64,000 bases of DNA, taken from contig NZ_JAKMCS010000005.1 in the NCBI RefSeq assembly GCF_022662195.1, positions 124,001-188,000 on the forward strand, read 5' to 3'. This DNA is from Aestuariivivens insulae. GTDB lineage: Bacteria; Bacteroidota; Bacteroidia; Flavobacteriales; Flavobacteriaceae. Below are positions 1 to 64,000 of this stretch, piece after piece; within the stretch, counting starts at the first letter, position 1; each line of letters starts with the position of its first letter. The position numbers and the translations under genes were made by a program. The notes under the pieces are model-generated. The model was not told the DNA's origin. It searched no databases and was given only the letters and a program-made list of their open reading frames with translations.

Positions 1-103
1 GATTGGTGTATGGTTTAACGTTGTATTTAAGCCATAAAAAATAAGTGTTAATAATATCGCCAAAACTATTTCTGGTGCGTAGTTCTATATAAGGTTTCTT
101 CAC
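1..103 (-). CDS. N-terminus of an unidentified protein, cut by the window edge
   Basis: Reading on the minus strand from a GTG at 103-101, the first 34 codons are open to the window edge and translate as MKKPYIELRTRNSF followed by GDIINTYFLWLKYNVKPYTN. The GTG lies one base after the SpoIIM-family stop codon, so the gene is probably translationally coupled and in the same operon. The aromatic, basic start suggests a protein entering a membrane segment. In flavobacteria SpoIIM-type genes often sit beside multi-pass membrane proteins. The family cannot be named from this fragment, and only the frame and position are supported. Confidence 0.55.
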   Translation of the reverse strand, partial: MKKPYIELRTRNSFGDIINTYFLWLKYNVKPYTN

Positions 104-104
104 G

Positions 105-1076
105 TTATAAGACGGGGTTGGTTAAATACTTTTTATTGAGTTTGATAGGATAAACAATATAATAATATACAATAAGACTTAGAGAAGCCGTAATGATTCC
201 ATAAGCAATACTATTGGGCATTATTTCTCCATAGCGAGTAATAAAGCCTTCAATGAATCCAGCAATTATAAAAAAAGGAATAGTGCTAACAACTACTTTT
301 AAACCATCCTTGGCACCCTTCATAAAGGAAACTCGACGACTAAAGGTTTTAGGGAATAAAAAGCTATTGCCCATTACCAATCCTGCACAACCTGCAATAA
401 CGATTACAGATATTTCAATGGTACCGTGCAGCCAAATGGTAGATGTTTTTTCCAGTAAGCCATAATTATAAAAAAAGGTAATGAACGCCCCTAGCATAAT
501 ACCATTGCTAAAAAGAATGTATATACTACCAACGCTAAAAAGTGCGCCCATCGCAAAAGCAATAATAGCTACTCTAATGTTGTTTATGGTAATCCCTAAA
601 AACGAACCAATATTACTGCCACTTTTGTAAATGGCCATAGGCTCCCCGTTTTCTATATTCTCGATGGTCGTGTTTACATAGCTGTCACCTAGAATTAGGC
701 GTACAAAACTATCGTCATTTAAAGTCGAAACTGTTCCAATTGAAACAGCTGCAATAAAAAACAAAAACGTGTACAATAATGTTTTATGGTACTGTTTAAA
801 GAACAACGGGAATTCATATTTCCAAAACGAAACAATTTTGCTTTTGGACTCTTTTTTAGTGATGTAAATTTTTTGATGTGCTTGAGAGGTCAACGAATTT
901 AAATACAAAAGCGTCTTACTGTCAGGGAAGTAGGTCTGAGCATAAGAAAGGTCGTTTGTCAATTGTATGTAATACGAAGCAAGGTCGTCTGGATTTATTT
1001 TAGCATTATTATGTAAAGCTTTTTCAAATCCTATCCATTTTTCCTTATTTTGCTTCACGAAAGATGCCTCGCGCAT
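105..1076 (-). CDS. Stage II sporulation protein M (SpoIIM/DUF95) family membrane protein
   Basis: A 323-residue protein with a soluble N-terminal part of about 95 residues, then hydrophobic segments near residues 100-119, 160-200, 218-236, 262-280 and 290-310. The region around residue 217 (HGTIEIS) and the Gly/Phe-rich helices match the SpoIIM/DUF95 membrane family. Outside spore formers the role of this family is not settled; in Bacteroidota it is usually paired, as here, with an RDD protein. It is transcribed divergently from the RDD gene, with 33 bp between the two starts. The membrane location and family call are strong; no enzymatic function is claimed. Confidence 0.85.
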   Translation of the reverse strand: MREASFVKQNKEKWIGFEKALHNNAKINPDDLASYYIQLTNDLSYAQTYFPDSKTLLYLNSLTSQAHQKIYITKKESKSKIVSFWKYEFPLFFKQYHKTLLYTFLFFIAAVSIGTVSTLNDDSFVRLILGDSYVNTTIENIENGEPMAIYKSGSNIGSFLGITINNIRVAIIAFAMGALFSVGSIYILFSNGIMLGAFITFFYNYGLLEKTSTIWLHGTIEISVIVIAGCAGLVMGNSFLFPKTFSRRVSFMKGAKDGLKVVVSTIPFFIIAGFIEGFITRYGEIMPNSIAYGIITASLSLIVYYYIVYPIKLNKKYLTNPVL

Positions 1077-1109
1077 AGAAAAATTAAATTTAAACGAATA
1101 TACATTTCC

Positions 1110-1835
1110 ATGGGCAAATTAGCAATTAACACGGCGCAAAATGTCAATTTAGATTACAAATTAATTGGGCTAGGTGAGCGGATTGTTGCTTTTTTAATAG
1201 ACGGGCTAATACTTACGGCATATATGATTATTATTGAAAACTTGGTTGAAGTTTCAGAAATATTTGATACGGATAGTTGGACTCGTATAGGTTTTCTAAG
1301 CTTGTTTATGTTGCCAGCCTTTTTTTATTCATTGCTTAGCCATATCGTTTTTGGAGGTCAGACCATTGGTAAAATGTTGTTGAAAATTAAGGTCGTGCGT
1401 TTTGACGGTTCGCCAACCCAATGGTATAATTTTATGGTGCGATGGATGCTTCGTATTATTGATATTTGGCTGTTTTTTTCGTCCATAGGAGTTTTAAGTA
1501 TCTTGTTGTCCGATAACAAGCAGCGTGTCGGTGATGCGGCAGCAGGTACAGTGGTTATTAGTGTAAAAGAAAAGCATAATATAAAAAGCACTATTTTAGA
1601 AGATATCACAGACGATTATCAGCCTGTTTTTAATATGGTTACCCAGTTAAGTGATAAGGATGTTCGAATTATAAAGGAAGCGTATGCAATTGCTAAGAAA
1701 AATAACGATTTTAAAACCCTTACACTTTTAAAGAATAAGATTTGCGCAGTACTTCAAATAGAAACCGATTTATTTGACAAAGAGTTTATTGATACTATTT
1801 TAAAGGACTATAATTATTATACACAGAACATGTAA
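1110..1835 (+). CDS. RDD family membrane protein
   Basis: I place the start at the ATG at 1110 (MGKLAINTAQNVNL), giving 241 residues. The longer frame from 1050 begins inside the promoter region and would overlap the divergent SpoIIM gene. The N-terminal half shows the RDD signature: GERIVAFLIDGLI in the first helix, then hydrophobic segments and the closing R...GDAAAGTVV block. The C-terminal 80 residues are soluble and charged. RDD proteins are small membrane proteins of uncertain, possibly transport, function; the divergent SpoIIM neighbour is a recurrent partner. Family confidence is high, function unknown. Confidence 0.85.
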   Translation: MGKLAINTAQNVNLDYKLIGLGERIVAFLIDGLILTAYMIIIENLVEVSEIFDTDSWTRIGFLSLFMLPAFFYSLLSHIVFGGQTIGKMLLKIKVVRFDGSPTQWYNFMVRWMLRIIDIWLFFSSIGVLSILLSDNKQRVGDAAAGTVVISVKEKHNIKSTILEDITDDYQPVFNMVTQLSDKDVRIIKEAYAIAKKNNDFKTLTLLKNKICAVLQIETDLFDKEFIDTILKDYNYYTQNM

Positions 1836-1844
1836 GCAGAGAAC

Positions 1845-1867
1845 CTGTTTTTGTTATGCAAAAACAG
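1845..1867 (+). terminator. Hairpin after the RDD gene
   Basis: A perfect 9-bp inverted repeat (CTGTTTTTG / CAAAAACAG, loop TTATG) lies 10 bp after the RDD stop codon. There is no clear T-tract behind it, so it may be a weak terminator or an mRNA-stabilising hairpin. Confidence 0.4.
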
Positions 1868-1879
1868 TGTGAATCGCTT

Positions 1880-1901
1880 ACCCTGAGCGTAGTCGAAGGG
1901 T
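1880..1901 (+). repeat. Short palindromic repeat, copy A
   Basis: Arms ACCCT/AGGGT enclose a core reading GAGCGTAGTCGA. The same architecture, with different but still self-complementary arms, recurs at 18424-18445, 51117-51140, 53038-53062 and 53081-53103. This is the type of short palindrome scattered through many flavobacterial genomes. It sits in the 158-bp gap between the RDD and TRIC genes. Confidence 0.7.
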
Positions 1902-1993
1902 CTTTAGGCCGCCCAATTTTTCAAATGCAATGCAGAAAAACTGAGCGACCCACTCACTCTGGGCTAGTCTCGGGATATTATAATAGAAAACAT

Positions 1994-2593
1994 ATGTTTT
2001 ATACAATAGATATTTTAGGAACTATAGCTTTTGCCATATCGGGCGTGCTTGTAGCGATAAATAAAAAAATGGATTTGTTTGGAATTTTAATCATTGCCTT
2101 TGTAACAGCTGTAGGAGGAGGTACACTGCGCGATTTACTTATTGGAGCTACACCTGTAAGCTGGATGAAAGATATGACCTTTACTTATGTTATTGTAACA
2201 TCCGCGATTTTTGCTATTGTTTTTAGGAGCAAGATCAACTATTTAAGGACTTCCCTGTTTTTATTCGATACCATAGGTATTGGCTTGTATACTGTTGTAG
2301 GTATAGAGAAAGGGGTTAATGTAGGGTTGCATCCAATAATATGTATTGCTTTAGGGACGATGACTGCCAGTTTTGGGGGTGTTATAAGGGATATTTTGTG
2401 TAATGAGATACCTGTGATTTTTAGAAAGGAAATTTATGCCACCGCTTGCATATTGGGTGGGCTCACATACTTTTTATTACGGGAATTGCCTATTGAAGAC
2501 AATTTGGTTTTTGTGATTTCTGGAATAGTAGTTATAGTAGTTCGGTTGCTTGCAGTGAAATTTAAAATTGCATTGCCTACAATTTATAAATGA
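1994..2593 (+). CDS. Trimeric intracellular cation (TRIC) channel family protein, UPF0126-like
   Basis: The start is placed at ATG 1994 (MFYTIDILGTIAFAIS), giving 199 residues; the upstream extension of the frame runs through a repeat and lacks hydrophobic character. Two internally similar halves are visible, each with a glycine-rich turn followed by RD: GGGTLRDLL near residues 37-45 and GGVIRDILC near residues 121-129. About seven membrane helices are present. This repeat pattern is diagnostic of the bacterial TRIC/UPF0126 family, which forms monovalent-cation channels. Downstream lies a short convergent gap to the cyclophilin gene. Confidence 0.88.
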   Translation: MFYTIDILGTIAFAISGVLVAINKKMDLFGILIIAFVTAVGGGTLRDLLIGATPVSWMKDMTFTYVIVTSAIFAIVFRSKINYLRTSLFLFDTIGIGLYTVVGIEKGVNVGLHPIICIALGTMTASFGGVIRDILCNEIPVIFRKEIYATACILGGLTYFLLRELPIEDNLVFVISGIVVIVVRLLAVKFKIALPTIYK

Positions 2594-2608
2594 GGCTCCA
2601 GGTTTAAG

Positions 2609-2662
2609 GTTCAATGTTTAAACTTTAACATTGGACATTCACACTGAATACTGAATACTGAT
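2609..2662. repeat. Hairpin and ACTGAAT microrepeat in a convergent gap
   Basis: A near-perfect 10-bp hairpin (GTTCAATGTT / AACATTGGAC, 2609-2636) is followed by tandem copies of a 7-bp unit reading CTGAATA (2644-2662). The gap separates the converging TRIC and cyclophilin genes, so the hairpin may help terminate both. Similar CAGT/ACTG-rich stretches appear near 54300, 56670 and 57910. Confidence 0.45.
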
Positions 2663-2671
2663 AACTAAAAG

Positions 2672-3382
2672 CTATTCAATAATCTCCACATTTCTAATGT
2701 AGATATTCTTTAGTGGCCAATCGGCTTCATCAGTTTCAACGGCAGCAATTTTATCAATCACATCCATACCTTTAATCACTTTGCCAAAAATGGTATAATC
2801 GCCATCTAAAAAATGGGCGCCACCTTTTTGTTGCACGATAAAAAATTCATAAGGCGAGGCCAGTTTATGCGGGTTGTCTATTTCGCTACTGGGCATGGAT
2901 ATAACACCACGCTCGTGGGTAAAGCCACGTTTGGTATCTGTAGGGAGTAGGTATTTGCCAATCTTTTTGCGTTTTCTCGCCGTTTTTCTATCGTCACTAT
3001 TACCTGCTTGAACCATAAAATTGTCGATGACCCTATAAAATTGGGTGCCGTTAAAATACTTTTGCTTGGTTAAAAAGATGAAATTGGCGCGGTGGAACTT
3101 AGTCTCATTAAATAATAGAATGTCAACAACACCAAAATCGGTGGTCATACGCACTTTATTTTCTTTGTTCTCTTTTTCATAGTGTAAAAAGAACTCCATG
3201 GCGTTTTGGGAGTCTAATTTGGGGTATGTTCTCTCTGGTTTGTTTGTTGTGGGGGTGGGTGTAGTAGCCTTTTCTTCATTTTGTTCAATAGATGTAGATT
3301 GTGGCTTTGTGTTTTTTTTAGATTGTTTATCTTCACAATTCAGAATTATAAGGAAAGAGCAAATTAGAAAAACAAGACGCAT
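2672..3382 (-). CDS. Cyclophilin-type peptidyl-prolyl cis-trans isomerase, lipoprotein
   Basis: The start chosen at 3382 gives 236 residues beginning MRLVFLICSFLIILNC, a lipoprotein signal with Cys16 as the lipid anchor, followed by acidic residues (ED), as in lipoproteins that Bacteroidota send to the surface. The longer upstream frame overlaps the Nudix gene and has no signal. A Thr/Pro-rich linker (about residues 30-65) leads to the cyclophilin fold, with VRMTTDFGVVDILLF and FYRVIDNFMVQAGN typical of the bacterial class. It should assist folding of exported proteins in the periplasm or at the outer membrane. Its start codon is only 4 bp from that of the divergent Nudix gene. Confidence 0.87.
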   Translation of the reverse strand: MRLVFLICSFLIILNCEDKQSKKNTKPQSTSIEQNEEKATTPTPTTNKPERTYPKLDSQNAMEFFLHYEKENKENKVRMTTDFGVVDILLFNETKFHRANFIFLTKQKYFNGTQFYRVIDNFMVQAGNSDDRKTARKRKKIGKYLLPTDTKRGFTHERGVISMPSSEIDNPHKLASPYEFFIVQQKGGAHFLDGDYTIFGKVIKGMDVIDKIAAVETDEADWPLKNIYIRNVEIIE

Positions 3383-3386
3383 GTAA

Positions 3387-4028
3387 ATGAATTTTGATGA
3401 ATTTGTAAAATCGATTTCAAAAATAAAAAATATACCGCTGCCAGGCGAATCTGCACACTTTAAAATGGTGCCGCCTTTCCGTAAGGCATTGCTCAAGAAA
3501 CAGCAAGAAGCTATAAAAAAGGCAAAGCAAGCAGGGGTAGTGGCCTTATTTTTCCCTGACGCTAATATGCAAACCAAGTTTGTACTCATCTTGCGAAAAG
3601 CCTATAATGGTGTGCATTCTGCTCAAATAGGATTTCCAGGGGGTAAGCTGGAAGCGCAAGACCAATCATTACAACATGCAGCCGTACGTGAGACTTTTGA
3701 AGAAGTAGGCGTACCGGAAGACACTATTGAAATTGTTAGGTCGTTATCCCATGTTTATATCCCGCCAAGTAATTTTTTTGTATCTCCATTTTTGGGTATA
3801 ACAAGACAGCTCCCTGCTTTTAAAAAGCAAGAGGATGAGGTGGAAGCTATCATAGAAGTTGCCTTGCAGGACTTTTTAGATGATAAAATATTGATTTACA
3901 AAACAGTAAAAACATCGTATAGTATTGCTGTTGAGGTGCCTGCATTTCGATTAAATGGCCATGTGGTCTGGGGAGCCACAGCAATGATGCTAAGTGAAAT
4001 TAAAGACTTGATAAAGCAAGTGCTATAG
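3387..4028 (+). CDS. Nudix hydrolase, CoA pyrophosphatase (NudL)-like
   Basis: A 213-residue protein. The block GFPGGKLEAQDQSL...AVRETFEEVGV (about residues 82-108) is a Nudix box in which the first acidic position is Asp, as in the CoA-diphosphatase subgroup. The preceding LILRKAYNGVHSAQIGFPGG resembles the UPF0035/CoA motif of that subgroup. Members hydrolyse coenzyme A and its derivatives to 4'-phosphopantetheine and 3',5'-ADP with a divalent metal. The protein is cytosolic with no signal peptide. Substrate is inferred from the motif only. Confidence 0.85.
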   Translation: MNFDEFVKSISKIKNIPLPGESAHFKMVPPFRKALLKKQQEAIKKAKQAGVVALFFPDANMQTKFVLILRKAYNGVHSAQIGFPGGKLEAQDQSLQHAAVRETFEEVGVPEDTIEIVRSLSHVYIPPSNFFVSPFLGITRQLPAFKKQEDEVEAIIEVALQDFLDDKILIYKTVKTSYSIAVEVPAFRLNGHVVWGATAMMLSEIKDLIKQVL

Positions 4029-4081
4029 CGATTAGATTTATTACTTTTGTAGCAACTAACCAAAATATTGACGTGTGATTT

Positions 4082-4879
4082 ATGGGATTGTTTAAAAGAA
4101 ATCCGTTTGGGCATATATTGTTTTTAAAAAAATGGCTCATCAGAATTATGGGAGCCATGACACATAGGCGCTTTCGGGGGTTTAATGAACTGCAAATAGA
4201 AGGTTCTGAAATTATAAAAAACCTACCAGATAAAAATGTGTTGTTCATTTCGAACCATCAAACTTATTTTGCAGATGTGGTGGCTATGTTTCATGTGTTT
4301 AATGCCAGTTTAAGCGGACGTGTAGATTCTATTAAAAATGTGGGTTACCTCTGGAATCCCAAATTAAATATATACTATGTGGCAGCCAAAGAAACCATGA
4401 AAGCGGGATTCCTGCCAAAACTTTTAGCTTATGCGGGGTCGGTGAGTATAGAGCGTACCTGGCGTGCCGAAGGTAAAGACGTTAAGCGACAGGTAAAGAT
4501 GAGCGATATATCAAATATAGGAAAAGCTTTGGACGATGGTTGGGTAATTACCTTTCCGCAGGGCACTACAACACCGTTTAAACCCATTCGTAAAGGGACA
4601 GCCCATATTATAAAGCGTTATAAACCTATTGTTGTACCTATAGTTATTGATGGCTTTAGACGCTCTTTCGATAAAAAAGGCTTGCGCATTAAAAAGAAGA
4701 ACATTCTACAGTCCATGGAAATTAAAGCGCCTTTGGAGATTGACTACGATAATGAAACCACAGAAGAAATAGTGAAAAAAATAGAATATGCTATAGAACA
4801 GCACCCGTCTTTCCTCAAGGTAATTTCTAGAAAAGCACTTGAAGAACAGGAAGCGCTTAATAAGTTGAGGGAGTGGTAA
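4082..4879 (+). CDS. 1-acyl-sn-glycerol-3-phosphate acyltransferase (PlsC)-like protein
   Basis: A 265-residue protein of the glycerolipid acyltransferase family. The catalytic block reads NHQTYFAD (about residues 58-65), with His and Asp separated by five residues rather than the usual four. The substrate-binding block is FPQGTTTPFKPIRKG, where most relatives have FPEGTR, so a Gln replaces Glu. Both changes seem typical of a flavobacterial subgroup. It probably acylates lysophosphatidic acid or a related lipid at the inner membrane, but the altered motifs leave the acceptor uncertain. It starts 53 bp after the Nudix gene on the same strand. Confidence 0.8.
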   Translation: MGLFKRNPFGHILFLKKWLIRIMGAMTHRRFRGFNELQIEGSEIIKNLPDKNVLFISNHQTYFADVVAMFHVFNASLSGRVDSIKNVGYLWNPKLNIYYVAAKETMKAGFLPKLLAYAGSVSIERTWRAEGKDVKRQVKMSDISNIGKALDDGWVITFPQGTTTPFKPIRKGTAHIIKRYKPIVVPIVIDGFRRSFDKKGLRIKKKNILQSMEIKAPLEIDYDNETTEEIVKKIEYAIEQHPSFLKVISRKALEEQEALNKLREW

Positions 4880-4960
4880 GAGGTATTTGTGAAAAGTAGT
4901 CAAACGTTTGGAATAAAGTTTGTTATATTTTGTTTAACAGGGGAATTTAAAATAAAATAT

Positions 4961-4968
4961 TATATTTG
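4961..4968 (+). promoter_or_regulatory. -7 promoter box of the hicBA pair
   Basis: TATATTTG, a perfect match to the Bacteroidota -7 consensus TAnnTTTG, lies 13 bp before the hicB start codon. No clear -33 element was seen. Confidence 0.55.
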
Positions 4969-4981
4969 TTTTACTTAAAAA

Positions 4982-5347
4982 ATGAGAAAAGAAACTATTA
5001 ACATTGACGTTAAAAAGAAAATCTTTAAAGCCAAGTTGAACGGAATTGGATTTAAAGAAGGTGATTCTCATATTGTTTATCTTCCTAGTCTTCAAATTTC
5101 TTCATATGGAGACACTATTAAAGAAGCTAATGAAATGATGAAGGTTTCTTTAAAGGAATTTTCAGAAAGTTTGCTTGAATTGAATGAAAATAAAATTCAT
5201 TCAATATTAAAACAATTAGGTTGGGAAAAAACTAAATTCTTTAATAAGAGATTAGTTAATTTGAGTGAAACTACTTTTGAAGACATAAAAAAGGAGTTTA
5301 ATCTTCCAGATGATACTCAAGTTCAAAAAATCCCAATTGCTGTTTAG
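4982..5347 (+). CDS. hicB: HicB-like antitoxin
   Basis: A 121-residue protein. Residues about 28-60 (HIVYLPSLQISSYGDTIKEA) match the HicB core, a partial RNase-H-like fold whose hallmark is the SSYGDT turn followed by an EA helix. The C-terminal part (TTFEDIKKEFNLPDD) is short; I do not see a classical helix-turn-helix, so the DNA-binding mode for autoregulation is unclear. It is followed 2 bp later by the HicA-like toxin gene, giving the order antitoxin then toxin. It is expected to bind and neutralise that toxin. Confidence 0.78.
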   Translation: MRKETINIDVKKKIFKAKLNGIGFKEGDSHIVYLPSLQISSYGDTIKEANEMMKVSLKEFSESLLELNENKIHSILKQLGWEKTKFFNKRLVNLSETTFEDIKKEFNLPDDTQVQKIPIAV

Positions 5348-5349
5348 GA

Positions 5350-5589
5350 ATGGGGGAATACAATAAACCAGTTCCAACTAAATGTTGGGAAGCTTACCTT
5401 GTTTTTTGTGGATGTTTTTTTGTTAGAGAGCAAGGAACTCATCACCATTGGAAATGTCCGAATTGTTGGAGGACCATTACTTTTTGGGGGCATAAAAAAG
5501 AAGTTCCAAGATTTCATATTGGAACTTGCTTAAAAACAATGGGTAAAACCAATTCTCAATTTAATAAATGGGTAAAAAAAAATTGTTAA
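5350..5589 (+). CDS. hicA: HicA-like mRNA interferase toxin, cysteine-rich variant
   Basis: A 79-residue protein. REQGTHHHWK (residues 26-35) corresponds to the HicA segment carrying the catalytic histidine, and ITFWGHKKEVPRFHIGTCLKTMG follows the family beta-strand/helix pattern. HicA toxins are small double-stranded-RNA-binding-fold ribonucleases that cleave mRNA and stop translation. Unusual here are Cys20, Cys22, Cys36, Cys39 and Cys53; the Cys36-Pro-Asn-Cys39 pair looks like part of a metal knuckle. The function call rests on the motif and the adjacent HicB-like gene. Confidence 0.75.
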   Translation: MGEYNKPVPTKCWEAYLVFCGCFFVREQGTHHHWKCPNCWRTITFWGHKKEVPRFHIGTCLKTMGKTNSQFNKWVKKNC

Positions 5590-5676
5590 AAACGTTTGTC
5601 TACCCAGAGCAGAAGGTATGTATAAGTTCTTTAAAATTCCCAATAACTAATAACTTAATAACCATTAACTCAAACC

Positions 5677-7965
5677 GTGAAAGTCTGTATCGCCGAAAAA
5701 CCCAGTGTCGCCCGTGAAATCGCAACCGTTCTTGGTGCCAAAACCAAGCACGATGGGTACTATGAAGGTAATGGCTATGCGGTAACCTATACTTTCGGGC
5801 ATTTATGCACCCTTAAAGAACCTGTCGATTATAAGCCTTATTGGAAAAGTTGGGACTTGAACAACCTGCCCATGCTGCCCGAAAAGTTTGAGACCAAAGT
5901 CGTTTCAAATTCAGGAATTCAAAAGCAATTCAATATTGTAAAGCGTTTATTCGAAAAAGCCGAAGTTGTGATAAATTGTGGTGATGCCGGACAAGAAGGG
6001 GAATTAATCCAGCGTTGGGTAATGAATGAAGCTAACTATAAAGGCGAGGTGAAGCGTTTGTGGATATCCTCGTTAACTACCGAAGCTATAAAAGAAGGTT
6101 TTGATAATTTAAAACCATCCGAACAATACGATAACCTATTTTATGCGGGTTTTTCCAGGGCCATTGGCGACTGGTTACTGGGTATTAATGCTACAAGGCT
6201 TTACACCGTTAAACATGGTGGTTACAAGCAAGTATTGTCTGTAGGGCGTGTACAAACCCCTACTTTGGCAATGGTGGTCAATAGGTTTAAAGAGATAGAA
6301 AACTTTAAACCGCAACCTTACTGGGAATTGCAAACCGTATATCGGGAAACCTTGTTTGCTTATGAAGAAGGGCGCTTCTTTAAAAAAGAAGATGGCGAAG
6401 CACTAGCTAATAAAGTCAAGGAGAGTGAGTTTGAAATTGTATCGGTCGAAAAAAAGAAAGGTAAGGAATATGCACCCAAATTATTCGATTTAACGGGATT
6501 ACAGGTGTATTGCAATACCAAGTTTGGCTTTTCGGCAGAAGACACCTTAAAGATTGTCCAGGAGCTTTATGAACGTAAAGTGGTTACCTATCCAAGGGTA
6601 GATACTACTTTCCTTCCAAGTGATATCTATCCTAAAGTACCGGGAATCCTTCAAAAACTAACCAATTATTCAGGCTTGACCCAACCGCTATTAGGGAAAA
6701 AGTTAAAGAAATCATCAAAAGTATTTAACGATAAAAAGGTAACCGACCACCATGCAATCATTCCTACGGGGGTGCAAATTAATTTGCAGGTCAATCAGCT
6801 AAAGGTTTACGATATTATTGTTAAGCGTTTTATTGCGGTGTTTTATGATGATTGTTCGGTGGCCAATACCACGGTTATTGGGAAGGCCGATGAGGTGTTG
6901 TTTAAAGCAACAGGCAAGGAGATTTTGGATAAAGGCTGGCGCGTGGTTTTCGACACTTCTGGTAAGAAAGAAAAAGAATCGGGGGTATTGCCAACATTCA
7001 CTAAGGGAGAAACGGGACCCCATGAGCCCTCATTTTTGGAAAAGGAAACCAAACCACCTAACCAGTTTACCGAAGCTTCTTTATTGCGTGCTATGGAAAC
7101 GGCAGGCAAACAAGTGGACGATGAGGAATTAAGGGATTTAATGAAGGAAAATGGTATTGGGCGGCCTTCAACACGGGCGAATATTATAGAGACCCTTTTT
7201 AAGCGCAAGTACATTAAACGTAATAAAAAACAGGTATTGCCTACGGTTACAGGTATACAGTTAATAGACACCATTCAGAATGAGCTTTTGAAGTCGGCCG
7301 AATTGACCGGGCGCTGGGAGAAGCAGTTAAAGGACATAGAAAAAGGTGAGTTTAGTGCCTCGGCTTTTATAAAAAACATGAAGCGGATGGTGGATGCCTT
7401 GGTATATGAGGTGCGTAGTGAAGCCAGACGCGCCAACATATCGCATGCTGCAACGATTAAAAAGCAGGCAGTTAAAAAGGCTAAAAATGAAAAAGTAGGT
7501 ATTGCTACCGAAACTTGCCCGAAATGTAAGAAAGGAAGATTGTTAAAAGGGAAAACAGCTTATGGATGCAGTGGTTATAAGGAAGGTTGCAACTTTGTTT
7601 TACCGTTTAAATTTCAAGGGAAGAAAATTTCAGAGAAACAATATTTAAGGTTACTTCAAAAGGGAGCGACAGTCAATTTAAAGGGGTTTAAAACCGATTC
7701 TGGAACGGTTGAAGGAAAGCTTAGCTTCGATGCTAATTTTAAATTGATACTGGAGTCTAAGAATAAGCCCCAGGATATGAGCCAGTGTCCAAAGTGTAAG
7801 AAGGGCACTATTATAAAAGGGAAAACGGCTTATGGCTGTACTAATTATAAGTCGGGCTGTGATTTTAAGGTCACTTTCGAAACGGTTAAAGCGCAACTCA
7901 ATGGCAAAAAACCTACTATGGCCTTGGTTTATGAGGTGTTAAGAAATAGTCATAATGGATCATAA
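5677..7965 (+). CDS. topB: DNA topoisomerase III (type IA)
   Basis: A 762-residue type IA topoisomerase starting at GTG 5677. The N-terminal TOPRIM domain has Glu7 (CIAEKPSVAR) and GDAGQEGEL (Asp103, Glu107); position 105, normally Asp in the DxDxE triad, is Gly. The active-site tyrosine is Tyr305 in VVTYPRVDTTFLP. The C-terminus carries two zinc-ribbon repeats, CPKCKKG...C...C near residues 613-638 and 704-728, with Lys-rich linkers between them. TopB relaxes and decatenates DNA through a single-strand break and tyrosyl intermediate. The rluE-like gene overlaps its end by 11 bp, suggesting coupled translation. Confidence 0.9.
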   Translation: MKVCIAEKPSVAREIATVLGAKTKHDGYYEGNGYAVTYTFGHLCTLKEPVDYKPYWKSWDLNNLPMLPEKFETKVVSNSGIQKQFNIVKRLFEKAEVVINCGDAGQEGELIQRWVMNEANYKGEVKRLWISSLTTEAIKEGFDNLKPSEQYDNLFYAGFSRAIGDWLLGINATRLYTVKHGGYKQVLSVGRVQTPTLAMVVNRFKEIENFKPQPYWELQTVYRETLFAYEEGRFFKKEDGEALANKVKESEFEIVSVEKKKGKEYAPKLFDLTGLQVYCNTKFGFSAEDTLKIVQELYERKVVTYPRVDTTFLPSDIYPKVPGILQKLTNYSGLTQPLLGKKLKKSSKVFNDKKVTDHHAIIPTGVQINLQVNQLKVYDIIVKRFIAVFYDDCSVANTTVIGKADEVLFKATGKEILDKGWRVVFDTSGKKEKESGVLPTFTKGETGPHEPSFLEKETKPPNQFTEASLLRAMETAGKQVDDEELRDLMKENGIGRPSTRANIIETLFKRKYIKRNKKQVLPTVTGIQLIDTIQNELLKSAELTGRWEKQLKDIEKGEFSASAFIKNMKRMVDALVYEVRSEARRANISHAATIKKQAVKKAKNEKVGIATETCPKCKKGRLLKGKTAYGCSGYKEGCNFVLPFKFQGKKISEKQYLRLLQKGATVNLKGFKTDSGTVEGKLSFDANFKLILESKNKPQDMSQCPKCKKGTIIKGKTAYGCTNYKSGCDFKVTFETVKAQLNGKKPTMALVYEVLRNSHNGS

Positions 7966-8527
7966 GCATTATATCATCTATAAGCCCTATGGCTATTTAA
8001 GTCAGTTCCATAGTAATTCAAAGCAACAAAAGAAGAAGCGATTTCTAGGGGAGCTCCACGATTTTCCGGAAGGTATCATGGCAATAGGTCGTTTAGATGA
8101 AAAATCGGAAGGATTACTGTTGTTAACTACAGATGGTAAAACGAGCGATTATGTCAATAGTCAAAAAGTAGAAAAAGAATATTATGCTTTGGTTGATGGT
8201 GCAGTTTCAGAAGAAGCCATTGAACAATTGCGTACAGGTGTAGAGATTGGTTTTGATGGCAAAAAATATAAAACCAAGCCCTGTAAGGTGTTTAGATTGG
8301 AGAATGCTCCAAACCTACCGGAGCGTTCCAGGAAAATAAGGGATGCACGACATGGACCAACAACCTGGCTGTCTATAACCTTGCGTGAAGGCAAATTTAG
8401 GCAGGTACGAAAAATGACATCGGCAGTGGGCTGTCCAACATTACGTTTGGTACGTGTTAGGGTAGGTGTTATCAAGCTGGATAAAATGTTGGTGGGTGAT
8501 GTTGTGGAAGCAGATAACTTTATTTAA
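7955..8527 (+). CDS. rluE: 23S rRNA pseudouridine synthase, RluE-like (RsuA family)
   Basis: A 190-residue protein. The family signature GRLDEKSEGLLLLTTDG contains the catalytic Asp48, and HYIIYKPYGYLSQF is the usual N-terminal strand. The short length, with no S4 RNA-binding domain, fits the RluE subgroup that modifies 23S rRNA near the peptidyl-transferase region. It overlaps topB by 11 bp, and its stop overlaps by 4 bp the end of the convergent membrane gene. Subfamily assignment within RsuA enzymes is likely but not certain. Confidence 0.85.
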   Translation: MDHKHYIIYKPYGYLSQFHSNSKQQKKKRFLGELHDFPEGIMAIGRLDEKSEGLLLLTTDGKTSDYVNSQKVEKEYYALVDGAVSEEAIEQLRTGVEIGFDGKKYKTKPCKVFRLENAPNLPERSRKIRDARHGPTTWLSITLREGKFRQVRKMTSAVGCPTLRLVRVRVGVIKLDKMLVGDVVEADNFI

Positions 8528-9165
8528 TTTTCCAGTTTCTTTAATTCCCTATAGTTTCTGTTTAAGCGCTTTAATAAAAGACCGTAGATAAGCCAATAAA
8601 ACACTAACAATATTCCAATGGTGATAATCAATGCAATTATAATGGTTATAATGATGCCGGCATAGATTTTAAAGGTTTCTCCTTGGGATGCTGCCAGTTC
8701 TAGTTTTTCAATAAACTCTGGGCTATGGTTTAAGGCGTAAAAAGCCCCTATAAAAGTGCCGACTATTAATGCGGCTAAGTTGAAAATAACGTAGTATCTA
8801 ACTGTTCTTCTGGTTTTTAAAATATTTTCCATTAATGTTTTAACATTGTCGTTAGCAGAAATGCTTCTATAGTTTCTATAGAAGAGATAGAAAAAATAAA
8901 TTAAAATAATATAAGAGATTACACTTAAAGGAATCAAGATATGATCCATGTTAAGAGCTTCAACTTTATCAGTAAACGACGAGCCTTTAAATAAAAAAGA
9001 TATGCCTAGCCAAAATACAAATTCCATAAGGCTAATGATGAAAATCCATTTGACTATTGAAGATGATTTTTTCAAAATCATCTTGTATATCTCGTTATAT
9101 GAAAGTTTGGGGAAGTTATTGTCTTGTTTATTCCAATCCTTTTTTAGTAAATCTAATTCATTCAT
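8524..9165 (-). CDS. Membrane protein paired with an ECF sigma factor, possible anti-sigma factor
   Basis: A 213-residue protein with a cytoplasmic N-terminal region of about 38 residues (MNELDLLKKDWNKQD), then hydrophobic segments near residues 39-60, 76-98, 130-147 and 165-195. It follows the ECF sigma gene after 4 bp and is surely co-transcribed. A short N-terminal soluble part ahead of membrane helices, directly after a sigma factor, suggests a membrane-bound anti-sigma factor, but no zinc-binding or FecR-like motif is visible. Its gene ends inside the end of the rluE-like gene (4-bp convergent overlap). Confidence 0.6.
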   Translation of the reverse strand: MNELDLLKKDWNKQDNNFPKLSYNEIYKMILKKSSSIVKWIFIISLMEFVFWLGISFLFKGSSFTDKVEALNMDHILIPLSVISYIILIYFFYLFYRNYRSISANDNVKTLMENILKTRRTVRYYVIFNLAALIVGTFIGAFYALNHSPEFIEKLELAASQGETFKIYAGIIITIIIALIITIGILLVFYWLIYGLLLKRLNRNYRELKKLEN

Positions 9166-9169
9166 AAGC

Positions 9170-9664
9170 TTACGGATTTAATAGGGTTCTAAGTTTGGTT
9201 TTCACACGGTTCATTTTCACTCTGGCATTCACTTCGCTTATACCTAAAGTTTCACTTATTTCTCTATAATTTTTGTCTTCCAAATACAAAAACACAAGGG
9301 CTTTTTCAATATCGTTCAGTTGGTGGACGGCTTTATAGAGTTGCTTTAGTTGCTGTTCCTCGGTGTCATCATAATCTTCTGCTTTTAGTTTGAATTCAAC
9401 GCCGTTAAAGTCTTGGGTGGAAATGCTGCGTTTCGATTTTCTGTAGAGTGTGATGGCTGTATTCAAGCCAACACGGTACATCCATGTACTAAATTTGGAG
9501 TCGCCCCTAAACTTGGGGTAGGCCCTCCATAATTGGATGGTAATCTCTTGAAACAAATCGTTGTGCGCATCGTAATTGTTGGTGTACAATCGACATACCT
9601 TATGTATGATGTTTTGATGCTTTTCCAGCAATTCTACAAAACTATGTTCGAGTTCTTTATTCAA
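9170..9664 (-). CDS. ECF-type RNA polymerase sigma factor
   Basis: A 164-residue sigma-70 family protein with region 2 (NDLFQEITIQLWRAYPKFRG...FSTWMYRVGLNTAIT, about residues 34-75) and region 4 (LNDIEKALVFLYLEDKNYREISETLGISEVNARVKMNRVKTKL, about residues 116-158). The start codon is TTG at 9664; no ATG fits, and the predicted N-terminus MNKELEHSF matches relatives. The following gene encodes a membrane protein likely to control it. Its regulon cannot be read from the sequence. Confidence 0.88.
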   Translation of the reverse strand: MNKELEHSFVELLEKHQNIIHKVCRLYTNNYDAHNDLFQEITIQLWRAYPKFRGDSKFSTWMYRVGLNTAITLYRKSKRSISTQDFNGVEFKLKAEDYDDTEEQQLKQLYKAVHQLNDIEKALVFLYLEDKNYREISETLGISEVNARVKMNRVKTKLRTLLNP

Positions 9665-9862
9665 TGTTAACGGTTAGTTATTCTGTAAGTAGCTTAAGTG
9701 TAAAAAATGTTACAAAAAAATATTTTATTTAGAATTTTGTTTTAAATTGGGTGCTTCTTCAGGTGGTATGTTTTACAATAGTTAATTGTTAAAGTGATTG
9801 TTTAATGTTCGGCGTTTATTATTCTGATTAAAAATGCATTATATTATCACTATAGATTTTGT

Positions 9863-10531
9863 TTATTGTTGTTTTTTAATCCCTAAAACAATACATAATT
9901 GCGCTATTGCGTAAGTTACCATAATACTAATGTTGGCAAAAGGTAATGGTTTGTAAAATTTATTCAAAGCCAATAAACTGTCTGAAATTATAAAACACAA
10001 AGCTCCAATAAAAACAAAAATAAAGCTTGTTTTGTTAGCACGGTTTTTTCGTAAATAGGCCATAGTTGCCATGAGTAAAATAACAAACATATAGATAATA
10101 ACAGGAACTAATAAATCGCCTAAACTATCCTTTAAAATATAAAACAACCCTATAGCGTATAGCAATAGAATAGTTAAAAAACCAATGGGTTTAATATGTG
10201 GGTTCCGCTTACTGTAAAATACGTTTACATACATAAGGTGTCCCAACAAAAAAGAGATTAAGCCTCCGATAAAAAAGTTTGGATTTATGTTTACAAACAT
10301 TAAAAGCACATCACCTATAACAGAGAAGGCCAAAGCCCATAAAGTGATTTGTCTGGTTTTAGGATCCAGATGTTGAGTACTTCTGTAAAAATAAATGATA
10401 AGCGTCGTAACAATGGCCGGTTTGGCAACATAGTTAAGCATGTTTAAGGAAGCTATAGAACTAGAAACTAATTCTGAACCAAGAATTAGAACATAAATTA
10501 GGCTGAATGATTTTTCAGATTTGGTTAACAT
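9863..10531 (-). CDS. Lysoplasmalogenase (YhhN/TMEM86) family protein
   Basis: A 222-residue integral membrane protein with about eight helices. The pattern AFSVIGDVLLMF near residues 69-80 and ISDSLLALNKFY near residues 180-191 places conserved Asp residues in two helices, as in YhhN/TMEM86. Characterised members hydrolyse the vinyl-ether bond of lysoplasmalogens. Since plasmalogens are not known to be common in aerobic flavobacteria, the true substrate may be another ether or lysolipid. It is monocistronic, with a promoter box just upstream and a very short predicted leader. Confidence 0.8.
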   Translation of the reverse strand: MLTKSEKSFSLIYVLILGSELVSSSIASLNMLNYVAKPAIVTTLIIYFYRSTQHLDPKTRQITLWALAFSVIGDVLLMFVNINPNFFIGGLISFLLGHLMYVNVFYSKRNPHIKPIGFLTILLLYAIGLFYILKDSLGDLLVPVIIYMFVILLMATMAYLRKNRANKTSFIFVFIGALCFIISDSLLALNKFYKPLPFANISIMVTYAIAQLCIVLGIKKQQ

Positions 10532-10548
10532 GCTACAGTCTGTTTTTT

Positions 10549-10556
10549 CAAAAGTA
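10549..10556 (-). promoter_or_regulatory. -7 box of the lysoplasmalogenase gene
   Basis: On the minus strand this reads TACTTTTG (consensus TAnnTTTG), 17 bp ahead of the start codon, implying a leader of about 10 nt. Confidence 0.5.
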
Positions 10557-10606
10557 TAAGAATTTTTTCATTATTGAATTACGTAAAAAGGGTATTAAAT
10601 AATTTT

Positions 10607-10614
10607 TATCTTTG
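10607..10614 (+). promoter_or_regulatory. -7 box of the metal-efflux operon
   Basis: TATCTTTG fits TAnnTTTG and lies 58 bp before the DUF6660 gene. It is the only good box ahead of the DUF6660 and RND genes, so it probably drives the whole metal-efflux cluster. Confidence 0.5.
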
Positions 10615-10672
10615 TTGGGATGAAATGAACATTAATTAATTTTAAATTAAATAATTACTAAAATTTAAACGT

Positions 10673-10984
10673 GTGAAGATCTTGACAACCATATTGGCCA
10701 TTTACATTTTTGCACTTAATATAGTGCCTTGTGAAGATGGTGTGGCTATTAGCGATGAGGTTAAAACTGAACTTTCACAGGCAATAGATCATGACCATCA
10801 ACACCAAGACGCAGATTTGTGTTCCCCCTTTTGTCAATGCCACTGTTGCCATATCCACGTTACCCATTTTAATGAAGTAGAGTATACCTTGTCCAATCCG
10901 CTTATATCTTGTGAAGTATTTTTTCATACTGAAGGATTGGTAAAAGCTTTCAATAATTCCGTATTACAGCCTCCCCAAGTTTAA
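10673..10984 (+). CDS. DUF6660-like His/Cys-rich exported protein next to a metal pump
   Basis: A 103-residue protein from GTG 10673 with an N-terminal hydrophobic stretch (LTTILAIYIFALNIVPC) and a strongly metal-binding-like middle: DHDHQHQDADLCS followed by PFCQCHCCHIHVTHF (about residues 38-64). The ending NNSVLQPPQV is typical of small Bacteroidota proteins found immediately ahead of CzcA/CusA pumps. It probably binds metal in the envelope and may sense it or deliver it to the pump, which is inference from composition and context. The next gene begins 92 bp later, after two hairpins. Confidence 0.75.
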   Translation: MKILTTILAIYIFALNIVPCEDGVAISDEVKTELSQAIDHDHQHQDADLCSPFCQCHCCHIHVTHFNEVEYTLSNPLISCEVFFHTEGLVKAFNNSVLQPPQV

Positions 10985-10987
10985 TGA

Positions 10988-11041
10988 ACCTGTGCATACA
11001 GGTATCTGTAGGTTTAAGTAGCTAATATCTTATTAGGCTAC
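10988..11041 (+). promoter_or_regulatory. Two consecutive hairpins in the leader of the RND pump gene
   Basis: Hairpin 1 (10988-11003) is a perfect 6-bp stem ACCTGT/ACAGGT with loop GCAT. Hairpin 2 (11018-11041) pairs GTAGCTAATA with TATTAGGCTAC, with one bulged base. Neither has a T-tract. They lie between the DUF6660 stop and the pump start and may set the ratio of the two proteins or protect the mRNA. Confidence 0.45.
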
Positions 11042-11076
11042 CATACATTTTTATAAATTCATTAAACTGTTATTCC

Positions 11077-14000
11077 ATGATTAATAAAATCATTGATTTT
11101 TCAATCAATAATAAATTCATTATTGGTTTGCTTACGCTTACCATAGTAGGAGCAGGTATTTGGAGCATGACCAAAGTCCCCATAGACGCTGTTCCAGATA
11201 TAACCAATAACCAAGTTCAAGTGATTACCCAGTCCCCTAATTTAGGGACAGAGGATATTGAGCAAATCATTACTTATCCCATTGAGGTGGCTATGAGTAA
11301 CCTCCCTAATGTTGAAGAAATCCGTTCCATTTCCCGTTTTGGGTTATCGGTAGTCACCGTAGTTTTCGATGACGATATGGGAACCTATTTACCACGGCAA
11401 TTGGTGGCCGAAAAACTTAACGAAGTAAAAGGACAAATCCCAGAAGGTTTTGGAGAACCTTTTATGGGGCCTATTTCAACAGGCTTGGGAGAAATATACC
11501 AATATACCCTTAAGGTTAAGCCCGAGTATAAAGACCAATATTCAATTACCGATTTACGTACCATGCAGGATTGGATCGTGCAACGCCAAATGGCTATGGT
11601 GCCTGGGGTAGTTGAGGTCAATGCCATTGGAGGCAAAATAAAACAATATGAAGTAGCCGTAGATCCAAACGATTTAAAAGCTATTGGGTTGACCATTTCG
11701 GATGTATTTGAAGTACTTCGGGACAACAATCAAAATACGGGAGGAGCTTATATAGAAAAAAGCCATCAGGCTAATTTTATTAGAGGCGAAGGCTTAGTGC
11801 GTAATTTAGAGGATATAAAAAACATTACGGTAAAGACCGTTAATAATATCCCGGTAACTATAGAGGATATTGCTACAGTGCAGTATGGCTCTACCATTCG
11901 CTATGGGGCCTTGACACAAGATGGTGAAGGAGAAGTGGTAGGCGGTCTGGTGATGATGCTAAAAGGAGCAAATTCCAACGACGTTATCGATAATGTAAAA
12001 GAAAGAATGGCGCAAATACAAAAGTCGTTGCCCGAAGGTGTTATTATAGAGCCTCTTTTAGACAGAAGTAAGTTAATAGTGGAAACTACTTCTACAGTAG
12101 CCACGAACCTTATAGAAGGGGCGTTGATCGTTATTTTTATACTGATATTTCTCTTGGGAAATTGGCGTGGCGGTTTAATTGTAGCATCAACCATACCATT
12201 AGCCTTGCTATTTGCTTTTATATTGATGCATGTTTTTGATGTTTGGGCCAATTTGATGAGTTTAGGAGCTATCGATTTTGGGATTATTGTAGATGGGGCG
12301 GTGATTATTGTTGAAACCACAGTGTTCCTTATAGCTTCCCAAATCCATAAAAAGAAAAAACTATCGCCTGCTGAACGCGATACTTTAGCAGCCAAGTCAT
12401 CAAAGAAAATGATGAATGCCGCTTTTTTCGGGCAACTCATTATCTTGATTGTCTTTCTGCCCATTTTAGCATTGCAGGGTATAGAGGGTAAGATGTTTAA
12501 GCCCATGGCACTCACATTCATCTTTGCTATGATAGGAGCCATGATATTGTGCCTTACCTATGTGCCTATGATGTCGGCCTTAATATTGCGGGCGCCGAAG
12601 CATTTAAAAGCCTCTTATGGCGACCGGTTTGTGCAATGGGTAGAGCACAAGTACCAACCTTTATTAGAAAGTGCTTTGAAGAAAGGTAGGCTTATTATAG
12701 GTGTTGCCGTTTGCTTATTTGCAGTAGCTGTATTTATCTTTACGAGAATGGGAGGCGAATTTATTCCTCAGCTCGATGAAGGTGATATTGCCTTTCACGC
12801 CATTTTAAAACCAGGCAGTTCGCTTACAGAAACCATAGAGACCACCACCAAGATTGAGCAGGTGGTAAAGGCAAAGTTTCCCGAAGTTGAAAAAATAGTA
12901 AGTCGTATTGGAGTGGCTGAAATCCCTACAGACCCTATGCCTATGGATATAGCCGATGTTTTTGTGATTCTGAAGCCAAAAAGCGAATGGACAACGGTCG
13001 CTTCAAAAGACGATTTGATTGAAGCTTTGAAGGAAGCCGTTGAAATTATTCCCGGGGTGAATTATGAGTTTACCCAACCCATAGAAATGCGCTTTAATGA
13101 ATTACTGGAAGGCGTTAGGGAAGATATCGCTATTAAGCTTTACGGTGAAGATATTAATATGTTATCCCAAAAAGCCGAAGAGATCACCAAAATTATTGCT
13201 GGTACCCCTGGGATTGGTGACATGAAAGCCGAAGCGACAACAGGTTTACCACAAATGACTATTACCTATAACAGGAGCAAGTTGGCGCAATATGGGCTTC
13301 AAATTAATAAGCTTAATAAGGCGGTAGAATCGGCATTTGCTGGAGGTCATGCAGGTGAGATTTTTGAAGGGGAGAAGCGCTTCGATTTGGTAGTTCGTTT
13401 GCATGCCGAAAACCGAAAGGATATTTCAGATGTACAAAACTTATATGTTAACCTGCCTTCCGGTGTTCAAATTCCACTTCGTGAAGTGGCCGATATATCA
13501 TATCAATCAGGCCCCATGCAAATCAGTAGGGATAATACGAACAGGCGCACTTATGTTGGGGTTAACGTAAGGGGGCGCGATGTAAAATCGTTGGTCACCG
13601 AAATCAAATCGAAACTGGATGCAGAACTTCAATTGCCATCAGGCTATTTTATTCGTTATGGCGGTGCTTTTGAAAACTTGGAACGAGCCAGCAGTCGATT
13701 GCAAACCGTAGTCCCAATTGCCTTGTTGCTCATTTTTGTGTTAATATACTTCGCATTAAAATCACTACCACAAACATTAATGATTTATATAGCCATTCCT
13801 ATGGCTACCATTGGAGGCGTTGTGGCTCTTTGGCTTCGCGATATGCCCTTTAGTATATCGGCAGGGGTTGGCTTTATAGTATTATTTGGTGTTGCTGTAT
13901 TGAACGGCTTGGTTATGGTTAGTGGTTTAAATGAATTGAAGGAAGAAGGGGTGACTAGTCTAAAAGATAGAATTGTGGAAGGTACAAAACGGAGGATCAG

Positions 14001-15411
14001 GCCTATTATGTTAACCGCATTAACAGATATACTGGGCTTCTTGCCTATGGCTGTTTCGGCATCGGCAGGAGCAGAGGTGCAACGGCCACTAGCTACTGTA
14101 GTAATAGGAGGTTTACTAACCTCTACTTTATTGACCTTATTTGTATTGCCAATACTTTACCAATGGGTGGAAAGTAAAACGTTTTCATTTAAATGGAATA
14201 GAGAATTGGTTGCAGCATCAACAATTCTAGTATTTGTGTTTGTGTTGCCAACACAGGTGAATGCACAACAAGATCTGAAAATACTTCCTAAAATAACCTT
14301 GCAGCAAGCAGTGGAACTGTCTAAAAGCAATTACCCCTTGTTAAAACAAAAGCAATTGGAAGTCGAAAAACAGCAACAGTTAAAATCTGCAGCATTCGAT
14401 TTTGGAACAACCCAAATTTTTACAGGAGGAGAGGAAATTAAAGACGGGGTAGGTGTTTATACTACCATTGGTATTGGGCAATCTAATATTGATGTATTTG
14501 GAGTCGCTACCAAAAAGCGATTACAGGAACAACGTATGCAATTGGCCCAAAAGGCTTATAAACTTTCAGATTTAGAATTGGAATTAGAGGTGAAGAAGGC
14601 ATGGGCCAAATGTTTTCAAACGAAAAGTGTCTATAAGCTTTACAAGGAGTTGGATTCAATATATTCAAAGTTTGAGCAATCTGTAGCGTTACATTATGAA
14701 GTGGAGGCCATTTCAAAATTGGAGTATGATGCAGCTAAAAGTCAAGTGCTTCAGATGGACAATAAAAAAAATCAAGCTTATAGTGATTATATCATTGCTT
14801 TACAGCAGTTAAACCTTTGGTTGGTTTCCGATAAGCTTTATACGGTTTCCGATGAATTGGATGCTACCATTTTACTTAATATTGAAAATTTTGATGTTCA
14901 AGCTCACCCGTCCTACACTATGGCGCAAAACTTATATGATGTGGCCGAAGCCGATTATAAAGCGGCAAAAGCCAGTAGTTTGCCAAGACTTAGTTTGCAG
15001 GGTGGTCTTCAGAAAGTAAGTGGTAACTCAGGATTTTATAGCTATCAAGCAGGACTGTCCATCCCATTTTTATCTGGTTCAAATAGAGTACGTATAAAGA
15101 CCGCTAGGATTGATAAAGCAATAGCAGAAACCCAAATTCAGTTTAAAAAACAAGAAGTAAGTATAAAGTTTGAGCAGGCTAAAGCTAATTATAACAAGTG
15201 GAAAGCTTCTTGGGAATTTTATAAAAATAAGGTGTTGCCATTAGCTGCCAATCAAAGAACAGGTGCTTTGTTGGCCTATAAGGAAGGTGAAATAGACTAC
15301 GCGACTTTTACACAGCTAATAAAAGAAGCCATTCAATCTGAGCAGGAATCGCAAGAGGCATTATCTAACTATTTAGAAAGTACATTTCAATTACAATATT
15401 TTAACCCATAA
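11077..15411 (+). CDS. CzcA-type heavy-metal RND efflux pump fused to a TolC-like outer-membrane channel
   Basis: A 1444-residue protein. Residues 1 to about 1045 are a complete HME-RND pump (MINKIIDFSINNKFIIG start, two periplasmic loops, 12 membrane helices). The helix-4 motif DFGIIVDGAVIIVE is the DFGx3DGA form of divalent-cation (Co/Zn/Cd/Ni) pumps rather than the Cu/Ag CusA form. Residues about 1046-1064 form a second hydrophobic stretch ending VNAQ, resembling a cleavable signal peptide, and the remaining 380 residues are a TolC/CzcC-type coiled-coil outer-membrane efflux protein (ITLQQAVELSKSNYP). The adaptor gene follows 4 bp later. Pump and channel are presumably separated by signal peptidase. 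Confidence 0.9.
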   Translation: MINKIIDFSINNKFIIGLLTLTIVGAGIWSMTKVPIDAVPDITNNQVQVITQSPNLGTEDIEQIITYPIEVAMSNLPNVEEIRSISRFGLSVVTVVFDDDMGTYLPRQLVAEKLNEVKGQIPEGFGEPFMGPISTGLGEIYQYTLKVKPEYKDQYSITDLRTMQDWIVQRQMAMVPGVVEVNAIGGKIKQYEVAVDPNDLKAIGLTISDVFEVLRDNNQNTGGAYIEKSHQANFIRGEGLVRNLEDIKNITVKTVNNIPVTIEDIATVQYGSTIRYGALTQDGEGEVVGGLVMMLKGANSNDVIDNVKERMAQIQKSLPEGVIIEPLLDRSKLIVETTSTVATNLIEGALIVIFILIFLLGNWRGGLIVASTIPLALLFAFILMHVFDVWANLMSLGAIDFGIIVDGAVIIVETTVFLIASQIHKKKKLSPAERDTLAAKSSKKMMNAAFFGQLIILIVFLPILALQGIEGKMFKPMALTFIFAMIGAMILCLTYVPMMSALILRAPKHLKASYGDRFVQWVEHKYQPLLESALKKGRLIIGVAVCLFAVAVFIFTRMGGEFIPQLDEGDIAFHAILKPGSSLTETIETTTKIEQVVKAKFPEVEKIVSRIGVAEIPTDPMPMDIADVFVILKPKSEWTTVASKDDLIEALKEAVEIIPGVNYEFTQPIEMRFNELLEGVREDIAIKLYGEDINMLSQKAEEITKIIAGTPGIGDMKAEATTGLPQMTITYNRSKLAQYGLQINKLNKAVESAFAGGHAGEIFEGEKRFDLVVRLHAENRKDISDVQNLYVNLPSGVQIPLREVADISYQSGPMQISRDNTNRRTYVGVNVRGRDVKSLVTEIKSKLDAELQLPSGYFIRYGGAFENLERASSRLQTVVPIALLLIFVLIYFALKSLPQTLMIYIAIPMATIGGVVALWLRDMPFSISAGVGFIVLFGVAVLNGLVMVSGLNELKEEGVTSLKDRIVEGTKRRIRPIMLTALTDILGFLPMAVSASAGAEVQRPLATVVIGGLLTSTLLTLFVLPILYQWVESKTFSFKWNRELVAASTILVFVFVLPTQVNAQQDLKILPKITLQQAVELSKSNYPLLKQKQLEVEKQQQLKSAAFDFGTTQIFTGGEEIKDGVGVYTTIGIGQSNIDVFGVATKKRLQEQRMQLAQKAYKLSDLELELEVKKAWAKCFQTKSVYKLYKELDSIYSKFEQSVALHYEVEAISKLEYDAAKSQVLQMDNKKNQAYSDYIIALQQLNLWLVSDKLYTVSDELDATILLNIENFDVQAHPSYTMAQNLYDVAEADYKAAKASSLPRLSLQGGLQKVSGNSGFYSYQAGLSIPFLSGSNRVRIKTARIDKAIAETQIQFKKQEVSIKFEQAKANYNKWKASWEFYKNKVLPLAANQRTGALLAYKEGEIDYATFTQLIKEAIQSEQESQEALSNYLESTFQLQYFNP

Positions 15412-15415
15412 AATC

Positions 15416-16606
15416 ATGCAAAAAACAGTATATAGATTTACAGTGATGTTTTGTTTGTCACTAATCATTTTTTCCTGCGGAAAAGGAGGGCATTCCCATG
15501 ACGGACATTCACACGACCAAAAAACAGAGGAAAAACAAGAAGAACACCATGATAAAGTCATACTCACAGGGCAGCAGTTCGATGCCTTAAAAATGAAAGT
15601 AGATACTCTTACAAGCCGAAATATGGGAGACTATGTGGAAGCCAATGGGACCTTGGAAGTGCCACCGCAAAATGAAGCGGCAATTACAACAGTTGTAGGA
15701 GCTAATGTTGTGGCGATTGAGGTGATAGAAGGAGATAAGGTCAATAAAGGACAGGTCGTGGCATATTTATCACATCCAAACATTATTAAGCTTCAAACCG
15801 ATTATTTGAATGCCTATAGCAATAGTAATCTTTTAAAAAAGGATTTTGAACGTCAAGAGAAATTGTATAAAGCAGGCGTAGGGGCTGGAGCAAACTTTCA
15901 AAAAGTAGAGGCGTCGTACCAAGCGTCAAAAGCTATGGTAAGTGGTCTAGCGGCACAATTGAAGTTGCTTAATGTCAATGTTAAAACATTGCAAAAGGGT
16001 TCGGTAGCCCAGCGCATCGCTTTGCTTAGTCCCATTGAAGGGTTTGTTCAAAAGGTTGAAGTAAAAACAGGTCAGTATGTTGAACCACAAACCGAGTTGT
16101 TCGAAATTGTAAACACGCATCATGTACATGCCGATTTAATGGTATTTGAAAAAGATGTGCATAAAGTTAAAAAAGGACAAAAAGTTACTTTTAAGGTGCA
16201 ATCCATGCCAGATACAGAGCTCGTGGCTGAAATCTATTCTGTAGGTAAAACTTTTGAGGACAATCCTAAAGCAGTACACCTACATGCCGAAATTGAAAAC
16301 AAGCAGGGTAACCTTATTCCGGGGATGTATATACAAGGAAAAATACAGGTAGACAACAAAAAAACAATGGCCTTACCAGAAAAGGCTATTGTTGACGATG
16401 GAGGAAAATCCTATGTGTTTACTGTGAAAAAAGAAGGTGATAAGTGGGCATTTAAGCCCGTAGAGGTGATTACAGGTGAAAAGGATAGCGATTGGATGGC
16501 AGTTACCTTAATGGAAGGGGTGCCTTCAAAAACCAAATTTGCGTTTAACAATGCTTATTACCTTATGGCTGAAATGAAGAAAGGAGAGGCAGAACATTCT
16601 CATTAG
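15416..16606 (+). CDS. Efflux RND periplasmic adaptor subunit (CzcB/CusB-like) lipoprotein
   Basis: A 396-residue membrane-fusion protein. The lipoprotein signal is LSLIIFSC (Cys about residue 21), directly followed by a His-rich segment, GGHSHDGHSHD, then EEHHDK, likely to bind metal ions. The lipoyl/hairpin core is visible as VVAIEVIEGDKVNKGQVVAYLSHPN (about residues 104-125) and the returning half LLSPIEGFVQKVEVKTGQYV. The C-terminal part provides beta-barrel and membrane-proximal domains. It bridges the RND pump to its outer-membrane channel. It is in an operon with the pump gene, 4 bp apart. Confidence 0.9.
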   Translation: MQKTVYRFTVMFCLSLIIFSCGKGGHSHDGHSHDQKTEEKQEEHHDKVILTGQQFDALKMKVDTLTSRNMGDYVEANGTLEVPPQNEAAITTVVGANVVAIEVIEGDKVNKGQVVAYLSHPNIIKLQTDYLNAYSNSNLLKKDFERQEKLYKAGVGAGANFQKVEASYQASKAMVSGLAAQLKLLNVNVKTLQKGSVAQRIALLSPIEGFVQKVEVKTGQYVEPQTELFEIVNTHHVHADLMVFEKDVHKVKKGQKVTFKVQSMPDTELVAEIYSVGKTFEDNPKAVHLHAEIENKQGNLIPGMYIQGKIQVDNKKTMALPEKAIVDDGGKSYVFTVKKEGDKWAFKPVEVITGEKDSDWMAVTLMEGVPSKTKFAFNNAYYLMAEMKKGEAEHSH

Positions 16607-16639
16607 CTTGGCAATCCCAGTTTGATTATTGCAAAAGTG

Positions 16640-16694
16640 ATTTCTGAAATTTTGTCGTTTGAAAACTAATTCAAAATGTCAAAATTTCAGAAAT
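16640..16694. repeat. Long inverted repeat between the efflux operon and hsp20
   Basis: A perfect 15-bp inverted repeat (ATTTCTGAAATTTTG at 16640-16654 and its complement at 16680-16694), with inner arms TTTGAA/TTCAAA continuing the stem around a loop AACTAA. No T-tract follows, so it could be a two-sided operator or an RNA 3'-end hairpin. Confidence 0.6.
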
Positions 16695-16743
16695 ATGTTA
16701 AGGGATTCTTAATAAATATGTCAAAGTTTACAGGTTTTAGGTT

Positions 16744-16758
16744 TGGTATTTTATTTGT
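16744..16758 (+). promoter_or_regulatory. Sigma-54-like -24/-12 motif ahead of hsp20
   Basis: TGGTAT-TTTAT-TTGT resembles the sigma-54 consensus TGGCAC-N5-TTGC with two mismatches, and GG is followed after exactly 10 bases by GT. It is 49 bp before the start codon. No good TAnnTTTG box competes. Weak on its own; supported by a better match ahead of grpE. Confidence 0.35.
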
Positions 16759-16806
16759 ATATATATGGTTGTAAAACAAATGTTTAACAAATAAAATTTT
16801 TTAATT

Positions 16807-17289
16807 ATGAGCAATCTAGCGACATTACCAAAAAATGGGAATTTAGCACAGAAAAGTAGAAATAGGTTGCCTAATTTCCCAGGCTTATCAACATGGTTTG
16901 ATGATTTTACTTTGGGTGAATTCCCATCTTTATTTTCATCAAGTTTCAACACAGGTATTTCAATGCCTAAAGTTAATATCAAAGAGGTATCTGATGCTTT
17001 TATTGTAGAAATGGCCGTTCCAGGATTAAAAAAATCAGATTTTGATATCAACTTAGATAATAATCTATTGTCTATTTCAGCAGAACTTAAGGATGAAAGC
17101 GAAAATAAAGATGATGGTTATACCCGAAGGGAATTTGGTTATTCTTCATTTAAAAGAGCATTTACATTGCCCGAAACGGTTAATGATAGTAAAATAAACG
17201 CGAATTACAACGAAGGTATTTTAACAGTACATCTTCCTAAAAAAGAAGAAGCCAAGCAAAAACCAGCACGTACTATTAAAATTTCATAA
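16807..17289 (+). CDS. Small heat-shock protein, Hsp20/alpha-crystallin family
   Basis: A 160-residue protein. The alpha-crystallin domain spans about residues 55-150, from MPKVNIKEVSDAFIVEMAVPG to the terminal motif GILTVHLPKKE, which contains the conserved GxLxxxxPK signature. The N-terminal 50 residues are of variable, Phe-rich type (FPGLSTWFDDFTLGEFPSLF). ATP-independent holdase chaperone, cytosolic, forming oligomers. It is monocistronic between a large inverted repeat and a strong terminator, near the tonB and grpE-dnaJ genes. Confidence 0.92.
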   Translation: MSNLATLPKNGNLAQKSRNRLPNFPGLSTWFDDFTLGEFPSLFSSSFNTGISMPKVNIKEVSDAFIVEMAVPGLKKSDFDINLDNNLLSISAELKDESENKDDGYTRREFGYSSFKRAFTLPETVNDSKINANYNEGILTVHLPKKEEAKQKPARTIKIS

Positions 17290-17313
17290 AAGAACACAAA
17301 TTTTGTAGTTAGA

Positions 17314-17340
17314 AAGCCTGTTGTTTAACAGGCTTTTTTT
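17314..17340 (+). terminator. Rho-independent terminator of hsp20
   Basis: Perfect 9-bp stem AAGCCTGTT/AACAGGCTT, loop GTTT, then a run of T. It begins 24 bp after the hsp20 stop. Confidence 0.9.
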
Positions 17341-17372
17341 GTATAAAAGCATGATTTATTAGTTGTTGGTAC

Positions 17373-17386
17373 ATGATAATTATCAT
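17373..17386. promoter_or_regulatory. FNR/CRP-like palindrome ahead of tonB
   Basis: ATGATAATTATCAT is a perfect 14-bp palindrome containing TGAT-N4-ATCA, the FNR half-site arrangement. Its centre (17379.5) lies 29.5 bp upstream of the box TAATTTTA (17409-17416), the same spacing as the sites at pflB and ppdK. A Fur-like reading is also possible because the gene is tonB. Confidence 0.6.
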
Positions 17387-17408
17387 AGTAAAAGTGTGTG
17401 GTTTCCAA

Positions 17409-17416
17409 TAATTTTA
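17409..17416 (+). promoter_or_regulatory. -7 box of tonB
   Basis: TAATTTTA, one base from TAnnTTTG, 21 bp before the tonB start. The divergence from consensus fits a promoter that depends on an activator. Confidence 0.4.
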
Positions 17417-17436
17417 AAGTACAAAAATTATGAGTC

Positions 17437-18165
17437 ATGAAAGCGAAAAAGAACCCCGAAAAGGAAATAGGCAGAAATAGTAGCCTATATTTTGCCATAG
17501 GGTTAATTCTTATGTTATTCATCTCTTGGAGAGCCTTGGAATATAAAACCTATGAGCAATCTAACATTGATATAGGTGTTGTTGATGTCACCGAAGAAGT
17601 CGAAGAAGAGATTCCTGTTATAAATATCAATATGCCACCGCCACCACCGCCACCAGTTACCATTCAAGAATCGATACAAATAGTTGAAGATGTTGAAGAA
17701 ATTGAAGAAACAATTATAGAAAGCACAGAAACCAATCAAGAAGAGGCCATCGAGGAGCGAGTTATAGAGGTTAGTGAAGTTGAAGTTGAAGAAGTTGAAG
17801 AGGAAGTTGAGGTCGCTTTTGCTGTTATAGAAGATGTACCTATATTTCCAGGATGTGAGGGTCGATCTAAAGAAGCCTCTAAACAATGTTTTCAAGAAAA
17901 AGTACAGACCCACGTCAAGAACCATTTTAAATACCCTGAAACTGCAGTCGAATTAGGAATCCAAGGGCGCGTATCGGTTATTTTTGCTATTGATGCTAAC
18001 GGCTATGTTACGGGCATTCGTTCTAGGGGCCCCGATAGGCTTTTGGAAAAAGAAGCCGAACGCATTATAGGTTTATTGCCTAAAATGATTCCTGGCAGGC
18101 AGCGAGGTAAAGCTGTAAAAGTAACCTATGCCGTACCTATTTTTTTTAAACTACAAGACATATAA
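17437..18165 (+). CDS. tonB: Energy transducer TonB
   Basis: A 242-residue protein with a cytoplasmic Lys-rich start, a single membrane anchor (YFAIGLILMLFISW, about residues 18-31), a stretch of seven prolines near residues 68-74, a long Glu/Val-rich periplasmic linker (EEVEEEVE repeats to about residue 130), and a C-terminal TonB domain (about 165-242) with YPETAVELGIQGRVSVIF and the closing YAVPIFFKL. TonB couples the proton motive force to TonB-dependent outer-membrane receptors. ExbB/ExbD are not adjacent. The acidic rather than basic linker is common in flavobacterial TonB paralogues. Confidence 0.9.
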   Translation: MKAKKNPEKEIGRNSSLYFAIGLILMLFISWRALEYKTYEQSNIDIGVVDVTEEVEEEIPVININMPPPPPPPVTIQESIQIVEDVEEIEETIIESTETNQEEAIEERVIEVSEVEVEEVEEEVEVAFAVIEDVPIFPGCEGRSKEASKQCFQEKVQTHVKNHFKYPETAVELGIQGRVSVIFAIDANGYVTGIRSRGPDRLLEKEAERIIGLLPKMIPGRQRGKAVKVTYAVPIFFKLQDI

Positions 18166-18181
18166 AAGCATTATGTTTATG

Positions 18182-18225
18182 CCCAATAAAAAAGCAGCCA
18201 AGAATTCGGTTGCTTTTTTATTGGG
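18182..18225. terminator. Bidirectional terminator after tonB
   Basis: An almost perfect 18-bp inverted repeat: CCCAATAAAAAAGCAGCC pairs with GGTTGCTTTTTTATTGGG (one G-T pair), loop AAGAATTC. The A- and T-runs inside the stem allow termination on either strand. Confidence 0.85.
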
Positions 18226-18475
18226 GCGAAATCTGGACCATAATGCTTCAGTCGATAAAAACTACAATTCAGATAATCTCTTTTTTAAGTCTTAAGGCTC
18301 TGATGGATACTTGTTTTATAATCGCTATTGGATTTATTCCAATATTAAATTTAAACAGATGAAACATCCATGTCTAAATTTTAGACATATAGTGCAAAAT
18401 GGTGATATGGATGTTGCATTCCTGTGCTGAGCGAAATCTAAGCATGACCTTTAAAGAAACAGTAAATATTAACAC
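18226..18475. other. Noncoding stretch between tonB and a gene remnant
   Basis: About 250 bp without an open frame of useful length on either strand. The only structured element is a diverged palindromic repeat at 18424-18445. The stretch may be residual DNA from a gene that has been lost, together with the remnant that follows. Confidence 0.4.
18424..18445 (+). repeat. Short palindromic repeat, diverged copy E
   Basis: Arms TGCT/AGCA around GAGCGAAATCTA, which differs from the copy A core at three positions but keeps complementary arms. Confidence 0.45.
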
Positions 18476-18601
18476 ATAAAGCAATTAATCCATATTACAG
18501 CATTGCTGGTTAGCGGATTCATGCAATCGCAAACCAATTATAAAGAAGACATGCAAAAGGCCTTTGAATTATGGAAAAGAACTGACAGTATACAGTTATG
18601 A
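18476..18601 (+). pseudogene. Decayed 5' fragment of an exported-protein gene
   Basis: The 41-codon frame starting with ATA where ATG is expected reads (I)KQLIHITALLVSGFMQSQ, then TNYKEDMQKAFELWK, RTDSIQL and a stop. The first part is a good signal peptide ending near SQ, and TNYKEDMQKAFELWK resembles the mature N-terminus of a TPR-like exported protein that I recall from flavobacteria. The start codon is changed and the frame stops soon after, so this appears to be the stump of a deleted gene. A functional short peptide from an internal TTG or ATG is possible but less likely. Confidence 0.5.
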
Positions 18602-18689
18602 TGTGTATTTAGGTTGAAAAAACGCTTCATCTCTTTGCGAAAAGAAATTTTCAAACTTAAAAACTAGAAAAAAAGACAAATTTTTTTCG

Positions 18690-18730
18690 TGACATTATGA
18701 CATTTTTACAATAATGGCAGTACTTTTGCC
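18690..18730 (+). promoter_or_regulatory. grpE-dnaJ promoter: sigma-54-like motif with upstream direct repeat
   Basis: TGGCAG-TACTT-TTGC (18715-18729) matches sigma-54 consensus TGGCAC-N5-TTGC at all but one position, with GG-N10-GC spacing. The same bases contain TACTTTTG (18721-18728), a match to the ordinary TAnnTTTG box, so either sigma factor could use it. A direct repeat TGACATTA/TGACATTT at 18690-18705 could bind a heat-shock regulator. Confidence 0.5.
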
Positions 18731-18767
18731 AATCAATTTTAGTATTTGCATAAATTAAAAAATTGGC

Positions 18768-19313
18768 ATGAGCAAAAAGGACAAAAATAAGATAGAGAAA
18801 GAACAGGTTGAAACCGCCCAAACGGAAACGGTCGAGGTAGAAGAGCCTGTGGTTGAGGAACAAACGCAAGAAGAAAAACTTAAAGCAGAGTTACAACAGG
18901 AAAAAGAAAAGTTTTTACGCTTGTTTGCTGAGTTCGAAAATTATAAAAAGCGCACGTCTAAAGAGCGTATCGATTTATTCAAAACAGCCAGCCAGGATGT
19001 TATGGTTGCATTATTGCCCATTTTGGATGATTTTGATAGAGCGTACTTAGAGATTTCAAAAACGAAAGAAAAGGAGCTTTTAAAAGGCGTGGAGTTAATT
19101 AGCAACAAGCTAAAATCAACTTTGGAACAAAAGGGCTTAACGCAAATAAAAGTGGAACAAGGAGATGAGTTTAATGCCGATAACCACGAAGCAATTACCC
19201 AAATACCAGCGCCAAGCGAAGATTTAAAAGGAAAGATTATAGATGTTATTGAGAAAGGATATGCTTTAGGTGATAAAGTTATTCGTTTTCCAAAAGTTGT
19301 TATCGGACAATAA
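18768..19313 (+). CDS. grpE: Nucleotide exchange factor GrpE
   Basis: A 181-residue protein. An acidic, Glu-rich N-terminal tail (about residues 1-38) leads into a long coiled coil, then the family core FAEFENYKKRTSKER (about residues 53-67), VMVALLPILDDFDRA, and the C-terminal beta domain NADNHEAITQIPAPSEDLKGKI with VIRFPKVVIGQ at the end. It releases ADP from DnaK in the cytosol. It is followed after 9 bp by dnaJ; dnaK is not in the window. Confidence 0.94.
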   Translation: MSKKDKNKIEKEQVETAQTETVEVEEPVVEEQTQEEKLKAELQQEKEKFLRLFAEFENYKKRTSKERIDLFKTASQDVMVALLPILDDFDRAYLEISKTKEKELLKGVELISNKLKSTLEQKGLTQIKVEQGDEFNADNHEAITQIPAPSEDLKGKIIDVIEKGYALGDKVIRFPKVVIGQ

Positions 19314-19322
19314 ACCAAGAAC

Positions 19323-20441
19323 ATGGCTAAGAGAGATTATTACGAGGTTTTAGGAGTAAATAAAGGCGCCAGTGAGGCTGAAATAAAGAAAGCTTACCGA
19401 AAAAAGGCTATACAATTTCACCCAGATAAAAATCCAGACGATAAAGAAGCAGAAGCTAAGTTTAAAGAAGCGGCCGAAGCGTATGAAGTATTGAGTAATG
19501 CCGATAAAAAGGCACGTTACGATCAGTTTGGACATCAAGCCTTCGAAAATGGTGGTGGCTTTGGAGGCGGCAGCATGAATATGGATGACATATTCAGTCA
19601 GTTTGGTGATATTTTTGGCAGTGCTTTTGGAGGCGGTTTTTCAGGTTTTGGCGGTGGCGGTGGAGGCCAGCGTCGTACCAAAGGAAGCAACCTACGTATT
19701 AGAGTAAAGTTGACTCTTGAAGAAATAGCCAATGGTGTAGAGAAAAAAATAAAAGTTAAGCGAAAAGTACAGGCTCCAGGTACAACATATAAAACGTGTT
19801 CTACATGCCATGGAACGGGTCAGGTTACTAGAATCGCTAATACCATTTTAGGTAGAATGCAAACGTCTGCACCTTGTAACGTGTGTGGAGGAGCAGGGGA
19901 AATCATAGATAAGAAACCAGCCGATGCTGACGCGCAAGGTCTAAAAATTTCAGAAGAAACCGTTTCTATTAAAATACCTGCAGGTGTGGTAGATGGTATG
20001 CAACTTAAAGTTTCAGGAAAAGGTAACGAAGCGCCGGGCAATGGTATTCCTGGAGATTTATTGGTGGCTATACAAGAAGTAGAACATGAGAAGCTGCAAC
20101 GTGAAGGTGATAACCTACATTACGATTTATATGTTAGCTATCCAGAAGCTGTTTTGGGAGCTTCGAAGGAAATCGATACTGTAACTGGTAAAGTGCGAAT
20201 TAAAATAGAGCCAGGGGTGCAATCAGGTAAAATTTTGCGTTTGCGAGGAAAAGGCATACCGAGCATTAATGGTTATGGTAAAGGGGACTTATTGGTGCAT
20301 GTTAATGTATGGACGCCTAAAACCTTGAATAAGCAGCAACGTGAGTTTTTTGAAACCATGAGGGATGATGAGCATTTTACGCCAAAACCCGAAAGTACAG
20401 ATAAGTCTTTTTTCGAAAAAGTAAAGGACATGTTTTCATAA
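19323..20441 (+). CDS. dnaJ: Molecular chaperone DnaJ with a reduced zinc finger
   Basis: A 372-residue protein with a J domain (HPD in FHPDKNPDD near residue 37), a Gly/Phe region ([11 protein letters not shown] to GGGGGGQ, about 75-118), a zinc region, and the two C-terminal substrate domains. Only two CxxCxGxG motifs are present, CSTCHGTG and CNVCGGAG. By alignment with the Escherichia coli protein these are motifs II and III, while I and IV are replaced by APGTTYKT and [10 protein letters not shown]. One zinc centre (II/III) should remain, the one linked to action with DnaK. Co-transcribed with grpE and followed by a terminator. Confidence 0.93.
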
Positions 20442-20460
20442 GAAACTGACTTAAAAACCT

Positions 20461-20490
20461 AATAATCCGCCATTGAGCGGATTATTTTTT
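20461..20490 (+). terminator. Terminator of grpE-dnaJ
   Basis: Perfect 10-bp stem AATAATCCGC/GCGGATTATT, loop CATTGA, then TTTT. It begins 19 bp after the dnaJ stop. Confidence 0.9.
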
Positions 20491-20536
20491 GTGATAAGTT
20501 ATCGACTAGTTTTGCCAATAGTATCGAAAAAAAAAC

Positions 20537-20630
20537 TATATTTGAACTATCACTAATTTGTTTTAGTGGTAATTTTTCTTTTTCATAGCAATTTTTTTCC
20601 CATCCTTAATTCGTTAAGGGTGGGTTTTGT
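20537..20630 (+). ncRNA. Candidate small RNA between dnaJ and the ABC exporter
   Basis: A perfect -7 box TATATTTG (20537-20544), with TTTG 22 bp upstream, precedes about 80 noncoding bases: a hairpin CACTAA/TTAGTG (20551-20567), a U-rich single strand, and a terminator-like hairpin CCCATCCTTAA/TTAAGGGTGGG with a TTCG loop (20599-20624) followed by TTTTGTTTTT. No open frame of note lies between. This is what an independent small-RNA gene would look like; no Rfam family was recognised. Confidence 0.45.
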
Positions 20631-20824
20631 TTTTAGTGAAACCTTGTTTTTTTTAATAACCAAGCTTTGAAAAAAACGCCTCTAGAAACTACTCCTAGAT
20701 AAATATTAGGATATTATAAAACAACCACATTAAAGGTTTATTTAAATGGTTTTTCTAAGTTAATTCTGCTTCATAGCTACAACATTTAATATATTTACAA
20801 TCAAAATACCATTAATGCAAATCC

Positions 20825-21751
20825 ATGAGTAACTTACTAGACGTTAAAGAGGTGTCTAAACATTTTGGTGCACATAAAGCACTAAACAAGGTGTCGATTG
20901 CAGTGCCTCAAGGCAGTATTTTTGGGTTATTGGGTCCAAACGGAGCCGGTAAGACCACACTTATTAGGATTATCAATCAAATAACCATGCCAGATGAGGG
21001 GAATGTCATTATAGATGGAGAGCCTCTTCAGAGTAAACATATTAGGGATATTGGCTATTTACCAGAGGAACGAGGTTTATATAAATCAATGAAAGTAGGC
21101 GACCAGGCATTGTATTTAGCACAGCTAAAAGGGTTGAGTAAAACCGAAGCAAAAAAACGCTTGAAGTACTGGTTTGAACGCTTGGAAATAGGTGATTGGT
21201 GGGATAAAAAAATACAAGAGCTTTCAAAAGGGATGGCCCAAAAGGTACAATTTGTTGTAACGGTGTTGCACCAACCCAAATTACTTATTTTCGACGAGCC
21301 TTTTTCGGGTTTCGATCCTATAAATGCCAACTTAATAAAGGACGAGATTTTACGTTTACGCGAAGAAGGGGCCACTGTAATATTTTCAACCCACCGTATG
21401 GAATCGGTCGAGGAACTTTGTGATGACATTGCCCTAATTAACAAATCGAATAAAATATTGGATGGCAAATTGTTGGATGTTAAAAGGCAATATAAAATAA
21501 ATACATACGAAGTAGGAATTAAAACCAATAATAAGTTAGTATTACAAAACGAACTCACTGAAAAATTTGAAATAGCACCGGCCAACTTTAAAACATTGGA
21601 CGATGAGTTAAAACTCAATATTAAATTGCCACAAGGCGAGGATCCTAACCATTTGTTAAGCTATTTGACAACAAAAGGAGAGGTGTCCCATTTTGTTGAG
21701 CTTATTCCAAGTGTTAACGATATTTTTATTCAAACAGTAAAGAATAACTAG
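20825..21751 (+). CDS. ABC transporter ATP-binding protein, NatA-like
   Basis: A 308-residue ATPase: Walker A GPNGAGKTT (about residues 39-47), signature LSKGMAQKVQ, Walker B LLIFDEPFSGFDP, and the switch His in IFSTHRMESVEEL. A C-terminal extension of about 85 residues corresponds to the DUF4162 domain found on NatA-type exporters. It is followed 4 bp later by its permease gene. The pair probably exports a small ion, lipid or drug; the substrate cannot be read. A TATATTTA box at 20791 is a likely promoter. Confidence 0.9.
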   Translation: MSNLLDVKEVSKHFGAHKALNKVSIAVPQGSIFGLLGPNGAGKTTLIRIINQITMPDEGNVIIDGEPLQSKHIRDIGYLPEERGLYKSMKVGDQALYLAQLKGLSKTEAKKRLKYWFERLEIGDWWDKKIQELSKGMAQKVQFVVTVLHQPKLLIFDEPFSGFDPINANLIKDEILRLREEGATVIFSTHRMESVEELCDDIALINKSNKILDGKLLDVKRQYKINTYEVGIKTNNKLVLQNELTEKFEIAPANFKTLDDELKLNIKLPQGEDPNHLLSYLTTKGEVSHFVELIPSVNDIFIQTVKNN

Positions 21752-21755
21752 CCAG

Positions 21756-23069
21756 ATGAACCATTTACCTCTTATTATAAAGCGCGAATACTTTACTAAG
21801 GTAAAAAATAAGCCTTTTATTGTGATGACCTTTTTAAGCCCCATGATAGTTATTGCTCTTATTGCTATTGTGGCCTATATTTCGAAAGTAAATAATGATA
21901 AAGTACACCTTATTTCGGTTTTGGATGAATCGGGAGTTGTTGGTGAGGTTTTTAAAAGTTCTGAAAAAATTAAATATAATGTACTGGATAATATATCGTT
22001 GGAAGCGGCTAAGTCCATTGCCAAAGAAACGAAAAGCTATGGCCTGTTGCATGTACAGCAATGGGATGATTTTGATGCAATATCCAATAAGGTTTATTTT
22101 TATTCAGAAGAATCGCCCTCACTTATTATAATTTCAGATTTGGAAAAAAAAATAGGAGATGAACTAACGAATTTAAAACTAGAGCAGAATAATGTTAATG
22201 TAGCCACGGTTCACCATTCAAAAATTAGTATAGACATTGTTCAGGAAAATTTTGATGGGGAAAAAACCTCAAAAATGGATAGCCTTTTAAAATTAGCCTT
22301 TGGTGGTGTAGCGGGGTATTTGCTGTTCATGTTCATCATTATTTATGGCAACATGATTATGCGAAGTGTCATTGAAGAGAAAACAAGCCGAATTATTGAA
22401 GTGATTATATCATCTGTAAAACCAGTACAGCTAATGCTGGGTAAAATTATAGGGACATCGTTGGCAGGTATTACGCAGTTTGTAATTTGGATTATTTTGG
22501 GTGGTGTTTTAATGACTGTGGTGTCTTTAATTTTTGATATCGATATGGGGCAGTTACAAACGCCACAGCAAGATATGATGCTGCAAGCCATGGAAAACTC
22601 CGAATTGAATATGCAGATCCAAAATGTTATGGCATCGTTTTATCACTTGCCCATAACTAATTTGATTGTAGCCTTTATTTTGTTTTTTATAGGCGGTTAC
22701 CTATTGTACAGTTCATTGTACGCTGCTATAGGTGCGGCAGTAGATAGCGAAACAGATACCCAACAATTTGTATTGCCCATTTTAATGCCATTAATTTTGG
22801 CCGTTTATGTGGGGATTTTTACAGTTATTGAAGACCCGCATGGTACAGTTTCTGTGGTGTTTTCGTTTATTCCGTTCACCTCGCCTGTGGTTATGCTTAT
22901 GCGAATTCCTTTTGGCGTGCCTTTATGGCAACAGTTAGTGGCATTGTTATTGTTAATTTTTACCTTTATGTTTACAGTATGGTTTGCTGCAAAAATATAT
23001 CGTGTGGGTATTTTAATGTACGGTAAAAAACCAAGCTATAAAGAGTTGATTAAATGGATAAAATATTAA
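21756..23069 (+). CDS. ABC-2 type transporter permease, NatB-like
   Basis: A 437-residue membrane protein with an N-terminal membrane helix (FIVMTFLSPMIVIALIAIVAYIS), an extracytoplasmic domain of about 140 residues, then five further helices from about residue 180. The helix-turn MIMRSVIEEKTSRIIEVIISSVKPVQLMLGKIIG is the ABC-2 family signature. It forms the membrane half of the exporter with the ATPase encoded just upstream. The mechanosensitive channel gene starts 1 bp after its stop, so the three genes probably form one transcript. Confidence 0.9.
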   Translation: MNHLPLIIKREYFTKVKNKPFIVMTFLSPMIVIALIAIVAYISKVNNDKVHLISVLDESGVVGEVFKSSEKIKYNVLDNISLEAAKSIAKETKSYGLLHVQQWDDFDAISNKVYFYSEESPSLIIISDLEKKIGDELTNLKLEQNNVNVATVHHSKISIDIVQENFDGEKTSKMDSLLKLAFGGVAGYLLFMFIIIYGNMIMRSVIEEKTSRIIEVIISSVKPVQLMLGKIIGTSLAGITQFVIWIILGGVLMTVVSLIFDIDMGQLQTPQQDMMLQAMENSELNMQIQNVMASFYHLPITNLIVAFILFFIGGYLLYSSLYAAIGAAVDSETDTQQFVLPILMPLILAVYVGIFTVIEDPHGTVSVVFSFIPFTSPVVMLMRIPFGVPLWQQLVALLLLIFTFMFTVWFAAKIYRVGILMYGKKPSYKELIKWIKY

Positions 23070-23070
23070 G

Positions 23071-23976
23071 ATGAGTCAGGGATTAGAAAAAATAGAAGAA
23101 ACAATAAAAGAAAGTTCTATCTGGGAAAAGATTGTAAATTTTTTAGAATTTAAGCTTATAGATTTTAACTATGGGACAGGTGATAACATGGGTCACATCG
23201 AACTAAAAGTATGGTATGTCCTAATTGTTGTTATTGTTTTATTAGCTACCACCTATATTTTAAGATGGACAAAAAAGGTGGTTACACGAAAGATGCCTAA
23301 TGAAGATAAAGCAAAATTTAACACTGTTTTTTCGTTCTCAAGATGGTTAATCTACCTTATTGTAGTTCTTATTGTTTTTGATTCCATAGGGATAAATGTT
23401 ACAGCCATTTTTGCGGCTTCGGCAGCTTTATTGATAGGTGTTGGTTTGGCCTTGCAAACCCTATTTCAGGATATTATTTCCGGTATTTTTATATTGGTAG
23501 ACCAAACAGTGCATGTAGGAGACATTATTGAGATAGAAGGAAAAGTGGGTAGAGTAGAAGAAATTAAGTTACGAACCACTAGGGCGGTAACCATAGATAA
23601 TAAAGTATTGATTATACCTAACCATCTATATTTAACCAATAGCCTTTACAATTGGACGCAAAATGGTACAACTACTAGGGAATCGGTTGCTGTAGGTGTG
23701 GCTTACGGTAGCGATGTGCAATTGGTGAAGAAATTGCTTATTCAGGCGGCAAGTACCCATCCCGATGTTTTAAGCGAACCAGAACCAACGGTTGTTTTTA
23801 CCGATTTTGCAGATAGTTCATTAAATTTTAAAATTGTTTTTACGATAAACGATAGTTTTAAGGCACAGTTTCCAAAAAGTGATATTCGTTTTGAAATAGA
23901 TCGTTTGTTTAGGGAGCATAATGTAACCATTCCGTTTCCACAAAGAGATATACACATTATAGAAAGTTCAAAATAA
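23071..23976 (+). CDS. Small-conductance mechanosensitive channel (MscS family)
   Basis: A 301-residue protein with three membrane segments (about residues 46-66, 88-108 and 113-132) followed by the MscS beta domain. The pore helix AASAALLIGVGLALQTLFQDIISGIFILVDQ carries the Gly/Ala pattern of the family, followed by VGDIIEIEGKVGRVEEIKLRTT and IPNHLYLTNSLYNWT. It opens on hypo-osmotic shock to release solutes. The first 45 residues form a soluble N-terminal extension. It lies in the ABC exporter operon and is followed 20 bp later by the response regulator. Confidence 0.92.
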   Translation: MSQGLEKIEETIKESSIWEKIVNFLEFKLIDFNYGTGDNMGHIELKVWYVLIVVIVLLATTYILRWTKKVVTRKMPNEDKAKFNTVFSFSRWLIYLIVVLIVFDSIGINVTAIFAASAALLIGVGLALQTLFQDIISGIFILVDQTVHVGDIIEIEGKVGRVEEIKLRTTRAVTIDNKVLIIPNHLYLTNSLYNWTQNGTTTRESVAVGVAYGSDVQLVKKLLIQAASTHPDVLSEPEPTVVFTDFADSSLNFKIVFTINDSFKAQFPKSDIRFEIDRLFREHNVTIPFPQRDIHIIESSK

Positions 23977-23996
23977 TCAAGTAGAAGAAAATAAAT

Positions 23997-25160
23997 ATGT
24001 CAAGAATATTAGTAATCGAAGATGAAGCAGCCATTAGACGTGTATTGGTAAAAATCCTTTCTGAAGAAAACGATGCTTACCAAGTTGAAGAAGCAGAAGA
24101 TGGTCTAACAGGAATAGAAAAAATTAAAAATGAAGATTTCGATTTAGTCCTTTGCGATATTAAAATGCCTAAAATGGATGGTGTTGAAGTCTTGGAAGCT
24201 ACTAAAAAAATAAAACCTGAAGTTCCTATGGTGATGATTTCCGGCCATGGCGATTTAGACACGGCTGTAAACACTATGCGTATGGGGGCTTTCGATTACA
24301 TATCTAAGCCACCAGATTTAAACCGTTTGTTAAATACGGTTAGAAATGCCCTGGATAGAAAGGAATTGGTGGTTGAAAACAAAATTCTTAAGAAAAAGGT
24401 AAGCAAAAAGTATGAGATGATTGGAGAGAGCGAGGCGATTTCCAAGATTAAGGATATTATAGATAAGGTCGCCCCAACCGATGCCCGCGTATTGATTATA
24501 GGGCCTAATGGAACGGGGAAGGAATTGGTAGCCCATTGGTTACATGAAAAGAGCGAACGCTCCAAAGGCGCCTTAATTGAAGTAAACTGTGCGGCAATTC
24601 CAAGTGAACTTATTGAAAGTGAATTGTTTGGTCATGTAAAAGGAGCCTTTACCAGTGCCAATAAGGATAGGGCGGGAAAATTTGAAGCAGCCAATGGTGG
24701 TACTATTTTCCTTGATGAGATAGGAGATATGAGTTTGTCTGCTCAAGCTAAAGTGCTTCGTGCTTTACAGGAAAATAGAATACAACGCGTTGGTAGCGAC
24801 AAAGACATACAAGTTAATGTTAGGGTTATTGCGGCAACCAACAAAGATTTGAAAAAGGAAATTGAAGAAGGCAGGTTTCGTGAAGATTTGTACCATAGAT
24901 TGGCCGTTATTTTAGTGGAAGTTCCGGCACTTAATGAAAGACGTGATGATATTCCGTTATTGGTTAATCATTTTGCTGAAAAAATAGCCGGTGAACAGGG
25001 TACGGCTATAAAGACGTTTTCCGATAAGGCCATTAAACAACTTCAGGAATACGATTGGACCGGAAACATTCGTGAACTTAGAAATGTTGTGGAACGCTTA
25101 ATTATTCTTGGAGGCAAAGAAGTAAGCGAAACTGATGTTCAGCTTTTTGCGAGTAAATAG
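23997..25160 (+). CDS. NtrC-family sigma-54 response regulator without a DNA-binding domain
   Basis: A 387-residue protein. The receiver domain (1-125) has the phospho-acceptor Asp54 (LVLCDIKMPKMDG) and Lys105 (DYISKPP). The AAA+ domain (about 142-380) has Walker A GPNGTGKE (170-177), the sigma-54 contact loop as GAFTSA instead of GAFTGA (218-223), Walker B GTIFLDEIGD and the arginine-containing sensor segments. The chain stops at ELRNVVERLIILGGKEVSETDVQLFASK, with no Fis-type helix-turn-helix, whereas NtrC itself has about 80 further residues. It should activate RpoN polymerase when phosphorylated, perhaps from solution. No histidine kinase gene is adjacent. Confidence 0.9.
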   Translation: MSRILVIEDEAAIRRVLVKILSEENDAYQVEEAEDGLTGIEKIKNEDFDLVLCDIKMPKMDGVEVLEATKKIKPEVPMVMISGHGDLDTAVNTMRMGAFDYISKPPDLNRLLNTVRNALDRKELVVENKILKKKVSKKYEMIGESEAISKIKDIIDKVAPTDARVLIIGPNGTGKELVAHWLHEKSERSKGALIEVNCAAIPSELIESELFGHVKGAFTSANKDRAGKFEAANGGTIFLDEIGDMSLSAQAKVLRALQENRIQRVGSDKDIQVNVRVIAATNKDLKKEIEEGRFREDLYHRLAVILVEVPALNERRDDIPLLVNHFAEKIAGEQGTAIKTFSDKAIKQLQEYDWTGNIRELRNVVERLIILGGKEVSETDVQLFASK

Positions 25161-25247
25161 TAGGTTAATTAATTGCTAAATATGTTGGTTTTATGGTAAT
25201 ATTTAGATCTCAGGTTTTAAGTCTACTATTGTGGGTATAAAAATTGC

Positions 25248-25264
25248 TATATTTGTTATACAAA
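25248..25264 (+). promoter_or_regulatory. Promoter box and operator-like palindrome of the second toxin-antitoxin pair
   Basis: TATATTTG (25248-25255) matches TAnnTTTG. Overlapping its end is the palindrome TTTGT-TAT-ACAAA (25252-25264), placed so that a bound antitoxin or complex would block transcription. Confidence 0.5.
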
Positions 25265-25274
25265 CCCAACAGTT

Positions 25275-25517
25275 ATGGATTTAGCGGCTAGAAAATATAG
25301 ATTAATAGAGCGTCTTACTAATTTAGTGAGTGAAGAGAAGTTGGAAAAAATAGAACAGTTCTTGAATAAAGAAATATTTAACGACACTGAACCCGTACTT
25401 ACCCAAGAGATTAAGGATTTATTAGATGAACGTTTAGACAGTCATAAAGCTAATCCTGGTGCAGGAAGAAGTTGGGATGCTATTAAGGCAGATTTAGATA
25501 AGAAATATGCCTCATAA
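25275..25517 (+). CDS. Addiction-module antitoxin (unstable antitoxin family)
   Basis: An 80-residue mostly helical, acidic protein. The C-terminal segment LLDERLDSHKANPGAGRSWDAIKADLDKKYAS matches the short family of addiction-module components whose ending contains P-x-x-G-x-SW-x-x-(I/V)K. The N-terminus (MDLAARKYRLIERLTNLVSEEKLEKIEQFLNK) is helical. It overlaps by 11 bp the ParE/RelE-type toxin gene, the usual order. It should bind and neutralise that toxin and may repress their promoter. Confidence 0.82.
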   Translation: MDLAARKYRLIERLTNLVSEEKLEKIEQFLNKEIFNDTEPVLTQEIKDLLDERLDSHKANPGAGRSWDAIKADLDKKYAS

Positions 25518-25788
25518 ATTGATCGTCAAGCCTGAAGCTGAACTAGAGTTGGTTGAAGCTTTGGAGTGGTATGAAGAGCAACTAGTAGGATTGGGCAGTA
25601 GATTATATCATGAGATAAATGAGGTCTTAGATGAGATAGTTGCTAATCCAGAATATTTCCAGAAAAAATATCGCAACATTAGGGTTAGATATACCTTTAA
25701 GTTTAATTATGGTGTACATTATACTGTTGAAAGAGATACAGTTTATGTGCATGCTATATTACATACCAGTAGGAAGCCAAAAAAATAA
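25507..25788 (+). CDS. ParE/RelE-family toxin
   Basis: A 93-residue basic protein with the family fold: KPEAELELVEALEWYEEQLVGLGSRLYHEINEVLDEI (two helices, residues 7-43), then NPEYFQKKYRNIRVRYTFKFNYGVHYTVERDTVYVHAILHTSRKP (beta sheet). Members either poison gyrase (ParE) or cleave ribosome-bound mRNA (RelE); the sequence does not show clear RelE catalytic residues, so ParE-like action is more likely. It overlaps the antitoxin gene by 11 bp and is followed by palindromic repeats and a terminator. Confidence 0.83.
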   Translation: MPHKLIVKPEAELELVEALEWYEEQLVGLGSRLYHEINEVLDEIVANPEYFQKKYRNIRVRYTFKFNYGVHYTVERDTVYVHAILHTSRKPKK

Positions 25789-25810
25789 ACAGTATTATTA
25801 CTATATACTC

Positions 25811-25857
25811 ATACTCCGTTCTTCGCTCTTCGGAGTTTGCAATTTCGAAGCAAACTA
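25811..25857. repeat. Double-hairpin intergenic repeat after the toxin gene
   Basis: Two adjoining hairpins share bases: ACTCCG/CGGAGT (25813-25836) with loop TTCTTCGCTCTT, and AGTTTGC/GCAAACT (25834-25856) around AATTTCGAA. Only one of the two can form at a time because their arms overlap by three bases. It resembles dispersed flavobacterial palindromic elements. Confidence 0.55.
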
Positions 25858-25884
25858 ATAAGGTGAAATATAAATAAATACAAC

Positions 25885-25920
25885 AAAGCTACATTTTGAG
25901 AAAAGTGTGGCTTTTTATTT
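25885..25920 (+). terminator. Terminator of the toxin-antitoxin operon
   Basis: AAAGCTACATTTT pairs imperfectly with AAAAGTGTGGCTTT, loop GAG, followed by TTATTTTTAT. Confidence 0.6.
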
Positions 25921-26017
25921 TTATATAAATTAATGATATGAAGTGTTCTTGTACTGCGCTTGCCGAAGTAAAACTTTGTGTAATTACTTTGCATTTCATT
26001 GAAAATAAATTGTTTTG

Positions 26018-26061
26018 TAAATAAAAATGCCCCAGAAGGTGTCTAACATTTTGGGGCATTA
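26018..26061 (-). terminator. Terminator of the exported coiled-coil protein gene
   Basis: Stem AATGCCCCA/TGGGGCATT; on the minus strand it is followed by TTTTTATTT. It lies 19 bp after the stop of the minus-strand gene at 26080. Confidence 0.8.
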
Positions 26062-26079
26062 TAAGTAGTGACATTTTTG

Positions 26080-26835
26080 TTAATCATCACACAAATCCAA
26101 CTGAGCCACATAATTAGTGGCCAACGTTTTGATAGTGCGGTTAAAATGGTTTTTTATGGCCTCTAAACTTTGGTTTTCTAAATCTTTTGTGTCCCCACTG
26201 GCAGTTAAAGCATCGTGTTTGCAATCGCAAACGTCCAAAGTTTTATTATAGGTTTTAAGATTTGAAGCTATTGCATTTTCATAGGCCTGTATTAACTGTT
26301 TCTTTTTTAGCGCTAATTCTTGCTTTTGCTGTTGGGCCAGCTTAGCTTTTATTTCATGTTCTTTTTGCTTTAAGGCTTCTTGTTGTTGCTTGAGTTTTAA
26401 TTGTTCTTCTTCCAAATCGGTTAGTGTACTTACTTCAGGTGTTTCAATGGTTTCGGTACTTTCATTACCCGTAGCAACTGAACACCTATCAATTTCAATA
26501 ACACTTTTCTTGCTTAATTCTCTAGCTTGCTTAACAAAAAAGCGACCATCTTCATAGGTGGTTACGTGCTCAACTTTTGCTAGCAAGTCAATACTTTTGT
26601 TGGCAAGGGTAAGCGCTTTTTCACAGCCACAATCGCCTAAAGTGTTTTTAGAGAGTTTAAAGGACTTTAAAGACCGATCGGCATAATATTTCAAGTGGCT
26701 AATGTTGTTTGAGTCGTATGAGTCCTTAACATGGGAATAAGCGCTAACTAAATAGGAATTGGCTTCGTCGCAATTGGTTTGTGCATTACTGGTTAAACAG
26801 ACTATTGATAAAAAAAATAAATAATACGTTTTCAT
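26080..26835 (-). CDS. Exported protein of unknown function with a Gln/Lys coiled coil
   Basis: A 251-residue protein with a clear signal peptide (MKTYYLFFLSIVCLTSNAQ, cleavage before TNCDEAN). The mature part has paired cysteine motifs (TNCDEA, GDCGCEKA, DVCDCKHD, LDLCDD) that may form disulfides, and a charged helical segment from about residue 145 to 187 (LEEEQLKLKQQQEALKQKEHE and onward) that should form a coiled coil. I do not recognise the family; similar genes seem to occur in other flavobacteria. It is monocistronic and probably periplasmic. Confidence 0.7.
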   Translation of the reverse strand: MKTYYLFFLSIVCLTSNAQTNCDEANSYLVSAYSHVKDSYDSNNISHLKYYADRSLKSFKLSKNTLGDCGCEKALTLANKSIDLLAKVEHVTTYEDGRFFVKQARELSKKSVIEIDRCSVATGNESTETIETPEVSTLTDLEEEQLKLKQQQEALKQKEHEIKAKLAQQQKQELALKKKQLIQAYENAIASNLKTYNKTLDVCDCKHDALTASGDTKDLENQSLEAIKNHFNRTIKTLATNYVAQLDLCDD

Positions 26836-26924
26836 AGTAATTTGGGGTTGATTACATAAATAGGTTCAGCGAATGTATTAAAAACAATACACTTTAACGT
26901 GCCGTTCATCGAAAATCCAAAAAA

Positions 26925-27449
26925 CTAATGGACAGGAATTTGCTCATTTATAGCCTTAATGAAGGCTGTAATACGTTGTTTAATATCTTGATTTATAGTG
27001 TCTTTGTCTATAAAAGTGTGGGTGTCGCCCAAATAATTCATGCCTAGGTAATTGGCAGTTTCATAAAAAGGCATATTAAAGCCCTTTTTTAAATCATCTG
27101 AGTTACTACAGCTAAGCATGGCCATATTTTTGCCCCGTAATTTTATGCCTAAGTCTTTGTGGATTTTGAGTAAATCGGACATGCGATCAAAAAACACTTT
27201 AAGCGTACCACTCATGCTGTACCAGTAAACGGGAGTGGCAAAGATTATCGTATCATATGTTTCAATAATATCTGTAATCAACCCCATAAAATCATCATTT
27301 TGGTTTTTATATTCATAATCAAAATGACCAATGGTTTTGGTACTCAAATCAATAATATCAAAATCGTTTTCAGAAGCGATATAATTTACAACCTTCCCAG
27401 TATCTCCATGGCTTCTGGAGCTCCCTTGTATAATAACTGTTTTTGACAT
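26925..27449 (-). CDS. Flavodoxin-fold NAD(P)H-dependent oxidoreductase
   Basis: A 174-residue protein of the flavodoxin-like / FMN-reductase fold. The FMN phosphate loop is IIQGSSRSHGDTGKVV (residues 6-21), and the second flavin-contact segment is IIFATPVYWYSMSGTLKVFFDRM (about residues 68-90), characteristic of the family. The last strand contacts are LSCSNS. It likely reduces quinones, nitro compounds or flavins with FMN as cofactor. No partner gene is adjacent; the PPK2 gene is divergent with 145 bp between. Confidence 0.85.
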   Translation of the reverse strand: MSKTVIIQGSSRSHGDTGKVVNYIASENDFDIIDLSTKTIGHFDYEYKNQNDDFMGLITDIIETYDTIIFATPVYWYSMSGTLKVFFDRMSDLLKIHKDLGIKLRGKNMAMLSCSNSDDLKKGFNMPFYETANYLGMNYLGDTHTFIDKDTINQDIKQRITAFIKAINEQIPVH

Positions 27450-27594
27450 AACCTAGAATTTGAAATAAGTCAAAGGAACAACTATTAAATTCGTTTGGAG
27501 TGTTGTTTATATTGAAACAATTAATGGGGCTAAAAATAAAATCGATAGTATTTTATATATTTAAACCACATAAATCTTAAAATAGACTCTAAGC

Positions 27595-28446
27595 ATGAAT
27601 GAATATAAAGTAACCTCGAATATATCATTAAAAGACACAAAAACAAAAGTTGTTATTGAAGGCGCAAAAAAGGAACTTAAAGCCATTAGAAAGCAATTGG
27701 GAGCGTGGCAAAATACCATGTACGCCCATAATAAATATTCCGTTTTAGTGTGTTTGCAAGGTATGGATACCTCGGGTAAAGACAGTTTGGTACGGGAAGT
27801 TTTTAAGGATTTTAATGTTAGGGGCGTAGAGGTGCAAAGCTTTAAAGAGCCAACCGAGCTGGAGTTAAGTCATGACTATTTATGGCGTCATTATATTGCG
27901 CTTCCAGAGCGGGGTAAGTTTGGTATTTTTAATCGAACACATTATGAGAATGTTCTGGTTACTAGGGTACACCCTGAATATATTTTAGGAGAAAACATTC
28001 CAGCAATAAATTCTATAGATGATATAGATGAGGCGTTTTGGGACAAGCGTTTTGAACAGATCAATGGTTTTGAAAAGCATCTTGCCGAAAATGGCACTAT
28101 CATTTTTAAGTTCTTTTTGCACCTTTCAAAAGAAGAACAAAAAAACCGATTGTTGCGTCGTTTACGCAAGCAGGAAAAGAATTGGAAGTTTTCACCTGGC
28201 GATTTAAAAGAGCGTAAATTATGGGGCAACTATCAGGCATGTTATGAAGATGCGATAAACAGAACATCAAAAGCACATGCGCCTTGGTACACCATCCCAG
28301 CAGACGATAAACCAACAGCACGTTATTTGGTGGCAAAAATTTTGTACGATGCTTTAATACAGTATACCGATATAAAAGAACCAGAACTAGACGATAAAAT
28401 TAAGGAAAACCTGGCCTTGTATAAAAATCAATTGCAAGAGGAATAA
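27595..28446 (+). CDS. Polyphosphate kinase 2 family protein
   Basis: A 283-residue PPK2 enzyme. Walker A is GMDTSGKDS (residues 56-64), a lid region with FKEPTELELSHDYLWRHYIALPERGKFGIFNRTHYENVLVTRVHPE (about 84-128) contains the Walker B-like strand and conserved aromatic residues, and RLLRRLRKQEKNWKFSPGDLKER follows. PPK2 enzymes use polyphosphate to phosphorylate nucleoside mono- or diphosphates. The single-domain length fits class I or III; subclass cannot be decided by eye. A TATATTTA box lies at 27556. Confidence 0.9.
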   Translation: MNEYKVTSNISLKDTKTKVVIEGAKKELKAIRKQLGAWQNTMYAHNKYSVLVCLQGMDTSGKDSLVREVFKDFNVRGVEVQSFKEPTELELSHDYLWRHYIALPERGKFGIFNRTHYENVLVTRVHPEYILGENIPAINSIDDIDEAFWDKRFEQINGFEKHLAENGTIIFKFFLHLSKEEQKNRLLRRLRKQEKNWKFSPGDLKERKLWGNYQACYEDAINRTSKAHAPWYTIPADDKPTARYLVAKILYDALIQYTDIKEPELDDKIKENLALYKNQLQEE

Positions 28447-28517
28447 CATATTTTAAGATTTCTTTTAGATTAACCGTCTTATTAAGTAATATATTTACCC
28501 AATATATAAACCCTACT

Positions 28518-29921
28518 ATGAAATTTTTTAAAGCATCCATTTTATTTTTCAGTTTGATATGTTCAACTGTTCTGTTTTCACAAACCGATGAGGCCATGTT
28601 TAAAAACATATATAAAGCCTCGTTAACCAATGGAAAGAGTTACGATTGGCTAAACTATCTTTCAAATCAAATAGGGAGTCGTTTATCGGGGTCTTTAGGA
28701 GCCGAACGGGCCGTGGCCTGGGCTAAGGAAGAATTGGAAAAAGTTGGATTGGACAAAGTATGGTTACAACCCGTTATGGTGCCTAAATGGGTGCGTGGTG
28801 CCAAAGAATATGCGTATATTAAATCTTCTGAAGGTAAAACAACAACGGTTAACATATGTGCATTGGGAGGATCTGTGGCTACGCCGGCATTGGGCTTAAA
28901 AGCCAAAGTAGTCGAGGTGCATAATTTTGAAGAACTTGAAGCCCTGGGCAAAGCCCAAGTTGAAGGTAAGATTGTGTTTTATAATCGCCCAATGCAAGCC
29001 GATTTAATCCAAACCTTTGAAGCTTATGGCGGTTGTGTAAATCAGCGCTATCAAGGTGCTCTTGAGGCTATTAAGTACGGTGCCATTGGTGTTATTGTAC
29101 GTTCTATGAATTTACGCTTGGACGACCTGCCGCATACAGGAAGTATGACCTATGGTGATTTACCTATAGGAAAACGTATTCCATCTGCAGCCATAAGCAC
29201 TAACGATGCAGAACTGCTGAGCACCATGTTAAAATTAGACCCATCTATAGAATTCTTTTTTAGGCAAAACTGCAAGCAATTCAAAGATGTGCTGTCGTAT
29301 AATGTGATAGGTGAAATTACCGGTAGCGAATTTCCAAATGAATATATGGTCGTTGGAGGCCATCTCGATTCTTGGGATTTGGGAGACGGCTCACATGACG
29401 ATGGAGCAGGAGTAGTGCAGTCTATGGAGGTGTTACGTTTATTAAAGGAATTAGGGATAAAACCAAAGCGTAGTATAAGGGTTGTTTTATTTATGAATGA
29501 AGAAAACGGTTTGCGTGGTGGAACTAAATATGCAGAAGAAGCCAAGCAAAAGGGAGAAAAGCATCTATTTGCCTTAGAAAGTGATGCTGGAGGTTTTACG
29601 CCTCGTGGTTTTAGTTTCGATTGTACAGATGCCGTATTTAATCAAGTATTGGGGTGGCGGCACTTGTTTAAACCCTACTTAATTCATTTTTTTGAAAAGG
29701 GAGGAAGTGGTGCCGATGTAGGGCCATTAAAAACGAATACGAATGTATTAGCGGGTTTACGCCCAGATTCCCAACGTTATTTCGATCACCATCATGCCAG
29801 TAACGATACGTTTGATGCCGTAAACAAAAGGGAATTGGAATTGGGAGCGGCTACCATGACCGCTTTAGTGTATTTGTTTGATAAGTATGGTGTTAATAAT
29901 GTAATGGCTTTAAAAAATTAA
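28518..29921 (+). CDS. Secreted M28-family zinc aminopeptidase/carboxypeptidase Q-like
   Basis: A 467-residue exported peptidase with signal peptide MKFFKASILFFSLICSTVLFSQ. A PA-type inserted domain is suggested by KIVFYNRPMQADL to GAIGVIVRSMN (about 150-200). The di-zinc peptidase domain has VVGGHLDSWDLGDGSHDDGAG, LFMNEENGLRGG, ALESDAGG, and the last ligand in RYFDHHHASNDTFD. This pattern matches the carboxypeptidase Q/PGCP-like branch of M28. It probably trims dipeptides or amino termini in the periplasm for nutrient use. The next gene follows after 27 bp in the same direction. Confidence 0.9.
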   Translation: MKFFKASILFFSLICSTVLFSQTDEAMFKNIYKASLTNGKSYDWLNYLSNQIGSRLSGSLGAERAVAWAKEELEKVGLDKVWLQPVMVPKWVRGAKEYAYIKSSEGKTTTVNICALGGSVATPALGLKAKVVEVHNFEELEALGKAQVEGKIVFYNRPMQADLIQTFEAYGGCVNQRYQGALEAIKYGAIGVIVRSMNLRLDDLPHTGSMTYGDLPIGKRIPSAAISTNDAELLSTMLKLDPSIEFFFRQNCKQFKDVLSYNVIGEITGSEFPNEYMVVGGHLDSWDLGDGSHDDGAGVVQSMEVLRLLKELGIKPKRSIRVVLFMNEENGLRGGTKYAEEAKQKGEKHLFALESDAGGFTPRGFSFDCTDAVFNQVLGWRHLFKPYLIHFFEKGGSGADVGPLKTNTNVLAGLRPDSQRYFDHHHASNDTFDAVNKRELELGAATMTALVYLFDKYGVNNVMALKN

Positions 29922-29948
29922 TACGCTAATTATAAATAGAATAAGGCA

Positions 29949-30503
29949 ATGAATAAACTAATTATAGCGATAGCGTTAATGCTATCGGTTTTTGCTATGG
30001 CACAACAAGAAGAAAAATTACCATATTATGAAATTCTGGAACATGCAGAGAGCTACACAGCTGGTGCTGTAGCTTCTAGAATGGTGGATGGTTTAGGGTT
30101 TCGCTACTACTGGGCAACAGAAGGACTGAGACCAGAGGATTTAAATTATAAACCAAGCGAGTCGGGGAGAACTTCAGGGGAAACCATAGACCATATTTTA
30201 GGCTTGTCGAATTTTTTATTAAATAGTATTTCCACTGAAAAGAGTAGAGGTGAAGATAAAGCATTGTCGTTTGAAGACAAGCGAAAGCAAACGTTGCTTA
30301 ACTTAAAAGCAGCTTCAGATATTCTAAGGAATGCAGATGATTTATCACAATTTGATAATGAAAGGTTTCCATTTTGGAACCTTATAAATGGTCCAATAGC
30401 TGATGCTTTATGGCATTGCGGGCAAGTGGTATTATTAAGACGGGCCTCTGGTAACCCATTTAATTCTAAAGTGAGTGTGTTTTCTGGAAAGTTAAGGGAG
30501 TAA
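29949..30503 (+). CDS. Exported DinB-like protein
   Basis: A 184-residue protein with signal peptide MNKLIIAIALMLSVFAMAQ. The mature part has the DinB four-helix pattern: LRPEDLNYKPSESGRTSGETIDHILGLSNFLL (first metal His in DHILG, about residue 83) and ADALWHCGQVVLLRRASGNP (second His, about residue 157). DinB-fold proteins bind a metal and include thiol transferases and many of unknown role. An exported form next to a peptidase gene is not unusual in Bacteroidota. Probably co-transcribed with the peptidase. Confidence 0.75.
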   Translation: MNKLIIAIALMLSVFAMAQQEEKLPYYEILEHAESYTAGAVASRMVDGLGFRYYWATEGLRPEDLNYKPSESGRTSGETIDHILGLSNFLLNSISTEKSRGEDKALSFEDKRKQTLLNLKAASDILRNADDLSQFDNERFPFWNLINGPIADALWHCGQVVLLRRASGNPFNSKVSVFSGKLRE

Positions 30504-30565
30504 TAAGTTGGTGAAATACCTAATTTTTAACTGAGTATTTTGACAGCATACTTCTAATTGAATAG

Positions 30566-31522
30566 CTATATTTGCTGATGGTGTAAAGGCTTGTTTTTAG
30601 GGCTTAAAGGCTCCTTTAGTAAAATTTTACAAATTTGGTAATGGCCATTTCGGTAACCGGTAATTAACAGGTTAATGTCGTTGGGAGACCAAGAGGGCAA
30701 AATATCCTCCACATTATTAAACGTCACTTGCGTTTTATGTCTAGAATCATTGCGCATAATAAATATTTCTGTTTGTTGCATGTCGTCCACTTTAGCGGCA
30801 TAAGCCACTCTGCTACCTCTTATATTGGACCAACTGGGGTATTCGCTGTGGTCTTTAAAATAACTTAACCTATCTCGGTTTTTTGTAATAATATTATACG
30901 AGTAAATAATATGTCCTTCACCTTGTGTATTTCTGTTAGAAAAGTAGATGAGGTTGTCTCCTCTTGGCGTAAAGTTAGGGTATAAATTCATGTGCTTGTT
31001 GGAGATGATCTTTTTTAAGCGCTTGCCTTTGTTGGAACACATGTATATGTCGTATATACTGGCTTGCTCCCTATAACTAAAAACTACTTGAACCCCATTG
31101 GGAGCAAATCGGGCAAATGACTTATTGCCATTAAGGGCTATGGGGACTTTATCAATGCTGTTTGTTTCAAGCGCGTAGGTGTAAATTTCAGAAACGCCGC
31201 TTCTATCCGATTCAAACAGTACCATATCCTTATAGGGGTGCCATGTTGGTCGCCTATCGTTTGAATTACTTTTAAATAATGGTTTTTGGTGTCCCCCGTT
31301 CTTATCCATTGTGTAGATTTGCCAATGGCCGTCTCTATTCGACTCAAAAACTATTTTGGTGCCTTCCTTGTTATAACTGGCATATCTATTATCTGCCGAT
31401 GTATTGGTTAACAATTCTTCTTTATAACCTTCTTTTATATTTTCATCCTGGGCAAAACTTGTTAAACCAAATAGTATGGTGAAAAGTAAAAAGGGAGGTT
31501 TAAAAAAGAGAGATAAGCGCAT
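30566..31522 (-). CDS. TolB-like WD40/PD40 beta-propeller protein, exported
   Basis: A 318-residue protein with a signal peptide (LFFKPPFLLFTILFGLTSFAQ). About six PD40 repeats are visible, including DNRYASYNKEGTKIVFESNRDGHWQIYTMDKNGG, RRPTWHPYKDMVLFESDRSGVSEIYTY and LPSWSPNDINLLITGYRNGHYQI. Such propellers bind peptides or glycans in the periplasm. It is last in the minus-strand acyl-transfer gene row, 55 bp after the amidohydrolase gene, and may be part of that transcript. Confidence 0.82.
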   Translation of the reverse strand: MRLSLFFKPPFLLFTILFGLTSFAQDENIKEGYKEELLTNTSADNRYASYNKEGTKIVFESNRDGHWQIYTMDKNGGHQKPLFKSNSNDRRPTWHPYKDMVLFESDRSGVSEIYTYALETNSIDKVPIALNGNKSFARFAPNGVQVVFSYREQASIYDIYMCSNKGKRLKKIISNKHMNLYPNFTPRGDNLIYFSNRNTQGEGHIIYSYNIITKNRDRLSYFKDHSEYPSWSNIRGSRVAYAAKVDDMQQTEIFIMRNDSRHKTQVTFNNVEDILPSWSPNDINLLITGYRNGHYQICKILLKEPLSPKNKPLHHQQI

Positions 31523-31577
31523 AGTAATGAGTTAGTTTTTAGCTAATTTAAAAAAAAATATACTCAACAAGTAGGCG

Positions 31578-32999
31578 CTAATTTCTACCAACTTGCCCAT
31601 TAACCGATTCAAATAGTTTTTTTGAATTGTAACCAATCCCATCTTTAAAAACAATTTCCATATTTCTTATGGTCTTAATATTCTTTTCTAAGTCACCATC
31701 TACTAAAATAAGATCGGCTATTTTGCCGCTTTCAATGGTGCCAATTTCATGGGCTTTATTTAAGTATTTTGCACCGTTATGTGTACATATTTTTATAACA
31801 TCAACTAAAGGAAATCCAGCTTCAACTAATAATTCAATAGTATGCTGATTGGCATAACCAGCTACGGTTCTTCCAGCGCCAGTTGGATCTGTTCCGGCAA
31901 CTAATTTTCCGCCTAAGTCATAAAACCGCTTAAGCCAAGTCATATTTTTATGATATGAAGCTGTTTGAACGGAATCTTTGTATACCATACGATCATATAT
32001 GTTTTTAACATCCTTGAGAACTTCTGGGGATACAGCACGTTCACCTCCACCAGGAATAAGTTCCCTGTTCGTATAAGGTTCGAATACATTTGGTGTTGTA
32101 GTTATGGTGGTGCCGTTTTTGATAAGAACTTCAATAAGGTGTTTTATTTTAGGACTGTCTATAGGTTCTTCGTTGAATGATTTTCTGGCCGCAAATGGGT
32201 CACAAATGTTTTCTTCTTTACGCTCAAGAAAGTCTGTTGAAACTCTAAAGCCATGTTCTAGATTATCAATACCTAAATTTGAAGCTTCTTCGTAAGTTAC
32301 AGAACATAAGTGTCCAGTAACTTTAAAGCCACGTTTATGTGCTTCCGCAATGCAAACCTTCATATCTTCTTGTGTAATATTGTTGTAGAGTTTAAAAGAA
32401 GTCACTCCTCGTTTTGACCAAAAATCTACAATTTCTGATACTTCATCTGTTTTTTTAATAAAGCCCAGTTCGGCAATGGGTAGGCCTTCACGTTCTATAA
32501 AGGGGCTGGTAACATCCATTTTAGGGCCAATCATTTTCCCATCAGTAATCCATTGTTTTACATTAAGGTCACTTTGAGGTTGAATGCTTCCAGCAGTTCG
32601 CATAGTGGTTACCCCTCCAGCAAGATATAATCTGGGGAATGTAAAAGTGGATTGTCCTACACTAAACCAGTTTTCAAAGAATTTGGTGTAGAATAAATGC
32701 TCATGTAGCATGACCAAACCAGGGATTATTGTTTTTCCTGTTCCGTCAATGATTAAAGCTCCATCGGGAATTAAAACAGTATTTGAATGGCCAGTATGTT
32801 CTATTTTACCATCATGAATTATAACGGTTAGGTTGTTTTTAATGCTATCTCCTGTGCCATCAATAAGCTTAACATGGGTTATTGCCACCATTGTGGTGTC
32901 AATAGAGATAAAAGCTTTAACCTCCTTTGTGAATTCTTGGGCCCGAATTTGAAAGGAAACATATAGCAGGAGAACCAGTGTTAGTGTTAGGGATTTCAT
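31578..32999 (-). CDS. Exported amidohydrolase-family metalloenzyme
   Basis: A 473-residue protein with signal peptide MKSLTLTLVLLLYVSFQIRAQ. The metal-binding HxH is in IIPGLVMLHEHLFYTK (about residues 94-109), a probable carbamylated Lys in TSFKLYNNIT (about 200), further His in TGHLCS and NLEHGF, and the catalytic Asp in VAGTDPTGAGR. The C-terminal IESGKIADLILVDGDL is the beta-domain return typical of imidazolonepropionase-like hydrolases. Substrate is not evident; a cyclic amide or lactone from the periplasm is likely. It lies 1 bp after the permease gene in the operon. Confidence 0.85.
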   Translation of the reverse strand: MKSLTLTLVLLLYVSFQIRAQEFTKEVKAFISIDTTMVAITHVKLIDGTGDSIKNNLTVIIHDGKIEHTGHSNTVLIPDGALIIDGTGKTIIPGLVMLHEHLFYTKFFENWFSVGQSTFTFPRLYLAGGVTTMRTAGSIQPQSDLNVKQWITDGKMIGPKMDVTSPFIEREGLPIAELGFIKKTDEVSEIVDFWSKRGVTSFKLYNNITQEDMKVCIAEAHKRGFKVTGHLCSVTYEEASNLGIDNLEHGFRVSTDFLERKEENICDPFAARKSFNEEPIDSPKIKHLIEVLIKNGTTITTTPNVFEPYTNRELIPGGGERAVSPEVLKDVKNIYDRMVYKDSVQTASYHKNMTWLKRFYDLGGKLVAGTDPTGAGRTVAGYANQHTIELLVEAGFPLVDVIKICTHNGAKYLNKAHEIGTIESGKIADLILVDGDLEKNIKTIRNMEIVFKDGIGYNSKKLFESVNGQVGRN

Positions 33000-33000
33000 A

Positions 33001-34305
33001 TTATTCCACGCTTTTGTTTTTAATAAATTTAATTAGCAAATAAATGATACTCAGCAAAGTAATGACAATTAGGGTGGTAATGATTTCATCAGATGCTAAA
33101 TTGGCCAGAAAATAAGATATAATAAGTACTGATAAAACTGGTACCGTCCAACCGCCAGGTATTTTAAACTCTTCAGGATTACTCTTTAAAGCATACCGCA
33201 GTTTAATGACAGACAGCGCAACCAATAAATAGATGATGAGCATAGAGCTGCTCGCAATAACAGCCAACTGTTCAAAACTGCTACTAACAGCAATAGTAAA
33301 GCATAGCATGGTATAAACAATAATAGCTATATATGGCGTAGCAAAAGCTTTATGGATATTAGATAGTTTGTTTATCGGTATAACCCGATCTCTTGATAGG
33401 GCATAAATCACTCTAGGGTTATTAAGGATAGAGCCACTCAAATAGCCAAACATAGAAACCAAAGCCCCAATAAAAAGTAAGGTAAACCCCATGGGGCCAA
33501 AAATCGTTTTTGCCGTTTCAATAAGTGGTGTGGCGGTAAAATCTGGAAGCGTGTCGCCTAGAACACCTTGTGAAACACCTTGGATGAGTATATAAACTAA
33601 GACTACAGTTAAAATACTTATAAAAATACCTTTTGGGACGTTGCGCTTCGGATTTATAATCTCGCCACCAATAACAAGACCAGTTTCTGCCCCTTGAAAT
33701 GCAAAGAACAGAATGAGGGAGGTTTCACCAAGTGTTTTAAAGCTTGGGGCAGATTGAATGTATAAATTTTCAATAGATACATCTTTCCAACCCAATGTCA
33801 TCAAAATAAATAAAGGAATTAGTTTTACAATGGTATTAAATTTTACAACACCCATGCCTTGTTTTATGCCAATAACATTAATGAAGGCAAACCCGCCTAA
33901 AATAATGAATAAGAATATCGCCCGTACCCACTGGGCTTCAAAAAAAGGATACACAGTGGCCAGCATGTTTACCAGGGCATTAGATACAGCGGCATCTGCA
34001 AATAAGGCACTACCTATGGCAAGGAAGCCACCTATAAATCCCGCATAATTACCAAATGCCGTTTCAATATAGGTATAGGGACCACCAGTGGTGTTGACCT
34101 TACTGCCCGCTTCGGCAAAGCACAACATCACTAAGGTTATTAATATGCCACAAAGTAAATAGGCTATAATGCTGGAAGCTCCCATTTTGGAGGCTATTAC
34201 TGCTGGCAGGGCGAAAATGCCTGCACCTATTATGATGTTTACAATATTAGCTGATAAACCTAATGCACCAATGCTACGCTTTAAACCTTCGTCTTTTTGT
34301 GTCAT
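33001..34305 (-). CDS. APC-family amino acid/amine permease
   Basis: A 434-residue protein with about 12 helices. The N-terminal helix NIVNIIIGAGIFALPAVIASKMG has the GAGIF unwound motif that binds substrate in APC transporters, and FAFQGAETGLVIGGEIINPKRNVPKGI is the conserved helix 6/7 loop. It should import an amino acid or related amine. Placement between an amidohydrolase and an acyltransferase gene, with 1-bp and 12-bp gaps, suggests it takes up a product released by the hydrolase. Confidence 0.88.
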   Translation of the reverse strand: MTQKDEGLKRSIGALGLSANIVNIIIGAGIFALPAVIASKMGASSIIAYLLCGILITLVMLCFAEAGSKVNTTGGPYTYIETAFGNYAGFIGGFLAIGSALFADAAVSNALVNMLATVYPFFEAQWVRAIFLFIILGGFAFINVIGIKQGMGVVKFNTIVKLIPLFILMTLGWKDVSIENLYIQSAPSFKTLGETSLILFFAFQGAETGLVIGGEIINPKRNVPKGIFISILTVVLVYILIQGVSQGVLGDTLPDFTATPLIETAKTIFGPMGFTLLFIGALVSMFGYLSGSILNNPRVIYALSRDRVIPINKLSNIHKAFATPYIAIIVYTMLCFTIAVSSSFEQLAVIASSSMLIIYLLVALSVIKLRYALKSNPEEFKIPGGWTVPVLSVLIISYFLANLASDEIITTLIVITLLSIIYLLIKFIKNKSVE

Positions 34306-34317
34306 AATTTTAGTTTC

Positions 34318-35502
34318 TTAAAAGTAGCTTAACCACGATTTATCTTTATTATTGGCCTTATAGATCATATATTTTTTACAGGGGAAGTAAAGCAAAAAAA
34401 CAAGAGCTAACCATACCATATAAGTTGTGAAAAGCGAATACCCATGACTGGCTAGGCCTCCAATAGGATTTCCTGCTATAGTAGACAATAATTCCATGCC
34501 GTTTTCATTTAACAGGGCAATACCTATCATAGCCCCTATATGAATGATGAACACATGTATAAAATAATAGAATAATGGGACACGCCCGAAAACCAAAAAG
34601 AAATCGGATATTTTATTTTTTAAATTTTCAAACACCTGTAACAACAATAATGAAGGACCGATAGTAATTAATAGATAGGCTAACGAGGGTGGGTATTTAG
34701 TAACGTTAAAGAATGATATGATTGTTTTAGCTGTAGTATCTTGGCTTATCCAAGGTACTAAGTCGCCATAATTATTTAAGCTTCGCAGAATAACAAATAA
34801 TAATATAGAACCCATTCCTAGCCTAAGCAGCCATTTTTTTCTAACATCGGCATTATACCCTTTGGTATATAAAGAACCCAAACAGTAGCCCAGTGCCATT
34901 AAGCCAATCCAGGGTATAACAGGATAGGCAAAATAAACGAATCTGGTTTCACCCATTGGAATACCATTAGCTTGATGGAGTATATACCACATTACAGATT
35001 TAAGGCCACTACCCTGCATAACTATGTTGTCTAGCATATTATGTAGGCCAACCAAAATAAAGCCTATAATGGCAATAATCTTTTTAGGTAAAAAAATGAA
35101 AAAGGAAAGGCATACCATACTAATGCCAATGGCCCAAATAACCTGCAAGAGGATGAAACTATAGGTGAAATCGAATGTCCAAATGAACGTGTTGAGAACA
35201 ATTTCCAAAATGATGAGCCATACTCCTCTGGTAAATAAGAACTTAAAAAGTCTAGGTTTTGTTTTGTTGCTACCATAAAGGAATGCCGATGTACCAGCTA
35301 AAAACACAAATACCGGTGCACAAAAATGCGTAATGAACCTAGTGAAAAATAAAAATGGTGTTGTCGTTTCTAAATCAGTTGGGTCATGAATTGCTGCATC
35401 GTAATGAAAATAATCCCTAACATGGTCTAAGGCCATTAGTACCATAACCAGACCTCTTAAAATGTCTATAGATGTTATTCTGGTTGATTTTACTAAGGCC
35501 AT
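34318..35502 (-). CDS. DUF1624 membrane acyltransferase (heparan-alpha-glucosaminide N-acetyltransferase-like)
   Basis: A 394-residue membrane protein with about ten helices. The N-terminal block RITSIDILRGLVMVLMALDHVRDYF (residues 8-32) is the hallmark of DUF1624/YeiB-like acyltransferases, with His in DHVRDYFHY, and FCAPVFVFLAGTSAFLYG follows. Related human HGSNAT transfers acetyl from acetyl-CoA across the lysosomal membrane to a sugar amine. By analogy this may move an acyl group across the inner membrane to an envelope acceptor. Gaps of 11-12 bp to both neighbours make it an operon member. Confidence 0.85.
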   Translation of the reverse strand: MALVKSTRITSIDILRGLVMVLMALDHVRDYFHYDAAIHDPTDLETTTPFLFFTRFITHFCAPVFVFLAGTSAFLYGSNKTKPRLFKFLFTRGVWLIILEIVLNTFIWTFDFTYSFILLQVIWAIGISMVCLSFFIFLPKKIIAIIGFILVGLHNMLDNIVMQGSGLKSVMWYILHQANGIPMGETRFVYFAYPVIPWIGLMALGYCLGSLYTKGYNADVRKKWLLRLGMGSILLFVILRSLNNYGDLVPWISQDTTAKTIISFFNVTKYPPSLAYLLITIGPSLLLLQVFENLKNKISDFFLVFGRVPLFYYFIHVFIIHIGAMIGIALLNENGMELLSTIAGNPIGGLASHGYSLFTTYMVWLALVFLLYFPCKKYMIYKANNKDKSWLSYF

Positions 35503-35513
35503 AGCTTAAATCC

Positions 35514-36929
35514 TTAAAACTGAAAATAAATAAACTGTTCACCACTTCCCTGCGCTATTATAATTAAAAAGGTCATGATGGCCCAGATAATGCCTAATAC
35601 ATAGGGAGATGTTTTAAGGGATACTTCTTTCATAGACGTATTTCTCATAAACCAATGGCATAAAAACATAATAGCAATGATTACAGATACTTTTAAAATG
35701 GTAAAAGTGTCCAAGATTTTTTCACCACCGGTTTGCATGTAAAACATAGATTTTATCATATTCCATGCAGTTTCAAAGGATCTTGCCCTAAAAAACACCC
35801 AGGTAATATTAACGCAGCTAAATGTGGTAAATGCTAGAAACATACCATTCCATTTGGTTATTTCAAAAGGTAAATAGCGCCTTTGCAAACGTTCTAGAAT
35901 TAGATATGTGCCATGTAGACCACCCCAAACAATAAAGGTCCATTCGGCACCATGCCAAAGTCCACCTAATAACATGGTAAGCATTAAAGCCACATACATT
36001 CTTGTAATCCCATGACGGTTACCGCCTAACGGAATGTACAAGTAGTCTTTTAACCAGCTTGATAATGAAATGTGCCAACGTTTCCACAGGTCTGAAAATC
36101 CTAAAGAAGCGTAGGGATATTTAAAGTTGTCGGGTAAAATGATGCCCAACATTAGGGCGATACCTATGGCACAAGTAGAATACCCTGCAAAATCAAAGAA
36201 TATCTGTCCGGAAAACGCTATGGTACCTATCCAGGCATCTACACCATGCAGTAATTTATCGGAACCAAAAACGGTATCAGATGTGTCGGCTAAAAGGGTA
36301 TCGGCCAATACTATTTTTTGAAACAAACCTATGGTCAATAAAAATAGACCCCATATAAATTGGTTAGTAGTAGCCCTTTTTTCTTCATAAAATTGACTAA
36401 TTAACTCTTTGGCTCTTACAATAGGGCCTGCAACCAATTGTGGAAAGAATGTAACATATAAGGCAAAATCTAAAAACGTTCTGGCTGGTTCTATTTTACG
36501 TTTGTACATGTCTATGGTATAAGACATGGTTTGAAACGTATAAAATGAAATACCCATAGGCAGGATAATATCCATAGGTTGGGCTTGAAAGTCTATGCCA
36601 AAGGCATTCATTAGTATTACAAAATTTTCAAGGAAAAAGTCCCCGTATTTAAAGAAGGCCAAAAAACCTAGGTTTACAATCATACTTAAAAGCAGCCACA
36701 TTTTTCGCTTTTTTTGGTTTTCCTCAACGGCCAACTTTTTCCCTGCAGTCCAGTCTACAATAGTAGAAATCCATAGCAGTATAACCAATGGCGGGTTCCA
36801 CATACCATAAAAGATATAGCTGGAAAGCAAGAGCATTCGCTTTTTACCTGTCCAGTTAAACAATTTTGTATAATATAAGGCTAAGACTATTATAAGAAAT
36901 AAAACAAAACTTAATGAGTTGAATAACAT
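35514..36929 (-). CDS. MBOAT-family O-acyltransferase (AlgI/DltB-like)
   Basis: A 471-residue polytopic protein. Family blocks are PMGISFYTFQTMSYTIDMYKRKIEP, FFPQLVAGPIVRAKELI, HISLSSWLKDYLYIPLGGNRHG and LGGLWHGAEWTFIVWGGLHGTYL; the last holds the two conserved His of the MBOAT active site. AlgI/DltB-like members pass acyl groups from the cytoplasm through a membrane pore to periplasmic partners. Here it is next to genes for two SGNH-like proteins that could be these partners, as DltD and AlgJ/X are elsewhere. Confidence 0.92.
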   Translation of the reverse strand: MLFNSLSFVLFLIIVLALYYTKLFNWTGKKRMLLLSSYIFYGMWNPPLVILLWISTIVDWTAGKKLAVEENQKKRKMWLLLSMIVNLGFLAFFKYGDFFLENFVILMNAFGIDFQAQPMDIILPMGISFYTFQTMSYTIDMYKRKIEPARTFLDFALYVTFFPQLVAGPIVRAKELISQFYEEKRATTNQFIWGLFLLTIGLFQKIVLADTLLADTSDTVFGSDKLLHGVDAWIGTIAFSGQIFFDFAGYSTCAIGIALMLGIILPDNFKYPYASLGFSDLWKRWHISLSSWLKDYLYIPLGGNRHGITRMYVALMLTMLLGGLWHGAEWTFIVWGGLHGTYLILERLQRRYLPFEITKWNGMFLAFTTFSCVNITWVFFRARSFETAWNMIKSMFYMQTGGEKILDTFTILKVSVIIAIMFLCHWFMRNTSMKEVSLKTSPYVLGIIWAIMTFLIIIAQGSGEQFIYFQF

Positions 36930-36940
36930 AGTTGGTTGGT

Positions 36941-37969
36941 TTAAAGGTTGGTTAAAGCGTTATCTGCTTTCATTATTTTGATAATTTCAGATGTAAAATA
37001 ATTGGCGTCTTCGAGTGATAAGTGAGATTCCTCTGGACAGCTTAAATTTTTAAGCTGGTCGTAATCCTCAAAATGATAACTTTTAACTTGCGCTTTTTTT
37101 ACCAATTCATCCCAAAACTCTTCACGTGGTAATCCCATTTTCTCGCCCATTCTTACGCCCCCACTTGAAGGACATCTTACTAGAATTACAGTGCCTTTTC
37201 GGGCTTTAAATTTTTTCAGATCTTCTAAGAAAAATGCCATTGTAGATGCTTTGTCTGGCGGTGGAGCTCCCTTTCCGAAGAAATGCCATACCTTGATTAT
37301 GGAATTAGCAAAGGCAGTGTCCTTTACGGTCTTGGGCATCATACTTATGTTTCTTGGAATTGATACATCTCCAAAATTGTAAAAAGGAGGCATTTTAGGA
37401 TCGCTTGTTCTGTGGCCAATGGAGACATTTCTTAATAAAGATTTTAAATCTATATCATCACTCCATTCTTCTTCGTCGGCCGACATGAATACAAGGTTTT
37501 CCTGTAAAGGAATTGATAACTGAAAGTTAAGTTTTTGGGCATAGGTCTCATCTTCGTAATATTCAACTTTGGATTGTGCCCTTTTCCAGGGAGATGCACC
37601 TGGGAAGGTAGTTGAAAAGAATAGACCAGGTGTAACGCCTATAACAACGGTTCCTGAAAAATTGGTATTATTAACAATGTCATGAAAGGTGGGCAATGGT
37701 GACGAGCCTGTGGAAGCTAATTGAATGGGTTCTTGCCCTGTGTCTTCTCGCCATTTATCAACCTGGATATCAAAGTAGGCCCTGGAAGCGCCAAGGATGA
37801 CTACATCACTTTTAGAGCCCGTTTCCACTTTTTTACGGGCTAATGCCCAAAGCGCTTTTTCGTCATTTACTGTGGGGTGAAACCCTTTAGATCTCCAATA
37901 GAGTTCCCAGCTTGCAGTTGCTATTAGTGTTATGGCCACTGCAAGGATTAGCGATTGCTTCAAATTCAT
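36941..37969 (-). CDS. SGNH/DltD-AlgJ-like membrane-anchored protein, copy 2
   Basis: A 342-residue protein with one N-terminal anchor (LILAVAITLIATASWELYWRSKGF), then a soluble periplasmic part. VVILGASRAYFDI (about residues 57-69) is placed like SGNH block I with Ser in GAS, and SCPEESHLSLEDANYF near the end supplies a Glu-x-Ser-His in place of the usual Asp-x-x-His. It clearly resembles the gene product of 38903-39955 from residue 1 to the C-terminus, so the two arose by duplication. Function inferred: acyl transfer or esterase step downstream of the adjacent MBOAT (11 bp away). Confidence 0.65.
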   Translation of the reverse strand: MNLKQSLILAVAITLIATASWELYWRSKGFHPTVNDEKALWALARKKVETGSKSDVVILGASRAYFDIQVDKWREDTGQEPIQLASTGSSPLPTFHDIVNNTNFSGTVVIGVTPGLFFSTTFPGASPWKRAQSKVEYYEDETYAQKLNFQLSIPLQENLVFMSADEEEWSDDIDLKSLLRNVSIGHRTSDPKMPPFYNFGDVSIPRNISMMPKTVKDTAFANSIIKVWHFFGKGAPPPDKASTMAFFLEDLKKFKARKGTVILVRCPSSGGVRMGEKMGLPREEFWDELVKKAQVKSYHFEDYDQLKNLSCPEESHLSLEDANYFTSEIIKIMKADNALTNL

Positions 37970-37992
37970 TTTGGTTGCTTTTGGTTATAAAA

Positions 37993-38874
37993 TTATTTTG
38001 CCATAGCATCGGTAATGCCTTTGGTATCTGCGAATTGTTGGAAGGATATAATTTTACCATCCTTAAGGGTCCACAAATGTGCCATTTGTAGGTTTATAAC
38101 AGCACCGTTCTTTTTATATTTTGCCTCATACCTACCAGTTACCAAAACTTTATTGTTAGTCATTTCTTGGAATTCTAGGTTAGCAAGGTTCCAATACTCC
38201 CATTCGTTCATAATCCTGGAAAAAACACCGTCTACTACTGCTTTAAAACCTTTATACGGATTGCCATCTGCAAGGGGAAAATTTTCGGCTTCGTTCCATA
38301 CTAAATTATCATCCATAACGGCTCCGACAGCTTCAATATCGCCTTTGGCAAAATCGTTGTATACTGTTCTAATGGTTATAACGTTGCTTGGATTTAATAA
38401 GGGATCGATACCAAGTTGCTCCATAAAAGCAAGGTTATCCATAAAATCTTGCTCTTGGGCAATCTTGCCATCCTTCATTTCTGTTATGGTTGCGCCTTCG
38501 ATATCTATCGTTTTGCCAGTGGCGGGGGTACCAAAGAAGTCTCCCGTATGGGTACCTTTGTAGTGCCAATGTTTTACAATTTTATCGCCTTGTCCAAAGA
38601 CATCAACAATGGTAAAGGAAACATCAGAGAAACCATTAATAAAGTTTGAATAATAGGCTTTGAAATCTTCAATACCAATAATGTTTTCTGGACTCGTAAC
38701 AAGGGTAACATCCTCTGTAAAATTAGTACTGTTAATAAGATCTAAGTTAGCATCATTAACAATTTGATCCCAGGTTTCGGTATACATTTTAATGTTGTTT
38801 TCTACTTTCGAATCTTTACAAGAATACATTGAAAATAAGATTAAGCAAATAAAAGGTGTGATTAGTGTTTTCAT
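37993..38874 (-). CDS. Lipoprotein with two NTF2/SnoaL-like domains
   Basis: A 293-residue protein. Lipoprotein signal FICLILFSMYSC with anchor Cys19 followed by KD. Domain 1 (about 30-150) has KGTHTGDFFGTPATGKTIDIEG and KDGKIAQEQDFMDNLAFMEQLG, typical of SnoaL-like ester cyclases; domain 2 (about 160-290) has a second, ketosteroid-isomerase-like copy (VYNDFAKGDIEAVGAVMDDNLVWNE). NTF2 folds bind small hydrophobic ligands and some catalyse aldol or isomerase steps. It sits between the two SGNH-like genes in the operon, so it may bind the acyl acceptor. Confidence 0.8.
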   Translation of the reverse strand: MKTLITPFICLILFSMYSCKDSKVENNIKMYTETWDQIVNDANLDLINSTNFTEDVTLVTSPENIIGIEDFKAYYSNFINGFSDVSFTIVDVFGQGDKIVKHWHYKGTHTGDFFGTPATGKTIDIEGATITEMKDGKIAQEQDFMDNLAFMEQLGIDPLLNPSNVITIRTVYNDFAKGDIEAVGAVMDDNLVWNEAENFPLADGNPYKGFKAVVDGVFSRIMNEWEYWNLANLEFQEMTNNKVLVTGRYEAKYKKNGAVINLQMAHLWTLKDGKIISFQQFADTKGITDAMAK

Positions 38875-38902
38875 TTTTGGTTAGTTTTAAATGTTGTTAT
38901 GA

Positions 38903-39955
38903 TTAGTTGTGTTTATTTAAATGGCCATCTGCTATTAATTTAATTACTAGGTCTTTGGTGTAGGTTTTGGCATCTTCAGCATTCATATGGGACCATTCGG
39001 GCAAAGTGTGCTTAGACATGAATTCGTAATCTTCAAAATGATAGCTAGGACAATTGACGGTTTTTATAAATTTATCCCAGACTTTATCCCGAGGGAGCAT
39101 GCGCTTGGTGTATTTATTCCAGCCTTCTTCGGCCTTATGGCGAATGAAAATAATCTTACCGCCCCTTGCTTTAAAATTTTTGATAAGAACTGAGAGGTTA
39201 TCAATTGCTTTTGAAACCTCTTTTTCTACATCACTAGAGTATTCTGTGAGCACAAAAGGAATCACCTTATCCCATTCGTCGGTAATTTCTTTTTGATACA
39301 TAGGATTATTTGTCAGTCGGGGAATCATGATGAGGTTCCTGTCTTCATCATTATAGCCGATGTTAACTAGGTTAAATCGGTTGTGTTTTGATCTGCCATC
39401 ATCAATGTAAATAGTATTTATAAGGGACTTTAAATCCAAATCGTTATAGCTCTTTGCTTCAGAGGCTGTAAGCATCACTAAATACTGTTGTAAAGGTTTT
39501 GAAAGAAGAAAACCAAGTTTTTGAGCATTAGTTCTGTGGTAATAGTGCTCTATCCAATTTTTTGCCGTTTGCCATCGGTCACCACCATTAAACAGAAAAA
39601 CAGCGACTGGTGTTACCCCAAAAACTATGGTTCCGTTAAATGTGGTATTGTTTACGATGTCCTCAAAAAATGGCCCTGGCGGTTTCCCGTTGGCCGATAG
39701 GTTAATGGGTTTTATACCTTGTGTCTCTTCCCAGATGTGGGTATTAAAGTTATATCCGGTTCTTGAGGCGCCTAATAGGATGATATCTTTAGAAGTAGCG
39801 GTTTCTACTTTTAGTCTTTGTTCTGCCCATAAGTTTCTGTCGTCTTCGAGGTAAGCTATATAGTATTCTGGTTTAGACCTCCAATAGAATTCCCATAAGG
39901 TCAAAGCTATAATACTTAAAGCTAAAGCAGTTATTAAAGACGTTTTTAAATTCAA
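38903..39955 (-). CDS. SGNH/DltD-AlgJ-like membrane-anchored protein, copy 1
   Basis: A 350-residue protein, first gene of the operon. The start is TTG at 39955: the predicted N-terminus MNLKTSLITALALSII aligns with MNLKQSLILAVAITLI of copy 2, where the codon is ATG. One membrane anchor is followed by IILLGASRTGYNF (SGNH-like block I, about residues 57-69), the shared VNNTTFNGTIVFGVTP and LDLKSLI, and the terminal LPEWSHMNAEDA (Glu-x-Ser-His). The paralogues share the same end-to-end architecture, suggesting they work on two acceptors or as a heterodimer. Confidence 0.65.
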   Translation of the reverse strand: MNLKTSLITALALSIIALTLWEFYWRSKPEYYIAYLEDDRNLWAEQRLKVETATSKDIILLGASRTGYNFNTHIWEETQGIKPINLSANGKPPGPFFEDIVNNTTFNGTIVFGVTPVAVFLFNGGDRWQTAKNWIEHYYHRTNAQKLGFLLSKPLQQYLVMLTASEAKSYNDLDLKSLINTIYIDDGRSKHNRFNLVNIGYNDEDRNLIMIPRLTNNPMYQKEITDEWDKVIPFVLTEYSSDVEKEVSKAIDNLSVLIKNFKARGGKIIFIRHKAEEGWNKYTKRMLPRDKVWDKFIKTVNCPSYHFEDYEFMSKHTLPEWSHMNAEDAKTYTKDLVIKLIADGHLNKHN

Positions 39956-40270
39956 ATGCTTTGGTTTTGGTTGGTTGATAATTTTTATAATAATCTAGAT
40001 TGCATCAATAATAGGGAATACTGTTAGAATAGTTATAATTATGTTGAGAGGCTATACTGCTATAAAAGGAAGAGAAAAATAGCGCGTGCAGCATAGAAAG
40101 CCTTTGTTTAAAATTAATATTTATAAAGACTTAGGGGAAATACAGTTACAAGTTAAGAAAAATTTAAAAACAACAAAACTAATGTTCATAATTTTAAGAT
40201 ACGGTTGAAATAAAAAAGAACCATATGAATTAAGATATGGTTCCTTTTAATATCCTTATAAATTATGTGA
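39956..40270. other. AT-rich gap between the acyl-transfer operon and a small membrane protein gene
   Basis: No open frame. The right end holds the terminator of the gene at 40271 (listed separately). The left part, about 250 bp, must contain the promoter of the acyl-transfer operon, but I see no clear TAnnTTTG box on the minus strand. Confidence 0.5.
40211..40250 (-). terminator. Terminator of the small membrane protein gene
   Basis: Stem GAACCATAT/ATATGGTTC, loop GAATTAAG; on the minus strand it is followed by TTTTTTATTT. Confidence 0.85.
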
Positions 40271-40663
40271 TCATCCCATTTTACCATTAACAATAGCAAC
40301 TATAGCTCCTGTTATGGCTCCCATGACAACCATTAAAATAATGTCTAGTCCTACCATTTGATAGGTGACCTCAGAATTCATGGCCAATTGAAAAAAGTCA
40401 TAATAAAGCGCAATAAATAATGATATGATTGCGCCTGCTTTAGCACCTGTGCCTCCTGTGGATATTTGTGCCCATTGTATAAAAATATAAGCCATAAATA
40501 ACCCAAAGGTTAAGCATCCTAAAAAGATCATAAGCATGGTCGTGGAATTTTCTTCCGGTTGCGGAAAACTGTCCTTAAATAACATACCATAAAAAAGCCA
40601 TCCTAATAGGAAGTTAACAACGGCGCCAGCAATACCAGCAGCTAGGAAATTTTTTGTTTTCAT
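40271..40663 (-). CDS. Small four-helix membrane protein of unknown function
   Basis: A 130-residue protein made almost entirely of four hydrophobic segments (about 7-27, 45-65, 74-94 and 103-125), rich in Gly and Ala (FLAAGIAGAVVNFLLGWLFYG; ILMVVMGAITGAIVAIVNG). It resembles DUF1761-like small membrane proteins in layout, but I cannot confirm that family. It is monocistronic with a good terminator. No functional statement is possible. Confidence 0.65.
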   Translation of the reverse strand: MKTKNFLAAGIAGAVVNFLLGWLFYGMLFKDSFPQPEENSTTMLMIFLGCLTFGLFMAYIFIQWAQISTGGTGAKAGAIISLFIALYYDFFQLAMNSEVTYQMVGLDIILMVVMGAITGAIVAIVNGKMG

Positions 40664-40801
40664 TTTTTTATAATTTTAATTAGTTAGTTGCTACTAAAAG
40701 TATAAAAAAAATGTTTATTTCTTAAATTTGAAGCAAAAAAATTAAATATAATGTATTTTTAATGTGTTTGTTTTGTGTTAAATGAATTATAGCAAAAAGA
40801 C

Positions 40802-42571
40802 TCAAGGTCTATAAATAGCTTCAATAAGCGCACGGTATTTTTCTGTTATAATGCTGCGTTTCATTTTTAAAGTGGGCGTAAGATGACCGCTTTCGATAGA
40901 CCATACATCTGGGGTTAACTTAAACTGTTTTATTTGTTCCCATTTGCCAAACTTTTCATTGCATTTATCAATCTCTTGTTGGATTCTAGAGCACACCACC
41001 TCTGCACTAACAATCTCTTCATTGGTTTTTCCAACGGAGTGGTGCTTTCTGTCTATCCAATCTTTTATAAACTCAAAATTGGGTTGTATTAGGGCGGCTG
41101 GCATTTTTTCGCCTTCTCCAATTACCATTATATGTTCTATAAAGCGTGATTGTTTCAATTCGTTTTCAAGTAGTGTAGGGATAACGTATTTGCCGCCAGA
41201 GGTTTTAAACATTTCCTTTTTACGACCTGTAATTTTTAAAAAGCCTTCATCATCAAATTCACCTTTATCGCCAGTATGAAAATAGTCGCCAGTCATGACA
41301 CTGGCTGTTTTTTCGGGGTCTTTATAATAACCCATCATAACGTTTGGCCCTTTACAAAGAATTTCGCCATCGTCTGCAATTTTTACTTCAACACCATCAA
41401 TCGCTTTACCAACATAGCCTATTTTCCAATTGTGGTTTCGTTTGTCACTTGCTGAAATGCCAGGCGATGTTTCTGTGAGTCCATAACATTCCATAATAGG
41501 CATATTTGCTGCTCCAAATATTTTGCCTAGCCTAGGTTGCAGAGCCGCACTGCCCGATGCCATAAAAACAATCTTTCCTCCTAAAGCTTCCTGCCATTTT
41601 TTAAAAATAAGTTTTCTAGCTATGCCAAGCTTTATAGCATAGCAAAAACCATTTTGTTTATAAGGTTTATATTCGGCGCCAACTTCAACTGCCCAAAAAA
41701 ACAATTTCTTTTTTAGCCCTGTTAATTCGGTGCCCTTGGCAATAATCTTATCGTATACCTTTTCTACCAATCTTGGTACCACGGTCATTGTGGCGGGCTT
41801 TATTTCTTTTGCATTATCGCCTATTTTATCGATTGCTTCAGCAAAATAAGTTTCTATGCTTCCATATTGGTATAGGTAAGTGAAAACACGTTCAAAAATA
41901 TGGCAGATAGGTAAAAAGCTTAAGGCCCTTTCTCCATATGCTAAAGGAAACCTTTTTGCTGCGGAGAGCACATTGGATACAATATTGTTATGGGAAAGCA
42001 TAACGCCTTTGGGTTTGCCCGTGGTTCCCGAAGTGTATATTATTGTTGCTAATTCTTCGGGTTTTACATTGGCTTTTCTATGTTCAACTTCATCTTGATT
42101 ACTCTTGTCCTGCCCCAAATCCAGCAATTCTGAATAGTGTTTACAGCCTTTAATATGATCAAACGAATAAACTTCTATTAGTTTGGTGTTGGATTTAATT
42201 TTATTGATTTTTTCCAAAACTTCCTGATCTGAAACAAAACAATAAATAGATTCACTGTGGTTTAAGATATATTCATAATCTTCATGGTTAATGGTTGGAT
42301 AGATGGGAATATTTTGAGCCCCAACTTGGAGCACGCCAATGTCTACAATATTCCATTCAGTTCTATTGGTAGAAGAAATGACGGCAATTTTATCATTTTT
42401 TTTAACGCCGAGCTTTAATAATGCCCTGCTCAAGGCATTGGCTTTGTCTATGTATTCTTGGGTGGATGTTTTAACCCACTTACCATTATATTTTGTTACT
42501 AAACAAGCCTCTAAGGGGCTATTTTCTAGTTGGTAGTATGGAAAATCAAAAAGTCGTGTTATTGCTGTCAT
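40802..42571 (-). CDS. Long-chain acyl-CoA synthetase (AMP-dependent)
   Basis: A 589-residue adenylate-forming enzyme. The P-loop-like motif is IIYTSGTTGKPKGVMLSHNN (about residues 172-191), then ALSFLPICHIFERV, the A5 motif ECYGLTETSPG, and DGEILCKGPNVMMGYYKDPEKT / DYFHTGDKGEFDDEGFLKITGRKKEMFKTSGGKYV near the end. It activates fatty acids to acyl-CoA via an acyl-adenylate. The length and ICHIFER motif fit the FadD15-like long-chain group. A near-consensus TACTTTGC lies about 30 bp upstream of the start. It is divergent from pflB. Confidence 0.92.
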   Translation of the reverse strand: MTAITRLFDFPYYQLENSPLEACLVTKYNGKWVKTSTQEYIDKANALSRALLKLGVKKNDKIAVISSTNRTEWNIVDIGVLQVGAQNIPIYPTINHEDYEYILNHSESIYCFVSDQEVLEKINKIKSNTKLIEVYSFDHIKGCKHYSELLDLGQDKSNQDEVEHRKANVKPEELATIIYTSGTTGKPKGVMLSHNNIVSNVLSAAKRFPLAYGERALSFLPICHIFERVFTYLYQYGSIETYFAEAIDKIGDNAKEIKPATMTVVPRLVEKVYDKIIAKGTELTGLKKKLFFWAVEVGAEYKPYKQNGFCYAIKLGIARKLIFKKWQEALGGKIVFMASGSAALQPRLGKIFGAANMPIMECYGLTETSPGISASDKRNHNWKIGYVGKAIDGVEVKIADDGEILCKGPNVMMGYYKDPEKTASVMTGDYFHTGDKGEFDDEGFLKITGRKKEMFKTSGGKYVIPTLLENELKQSRFIEHIMVIGEGEKMPAALIQPNFEFIKDWIDRKHHSVGKTNEEIVSAEVVCSRIQQEIDKCNEKFGKWEQIKQFKLTPDVWSIESGHLTPTLKMKRSIITEKYRALIEAIYRP

Positions 42572-42910
42572 TCAAAATTTATATAAAGCGTCAACGCAAA
42601 GTATGAAATTAAAAAAGGATTTTCAAATTGCTCAAGAGAAAAGAAACAATTCCTAAAGTATTTAATGTTGGATTAAGGTTTAAACTAATGAGGAATATAG
42701 GGCTTTGAAAATTATTTTGAATGATTTGAAACTTTTACGAAAAATGATTAAAAAGCATTCAAAAGTGTTCTGTTTTTGCAAAGAAAATTAACTTTTGATG
42801 CTATTAATTTTGAATAGGGAATAAAACCTTGAATAATTCTCTTTTTTGGCGTGGGATTTCAAACGTTTTCGTAACAAAAAAAGCTCTCAGCTATTGTTAT
42901 TATTGAGTTT

Positions 42911-42926
42911 ACTGACTTTTGTCAGT
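42911..42926. promoter_or_regulatory. FNR/CRP-like site of pflB
   Basis: ACTGAC-TTTT-GTCAGT, a perfect 16-bp palindrome with TGAC-N4-GTCA core. Its centre (42918.5) is 29.5 bp ahead of the -7 box, about -41 from the expected start of transcription. Confidence 0.75.
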
Positions 42927-42947
42927 TTTATTGTTTGTCATTGCAAG

Positions 42948-42955
42948 TACTTTTG
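42948..42955 (+). promoter_or_regulatory. -7 box of pflB
   Basis: TACTTTTG matches TAnnTTTG and lies 49 bp ahead of the pflB start codon. No good -33 element is visible, as expected for an activator-dependent promoter. Confidence 0.65.
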
Positions 42956-43004
42956 GATTGTTCTTTTAATGAAGATTTTTTCAAAATATTAATTGTATAT
43001 AGCC

Positions 43005-45230
43005 ATGGAAGTAAAACCATTTGTAAACGGAATTTGGACAGATAGAGTGGATGTTAGAAATTTTGTTATTAATAATATTACACCTTATTATGGGACGCAT
43101 CATTTTTTAGTTGGTCCGAGCAAAAGAACCCAAAAATTATGGGATATATGTAAAGAAGCTACTAAAGAGGAACGTAAGAATAATGGGGTTCGTGCCGTTG
43201 ATACTGAAACGATTTCTACAATAAGTGCCTTTAGCGCAGGATATATAGATAAAGAAAACGAAGTGATTGTGGGCTTGCAAACCGATGAGTTGCTAAAACG
43301 TACCATGAAACCTTTTGGAGGTTTTAAAGTAGTTCAAAAAGCGTTGTCCGAGCATGGAGTAAAACCAAACAAAGCCATAACAGAATTATTCTCTAAATAT
43401 GTTAAGACCCATAACGATGGCGTTTTTGATGCCTATACCAATGAAATAAAGAAATACCGCTCTTTAGGGTTTTTAACAGGCCTGCCAGATAATTATGCTA
43501 GAGGTAGAATTATTGGTGATTACCGTAGGGTTGCTTTATATGGAGTTGAATTTTTAATTAAAGCCAAAAAAGTCGATTTAAATAACATTCAAGGGCCAAT
43601 GACCGATGCCGTTATTCGCTTACGGGAAGAGGTATCCGAACAAATTAAAGCCTTAAAAGAGATCATTGAGTTGGGGGCTAAGTACAATTTAGACTTAAGC
43701 CGTCCTGCCGAAAATGCTAAAGAAGCGGTGCAGTGGACCTATATGGCATACCTAGCTGCGGTTAAGGAACAGGATGGTGCAGCCATGTCTTTAGGTAATG
43801 TGTCTACTTTCTTGGATATTTATATTGAGAACGATTTGCAGGAAGGTTTAATTACCGAAGTAGAAGCCCAAGAATATATAGACCAGTTTGTGATGAAATT
43901 ACGAATGGTACGCCATTTAAGAATGGGCGCTTACGACGAGATTTTTGCTGGCGATCCAACTTGGGTAACCGAAGCTATTGGTGGTATGTTTGAAGACGGT
44001 AGGACTAAGGTATCCAAAACTTCTTTTAGGTTTTTAAATACATTATATAACCTAGGCCCTTCACCAGAACCTAATATGACTGTGCTTTGGTCTGAAGATT
44101 TACCGCAAAATTTTAAGGATTATTGTGCCAAAGTGGCCATAGATACATCATCCATCCAATTTGAGAACGATGCCCTAATGCGAACAAGTAGGGGAACAGA
44201 CGATTATGGCATAGCCTGTTGTGTATCCCACCAAGCCTTGGGGAAATCCATTCAGTTTTTTGGGGCACGTACCAATTTAGCTAAAACATTATTGTTGGCC
44301 ATAAATGGTGGTCGTTGTGAAATTACAGGAACCAAAATGGTAGACGGTATTGCCCCATGCGATGGGGAGTATTTAGATTTCGATACCGTTATGGCTAACT
44401 TTAAAACAGCCATGAAACAAGTGGCTCGTGTGTATAACGATTCCATGAACATTATCCATTATATGCACGATAAGTATTATTACGAAAAAGCACAAATGGC
44501 ATTAATCGATACCAATCCAAGTATTAACATTGCTTATGGTATAGCAGGCTTGTCTATTGTAGCAGATTCCTTATCGGCAATCAAATATGCCAAAGTAAAA
44601 CCCATTAGAAATGAGGAAGGTTTAACCGTCGATTTTAAAATTGAAGGCGAGTTCCCTTGCTATGGTAATGATGATGACCGCGTTGATTTGTTAGCCGCTA
44701 AGGCGGTGGCCGATTTCAATAACGAACTCAAACAATTGGATGTCTATAAAAATGCAGAGCCTACCATGTCTGTGCTCACCATAACATCCAATGTGGCCTA
44801 TGGTAAAAAAACAGGGGCAACACCAGATGGAAGAGCAAAAGGAGTGCCATTTGCACCAGGGGCCAACCCTATGCACGGACGGGATTCCCATGGGGCAATA
44901 GCTTCCCTTAACTCTGTAGCAAAGATTAATTATAGCGACTCCCAAGATGGTATTTCCAATACGTTTTCCATTGTGCCAAAATCTTTAGGGGCCAATGAAG
45001 GAGATAGGATTGAAAATTTGGCAAGTATTTTAGATGGTTATTTTTCTAGAAATGCACAGCATATTAATGTGAATGTTTTAAATAAGGAAACCTTGCTTGA
45101 CGCCATGGAACATCCCGAAGAATATCCACAATTAACCATTCGTGTTTCTGGTTATGCCGTAAACTTTGTGAGGTTAACCAAAGAGCAGCAACTGGAAGTC
45201 ATTACACGATCGTTCCACGAATCCATGTAA
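43005..45230 (+). CDS. pflB: Formate C-acetyltransferase (pyruvate formate-lyase)
   Basis: A 741-residue enzyme from ATG 43005 ([20 protein letters not shown]); a TTG 12 bp earlier is less likely. The catalytic cysteine pair is Cys405-Cys406 in GIACCVSHQ, and the radical-bearing glycine is Gly716 in [13 protein letters not shown]. It converts pyruvate and CoA to acetyl-CoA and formate in the absence of oxygen. Length and motifs match true PFL (about 760 residues) rather than glycerol dehydratase-like relatives. The activase gene follows 63 bp later. Confidence 0.95.
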
Positions 45231-45256
45231 ACATTTTTTAATATTTTGAATTAGCA

Positions 45257-45299
45257 GCACCTGAATAAGGAAGTGTAACAGCTTCTTGTTCAGGTGCAA
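45257..45299 (+). promoter_or_regulatory. Strong hairpin between pflB and pflA
   Basis: GCACCTGAA (45257-45265) pairs perfectly with TTCAGGTGC (45290-45298), and inner bases AAGGAAG/CTTCTT extend the stem. AAATTTTAAAA follows. It may act as a partial terminator or mRNA-stabilising 3' structure, giving much PflB and little PflA. Confidence 0.6.
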
Positions 45300-46067
45300 A
45301 TTTTAAAATTGGAAATTATTAAAACTGAAGATAACATATTGCACGTACACTCAGTAGAATCCTTTGGAACTCACGACGGACCGGGTGTTCGTATGGTTGT
45401 ATTTTTACAAGGGTGTAAACTAAAATGCTTGTATTGCCATAATCCAGATACTATAGATACACATGGAGGTAAAGCCTATCCTATTGAGGAACTGGTACAA
45501 ATGGCTATAAAAGAAAAACCCTATTTTGGAAAAAAAGGAGGGGTAACAGTTTCTGGAGGAGAACCTTTGTTGCAATCCAAAGCATTGATTCCATTTTTTA
45601 AGCGCTTAAAGGAAGAGGGCATTCATACCAACATAGATACTAACGGTAGAATATTAAACCATTTTACCGAGCAATTGTTGGATAACTATACAGATTTGGT
45701 GATGTTGGATATCAAGCACATGACCGAAGCAGGATACGAAACCTTAACAGGAGCTAAAAACAAAGAAACCACATTCAATTTTGCAAAATACAGAGAAGCT
45801 TCAGGAAAGCCAATGTGGTTGCGTTATGTGCTTATTCCTGAAATAACCAATAAGCCAGAGTTGTTGCATGCTATGGGGGAGTACTTTAAAGAGTATAAAA
45901 CCATTGAAAAAATTGAACTGCAACCCTATCACAAGCTTGGCATTCATAAATGGGAGGCATTAGGATGGGACTATCAATTAAAGGAAGCTCGAGAAAATAC
46001 AGAAGAAGAAATTGATGCAGCAGTACTGGTATTGCAACACTATTTTAAAGAAGTAAAAGTAAACTAA
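45294..46067 (+). CDS. pflA: Pyruvate formate-lyase activating enzyme (radical SAM)
   Basis: Up to 257 residues. The radical-SAM cluster motif CKLKCLYCHNPDT has the CxxxCxxC pattern, preceded by SVESFGTHDGPGVRMVVFLQG and followed by GGVTVSGGEPLLQ (SAM-binding GGE). It installs the glycyl radical on Gly716 of PflB using S-adenosylmethionine. No ATG is available: GTG 45294 lies within a hairpin arm, while TTG 45309 or TTG 45339 gives an N-terminus closer in length to known activases. The start is therefore uncertain. Confidence 0.92.
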   Translation: MQILKLEIIKTEDNILHVHSVESFGTHDGPGVRMVVFLQGCKLKCLYCHNPDTIDTHGGKAYPIEELVQMAIKEKPYFGKKGGVTVSGGEPLLQSKALIPFFKRLKEEGIHTNIDTNGRILNHFTEQLLDNYTDLVMLDIKHMTEAGYETLTGAKNKETTFNFAKYREASGKPMWLRYVLIPEITNKPELLHAMGEYFKEYKTIEKIELQPYHKLGIHKWEALGWDYQLKEARENTEEEIDAAVLVLQHYFKEVKVN

Positions 46068-46087
46068 CAATACTAAACTTATCAATA

Positions 46088-47344
46088 ATGAATACACAAA
46101 AACTAAAAAACCGATGGTTAATAGCGGCTTCAGCAGTTGGGATACACATTTCAATAGGGTCTGTTTATGCTTATTCTGTAATGACCAATCCTGTTAAGGA
46201 CATCTTCAGTGTAGAAGGTAGTACAGTAAAATGGGCCTTTAAGATTGCCATTTTGTTATTAGGCTTTTCAGCTGCTTTTTTAGGGCGTTGGGTTGAAAAA
46301 GTAGGCCCAAAAGTAAGTGGTACAGCAGCAGGACTTTTTTATGGTATAGGTATTTTGGGCTCGGGCATGGCCGTGCAGTTGGAGTCCTTGCCCTTATTTT
46401 TTCTATGCTATGGGGTTATTGGGGGAATAGGTTTAGGATTGGGGTATATTACTCCGGTTAGTACATTAGTAAAATGGTTTCCAGATAGACGCGGCTTGGC
46501 AACTGGAATGGCTATTATGGGCTTTGGGTTTGCGGCCTTAATTTTTGGTCCCATTATGCAATCCCTTTTTGATGCTGTAGGGGTTTCCAATGCCTTTTAT
46601 ATTTTAGGGGTAATTTACATGGTACTCATATTAGCATCGGCAAGATATATAGAAAAACCTCCTGAAGGCTATTTGCCAGAAGGGTTTCAGAAAGGAGAAG
46701 GTAAAAACATTAAAGCAGATATGGCAAATATCGATGCCAGCACAGCTTTAAGAACCACTCGTTTTTACTATATCTGGGTCATGATGTTTATAAATATTGC
46801 TTGTGGTATTGCTATTATCTCTGCTGCAAGCCCGATGATGCAAGAAAAACTAAACTATACGCCAATGGAAGCGGCTGCAATAGTGGGCTTAATAGGAGTG
46901 TTTAATGGCTTGGGCAGAATATTATGGTCAACCCTTTCAGATTATTTAGGAAGATCCAATACCTATATCGTGTTTTTTGTATTTCAAATATTGGCTTTTT
47001 ACTTTTTGCCGAAAATCTCGATGGAATTAACATTCTTAGTGGTTCTGTTTACAGTTATTACCATGTATGGTGGTGGTTTCTCAACACTACCAGCCTTTTT
47101 GGGCGATTTATTTGGTACCAAACAATTAGGAGCCATTCACGGGTTGGTATTAACGGCTTGGGCATTGGCGGGTGTTGTAGGGCCCACCATTTACGATGTG
47201 GTTAAATCGGCTACAGGATCCTTAGATACAACCTTAATGGTGTTTGCAGGATTGTTTTTAGTGGCTTTTGCTATAGCATTATTAATGAAGCGTGAAGTAG
47301 CCAATGCCTATAAGAAATTAGATAAAAGATTAAGGTTTGCTTAG
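46088..47344 (+). CDS. MFS transporter of the oxalate/formate antiporter (OFA) family
   Basis: A 418-residue protein with 12 membrane segments. The N-terminal helix SAVGIHISIGSVYAYSVMTNPV, the GGIGLGLGYITPVSTLVKWFPDRRGLATG loop (residues 111-139) and FNGLGRILWSTLSDYLGRSNTY (the second MFS cytoplasmic-loop motif) are typical of OFA carriers. Adjacent to PFL genes, it most likely exports formate or exchanges organic anions such as pyruvate or lactate. It starts 20 bp after pflA, so it is in the same operon, and a strong terminator follows. Confidence 0.85.
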   Translation: MNTQKLKNRWLIAASAVGIHISIGSVYAYSVMTNPVKDIFSVEGSTVKWAFKIAILLLGFSAAFLGRWVEKVGPKVSGTAAGLFYGIGILGSGMAVQLESLPLFFLCYGVIGGIGLGLGYITPVSTLVKWFPDRRGLATGMAIMGFGFAALIFGPIMQSLFDAVGVSNAFYILGVIYMVLILASARYIEKPPEGYLPEGFQKGEGKNIKADMANIDASTALRTTRFYYIWVMMFINIACGIAIISAASPMMQEKLNYTPMEAAAIVGLIGVFNGLGRILWSTLSDYLGRSNTYIVFFVFQILAFYFLPKISMELTFLVVLFTVITMYGGGFSTLPAFLGDLFGTKQLGAIHGLVLTAWALAGVVGPTIYDVVKSATGSLDTTLMVFAGLFLVAFAIALLMKREVANAYKKLDKRLRFA

Positions 47345-47382
47345 TTAAGCTGTAGAAATCTGTTTTTTTCATCAATTGCCTT

Positions 47383-47417
47383 AAACCATCTTCATAATTA
47401 TTGAAGGTGGTTTTTTT
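47383..47417 (+). terminator. Terminator of the pfl operon
   Basis: Stem AAACCATCTTCA/TGAAGGTGGTTT (one G-T pair), loop TAATTAT, followed by TTTT. The next gene therefore needs its own promoter. Confidence 0.9.
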
Positions 47418-47450
47418 ATGAAGAATGAGGGTGTATAAATCATTCATAAT

Positions 47451-47464
47451 ATGACTTTTATCAT
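47451..47464. promoter_or_regulatory. FNR/CRP-like site of ppdK
   Basis: ATGAC-TTTT-ATCAT, imperfect palindrome of TGAC-N4-ATCA type. Its centre (47457.5) is 29.5 bp ahead of the box TACTTTTA at 47487, the same geometry as in pflB and tonB. Confidence 0.6.
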
Positions 47465-47486
47465 TAAAATACTGCTTTTTAGTAGG

Positions 47487-47494
47487 TACTTTTA
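47487..47494 (+). promoter_or_regulatory. -7 box of ppdK
   Basis: TACTTTTA, one base from TAnnTTTG, 39 bp before the ppdK start codon. Confidence 0.5.
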
Positions 47495-47532
47495 TCTAAG
47501 TTTTTTAAATTATAGAATCAAAATTAGTAATC

Positions 47533-50262
47533 ATGGAAATACTAGAAGATGTGAAAACAAGAGTGTATAAATTCGGTAATAAGACAGCCGATGGAAATAG
47601 TACAATGCGTAACCTTTTAGGAGGAAAAGGAGCTAATCTAGCAGAAATGAGTGCCATAGGAATTCCTGTGCCACCAGGTTTTACCATTACAACCGAAGTT
47701 TGTACAGAATATAACCAATTAGGTCAGGAAGCTGTTATTGAAATGATTAAACCAGAAGTTGAAATTTCTATAGCAAATATTGAATCTTTAATGGGAAGTA
47801 CTTTTGGCGATAAGGAGAATCCGTTATTGGTTTCGGTACGCTCTGGTGCTCGGGTATCCATGCCGGGTATGATGGATACCGTTTTAAATTTGGGCATGAA
47901 CGATGAGGTGGTACAAGGTTTGGCTGCAAAGACCAATAACGAACAATTTGCATGGGATTCTTACCGTCGCTTTATCCAAATGTATGGGGGTGTGGTTTTA
48001 GGTATGAAGCCAGCTTCAAAAGAAGATATCGATCCTTTTGAGGAAATCATGGAGCACTTAAAACATAAAAGAGGCATTCAATTGGATACCGAGTTTACGG
48101 TACAAGATTTAAAAGATTTGGTATATGATTTTAAGGATGCGGTCAAGAAACGAACTGGGCATGATTTTCCAACCAATCCTTGGGATCAGCTTTGGGGGGC
48201 AATTGTAGCCGTATTTAATAGTTGGAATGGCGATAGGGCAGTATATTATAGAAATATGCATGGTTATCCAGCCGATTGGGGAACCGCAGTAAATGTGCAG
48301 GCCATGGTGTATGGTAATATGGGAGATAATTCCGGTACGGGGGTTTGTTTTACGCGCGATGCAGGAACCGGAGAAAATGTGTTTAATGGAGAGTACCTTA
48401 TAAATGCTCAAGGTGAAGATGTGGTTGCTGGTGTGAGAACGCCACAGCAAATTACAAAGCTAGGGTCTCAACGTTGGGCAGAATTGGCAAAAGTTGAAGA
48501 AGAAGATCGCTTGAAAAACTATCCTTCTTTAGAAGAATTAATGCCGTCCATATTTAAAGAATTAAACAGCTATCAGGACACTTTAGAAAAGCACTATCGA
48601 GACATGCAGGATATGGAGTTTACCATTCAGGATGGTAAACTATGGATTTTACAAACAAGGAATGGTAAGCGTACAGGAGCTGCTATGGTGAAAATTGGAA
48701 TGGATCTTCTAAAAGAAGGTATGATTGATGAAAAAGAAGCTTTATTATTGGTTGAGCCTAATAAGTTGGATGAATTGTTGCATCCTATTTTCGATCCTTC
48801 AGCATTAAAACGAGCCCATGTTATTGCACAAGGGTTGCCAGCCTCTCCTGGTGCAGCTACAGGTAAAATAGTGTTCTTTGCCGATGAAGCAGCTAAATAC
48901 AAAAACAGTATTTTGGTTCGTATTGAAACCTCGCCAGAAGATTTGGAAGGGATGAATATCGCCAAAGGTATTTTAACGGCTCGAGGCGGTATGACCTCAC
49001 ATGCAGCTGTTGTGGCCCGAGGTATGGGTAAATGTTGTGTGTCTGGAGCGGGAGCCTTAAAAATTAATTATAAAACGAGAACATTAACTGTTGATGACCA
49101 TGAGTATCATGAAGGCGATTGGATTTCATTAAACGGATCAACAGGTAATATTTTTGAAGGCAAAGTAGCGACTATGGAGCCTGAGTTAAGCGGTGAATTT
49201 GCAGAACTTATGGCGCTAACAGATAAGTATGGCGAAATGAAGGTGCGTACCAATGCCGATACACCTAAAGATGCTAAAATAGCCCGTAATTTTGGAGCGC
49301 AAGGAATAGGGTTGACCAGAACGGAACATATGTTCTTTGAAGTGGATAGGATTAAGGCCATGCGCGAAATGATTCTGGCTGATACGGTAAAAGGTAGAAA
49401 ACAAGCCCTTGAAGAATTGTTGCCTATGCAGCGTTCAGACTTTGAAGGTATTTTTGAAGCTATGGAAGGGTTATCGGTGACCATTCGTTTATTGGATCCG
49501 CCGTTACACGAATTTGTACCCCATCAGTTAGCAACCCAAAAGGAACTGGCTGAAGATATGCATATTTCGTTACAGGCCGTAAAAAATAAAGTGGCCGAAT
49601 TGGAGGAATTTAACCCTATGTTGGGGCACAGAGGTTGTCGCTTAGGAAATACCTATCCAGAGATTACCGAAATGCAAACCCGGGCCATTATTGAAGCAGC
49701 GCTTAATTTAAAAGAACGTGGTATTATTTGTAAACCGGAAATCATGATTCCGTTAGTGGGAACCGTTAAAGAGTTTGAAGCTCAAGAACAAGTTATTAGA
49801 ACTACGGCGAATACGGTTTTTGAAGAACGAAATGATAGTGTTGAGTATTTGGTAGGAACCATGATTGAAGTGCCTAGAGCGGCATTGATGGCCGATTTAA
49901 TTGCTGAAAAAGCCGATTTCTTCTCCTTTGGTACTAACGATTTAACACAGATGACCTTTGGGTACTCTCGCGACGATGCTAGTAAGTTCTTACCTATATA
50001 TATTGAAAAAGGCATTTTGAACGTCGATCCTTTTGAAGTACTGGATCAAGAAGGCGTAGGGCAATTGGTTAAACTAGGTACTGAACGCGGAAGAAGTGTA
50101 AAACCAAACTTAAAAGTTGGTATTTGTGGTGAGCATGGTGGTGAACCAAGTTCTGTTGAGTTTTGCTATAATACAGGAATGGACTATGTAAGTTGTTCAC
50201 CTTATAGAGTGCCTATTGCACGATTAGTTTCTGCACAAGCGGCTATAAAAGCCACTATGTAA
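47533..50262 (+). CDS. ppdK: Pyruvate, phosphate dikinase
   Basis: A 909-residue enzyme with N-terminal ATP-grasp domain (MRNLLGGKGANLAEMSAIGIPVPPGF, about residues 26-51), central phosphohistidine domain with His490 in GGMTSHAAVVARG, and C-terminal PEP/pyruvate barrel with GTNDLTQMTFGYSRDD and the Cys of GICGEHGGEP near residue 864. It interconverts ATP, phosphate and pyruvate with AMP, pyrophosphate and PEP. Next to PFL it may run in the ATP-forming direction or supply PEP from pyruvate. It has its own promoter with an FNR-like site and shares a bidirectional terminator with purL. Confidence 0.96.
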   Translation: MEILEDVKTRVYKFGNKTADGNSTMRNLLGGKGANLAEMSAIGIPVPPGFTITTEVCTEYNQLGQEAVIEMIKPEVEISIANIESLMGSTFGDKENPLLVSVRSGARVSMPGMMDTVLNLGMNDEVVQGLAAKTNNEQFAWDSYRRFIQMYGGVVLGMKPASKEDIDPFEEIMEHLKHKRGIQLDTEFTVQDLKDLVYDFKDAVKKRTGHDFPTNPWDQLWGAIVAVFNSWNGDRAVYYRNMHGYPADWGTAVNVQAMVYGNMGDNSGTGVCFTRDAGTGENVFNGEYLINAQGEDVVAGVRTPQQITKLGSQRWAELAKVEEEDRLKNYPSLEELMPSIFKELNSYQDTLEKHYRDMQDMEFTIQDGKLWILQTRNGKRTGAAMVKIGMDLLKEGMIDEKEALLLVEPNKLDELLHPIFDPSALKRAHVIAQGLPASPGAATGKIVFFADEAAKYKNSILVRIETSPEDLEGMNIAKGILTARGGMTSHAAVVARGMGKCCVSGAGALKINYKTRTLTVDDHEYHEGDWISLNGSTGNIFEGKVATMEPELSGEFAELMALTDKYGEMKVRTNADTPKDAKIARNFGAQGIGLTRTEHMFFEVDRIKAMREMILADTVKGRKQALEELLPMQRSDFEGIFEAMEGLSVTIRLLDPPLHEFVPHQLATQKELAEDMHISLQAVKNKVAELEEFNPMLGHRGCRLGNTYPEITEMQTRAIIEAALNLKERGIICKPEIMIPLVGTVKEFEAQEQVIRTTANTVFEERNDSVEYLVGTMIEVPRAALMADLIAEKADFFSFGTNDLTQMTFGYSRDDASKFLPIYIEKGILNVDPFEVLDQEGVGQLVKLGTERGRSVKPNLKVGICGEHGGEPSSVEFCYNTGMDYVSCSPYRVPIARLVSAQAAIKATM

Positions 50263-50292
50263 TAAGTTTTTCATTTTTATAAGTTTGATAGT

Positions 50293-50333
50293 AAAAAAGC
50301 CTAAGATGATTTTAAATCACTTAGGCTTTTTTT
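50293..50333. terminator. Bidirectional terminator between ppdK and purL
   Basis: AAAAAAGCCTAAG pairs with CTTAGGCTTTTTT, with an AT-rich inner loop. The A- and T-runs at the stem ends serve both converging genes. Confidence 0.92.
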
Positions 50334-50364
50334 ATTCTAGATTTTTTGCTTTTTATAACTAGTT

Positions 50365-53300
50365 TTAATTATGGCTTTCAATCCACTTTCGTGCATTTAC
50401 AAAAGCTTCCAGCCAAGGCGAAACTTCATCTGTCCTGCCTTCTGGGTAGTGTGCCCAGTTCCATTGGAAAGTAGAACGTTCAATATGCGGCATGGTTACC
50501 AAATGACGTCCAGAGGCATCACACATCATCGCGGTGTTAAAATCTGAACCATTAGGATTATGCGGATACTCTGCATAACCATATTTGGCTACAATATTGT
50601 ATTGGTCTTCGGTATAAGGTAAACTAAATTTGCCTTCACCATGTGAAATCCAAACACCTAGCGTACTGCCTGCCAATGTAGATAACATCACCGAGTTGTT
50701 CTCTTGTATTTTTACCGAGGTAAAGGCGCTTTCGTGTTTATGGGATTCGTTGTAGGTTAATTTTCCATGAATCTCATGGTCTGGATTAATTTCTTCCAAT
50801 TCCATAAACAATTGGCAACCATTACAGATACCTACCGATAAGGTGTCTTTTCTGTTAAAGAAATCCTGAATGGCCTTATTGGCCTTTTCATTATATTTAA
50901 TAGCACCGGCCCAACCTTTTGCTGATCCTAAAACGTCTGAATTAGAGAAACCACCAACAGCACCTAAAAACTGGATGTCCTCCAAGGTTTCGCGACCAGA
51001 GATTAAATCGGTCATATGCACGTCCTTAACATCAAAACCAGCTAAGTACATGGCGTTGGCCATCTCACGCTCGGAGTTACTTCCTTTTTCACGTAATATG
51101 GCTGCTTTTGGTCTTGCAGTCTGAGGCTCTCGAAGACTTGGCGAGGCAATCTCACCATCAGATTGCTTCACTTCGTTCGCAATGACGTCGGTTAATTTAC
51201 CGGTGAAATGTTTAGGGAACGTGTATTTTAAAGGTTGATTTTTATAATTGTTATATCGGTCTTCAGCTAAATTATTGGCAGTTTGCTTTTGGTCCAATAA
51301 ATAGGATGTTTTGTACCAAGTATCACGAAGCGTAGAAACTGTTAGGGTAAATACATCGGTATCGTTAATTATACTTAGTGTATCAGATTCTGTTACTTTA
51401 CCAATATTGAAGAATTCAATATTAGCTTCAGATAAAATCGCTTCTATTGAAGCATCTTTGGACTGAATAACAATTCCTGCATTTTCAGCGAACAATAGTT
51501 TTAATGAGTCTTTCTCGCTTAAAGCCGATAAATCTAATGCAGCCCCTAAGTTGTTATCTGCAAAACACAGTTCCAATAGGGTAGTAATCAATCCACCCGA
51601 TGCCACATCGTGTCCCGCAACAATTTGTCCGTCTACAATTAATTGCTGAACAGTATTGAATACGGTTTTAACATAACCGGCATTTTTTACGGTTGGAGCT
51701 TGATTACCCACTTTATTAAGAATTTGGGCAAATGAACTACCACCTAATTTAAAGTTGTCTTGGGATAAATTGATGTAATAAACAGCACCGCTATTTTTCT
51801 TGAAAACAGGTTCAACTACTTTATTGATATCGGTACAATTAGCTGCTGCCGAAATAATAACCGTACCAGGAGCAATAACCTCTTCATTAGGGTATTTTTG
51901 CTTCATGGACAACGAGTCTTTGCCTGTTGGTACGTTAATCCCTAAATCGATGGCAAATTCCGAAACCGCTTCAACCGCTTCATATAAACGGGCATCTTCA
52001 CCTTCGTTTTTACAGGGCCACATCCAGTTTGCCGATAATGATACATTTTTTAAACCCTCTTTTAAAGGCGCCCAAATAATATTGGTCAAGGCTTCTGTTA
52101 TGGAATTTCTACTTCCTGCAACGGGGTCTATAAGTCCCGAAATAGGGGAGTGTCCAATAGAGGTTGCAATACCTTCTTTTCCTTTATAATCCAGAGCCAT
52201 AACCCCTACATTATTTAAAGGAAGTTGTAATGGGCCAGCACACTGTTGTTTCGCCACTTTACCCCCAACACAGCGGTCTACCTTGTTGGTTAACCAGTCT
52301 TTACAGGCAACAGCTTCCAACTGTAATAACTGTTCTAGGTAGTCGTGGAATTTATCTGTTGCATAGTTTACATCTTGGTAATTTTGCTTTACCGTTGTAT
52401 CGGTCATGATGGTTTTTGGAGAACTGCCAAACATATCCTCCAAAGCTAAATCCATTGGAGTATTGCCTTTGGTTTTAGATTGGAACGTGAATCTATCGTC
52501 ACCTGTTACATCACCTACGGTATACATTGGTGAACGTTCACGATCTGCTATTTTATGAAGAATTTCTAAGTGTTCCTCGCCAATAACCAATCCCATACGT
52601 TCTTGGGATTCGTTACCAATAATTTCTTTGTCGGATAGGGTAGGGTCTCCTATAGGTAAGGCGTCTAAATCTATCTTTCCTCCGGTATCTTCAACCAATT
52701 CAGAAAGACAATTTAAGTGGCCACCAGCACCGTGGTCATGGATGGAAACAATAAAGTTTTCTTCACTTTCTACCATACCCCTTACAGCATTGGCAGCACG
52801 CTTTTGCATTTCCGGATTGGAACGTTGTACGGCATTTAATTCTATACCAGAAGCGAATTCCCCGGTATCTGCCGATGATACCGCAGCACCACCCATACCA
52901 ATACGGTAATTTTCACCACCTAGAATTACAATTTTATCGCCTGTTTTGGGAGCGTCTTTTAGCGCTTGGTCTTTTTTGCCATAGCCAATACCCCCAGCAA
53001 GCATAATAACCTTATCGTAACCTAGTTTACGTGATTTGGAGGCTGAGGTTCTCGAAGCCTCCATATTTCCTGCTCCTTCTGGCACTTCGAGAGCCTCAGT
53101 GCCCGCCACATCTCCTTCAGTGTCTTCCTCATGCTCGAAAGTCAATACCGAACCACAAATAAGGGGTTGACCAAATTTGTTTCCGAAATCGGAGGCGCCA
53201 TTGGATGCTTTTATTAAAATGTCCATTGGGGTTTGGTATAACCAGTCGCGTTCTACAAAAGCTTTTTCCCAGGGACGTTCGTCTTCCAATCTGGAATATG

Positions 53301-54171
53301 AGGTCATGTAAACGGCTGTTCCTGCTAGTGGTAAAGAGCCTTTACCTCCTGCTAATCTATCGCGAATTTCCCCTCCAGATCCTGTTGCAGCACCATTAAA
53401 AGGTTCTACGGTAGTAGGGAAATTATGGGTTTCGGCTTTTAATGAGATAACCGATTCAAATTCTTTTGTTGTATAGTAGTCTGGAACATCGGCGCGTTTG
53501 GGTGCAAATTGTTCCACTTTAGGGCCTTTAATAAAGGCTACATTATCTTTATAGGCAGAAACAATATCGTTAGGATGGGTTTCAGAGGTTTTTTTGATTA
53601 ATTTGAAAAGTGATGTAGGTTTTTCTACGCCATCAATAACAAAGGTGCCATTAAATATTTTATGGCGACAATGCTCACTGTTCACTTGAGAAAACCCAAA
53701 CACTTCAGAGTCTGTTAGCGGTCTGCCAATTTTTTTGGCTACCCCTTCTAAATATTCAATTTCTTCATCGCTCAATGCTAAGCCTTCTTGTTCGTTATAG
53801 GCCGCAATGTCTTCAACATCTAAAATGGGTTCAGGTTCAATGTTTATTGTGAATGATTCTTGGTTCAAACCGTTAAATTTCTCCGAAATCATTGGGTCGT
53901 AATCCTTGAAATCTTTTGAAACAGCTTTAAATTCCTCGATACGGAGAATGCCTTCGATGCCCATATTTTGGGTGATTTCCACGGCGTTGGTACTCCAAGG
54001 CGTAATCATGGCTGCTCTGGGACCAACAAAAAAATCCGCCAAGGCGGATTGCTCTATTTTAGGTTGGTTGCCAAATAACCACGTTAATTTCGATATGGTT
54101 TCGGGTGATAATTCTTTTGTTGCTTGAACAGCAAATACCTTACTGTTTGTGTTTCCAAAGAAATGAATCAT
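50365..54171 (-). CDS. purL: Phosphoribosylformylglycinamidine synthase, with two repeat-derived insertions
   Basis: A 1268-residue large-form PurL. Order: N-terminal domain, two AIR-synthase-like halves (GVMALDYKG, SVSEFAIDLGINVPTGKDSLSMKQK region), and a C-terminal glutaminase with Cys1119 (GICNGCQLFMELEE) and the His-Ile-Glu of MPHIERSTFQWNW. It makes FGAM from FGAR, glutamine and ATP in purine synthesis. Two segments, about residues 350-378 and 995-1019, are not expected in the family and coincide with in-frame palindromic repeats. Both fall between conserved blocks and contain no stop, so the enzyme is probably active. Confidence 0.93.
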   Translation of the reverse strand: MIHFFGNTNSKVFAVQATKELSPETISKLTWLFGNQPKIEQSALADFFVGPRAAMITPWSTNAVEITQNMGIEGILRIEEFKAVSKDFKDYDPMISEKFNGLNQESFTINIEPEPILDVEDIAAYNEQEGLALSDEEIEYLEGVAKKIGRPLTDSEVFGFSQVNSEHCRHKIFNGTFVIDGVEKPTSLFKLIKKTSETHPNDIVSAYKDNVAFIKGPKVEQFAPKRADVPDYYTTKEFESVISLKAETHNFPTTVEPFNGAATGSGGEIRDRLAGGKGSLPLAGTAVYMTSYSRLEDERPWEKAFVERDWLYQTPMDILIKASNGASDFGNKFGQPLICGSVLTFEHEEDTEGDVAGTEALEVPEGAGNMEASRTSASKSRKLGYDKVIMLAGGIGYGKKDQALKDAPKTGDKIVILGGENYRIGMGGAAVSSADTGEFASGIELNAVQRSNPEMQKRAANAVRGMVESEENFIVSIHDHGAGGHLNCLSELVEDTGGKIDLDALPIGDPTLSDKEIIGNESQERMGLVIGEEHLEILHKIADRERSPMYTVGDVTGDDRFTFQSKTKGNTPMDLALEDMFGSSPKTIMTDTTVKQNYQDVNYATDKFHDYLEQLLQLEAVACKDWLTNKVDRCVGGKVAKQQCAGPLQLPLNNVGVMALDYKGKEGIATSIGHSPISGLIDPVAGSRNSITEALTNIIWAPLKEGLKNVSLSANWMWPCKNEGEDARLYEAVEAVSEFAIDLGINVPTGKDSLSMKQKYPNEEVIAPGTVIISAAANCTDINKVVEPVFKKNSGAVYYINLSQDNFKLGGSSFAQILNKVGNQAPTVKNAGYVKTVFNTVQQLIVDGQIVAGHDVASGGLITTLLELCFADNNLGAALDLSALSEKDSLKLLFAENAGIVIQSKDASIEAILSEANIEFFNIGKVTESDTLSIINDTDVFTLTVSTLRDTWYKTSYLLDQKQTANNLAEDRYNNYKNQPLKYTFPKHFTGKLTDVIANEVKQSDGEIASPSLREPQTARPKAAILREKGSNSEREMANAMYLAGFDVKDVHMTDLISGRETLEDIQFLGAVGGFSNSDVLGSAKGWAGAIKYNEKANKAIQDFFNRKDTLSVGICNGCQLFMELEEINPDHEIHGKLTYNESHKHESAFTSVKIQENNSVMLSTLAGSTLGVWISHGEGKFSLPYTEDQYNIVAKYGYAEYPHNPNGSDFNTAMMCDASGRHLVTMPHIERSTFQWNWAHYPEGRTDEVSPWLEAFVNARKWIESHN
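51117..51186 (-). repeat. Palindromic repeat copy D plus CATTGCGAA-type element inside purL
   Basis: 51117-51140 is a copy of the short palindrome with arms AGTCT/AGACT around the CTCTCGA-type core. Immediately beside it, 51141-51186 (minus strand) reads CGTCATTGCGAACGAAG then TGAAGCAATCTGATGG then TGAGATTGCCTCGC, a second known intergenic repeat type with an internal AGATTGC/GCAATCT hairpin. Both are translated as part of PurL (VIANEVKQSDGEIASPSLRE). Confidence 0.75.
53038..53103. repeat. Inverted pair of palindromic repeats inside purL, copies B and C
   Basis: Copy B (53038-53062) has arms GGAGGC/GCCTCC, and copy C (53081-53103) has arms GGCACT/AGTGCC. Their cores are complementary except for one base, so they form a hairpin with each other as well as individually. 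Translated in PurL as GTEALEVPE and MEASRTSASKS. Confidence 0.8.
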
Positions 54172-54514
54172 TGTAGATGTATTATGTTGGGTTTTGAAAA
54201 TGCAAAAATACGTTTTTATTTTAGATTGTATAGTGCCGAATTTTGATTTTTGAGCAGTTTGTGAACAAGCTTTTTAACAGGGGTTTTATTTGGTAGGCAG
54301 TAGCAGTATTCTGTATGCAGTTTTCAGTTTGAAGTAGCGATTTTGGACGTGTTGGAGACGGAAGACTAGTGACAGGTGGCGGGGTGGTGGAAGAAATTAA
54401 AAAACAGAACTCAAAAGTATGAAACTTTAAGCTTGAAACTTAAAACAGTCATAGTCTCAGTTTGTGGTACTGCAAGTTCTATTCACTATTAATGATTCAG
54501 TCATCAGGAAAGGC
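54172..54514. other. Gap upstream of purL with CAGT-rich degenerate repeats
   Basis: 343 bp without a gene. The left end holds the purL promoter. From 54295 to about 54340 is a run of degenerate CAGTA/CTGTA/CAGTTT repeats, and 54417-54440 carries two near copies of GAAACTT. The rest shows nothing recognisable. Confidence 0.5.
54203..54210 (-). promoter_or_regulatory. -7 box of purL
   Basis: On the minus strand TATTTTTG matches TAnnTTTG, 31 bp ahead of the purL start codon. No PurR-like operator was seen. Confidence 0.5.
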
Positions 54515-55375
54515 CTAGAAGTACTTTTTTAAAATAGAAATCACCGATTGGTGATAGGAAGGTCCAAACAAATTTAAATGTACCAAAAGATAATACAGTT
54601 GATAGATTTCTATTCGTATTGAAGTGTAGTCGTCTTGCGGTATGATACTAAAATAGGTGTCATAAAAAGCTTCGCCAAAACCGCCAAAGAGTTTGGTCAT
54701 GGCCATATCTACTTCATGATGGCCATAATAAACAGCGGGGTCAATAAGATAGGGGATATCGTCGTTTGAAATTAAATAGTTGCCATTCCATAAATCGCCA
54801 TGTAGCAGGGATGGTTTTATGTTCTTGAATAGTGGCTTTAAATTTTCAAGAATTTGTGGTTCGCTTGGGCATTCTTTATCTGTAAGCAAGTGCTTTTGTT
54901 TGGCCAATTTCAATTGAGGCCATAAACGTGCTTTAGTGTAAAAATCCAACCAGTTACTGCACTGCGTATTGCTTTGGGATAAACTGCCAATAAAATTATC
55001 TTGGGCTAAGCCAAAAGCGTTTGATGTGCATAGGTGCAGTTTGGCCAATTGGTAACCTAAGGTTTCAAAATCGTTAGGTGAAGGTGACTTACGCTCTATA
55101 AACTCCAAAAGTAGGAATGGCATATTTTCAAAAGTATCGCAAGCGAAAACCTTTGGCGTTTTTATGGTATTGGTATTACGAATTGATTGCAGCCCGTTAG
55201 CTTCAGTCTGAAACATTTGTAAGGCACTGGATTCGCTATTTAGTTTTAAAAAGTATGAATTATTAGGGGTGTCAATTTTATAAGCTTTAGAAATGTCTCC
55301 ACCAGTAACCGATTGAACTTTGCCTATGGTTTCATTTAAAAGGGTTGATAGGTGAATTTTTAGGTCGCTAGTCAT
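54515..55375 (-). CDS. Fructosamine kinase family protein
   Basis: A 286-residue kinase of the APH/fructosamine-3-kinase group. N-terminal VTGGDISKAYKIDTPNNSYFLKLN (about residues 23-46) contains the nucleotide-binding strand with Lys; LLLEFIERKSP is the hinge, and the catalytic loop LLHGDLWNGNYLI and metal-binding LIDPAVYYGHHEVDMAMTKLFGGF match the family well. It probably phosphorylates ketosamines formed by glycation of proteins or amino acids. It is 66 bp downstream of the methyltransferase gene on the same strand. Confidence 0.9.
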   Translation of the reverse strand: MTSDLKIHLSTLLNETIGKVQSVTGGDISKAYKIDTPNNSYFLKLNSESSALQMFQTEANGLQSIRNTNTIKTPKVFACDTFENMPFLLLEFIERKSPSPNDFETLGYQLAKLHLCTSNAFGLAQDNFIGSLSQSNTQCSNWLDFYTKARLWPQLKLAKQKHLLTDKECPSEPQILENLKPLFKNIKPSLLHGDLWNGNYLISNDDIPYLIDPAVYYGHHEVDMAMTKLFGGFGEAFYDTYFSIIPQDDYTSIRIEIYQLYYLLVHLNLFGPSYHQSVISILKKYF

Positions 55376-55441
55376 GGCTTAAAAATAAGAAAGACCAGCA
55401 AATATAGCTGATCTTTTCTATTATAAATACAAACCATTTAT

Positions 55442-56656
55442 TTATGCTTTCCGTTCCAATAGAGCCATGTAAAACCCATCAAATCCAGATTTATGTGCTA
55501 AAACTTTCTTGTCTTTAGCCAAGGTGAAATCTTTTCCAGATTCAGACTTTAAAAATGTTTCAACTTGTTTTTGGTTTTCAGAAGGTAATACCGAACAGGT
55601 AGCGTAAACCAATTGTCCGCCAGCCTTTACCATTTTAGAGTATTGTTGTAAAATATCTTGTTGGGTGGCTTTTATTTTGTCGACAAAAGCAGGTTCCAAT
55701 TTCCATTTGGCATCGGGGTTTCTGCGTAATACTCCCAATCCGGAACAGGGCGCATCAATTAAAACGCGATCGGCTTTTCCATATAGTTTTTTGATGACTT
55801 TTGTGGAATCGATATGACGTGTCTCAATGTTATGGGCACCGTTGCGCTTGGCCCTACGTTTTAATTCGTGTAGCTTGTTGGCATAAATATCCATGGCAAT
55901 AATTTGCCCTTTATTTTCCATTAACGAGGCGATGTGCAATGTTTTGCCACCTGCACCCGCACAGGCATCTACCACGCGCATGCCTGGTTTTACATTTAAA
56001 AATTCGGCTACTAATTGCGACGAAGCATCTTGTACTTCAAACAGGCCATTTTTAAAGGCTTGTGTCGTAAAGACATTAGCACGTTCATTAAGTTTTAAGG
56101 CCTGTGGGTAGCCTTTTAAAATCGTGGTTTCGATATCTAGATCGAATAATTCTGCCTGAAGTTTTTCTTTAGTTGTTTTAAGGGTGTTTGCTCTTAAAAT
56201 AACGTCGGCTTGTTCATTTAGTGCAGCAATCTCCTTAGTCCATATAGCTTCACCCAATTCTTCAAGCCCTATCTTATCGATCCAGTCTGGGATGGACTCT
56301 TTGAATTTTCTTATTTTAGAAAGTTCATCGAAGCGTCCTTTTATTTTTCGGGTTGGGGTGCTTTCAAAATATTTCCAATCGGGTAGTTTAATGCCTTTTA
56401 GGGTTGCCCAAACGGCAAATAAACGCCAAAGGTTATCCCGGTCAAAAGGAGGTTTAACTTCGGCAATTTCGGCATATAAGCGTTTCCAACGAACAATATC
56501 GTAAGTTGTTTCGGCAACAAAGGCCCTGTCTCTTGCTCCCCAACGTTTATCACGTTTTAATAGTTGCTGAATGACTTTATCGGCATAGTGGCCTTCATTA
56601 AAAATAAGGGTCAAGCCATCAATAACCGCAAAGCATAAGTTTTTGTGTAGTCGCAT
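55442..56656 (-). CDS. RsmB/NOP-family 16S rRNA (cytosine-5) methyltransferase
   Basis: A 404-residue protein. An N-terminal NusB-like RNA-binding region (about 1-130) precedes the SAM-binding Rossmann domain with VVDACAGAGGKTLHIASLMENKGQ (about residues 230-255). The catalytic motifs are LIDAPCSGLGVLRRNPDAKW and YATCSVLPSEN, giving the two cysteines of m5C methyltransferases. It modifies rRNA in the ribosome body; RsmB is the best match on length, but an RsmF-like or tRNA role cannot be excluded. Confidence 0.88.
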   Translation of the reverse strand: MRLHKNLCFAVIDGLTLIFNEGHYADKVIQQLLKRDKRWGARDRAFVAETTYDIVRWKRLYAEIAEVKPPFDRDNLWRLFAVWATLKGIKLPDWKYFESTPTRKIKGRFDELSKIRKFKESIPDWIDKIGLEELGEAIWTKEIAALNEQADVILRANTLKTTKEKLQAELFDLDIETTILKGYPQALKLNERANVFTTQAFKNGLFEVQDASSQLVAEFLNVKPGMRVVDACAGAGGKTLHIASLMENKGQIIAMDIYANKLHELKRRAKRNGAHNIETRHIDSTKVIKKLYGKADRVLIDAPCSGLGVLRRNPDAKWKLEPAFVDKIKATQQDILQQYSKMVKAGGQLVYATCSVLPSENQKQVETFLKSESGKDFTLAKDKKVLAHKSGFDGFYMALLERKA

Positions 56657-56820
56657 TTTTTTAGTCCTCGGTGTTCAGAGTTCAGTACGCAGTTTCTGCA
56701 TTCACTAAAACCCAAACTATTAAATTATTGAGAGCGCAAAGTTACGTTAAATGCCACGAATACACGAATGTTTTTATTATTTGAATGTTTAACTTATCTT
56801 TCTCAAAAAAATCTTAGTTT

Positions 56821-57870
56821 ATGAAGTTCTCTTTGCCCTTTTTTGTATGCTTTATGCTTTTGTGTTCTTGTGGAAGTAAGGATCGGTTCACTCCTAGGGA
56901 TTTTAGCGAAGTTGAAATCGAAACTATTTTAGATGATTCGTTGCTAAGCATTAGGGCCATAGAAATACTTAATGACCAAAGCTTAGCTTTTGCAGCTAAC
57001 AATGGTGCTTTTGGCTTGTATAATCCAAAATCTAAATTATGGCAAACGGCTGTAAAAAAACAGGATTCTATAAATCTTCATTTTAGATCGGTTGCCCATA
57101 CTAGTGAAGACTTTTTTATGTTAAGTATAGAAAACCCGGCGTTGTTATTTAAAACAGGGGATAAGGGGAGTATGGAATTGGTTTATGAAGAGTTTGCTGA
57201 TGGCGTCTTTTATGATGCTATGAGGTTTTGGAACGATAAAGAAGGTATCGCTATAGGAGATAGTGTAGCAGGGTGCATGTCTGTTATTATTACGCGGGAT
57301 GGAGGGGAGACTTGGGCCAAAATACCTTGCGATGATTTGCCAAAAGGATTAGAAAATGAAGGGGCTTTTGCTGCTAGCAATACCAATATTGCCATTATTG
57401 GTGACCATACTTGGATAGCCACTACTGCTGGACAGGTTTATTATTCACCAGATAAAGGTAACACATGGGAGGTTTTTGAGACACCTATCGTTAAGGAAAA
57501 AGCGACAGAAGGCATTTATTCTATCGCTTTTTATGATGAACTCAATGGCTTTGCCATAGGTGGTGATTATACCAAACCCAATGTTAATGTTGCCAATAAA
57601 ATAAAAACTAATGATGGTGGTAGGACCTGGCAGTTGGTAGCAGAGAATGAAGCGCCCAGTTATAGAAGCTGTGTGCAATATATGCCAGATAGAGCGGGGA
57701 AGGAGCTAGTAGCTGTGGGTTTTAAGGGCGTTGATTATAGTAATGATTCTGGAATTTCATGGAAGCATTTAAGTGATGAGGGTTTTTACACTTTACGCTT
57801 TCTAAACGATAGTGTAGCTTATGCTGCAGGTGCTGGACGGATTTCAAAATTGATGTTTAGGGAACAATAG
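56821..57870 (+). CDS. YCF48/BNR-type beta-propeller lipoprotein
   Basis: A 349-residue protein with lipoprotein signal MKFSLPFFVCFMLLCSC (anchor Cys about residue 17, followed by GSKD). Repeats such as IITRDGGETWAKIPCDDLP, VYYSPDKGNTWEVFETP and TNDGGRTWQLVAENEAP show the Asp-box-like S/TxDGGxTW motif of BNR/YCF48 propellers. Related proteins are annotated as oxidoreductases or glycosyl-hydrolase-like, often without proof. It is probably an envelope binding protein. It stands alone, divergent from the methyltransferase gene. Confidence 0.85.
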   Translation: MKFSLPFFVCFMLLCSCGSKDRFTPRDFSEVEIETILDDSLLSIRAIEILNDQSLAFAANNGAFGLYNPKSKLWQTAVKKQDSINLHFRSVAHTSEDFFMLSIENPALLFKTGDKGSMELVYEEFADGVFYDAMRFWNDKEGIAIGDSVAGCMSVIITRDGGETWAKIPCDDLPKGLENEGAFAASNTNIAIIGDHTWIATTAGQVYYSPDKGNTWEVFETPIVKEKATEGIYSIAFYDELNGFAIGGDYTKPNVNVANKIKTNDGGRTWQLVAENEAPSYRSCVQYMPDRAGKELVAVGFKGVDYSNDSGISWKHLSDEGFYTLRFLNDSVAYAAGAGRISKLMFREQ

Positions 57871-58187
57871 CAAATGGTGTGTCTCGTTAAGTCGCAAGGC
57901 TATTAAGTGTTTGTTTACTGTTAACTGTGAACAGTGACTGTGACTGAACATTGTGAGCTATAATTCCGCAAAAGCGATTGGAGCGGCAGCTTTTTTAAAA
58001 TATCTAGTAAGGGAGCCAAGACACAAAGAATCAAGAACCAAGATGGCTAACAATTATAGTTGTTGAAAAAAACTTACATATTTTAAAAAACTATAGCGGA
58101 AAGCGCGGTGGCTTGCCATTTGCCCAAAATCTTGCTGCAATTAAAAGAGGAGTATAGGTTTGATTTGCGTGAAGACTTAGGCTTTAG
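57871..58187. other. Gap with degenerate repeats between convergent genes
   Basis: 317 bp without a supported gene. About 57908-57955 is built from ACTGT/CAGT/TGAAC variants resembling a diverged short repeat, and 57960-57995 (TTCCGCAAAAGCGATTGGA) looks like part of a dispersed element seen in related genomes, a recollection only. No terminator hairpin is clear. Confidence 0.4.
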
Positions 58188-58634
58188 TTATTTCTTTTGA
58201 TGTTCTGGTCGATGTCTTTTATATTGTTCAAAGAGTTTTCTTTTAAAGTCTTCTTCGGCTATTTTTAGCATCAGTATTTTTTGTGCAGGTAAAATGCTTT
58301 TCAATTTAGAAATCAATATTTTATTTTCCTTTTGAAGTTTGTCTTGGGCCATAGTTAATCTGTCTAATAAAGCTTTGGCGTCGTTCTCTGAAAGTGTACT
58401 TAAGTTTTGCTTTATCTCTTTTCGAATGCTTCTTAACTCTTTATGCTTAATTAGCATGGTGTTTTCTTCAAAAGTATTATAGATTGGCCAAAATGCTTGG
58501 GCTTCCTTTTCGGTTAAGCTTAACCTTTCGGTTATAAAGGACACTTTTAGTGCTTTAATTTCTTCTCGCTTGGGTTGTGCAAAAGCGCCAGCGGTAAATA
58601 ACAAGATGTATAAGGAGAGTATATAATTTTTCAT
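58188..58634 (-). CDS. Exported helical protein of the ECF sigma unit, possible stress sensor
   Basis: A 148-residue protein with signal peptide MKNYILSLYILLFTAGAFAQ. The mature part is long helices with an LTEKEAQAFWPIYNTFEENTM segment (about 40-60), similar in outline to Spy/CpxP-like periplasmic sensors and to proteins often annotated as sensors of ECF sigma factors in flavobacteria. It is the third gene after the sigma factor and the membrane protein, 2 bp away from the latter. Sensing of envelope damage is inference from context. Confidence 0.7.
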   Translation of the reverse strand: MKNYILSLYILLFTAGAFAQPKREEIKALKVSFITERLSLTEKEAQAFWPIYNTFEENTMLIKHKELRSIRKEIKQNLSTLSENDAKALLDRLTMAQDKLQKENKILISKLKSILPAQKILMLKIAEEDFKRKLFEQYKRHRPEHQKK

Positions 58635-58636
58635 GA

Positions 58637-59149
58637 CTATTCGTTGTAGTTCTTCTCAAGAATTAAATCTTCAATATCTGAATTATTTAATAAATAGGTT
58701 TCAATAGTTTCATCTTTCAAGTTATAATTAATAAAATCGGCTTCCTTTAAACCATCATCAAGTAATAAGGTTGCTATTTCGTATGAGTCTATATTTTCAT
58801 CAATAATATAGTTTTCAACGGTTTCCGTGTCTAAATTATTCCATTGGGGTTTGTGATTAAATACAACGAGTGTTAAAAGCAATAACACAGCCGCTGCAAT
58901 ACCTGAAACGTAAATGAGGTTTTGTTTGCTAAAAATGGAAATGACCTTTTTAGGCTCTTGGTCTATTGTTTTTTTAACGATGTGTTCCTCAACAGATTCA
59001 AAATAGAGTTCAGGAGTTTTAAAACCAGAACTACTAGCTAATTCCTTGAGTCTGATATTGCTCAATAGACTATCCTCTAGATTATTAAAATAATCCTTTG
59101 GGACTTTAAATCCAGTTTTCTCGATGTTATGTATTTGTTTTTTGTTCAT
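58637..59149 (-). CDS. Probable anti-sigma factor, single-pass membrane protein
   Basis: A 170-residue protein with a cytoplasmic part of about 75 residues, one transmembrane helix (LIYVSGIAAAVLLLLTLVVF, about residues 77-96) and a short acidic periplasmic tail. FKVPKDYFNNLEDSLL and FKTPELYFESVEEHIV look like two copies of the same short motif (F-K-x-P-x-x-Y-F) in the cytoplasmic part. Placed directly after the sigma gene (34 bp), it is best explained as its anti-sigma factor. No ZAS zinc motif is seen. Confidence 0.7.
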   Translation of the reverse strand: MNKKQIHNIEKTGFKVPKDYFNNLEDSLLSNIRLKELASSSGFKTPELYFESVEEHIVKKTIDQEPKKVISIFSKQNLIYVSGIAAAVLLLLTLVVFNHKPQWNNLDTETVENYIIDENIDSYEIATLLLDDGLKEADFINYNLKDETIETYLLNNSDIEDLILEKNYNE

Positions 59150-59183
59150 CTTATTTAATAAGACTTCTTTTTTTGTTAATGGT

Positions 59184-59726
59184 TTAATTTTTAGTTAAAT
59201 AAGCTTCTATTTTTTTTACTGCAATATGGTATGATGCTTTTAGAGCACCTTCGCTAGTCTCTAAAATCTCTGCCATATCTTTGTATTTTATATTTTCGAA
59301 ATATTTCATATTGAAAACCAACTGTTGTTTTTCTGGTAGGGTAGCAATAGCTTTTTGTAATTTTAATTGAATCTCATCACCTTCAAAATAGACGTCTGAA
59401 GTTAAATTGCCAATGGCAAGTTGTTGCACCTCTTCATTGGTAATCTGTAATCGTTTGGCTTTTTTGTTTAAGAACGTAATGGCCTCGTTGGTAGCTATAC
59501 GGTACATCCATGAAAACAGTTTGCTATCGCCTTTAAAGTTGTGGATGTTTTTAAAAACCTTAAGAAAGGTATTTTGTAATACATCATCTGCATCGTCATG
59601 TAACTTTACAATATTTCGAATGTGCCAATACAAACGTTCTTTATAGAGTTTTACTAATGTTCTATAAGCTTGTTCCTTTGATGTATTGGATTGTAATTGT
59701 TTTACTAATTGTACCTCGTCGGTCAC
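59184..59726 (-). CDS. ECF-type RNA polymerase sigma factor (second)
   Basis: A 180-residue sigma-70 family protein starting at GTG 59726 (MTDEVQLVKQLQSN). Region 2 is seen as LVKLYKERLYWHIRNIVKLHDDADDVLQNTFLKVFKNIHNFKGDSKLFSWMYRIATNEAI (about 25-82), region 4 as ATLPEKQQLVFNMKYFENIKYKDMAEILETSEGALKASYHIAVKKIE. It is first in a three-gene unit with the probable anti-sigma factor and exported sensor-like protein, which would make a complete envelope-stress circuit. Confidence 0.9.
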   Translation of the reverse strand: MTDEVQLVKQLQSNTSKEQAYRTLVKLYKERLYWHIRNIVKLHDDADDVLQNTFLKVFKNIHNFKGDSKLFSWMYRIATNEAITFLNKKAKRLQITNEEVQQLAIGNLTSDVYFEGDEIQLKLQKAIATLPEKQQLVFNMKYFENIKYKDMAEILETSEGALKASYHIAVKKIEAYLTKN

Positions 59727-59890
59727 TAATTTTTTTCTTATTTGACATCTAAAGATAGCAAAAGTTTAAATGCATGATTTTTTTATTTTAAATAGCTGAT
59801 AGTAAGAGTTTTAAAAGTTCGAAATTCGATTAAGTGCGTGAAAACAACGATAAAGTGTATTTTTTTCTTGTTTGGTAAGAAGTTTTGTGT

Positions 59891-59990
59891 TATGTTTGTA
59901 TCAGAAACCTACTTATGTTGTTAGTCGTCCCCAAATCTAACAATGGACAAAAAAAAGGATAGAAGCCCAAATCTCTATCCTTTTTTCTTT
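59891..59990 (+). ncRNA. Candidate small structured RNA between two minus-strand genes
   Basis: TATGTTTG (59891-59898) matches the -7 consensus. About 85 transcribed bases would contain a 7-bp hairpin TTGTTAG/CTAACAA (loop TCGTCCCCAAAT, 59918-59943), a short A-run, and a terminator stem AAAAAAGGATAG/CTATCCTTTTTT with a T-run (to about 59990). The stretch has no open frame and both flanking genes are on the minus strand. It has the layout of a small-RNA gene. The second hairpin would also terminate the MsbA-like gene on the opposite strand. I do not claim an Rfam family. Confidence 0.5.
59949..59990. terminator. Terminator of the MsbA-like gene and the candidate RNA
   Basis: A 12-bp stem AAAAAAGGATAG/CTATCCTTTTTT with a loop of 12 bases and T-runs on both strands. 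It lies 30 bp after the stop of the minus-strand ABC gene. Confidence 0.88.
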
Positions 59991-60020
59991 TTTATCACTT
60001 AGTCTTAAAGCGGTGCTGTG

Positions 60021-61850
60021 TTATTCGAAGCTTTGCATGTCTACCAACTTTTTGTAAACGCCATTTTGGGCAATGAGTTCGTTATGTTTGCCTTGTTCTA
60101 CGATTTCCCCTTTGTTAAGTACAATAATGGTATCTGCATTTTGAATGGTAGATAATCTATGTGCAATAACAATAGATGTTCTATTTTTCATCATGTTTTC
60201 CAAAGCTACTTGTACTAAGCGTTCGCTTTCAGTGTCCAATGCCGATGTGGCTTCGTCCAGTACCATTATGGGTGGGCTTTTAAGTACAGCTCGAGCAATG
60301 CTTAAGCGTTGTTTTTGTCCGCCAGAGAGTTTATTGCCAGAGTCTCCTATATTGGTGTCTATACCTTCTGGTAAATCTTTTACAAACTCCCAAGCATTGG
60401 CTATTTTTAGGGCATCGATAACGTCTTCATCTGAGGCTGCATCGTTTCCTAATTTCAAATTGTTTTTGATACTGTCGTTAAACAAAATGGCGTCTTGGGT
60501 AACAATACCAAGTAGGCCTCTTAATGATGCCGTTGTTAGGTCGCGTATGTCTTGCCCATCTATTAAAATGGAACCTTCGTTTACATCGTAAAATCGTGTA
60601 ATTAAATTGGCTATGGTAGATTTTCCACTACCAGATTGTCCAACCAAAGCAATGGTTTGTCCTTTGTTTATGGTTAGCGAAAAGTGTTTTAGTACATATT
60701 CTTTTTCATATTTAAATGAAATGTCATTAAACACAATATTCTTGACAAAATCAGGTTTATTAACAGCGTCAATTTTATCCTTTAATGGGTTTTTGGTATC
60801 TATAATTTCTTGTATACGTTCGGCTGCGGCATTCCCTTGTTTAATATTGTAAAGCCCTCTGGAAATGGCTTTTGCAGGCACCATAATATTGTAAGCCAAA
60901 CCTATATAGGCAATAAACGAAGCGCCATCAAGAGATTTGTCAACTAAAACCAACTGGCCTCCATACCAAAGCAGGATTGAAATTACTAAAATGCCCAAAA
61001 ACTCACTGGTTGGCGATGCCAGATTTTGTCGGTTTAACAATTTATTGGAAAAGCTGTAGAAGCGATTTGAAGACTCATGAAATTTTGTTCTAAATCTTTC
61101 TTCGGCATTAAACCCTTTAATGATTCGAAGCCCAGTTAACGTCTCTTCCAGAATGGAAAGAATAGTGCCTTGTTCTTTTTGAACGCGATCTGATTTTCGT
61201 TTTAGGCTTTTACCTATTCTAGAAATTACAATTCCGGATAAAGGAATAAAAACAAAAACAAAAAGAGTAAGCTTAAAACTGATGATAAGCATCATGATTA
61301 TTGTAAAAATTATCATTAATGGTTCTCTCGCAATAAGCTCTAGAACAGGAAGCATGGAATATTGTAGCGTGGCTACATCATTAGTTACCCGAGCCATAAT
61401 ATCGCCCTTTTTTTGCTCTGAAAAATAAGATAATGGCAAGGCTACAGTTTTCTCATAAACAGCATTTCTTAAATCACGAACAACACCGTTTCTTAAAAAT
61501 ACCATGAAGTAGTTAGCCAAATACCCAAATATATTTTTTAATAGAAAAAGGGATATTATAAGGCCAACGACCATAAGCAAAGCTTTTTGTGGGTCGTTTT
61601 CAGCGTAAAGATTTACTTGATAGGCTAAATAGTCTTTGAAAAAATCTTTTAGATTTCCAATACCAGAGTATACAGGTTTTACAATTTGGGTGACTTTATC
61701 TTTTTTTTCGAATAAAATATCGAGCATTGGAATTAATGCAACGAAAGATAATGCTCCAAATAAAGCAAAGAACACATTAGAAATAATGTGTCCTATGGCA
61801 AAACGTTTATAAGGCTTGGCGTACCTTAAAATATTATAAAAATGGTTCAT
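60021..61850 (-). CDS. ABC exporter with fused ATPase domain, MsbA-like
   Basis: A 609-residue half-transporter. Six transmembrane helices in the N-terminal 330 residues (first FAIGHIISNVFFALFGALSFVALIPML), then the ATPase: Walker A LVGQSGSGKSTI (about residues 396-407), Q-loop GIVTQDAILFND, signature KLSGGQKQRLSIARAVL, Walker B IMVLDEATSALD and the switch in IVIAHRLSTIQ. MsbA-type enzymes flip lipid A or other lipids. It shares one base (TAATG) with the upstream phosphohexomutase gene, so the two are translationally coupled. Confidence 0.92.
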   Translation of the reverse strand: MNHFYNILRYAKPYKRFAIGHIISNVFFALFGALSFVALIPMLDILFEKKDKVTQIVKPVYSGIGNLKDFFKDYLAYQVNLYAENDPQKALLMVVGLIISLFLLKNIFGYLANYFMVFLRNGVVRDLRNAVYEKTVALPLSYFSEQKKGDIMARVTNDVATLQYSMLPVLELIAREPLMIIFTIIMMLIISFKLTLFVFVFIPLSGIVISRIGKSLKRKSDRVQKEQGTILSILEETLTGLRIIKGFNAEERFRTKFHESSNRFYSFSNKLLNRQNLASPTSEFLGILVISILLWYGGQLVLVDKSLDGASFIAYIGLAYNIMVPAKAISRGLYNIKQGNAAAERIQEIIDTKNPLKDKIDAVNKPDFVKNIVFNDISFKYEKEYVLKHFSLTINKGQTIALVGQSGSGKSTIANLITRFYDVNEGSILIDGQDIRDLTTASLRGLLGIVTQDAILFNDSIKNNLKLGNDAASDEDVIDALKIANAWEFVKDLPEGIDTNIGDSGNKLSGGQKQRLSIARAVLKSPPIMVLDEATSALDTESERLVQVALENMMKNRTSIVIAHRLSTIQNADTIIVLNKGEIVEQGKHNELIAQNGVYKKLVDMQSFE

Positions 61851-63580
61851 TAAATAAGTTTCATGTCTTTTAGAATGGCTTCAGCTTTTATGTCAAGAGT
61901 AGTTTCGGTTGCTTTAAAGTCTTCAATTGACTCTAACGTCGTGTTAACACTCACATAAAATTTAATTTTTGGTTCAGTCCCACTAGGTCTTAATGCCACT
62001 TGACTGCCATCCTCGGTATAATATATCAATACGTTGGATTTAGGAATGTCTATTGTGGTCTCTTCCCCTGTAAGCATGTTTTTTGAGGTAGAGGCCTCAT
62101 AGTCTTCAACTTTTAAAACATTGGAGCCATTAATCACCTTAACAGGCGTTTCCCTGGCATCCACCATCATTTGTTTGATTTCCTGAGCGCCTTCAATTCC
62201 TTTTTTGGTTAATGACACCAATTTCTCTTTGTAGAAACCGTGCTTTATATAAAGTTTTATTAATTCATTAAAGAAAGAACTTCCGTTAGACTTTGATATG
62301 GCAGCAATTTCACAAGCTAATAGGGTTGAGGTAACGGCATCTTTATCGCGTACAAAATCGCCAACCATATACCCGAAACTTTCTTCGCCACCACCAATAA
62401 AATTGAGTTCAGGGTGGTCTTTAATTAACTTGGCAATCCACTTAAAGCCTGTTAATACAATTTTACTGTCTACGCCATAGGCTTGTGCCAGTTTAGTTAA
62501 CATAGGTGTTGATACTATGGTAGAAGCAATAAATTCCTTTCCTTTTATCTTGCCATCGGCTTTCCATTGTTTTAAAAGGAAGTCGGTCATCATAAGCATG
62601 GTTTGGTTACCATTAAGCAATTGCAGCTCGTTATCGTTATTACGTACGGCAACGCCCAATCTGTCGCAATCTGGGTCGGTTCCAATAACAATATCGGCGT
62701 TTACTTTATCGGCCAGTTCCAATGCCATTTTTAAGGCCGCTGGTTCTTCGGGGTTTGGAGAATCTACAGTTGGAAAATCACCATTAGGAATTTCTTGTTC
62801 CTTTACAATATGTACATTTTTATAGCCTGCCTGTTTTAAAGTTTCAGGGACTGCTGTGATTGACGTACCGTGTAATGAAGTGAACACAATAGTCAAGTTA
62901 TCTTTGGCTTCTTGGGTAGCCCCTACGCAGCCGTTTTCAACAGATGCTTTAATAAAAACATCATCCACATCTTTTCCTATATGATGGATTAGGTCTTCAT
63001 TGGCATCAAACTTGATGTCGGAATAATCAATTTCGTTTATCATGCTAATAACGGCACCATCATGCGGTGGTACCAATTGACCGCCATCCTGCCAATATAC
63101 TTTATAACCATTGTACTCTGGTGGGTTATGGGATGCCGTTAACACAATACCACAATGGCAATTTAAATGTCTTACGGCAAAGGATAGCTCTGGTGTTGGG
63201 CGTAAATCTTCAAATAGGTACACTTCTATACCATTGGCCGAAAATACATTGGCAACCACTTTAGCTAATGATTTACTGTTGTGCCTACAGTCGTAAGCAA
63301 TTACAGCCTTGGGTGTTTCGTTTGGAAACTGTTTATGTAAATAAGCACTTAAACCTTGTGTGCTTTTACCTAATGTGTATTTGTTTATTCGGTTGGTGCC
63401 TACACCCATGATACCACGCATACCACCTGTACCAAATTCCAAATCCTTATAAAAGCTTTCTTGAATATCCTTAGGATTGTTTGCTATACTTTCTTTAATG
63501 GTTTCTTGGGTTTCACTATCAAACACAGGGGTTAACCATGTATTGATGCGCTCTAGAATTTTTGGTTCGATGTGTATCAT
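61850..63580 (-). CDS. Phosphoglucomutase/phosphomannomutase family enzyme
   Basis: A 576-residue alpha-D-phosphohexomutase. The active-site serine is Ser150 in [13 protein letters not shown], the metal-binding loop is [12 protein letters not shown], the sugar-binding loop [20 protein letters not shown], and the phosphate-binding loop [13 protein letters not shown]. The length of about 575 residues fits the PGM2/bacterial phospho-sugar mutase subgroup. It interconverts hexose 1- and 6-phosphates for envelope sugars. A promoter box TAATTTTG lies on the minus strand at 63603-63610. It overlaps the ABC exporter gene by one base. Confidence 0.92.
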
Positions 63581-63602
63581 GTTGTCATTAAATTAATATT
63601 TG

Positions 63603-63610
63603 CAAAATTA
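63603..63610 (-). promoter_or_regulatory. -7 box of the phosphohexomutase-exporter operon
   Basis: On the minus strand TAATTTTG, matching TAnnTTTG, 22 bp ahead of the start codon. Confidence 0.45.
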
Positions 63611-63734
63611 AGCAATTGATAAATAACAATTTTTGAAAACTTGTAATTTTGGATCAAATTGGAACGAAACCGTAATAGTTGCTATTAAACAAACATAGGG
63701 CTCATGTAAAAAAAAGTTAAGGTGATACCTCCCC

Positions 63735-64000
63735 TTACTTAAAGTTCAACTTGTCTTTTATAAGGTAGCGTTTTTTTCCATCTTTGGTTCGTAATATGAT
63801 CTCTCCTAAAAATCCAGCTACAAAAAATTGTGTACCTATAATCATGGTTGAAAGCGCAAGATAAAATTGAGGACGTTCTGTGATGAGTCTTCCTGCTGGG
63901 TTTAAGAACAATTTATCGATGCCCAAATACAAAGCAAAGCCAAAACCAATAGCAAACATAAGCACACCCAAAGCACCAAACAAATGCATGGGGCGTTTAC
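63735..64000 (-). CDS. C-terminus of a glycosyltransferase family 2 protein, cut by the window edge
   Basis: The last 88 codons of a minus-strand gene that continues beyond 64000; the sequence before the first Met in the window reads KRP in frame, so MHLFGALG is not the start. Two membrane helices (LFGALGVLMFAIGFGFALYLGI and FYLALSTMIIGTQFFVAGFLGEII) end the chain, matching the membrane tail of dolichol-phosphate mannosyltransferase-like GT2 enzymes. Such enzymes transfer sugars to polyprenyl phosphate or glycans at the inner membrane. It is followed by the phosphohexomutase-exporter operon on the same strand. Confidence 0.8.
   Translation of the reverse strand, partial: KRPMHLFGALGVLMFAIGFGFALYLGIDKLFLNPAGRLITERPQFYLALSTMIIGTQFFVAGFLGEIILRTKDGKKRYLIKDKLNFK

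Follow-up and report, generated by a model that had tools for sequence, protein, structure and literature searches.

A predicted FNR-like regulon that includes a tonB paralogue in Aestuariivivens insulae and other Flavobacteriaceae

The window, by which we mean the whole stretch of 64,000 nucleotides that was analysed, corresponds to positions 124001-188000 of contig C29 in the 4.23-Mb source genome (G000) and holds three genes, all on the plus strand, that are preceded by the same pair of promoter elements. The first is tonB (17437..18165), encoding a protein of 242 aa with a C-terminal TonB domain above the Pfam cut-off (PF03544 TonB_C, 55.7 bits against 24.6) and a proline-rich linker, in which a run of five prolines (68-72) is invariant in 12 aligned rows. 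Ahead of it lie a predicted FNR-type operator, ATGATAATTATCAT (17373..17386, core at 17374), and, 23 bp past the core, a -7 box, TAATTTTA (17409..17416). The second gene is pflB, for pyruvate formate-lyase (43005..45230; PF02901 and PF01228), with the predicted operator ACTGACTTTTGTCAGT (42911..42926, core at 42913) and the box TACTTTTG (42948..42955). The ORF tool placed its start at the TTG at 42993, and by eye the ATG at 43005 is likelier. Downstream, in the same direction, are a radical-SAM protein (45294..46067; PF13353, PF04055), which is probably pflA judging from its place and family, and an MFS transporter (46088..47344; PF07690) that may belong to the pfl operon. The third is ppdK, for pyruvate phosphate dikinase (47533..50262; PF01326, PF00391, PF02896), preceded by the predicted operator ATGACTTTTATCAT (47451..47464, core at 47452) and the box TACTTTTA (47487..47494). 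Directly upstream of tonB (11077-17289) are a 1444-aa open reading frame, an HlyD-type adaptor and an Hsp20 gene; Hsp20 was found near tonB genes of this type in only 7 loci, the window included, so the surroundings seen here are not the common neighbourhood of the gene.

An earlier note on this DNA had described three TGAY-N4-RTCA sites, each with a TAnnTTTR box 29.5 bp from the site centre. All the sites and boxes are where that note placed them, and the distance is exact in the three cases, being equivalent to 23 bp from the end of the core. There are four such cores in the window, the fourth (61283) without a box, and tolerating one mismatch in the core yielded no extra composite there. 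When core and box are joined in one rule, TGAYN4RTCA-N23-TAnnTTTR (the composite), simulating the window 300 times with a first-order Markov model gave a mean of 0.0067 per 64 kb, both strands counted, from two events over all 300 runs, compared with the 3 observed. The whole genome has 22 exact composites, against an expectation of about 0.44 from scaling up the window simulation and against 2 matches to the backwards pattern used as control. Scanning 31 spacings (gaps 8 to 38) with TGAC-type cores only gave 14 of 21 rows at gap 23 and 7 elsewhere, for which the binomial P is about 1e-16. The matching promoter signals of tonB, pflB and ppdK are real and beyond chance, and the fixed spacing claimed for them is likewise far above chance genome-wide.

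The operators thus stand at one dominant distance ahead of the -10/-7 element, as at class II promoters. The box fits the Bacteroidota -7 element, TANNTTTGY, as given in the part of the source covered (PMC12632263), so the operator centre would lie near -40 to -42, in keeping with the class II position near -41.5 that had been proposed.

In 60 genomes, the source genome included, we counted 745 composites and 24 backwards matches, of which 655 and 17, respectively, came from the 37 genomes of the same family. A wider set of 247 genomes of the phylum (the same-family genomes G004 and G035 are in both sets) gave 5 to 48 composites in each of the 26 same-family genomes besides the source, 429 in total against 19 backwards, while 31 same-class genomes had 143 against 15 and three same-order genomes had 11, 11 and 3. 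The other 186 genomes mostly had 0 to 2, with a maximum of 8 as read off the table. By these counts, which come from related genomes and are not independent trials, the arrangement is strongest in the family of the source organism.

The genes behind the 22 sites were identified with Pfam and NCBIfam. Besides tonB, pflB and ppdK, they include a pyruvate:ferredoxin oxidoreductase (PFOR) with a divergent ferredoxin (Pfam), hemN (above the curated NCBIfam cut-off), a gene with a COX1 domain (Pfam) that is ccoN by its place beside a P-type ATPase, napA (above the NCBIfam cut-off), nirK (above cut-off; a copper nitrite reductase that also has a cytochrome c domain), and pta, a phosphate acetyltransferase (Pfam). 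Composites also precede genes for a cytochrome c, an Fe-S protein, a universal stress protein (Usp), two CBS proteins, a thioredoxin-like protein, an EF-G-like GTPase, a CitMHS transporter and a DUF7486 protein. No family match was obtained for three first genes, namely L006, which stands alone, a gene with nrdG (above cut-off) after it, and a gene that precedes a TonB-dependent receptor. The called starts of napA and of the EF-G-like gene are about 260-270 bp past the box. Most of the named targets are low-oxygen genes, either fermentative or anaerobic-respiratory, and the set mostly matches what we take to be the make-up of an FNR regulon (compare E. coli FNR and Anr).

The sites are also conserved in relatives, as the earlier note had proposed to check. 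All 40 composites of the congener G001 were inspected, three of them before tonB, pflB and ppdK and 37 before other genes. For 19 of the 22 targets of the source genome there is a homologue behind an exact composite in G001: tonB, pflB and ppdK, plus 16 for which one-way blastp gave 61 to 99.5% identity. With nirK, the gene before nrdG and the receptor operon, no homologue stood behind a composite in that genome. Core and box at gap 23 precede 5 of 7 pflB orthologues (no core within 350 bp in G005 and G017) and 4 of 5 scored ppdK orthologues, the distant G037 being the one without and the truncated L074 being left out of the scoring; the core precedes tonB in all 11 relatives of the window type that can be scored.

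The EF-G-like GTPase of the source genome (L002, G000:C4:22468) and its counterpart in G001 (L266) are 90% identical and both stand behind a composite. The master regulator of carbohydrate use in Bacteroides is reportedly a CRP-type protein. An alternative protein synthesis factor of Bacteroides is under that regulator, according to the part of the source covered (PMC6989115), and, taken with the gene found here, this suggests that control of translation factors by CRP/FNR proteins may be more widespread. At L212:1800-3638 (G000:C27), a protein of 604-612 aa with no match in Pfam or NCBIfam follows a composite and precedes an nrdG3-type activase above cut-off; it is perhaps a divergent anaerobic ribonucleotide reductase. 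In G001, a composite precedes a 394-aa multihaem cytochrome-like protein (L251, G001:C5:1129400-1131800) with Cytochrome_C7 above cut-off and an MtrC/MtrF-like match below cut-off, for which anoxic electron transfer at the surface is possible. On contig C6 of the same genome, an MlaE permease and several NHL/beta-propeller proteins, one of them with Ig-like repeats, also lie behind a composite (L256, L259, L260, L262).

A profile search with PF13545 found six places in the source genome, four of them above cut-off. As had been predicted from the sites, a CRP/FNR gene is present: L023, on contig C32 close to ccoN, encodes an FNR-like protein and has the core in its own promoter. The protein contains PF00027, PF13545 and PF00325 (sensor and HTH, full-length FNR homology) and matches crystallised FNR (5cvr) over query residues 4-219 with E 3e-21 in phmmer; we take the PDB entries 5cvr and 5e44 to be FNR of Escherichia coli/Aliivibrio fischeri. 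Among NCBI families the Fnr model PRK11161 fits it best, at 98.7 bits, which is below the cut-off of 228. An E and an R in the FNR recognition helix read TGA/TCA; the helix of L023 is TESAIR, and by eye both residues are kept in 29 aligned rows. The core lies within 160 nt upstream of 26 of 29 L023 orthologues, with the exception of L109, L119 and L123. In 16 of these 26 promoters, TAnnTTT starts 9 bp past the core, not 23. Gap 9 would put the operator inside the core promoter, a place for a repressor, as would be expected for negative autoregulation.

FNR itself has three N-terminal cysteines, C-x2-C-x5-C, and one central cysteine. All 29 aligned proteins have cysteines at C4, C7, C53 and C106 of L023 (L127 is left out of this alignment), while C29 is a cysteine in 18 and C59 in 22 of the 29. 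On alignment to FNR, C4-C7 and C106 fall on FNR cysteines (C106 with C122), and the third N-terminal cysteine falls on N13, at a place where no column has 10 or more cysteines among the 29 rows. The classical arrangement having failed, L023 is filed as FNR-like and not as FNR. The invariant C53, inside the cNMP-binding-type domain, is a candidate fourth cluster ligand as predicted from the alignment, and L023 could still work like FNR despite its altered cysteines.

Over the 60 genomes, the number of composites follows the best match to L023 (Spearman 0.72). Composite counts range from 0 to 53 in the 41 genomes whose match is below 1e-40, with low values in, among others, G055 (0), G023 (1), G029 (2), G049 (4) and G005, G015 and G042 (5 each), and 14 of the 19 genomes lacking such a match have 0 or 1. 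The exceptions among these 19 are G034 (25), G010 (24), G030 (15), G025 (7) and G046 (3); the first four are rich in sites with no close L023 orthologue, so another FNR-like protein can use the sites. FNR-like frames that exceed FNR in length, at about 350-385 aa, are present in G001 (C6:108320), G002 (C1:78270), G003 (C16:64940) and others, and frames of 350 to 385 aa are also found in G010, G025, G030 and G034.

These data make L023 the likely regulator of the composite sites. The earlier note had proposed a single CRP/FNR regulator; an FNR-like gene with the core bears out the regulator and not its being single, since a second protein, L024, could share the sites. It is unlikely, though the strongest of the alternatives, that L024 is the main user of the operators, or shares them, with L023 as one of several inputs such as NO/nitrate sensing. 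By eye, the recognition helix of L024 matches that of L023 in its E and R (EQVIR and ESAIR, respectively); L024 also has a C-x2-C-x4-C cysteine group, its gene is about 7 kb from the napA site, and the site-rich genomes lacking a close L023 orthologue would be accommodated. Nevertheless, the core that precedes L023 is absent within 300 bp upstream of L024, as it is for the other two CRP/FNR proteins, L025 and L026, which by eye do not have the E. The tracking of site number with the best L023 match, in a comparison that covers L023 alone, also argues against L024, as do hemN, ccoN, pfl and PFOR, which are linked to oxygen rather than to nitrogen oxides.

The tonB site had been the unexpected part of the claim. 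Among the 30 best tonB loci of 40 relatives, the core was within 300 bp upstream in 13 and absent in 16, with 1 locus unscorable. Every scorable member of the window-type clade (11 loci) is among these 13, the other two being L041, from a second clade, and L056, whose core lacks a box; a strict box at gap 23 accompanies the core in 8 of the 12 loci besides L056. For comparison, 19 other TonB loci of the same genome set had no core. A further 80 tonB loci of named genomes were fetched by protein similarity alone, with 12 tonB proteins as query, which makes the promoter an independent test. The core was within 200 bp upstream in 66 of the 79 scorable loci and absent in 13; random 200-nt windows of the same loci had it in 143 of 7707. 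All 66 promoters with the core have TAnnTT at gap 23 (strict TAnnTTTR in 47), and at any other gap from 5 to 45 it occurs in at most 3. Hence the tonB link holds. According to the record titles, the core-bearing loci are spread over about twenty named genera, and a spacing so fixed over this range is what an activator touching RNA polymerase would need.

In a TonB tree of 125 rows, of which six pairs are identical proteins, the core follows the clades, with four changes over the whole tree. The clade to which the TonB of the window belongs (62 rows, SH-aLRT 100) has the core in 61 of 61 scored rows, and a clade with Maribacter, Zobellia and Croceivirga (18 rows) in 17 of 18. Another clade, which includes the second tonB of the source genome, has it in 0 of 24, and the remaining 21 rows have it in 1. 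A quick tree had hinted at two independent gains of the site; we set these aside, as a constrained tree joining all core-bearing rows of the two clades is not rejected and fits slightly better (p-AU 0.62), and a single origin across the two clades is the simpler reading. The proposal had spoken of one TonB system. One tonB gene does carry the site, and the claim does not extend to a whole system, as the three recurrent neighbours of tonB that were compared with Pfam are neither exbB nor exbD. ExbB/ExbD had also been expected beside the other tonB of the source genome, and the 4 kb there hold gcvH, a vanZ-like gene and the second tonB.

Could the site before tonB be a bystander, kept for a neighbouring gene or by descent, with tonB itself outside oxygen control? 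Of the 66 core-bearing loci, 28 have a CarboxypepD_reg-type TonB-dependent receptor that lies within 6 kb upstream and points the same way, and the regulation of tonB by the site is read from sequence. We consider this very unlikely all the same: the core is 61-189 bp ahead of the start of the tonB match in 66 of 66 loci, with TAnnTT at one gap, while the neighbours vary; the upstream receptor has no core and box of its own where its start can be read; and the core persists in tonB loci down to 52% protein identity with the TonB of the window. As a co-regulated partner the receptor was rejected, with no core around the start in 26 of the 28 loci and a core without box in two (in three of the 28 the receptor is cut off at the end of the locus, so that the reading there does not reach its start). 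That a cAMP-CRP-like carbon regulator (compare the MalR/Cur-type CRP of Bacteroides) uses the sites, making the tonB link one to carbon and not oxygen, is the least credible alternative: a TGA..TCA half-site is common to CRP and FNR, tonB would suit nutrient uptake under a carbon regulator, and a CRP-like protein without the N-terminal cysteine cluster, L025, is encoded about 1.1 kb before hemN, yet by eye the two helix positions of L025 do not hold the E and R, no core lies upstream of it, and most named targets are anaerobic enzymes.

Copper was considered as a client of the regulated TonB. An OprC-like receptor of the source genome (L208) has a composite 491 bp upstream and the motifs CxxxM (CPNRM, 115) and HxM (HFM, 296), 181 residues apart, also present in five other translated homologues (L219 left out); we predict that they form a copper site. 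The copper receptor model TIGR01778 fits L208 best, at 240.9 bits, short of the cut-off of 472.45, and close homologues occur in only 4 of the 40 genomes searched. In the parts of the source covered, OprC has a copper site with C143 and H323, in motifs 180 residues apart, and NosA/OprC is anaerobically expressed (PMC8610252); TonB-dependent copper transporters are linked to respiratory oxidases in the part covered of another (PMC12914433). L208 thus shares with OprC/NosA the CxxxM/HxM pair, and differs by its score below cut-off and its narrow spread. The composites are 491, 757 and 779 bp before the match in G000, G004 and G014, and G009 has none; perhaps they serve the gene in between. Between operator and receptor in the source genome (L208:942-1319) is a cysteine-bearing protein of 125 aa with no family match. 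Copper as a general client was rejected, as the congeners G001-G003 have no close homologue of the receptor, G009 has no composite before it, and the tonB genes read in G004 and G014 lack a core upstream. The copper link is thus a lead and not an explanation. None of the leads on the client, whether the OprC-like receptor, the copper and iron enzymes of the regulon or the CarboxypepD_reg-type receptor, covers the whole family.

The fixed architecture, its excess in the genome and the family, the low-oxygen targets, the conservation and the core in L023-type promoters, all obtained by computation, form the basis of the explanation that we favour, with a probability of roughly 85%: an FNR-like regulon with a dedicated tonB paralogue and fixed class II operators, switched on at low oxygen. 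One FNR-like activator would act at a fixed position, about -41, on promoters of the Bacteroidota type, and low oxygen would turn on fermentative and anaerobic-respiratory genes together with the dedicated tonB. L023 would bind the operators, its cysteines holding an oxygen-labile Fe-S cluster, and it would activate at gap 23 and repress its own gene at gap 9. The extra TonB may adjust outer-membrane import to anoxic life, for example in metal supply to the copper and iron enzymes of the regulon. More tentatively, and with somewhat less than even confidence, we suggest that Flavobacteriaceae have two TonB isoforms, one without operator and one under class II control by the FNR-like protein at anoxia, together with a variant FNR in which the third ligand has moved out of the N-terminal loop to C53 in the sensor domain. 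The second isoform would have been passed down with its operator through much of the family, and its induction would re-energise or redirect import across the outer membrane under anoxia.

L023 resembles FNR in its full-length homology, class II place, anaerobic targets, central cysteine and N-terminal C-x2-C. The site core here is (A/C)TGA(C/T)N4, compared with TTGATN4 for FNR. Unlike FNR, L023 has no third N-terminal cysteine and instead the invariant C53 in the cNMP-binding-type domain, and its regulon uses a TAnnTTTG promoter and includes tonB. HcpR, PgRsp and CrpPg of Porphyromonas gingivalis and MalR/Cur of Bacteroides are said to serve nitrosative stress or carbon use. These proteins are of the same superfamily and phylum as L023, and the parts covered of the sources describing them contain neither the composite motif nor a tonB target (PMC12040651, PMC8510549); the part covered of the second links a Flavobacteriales CRP/FNR protein to MalR and a carbon role (PMC8510549). 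The best-ranked literature matches, with few subscription journals among them, contain in the parts covered no flavobacterial FNR regulon, no such motif and no FNR-controlled tonB.

Such a regulon would give a list of target genes, a promoter rule (TGAYN4RTCA-N23-TAnnTTTR) that can be searched in other genomes, and a candidate oxygen sensor whose set of cysteines is altered. Flavobacteriaceae, usually regarded as aerobes, are major degraders of marine polymers and rely on TonB-dependent uptake. If true, a family-wide FNR-like regulon that has a TonB of its own would couple the energy supply of outer-membrane import to oxygen.
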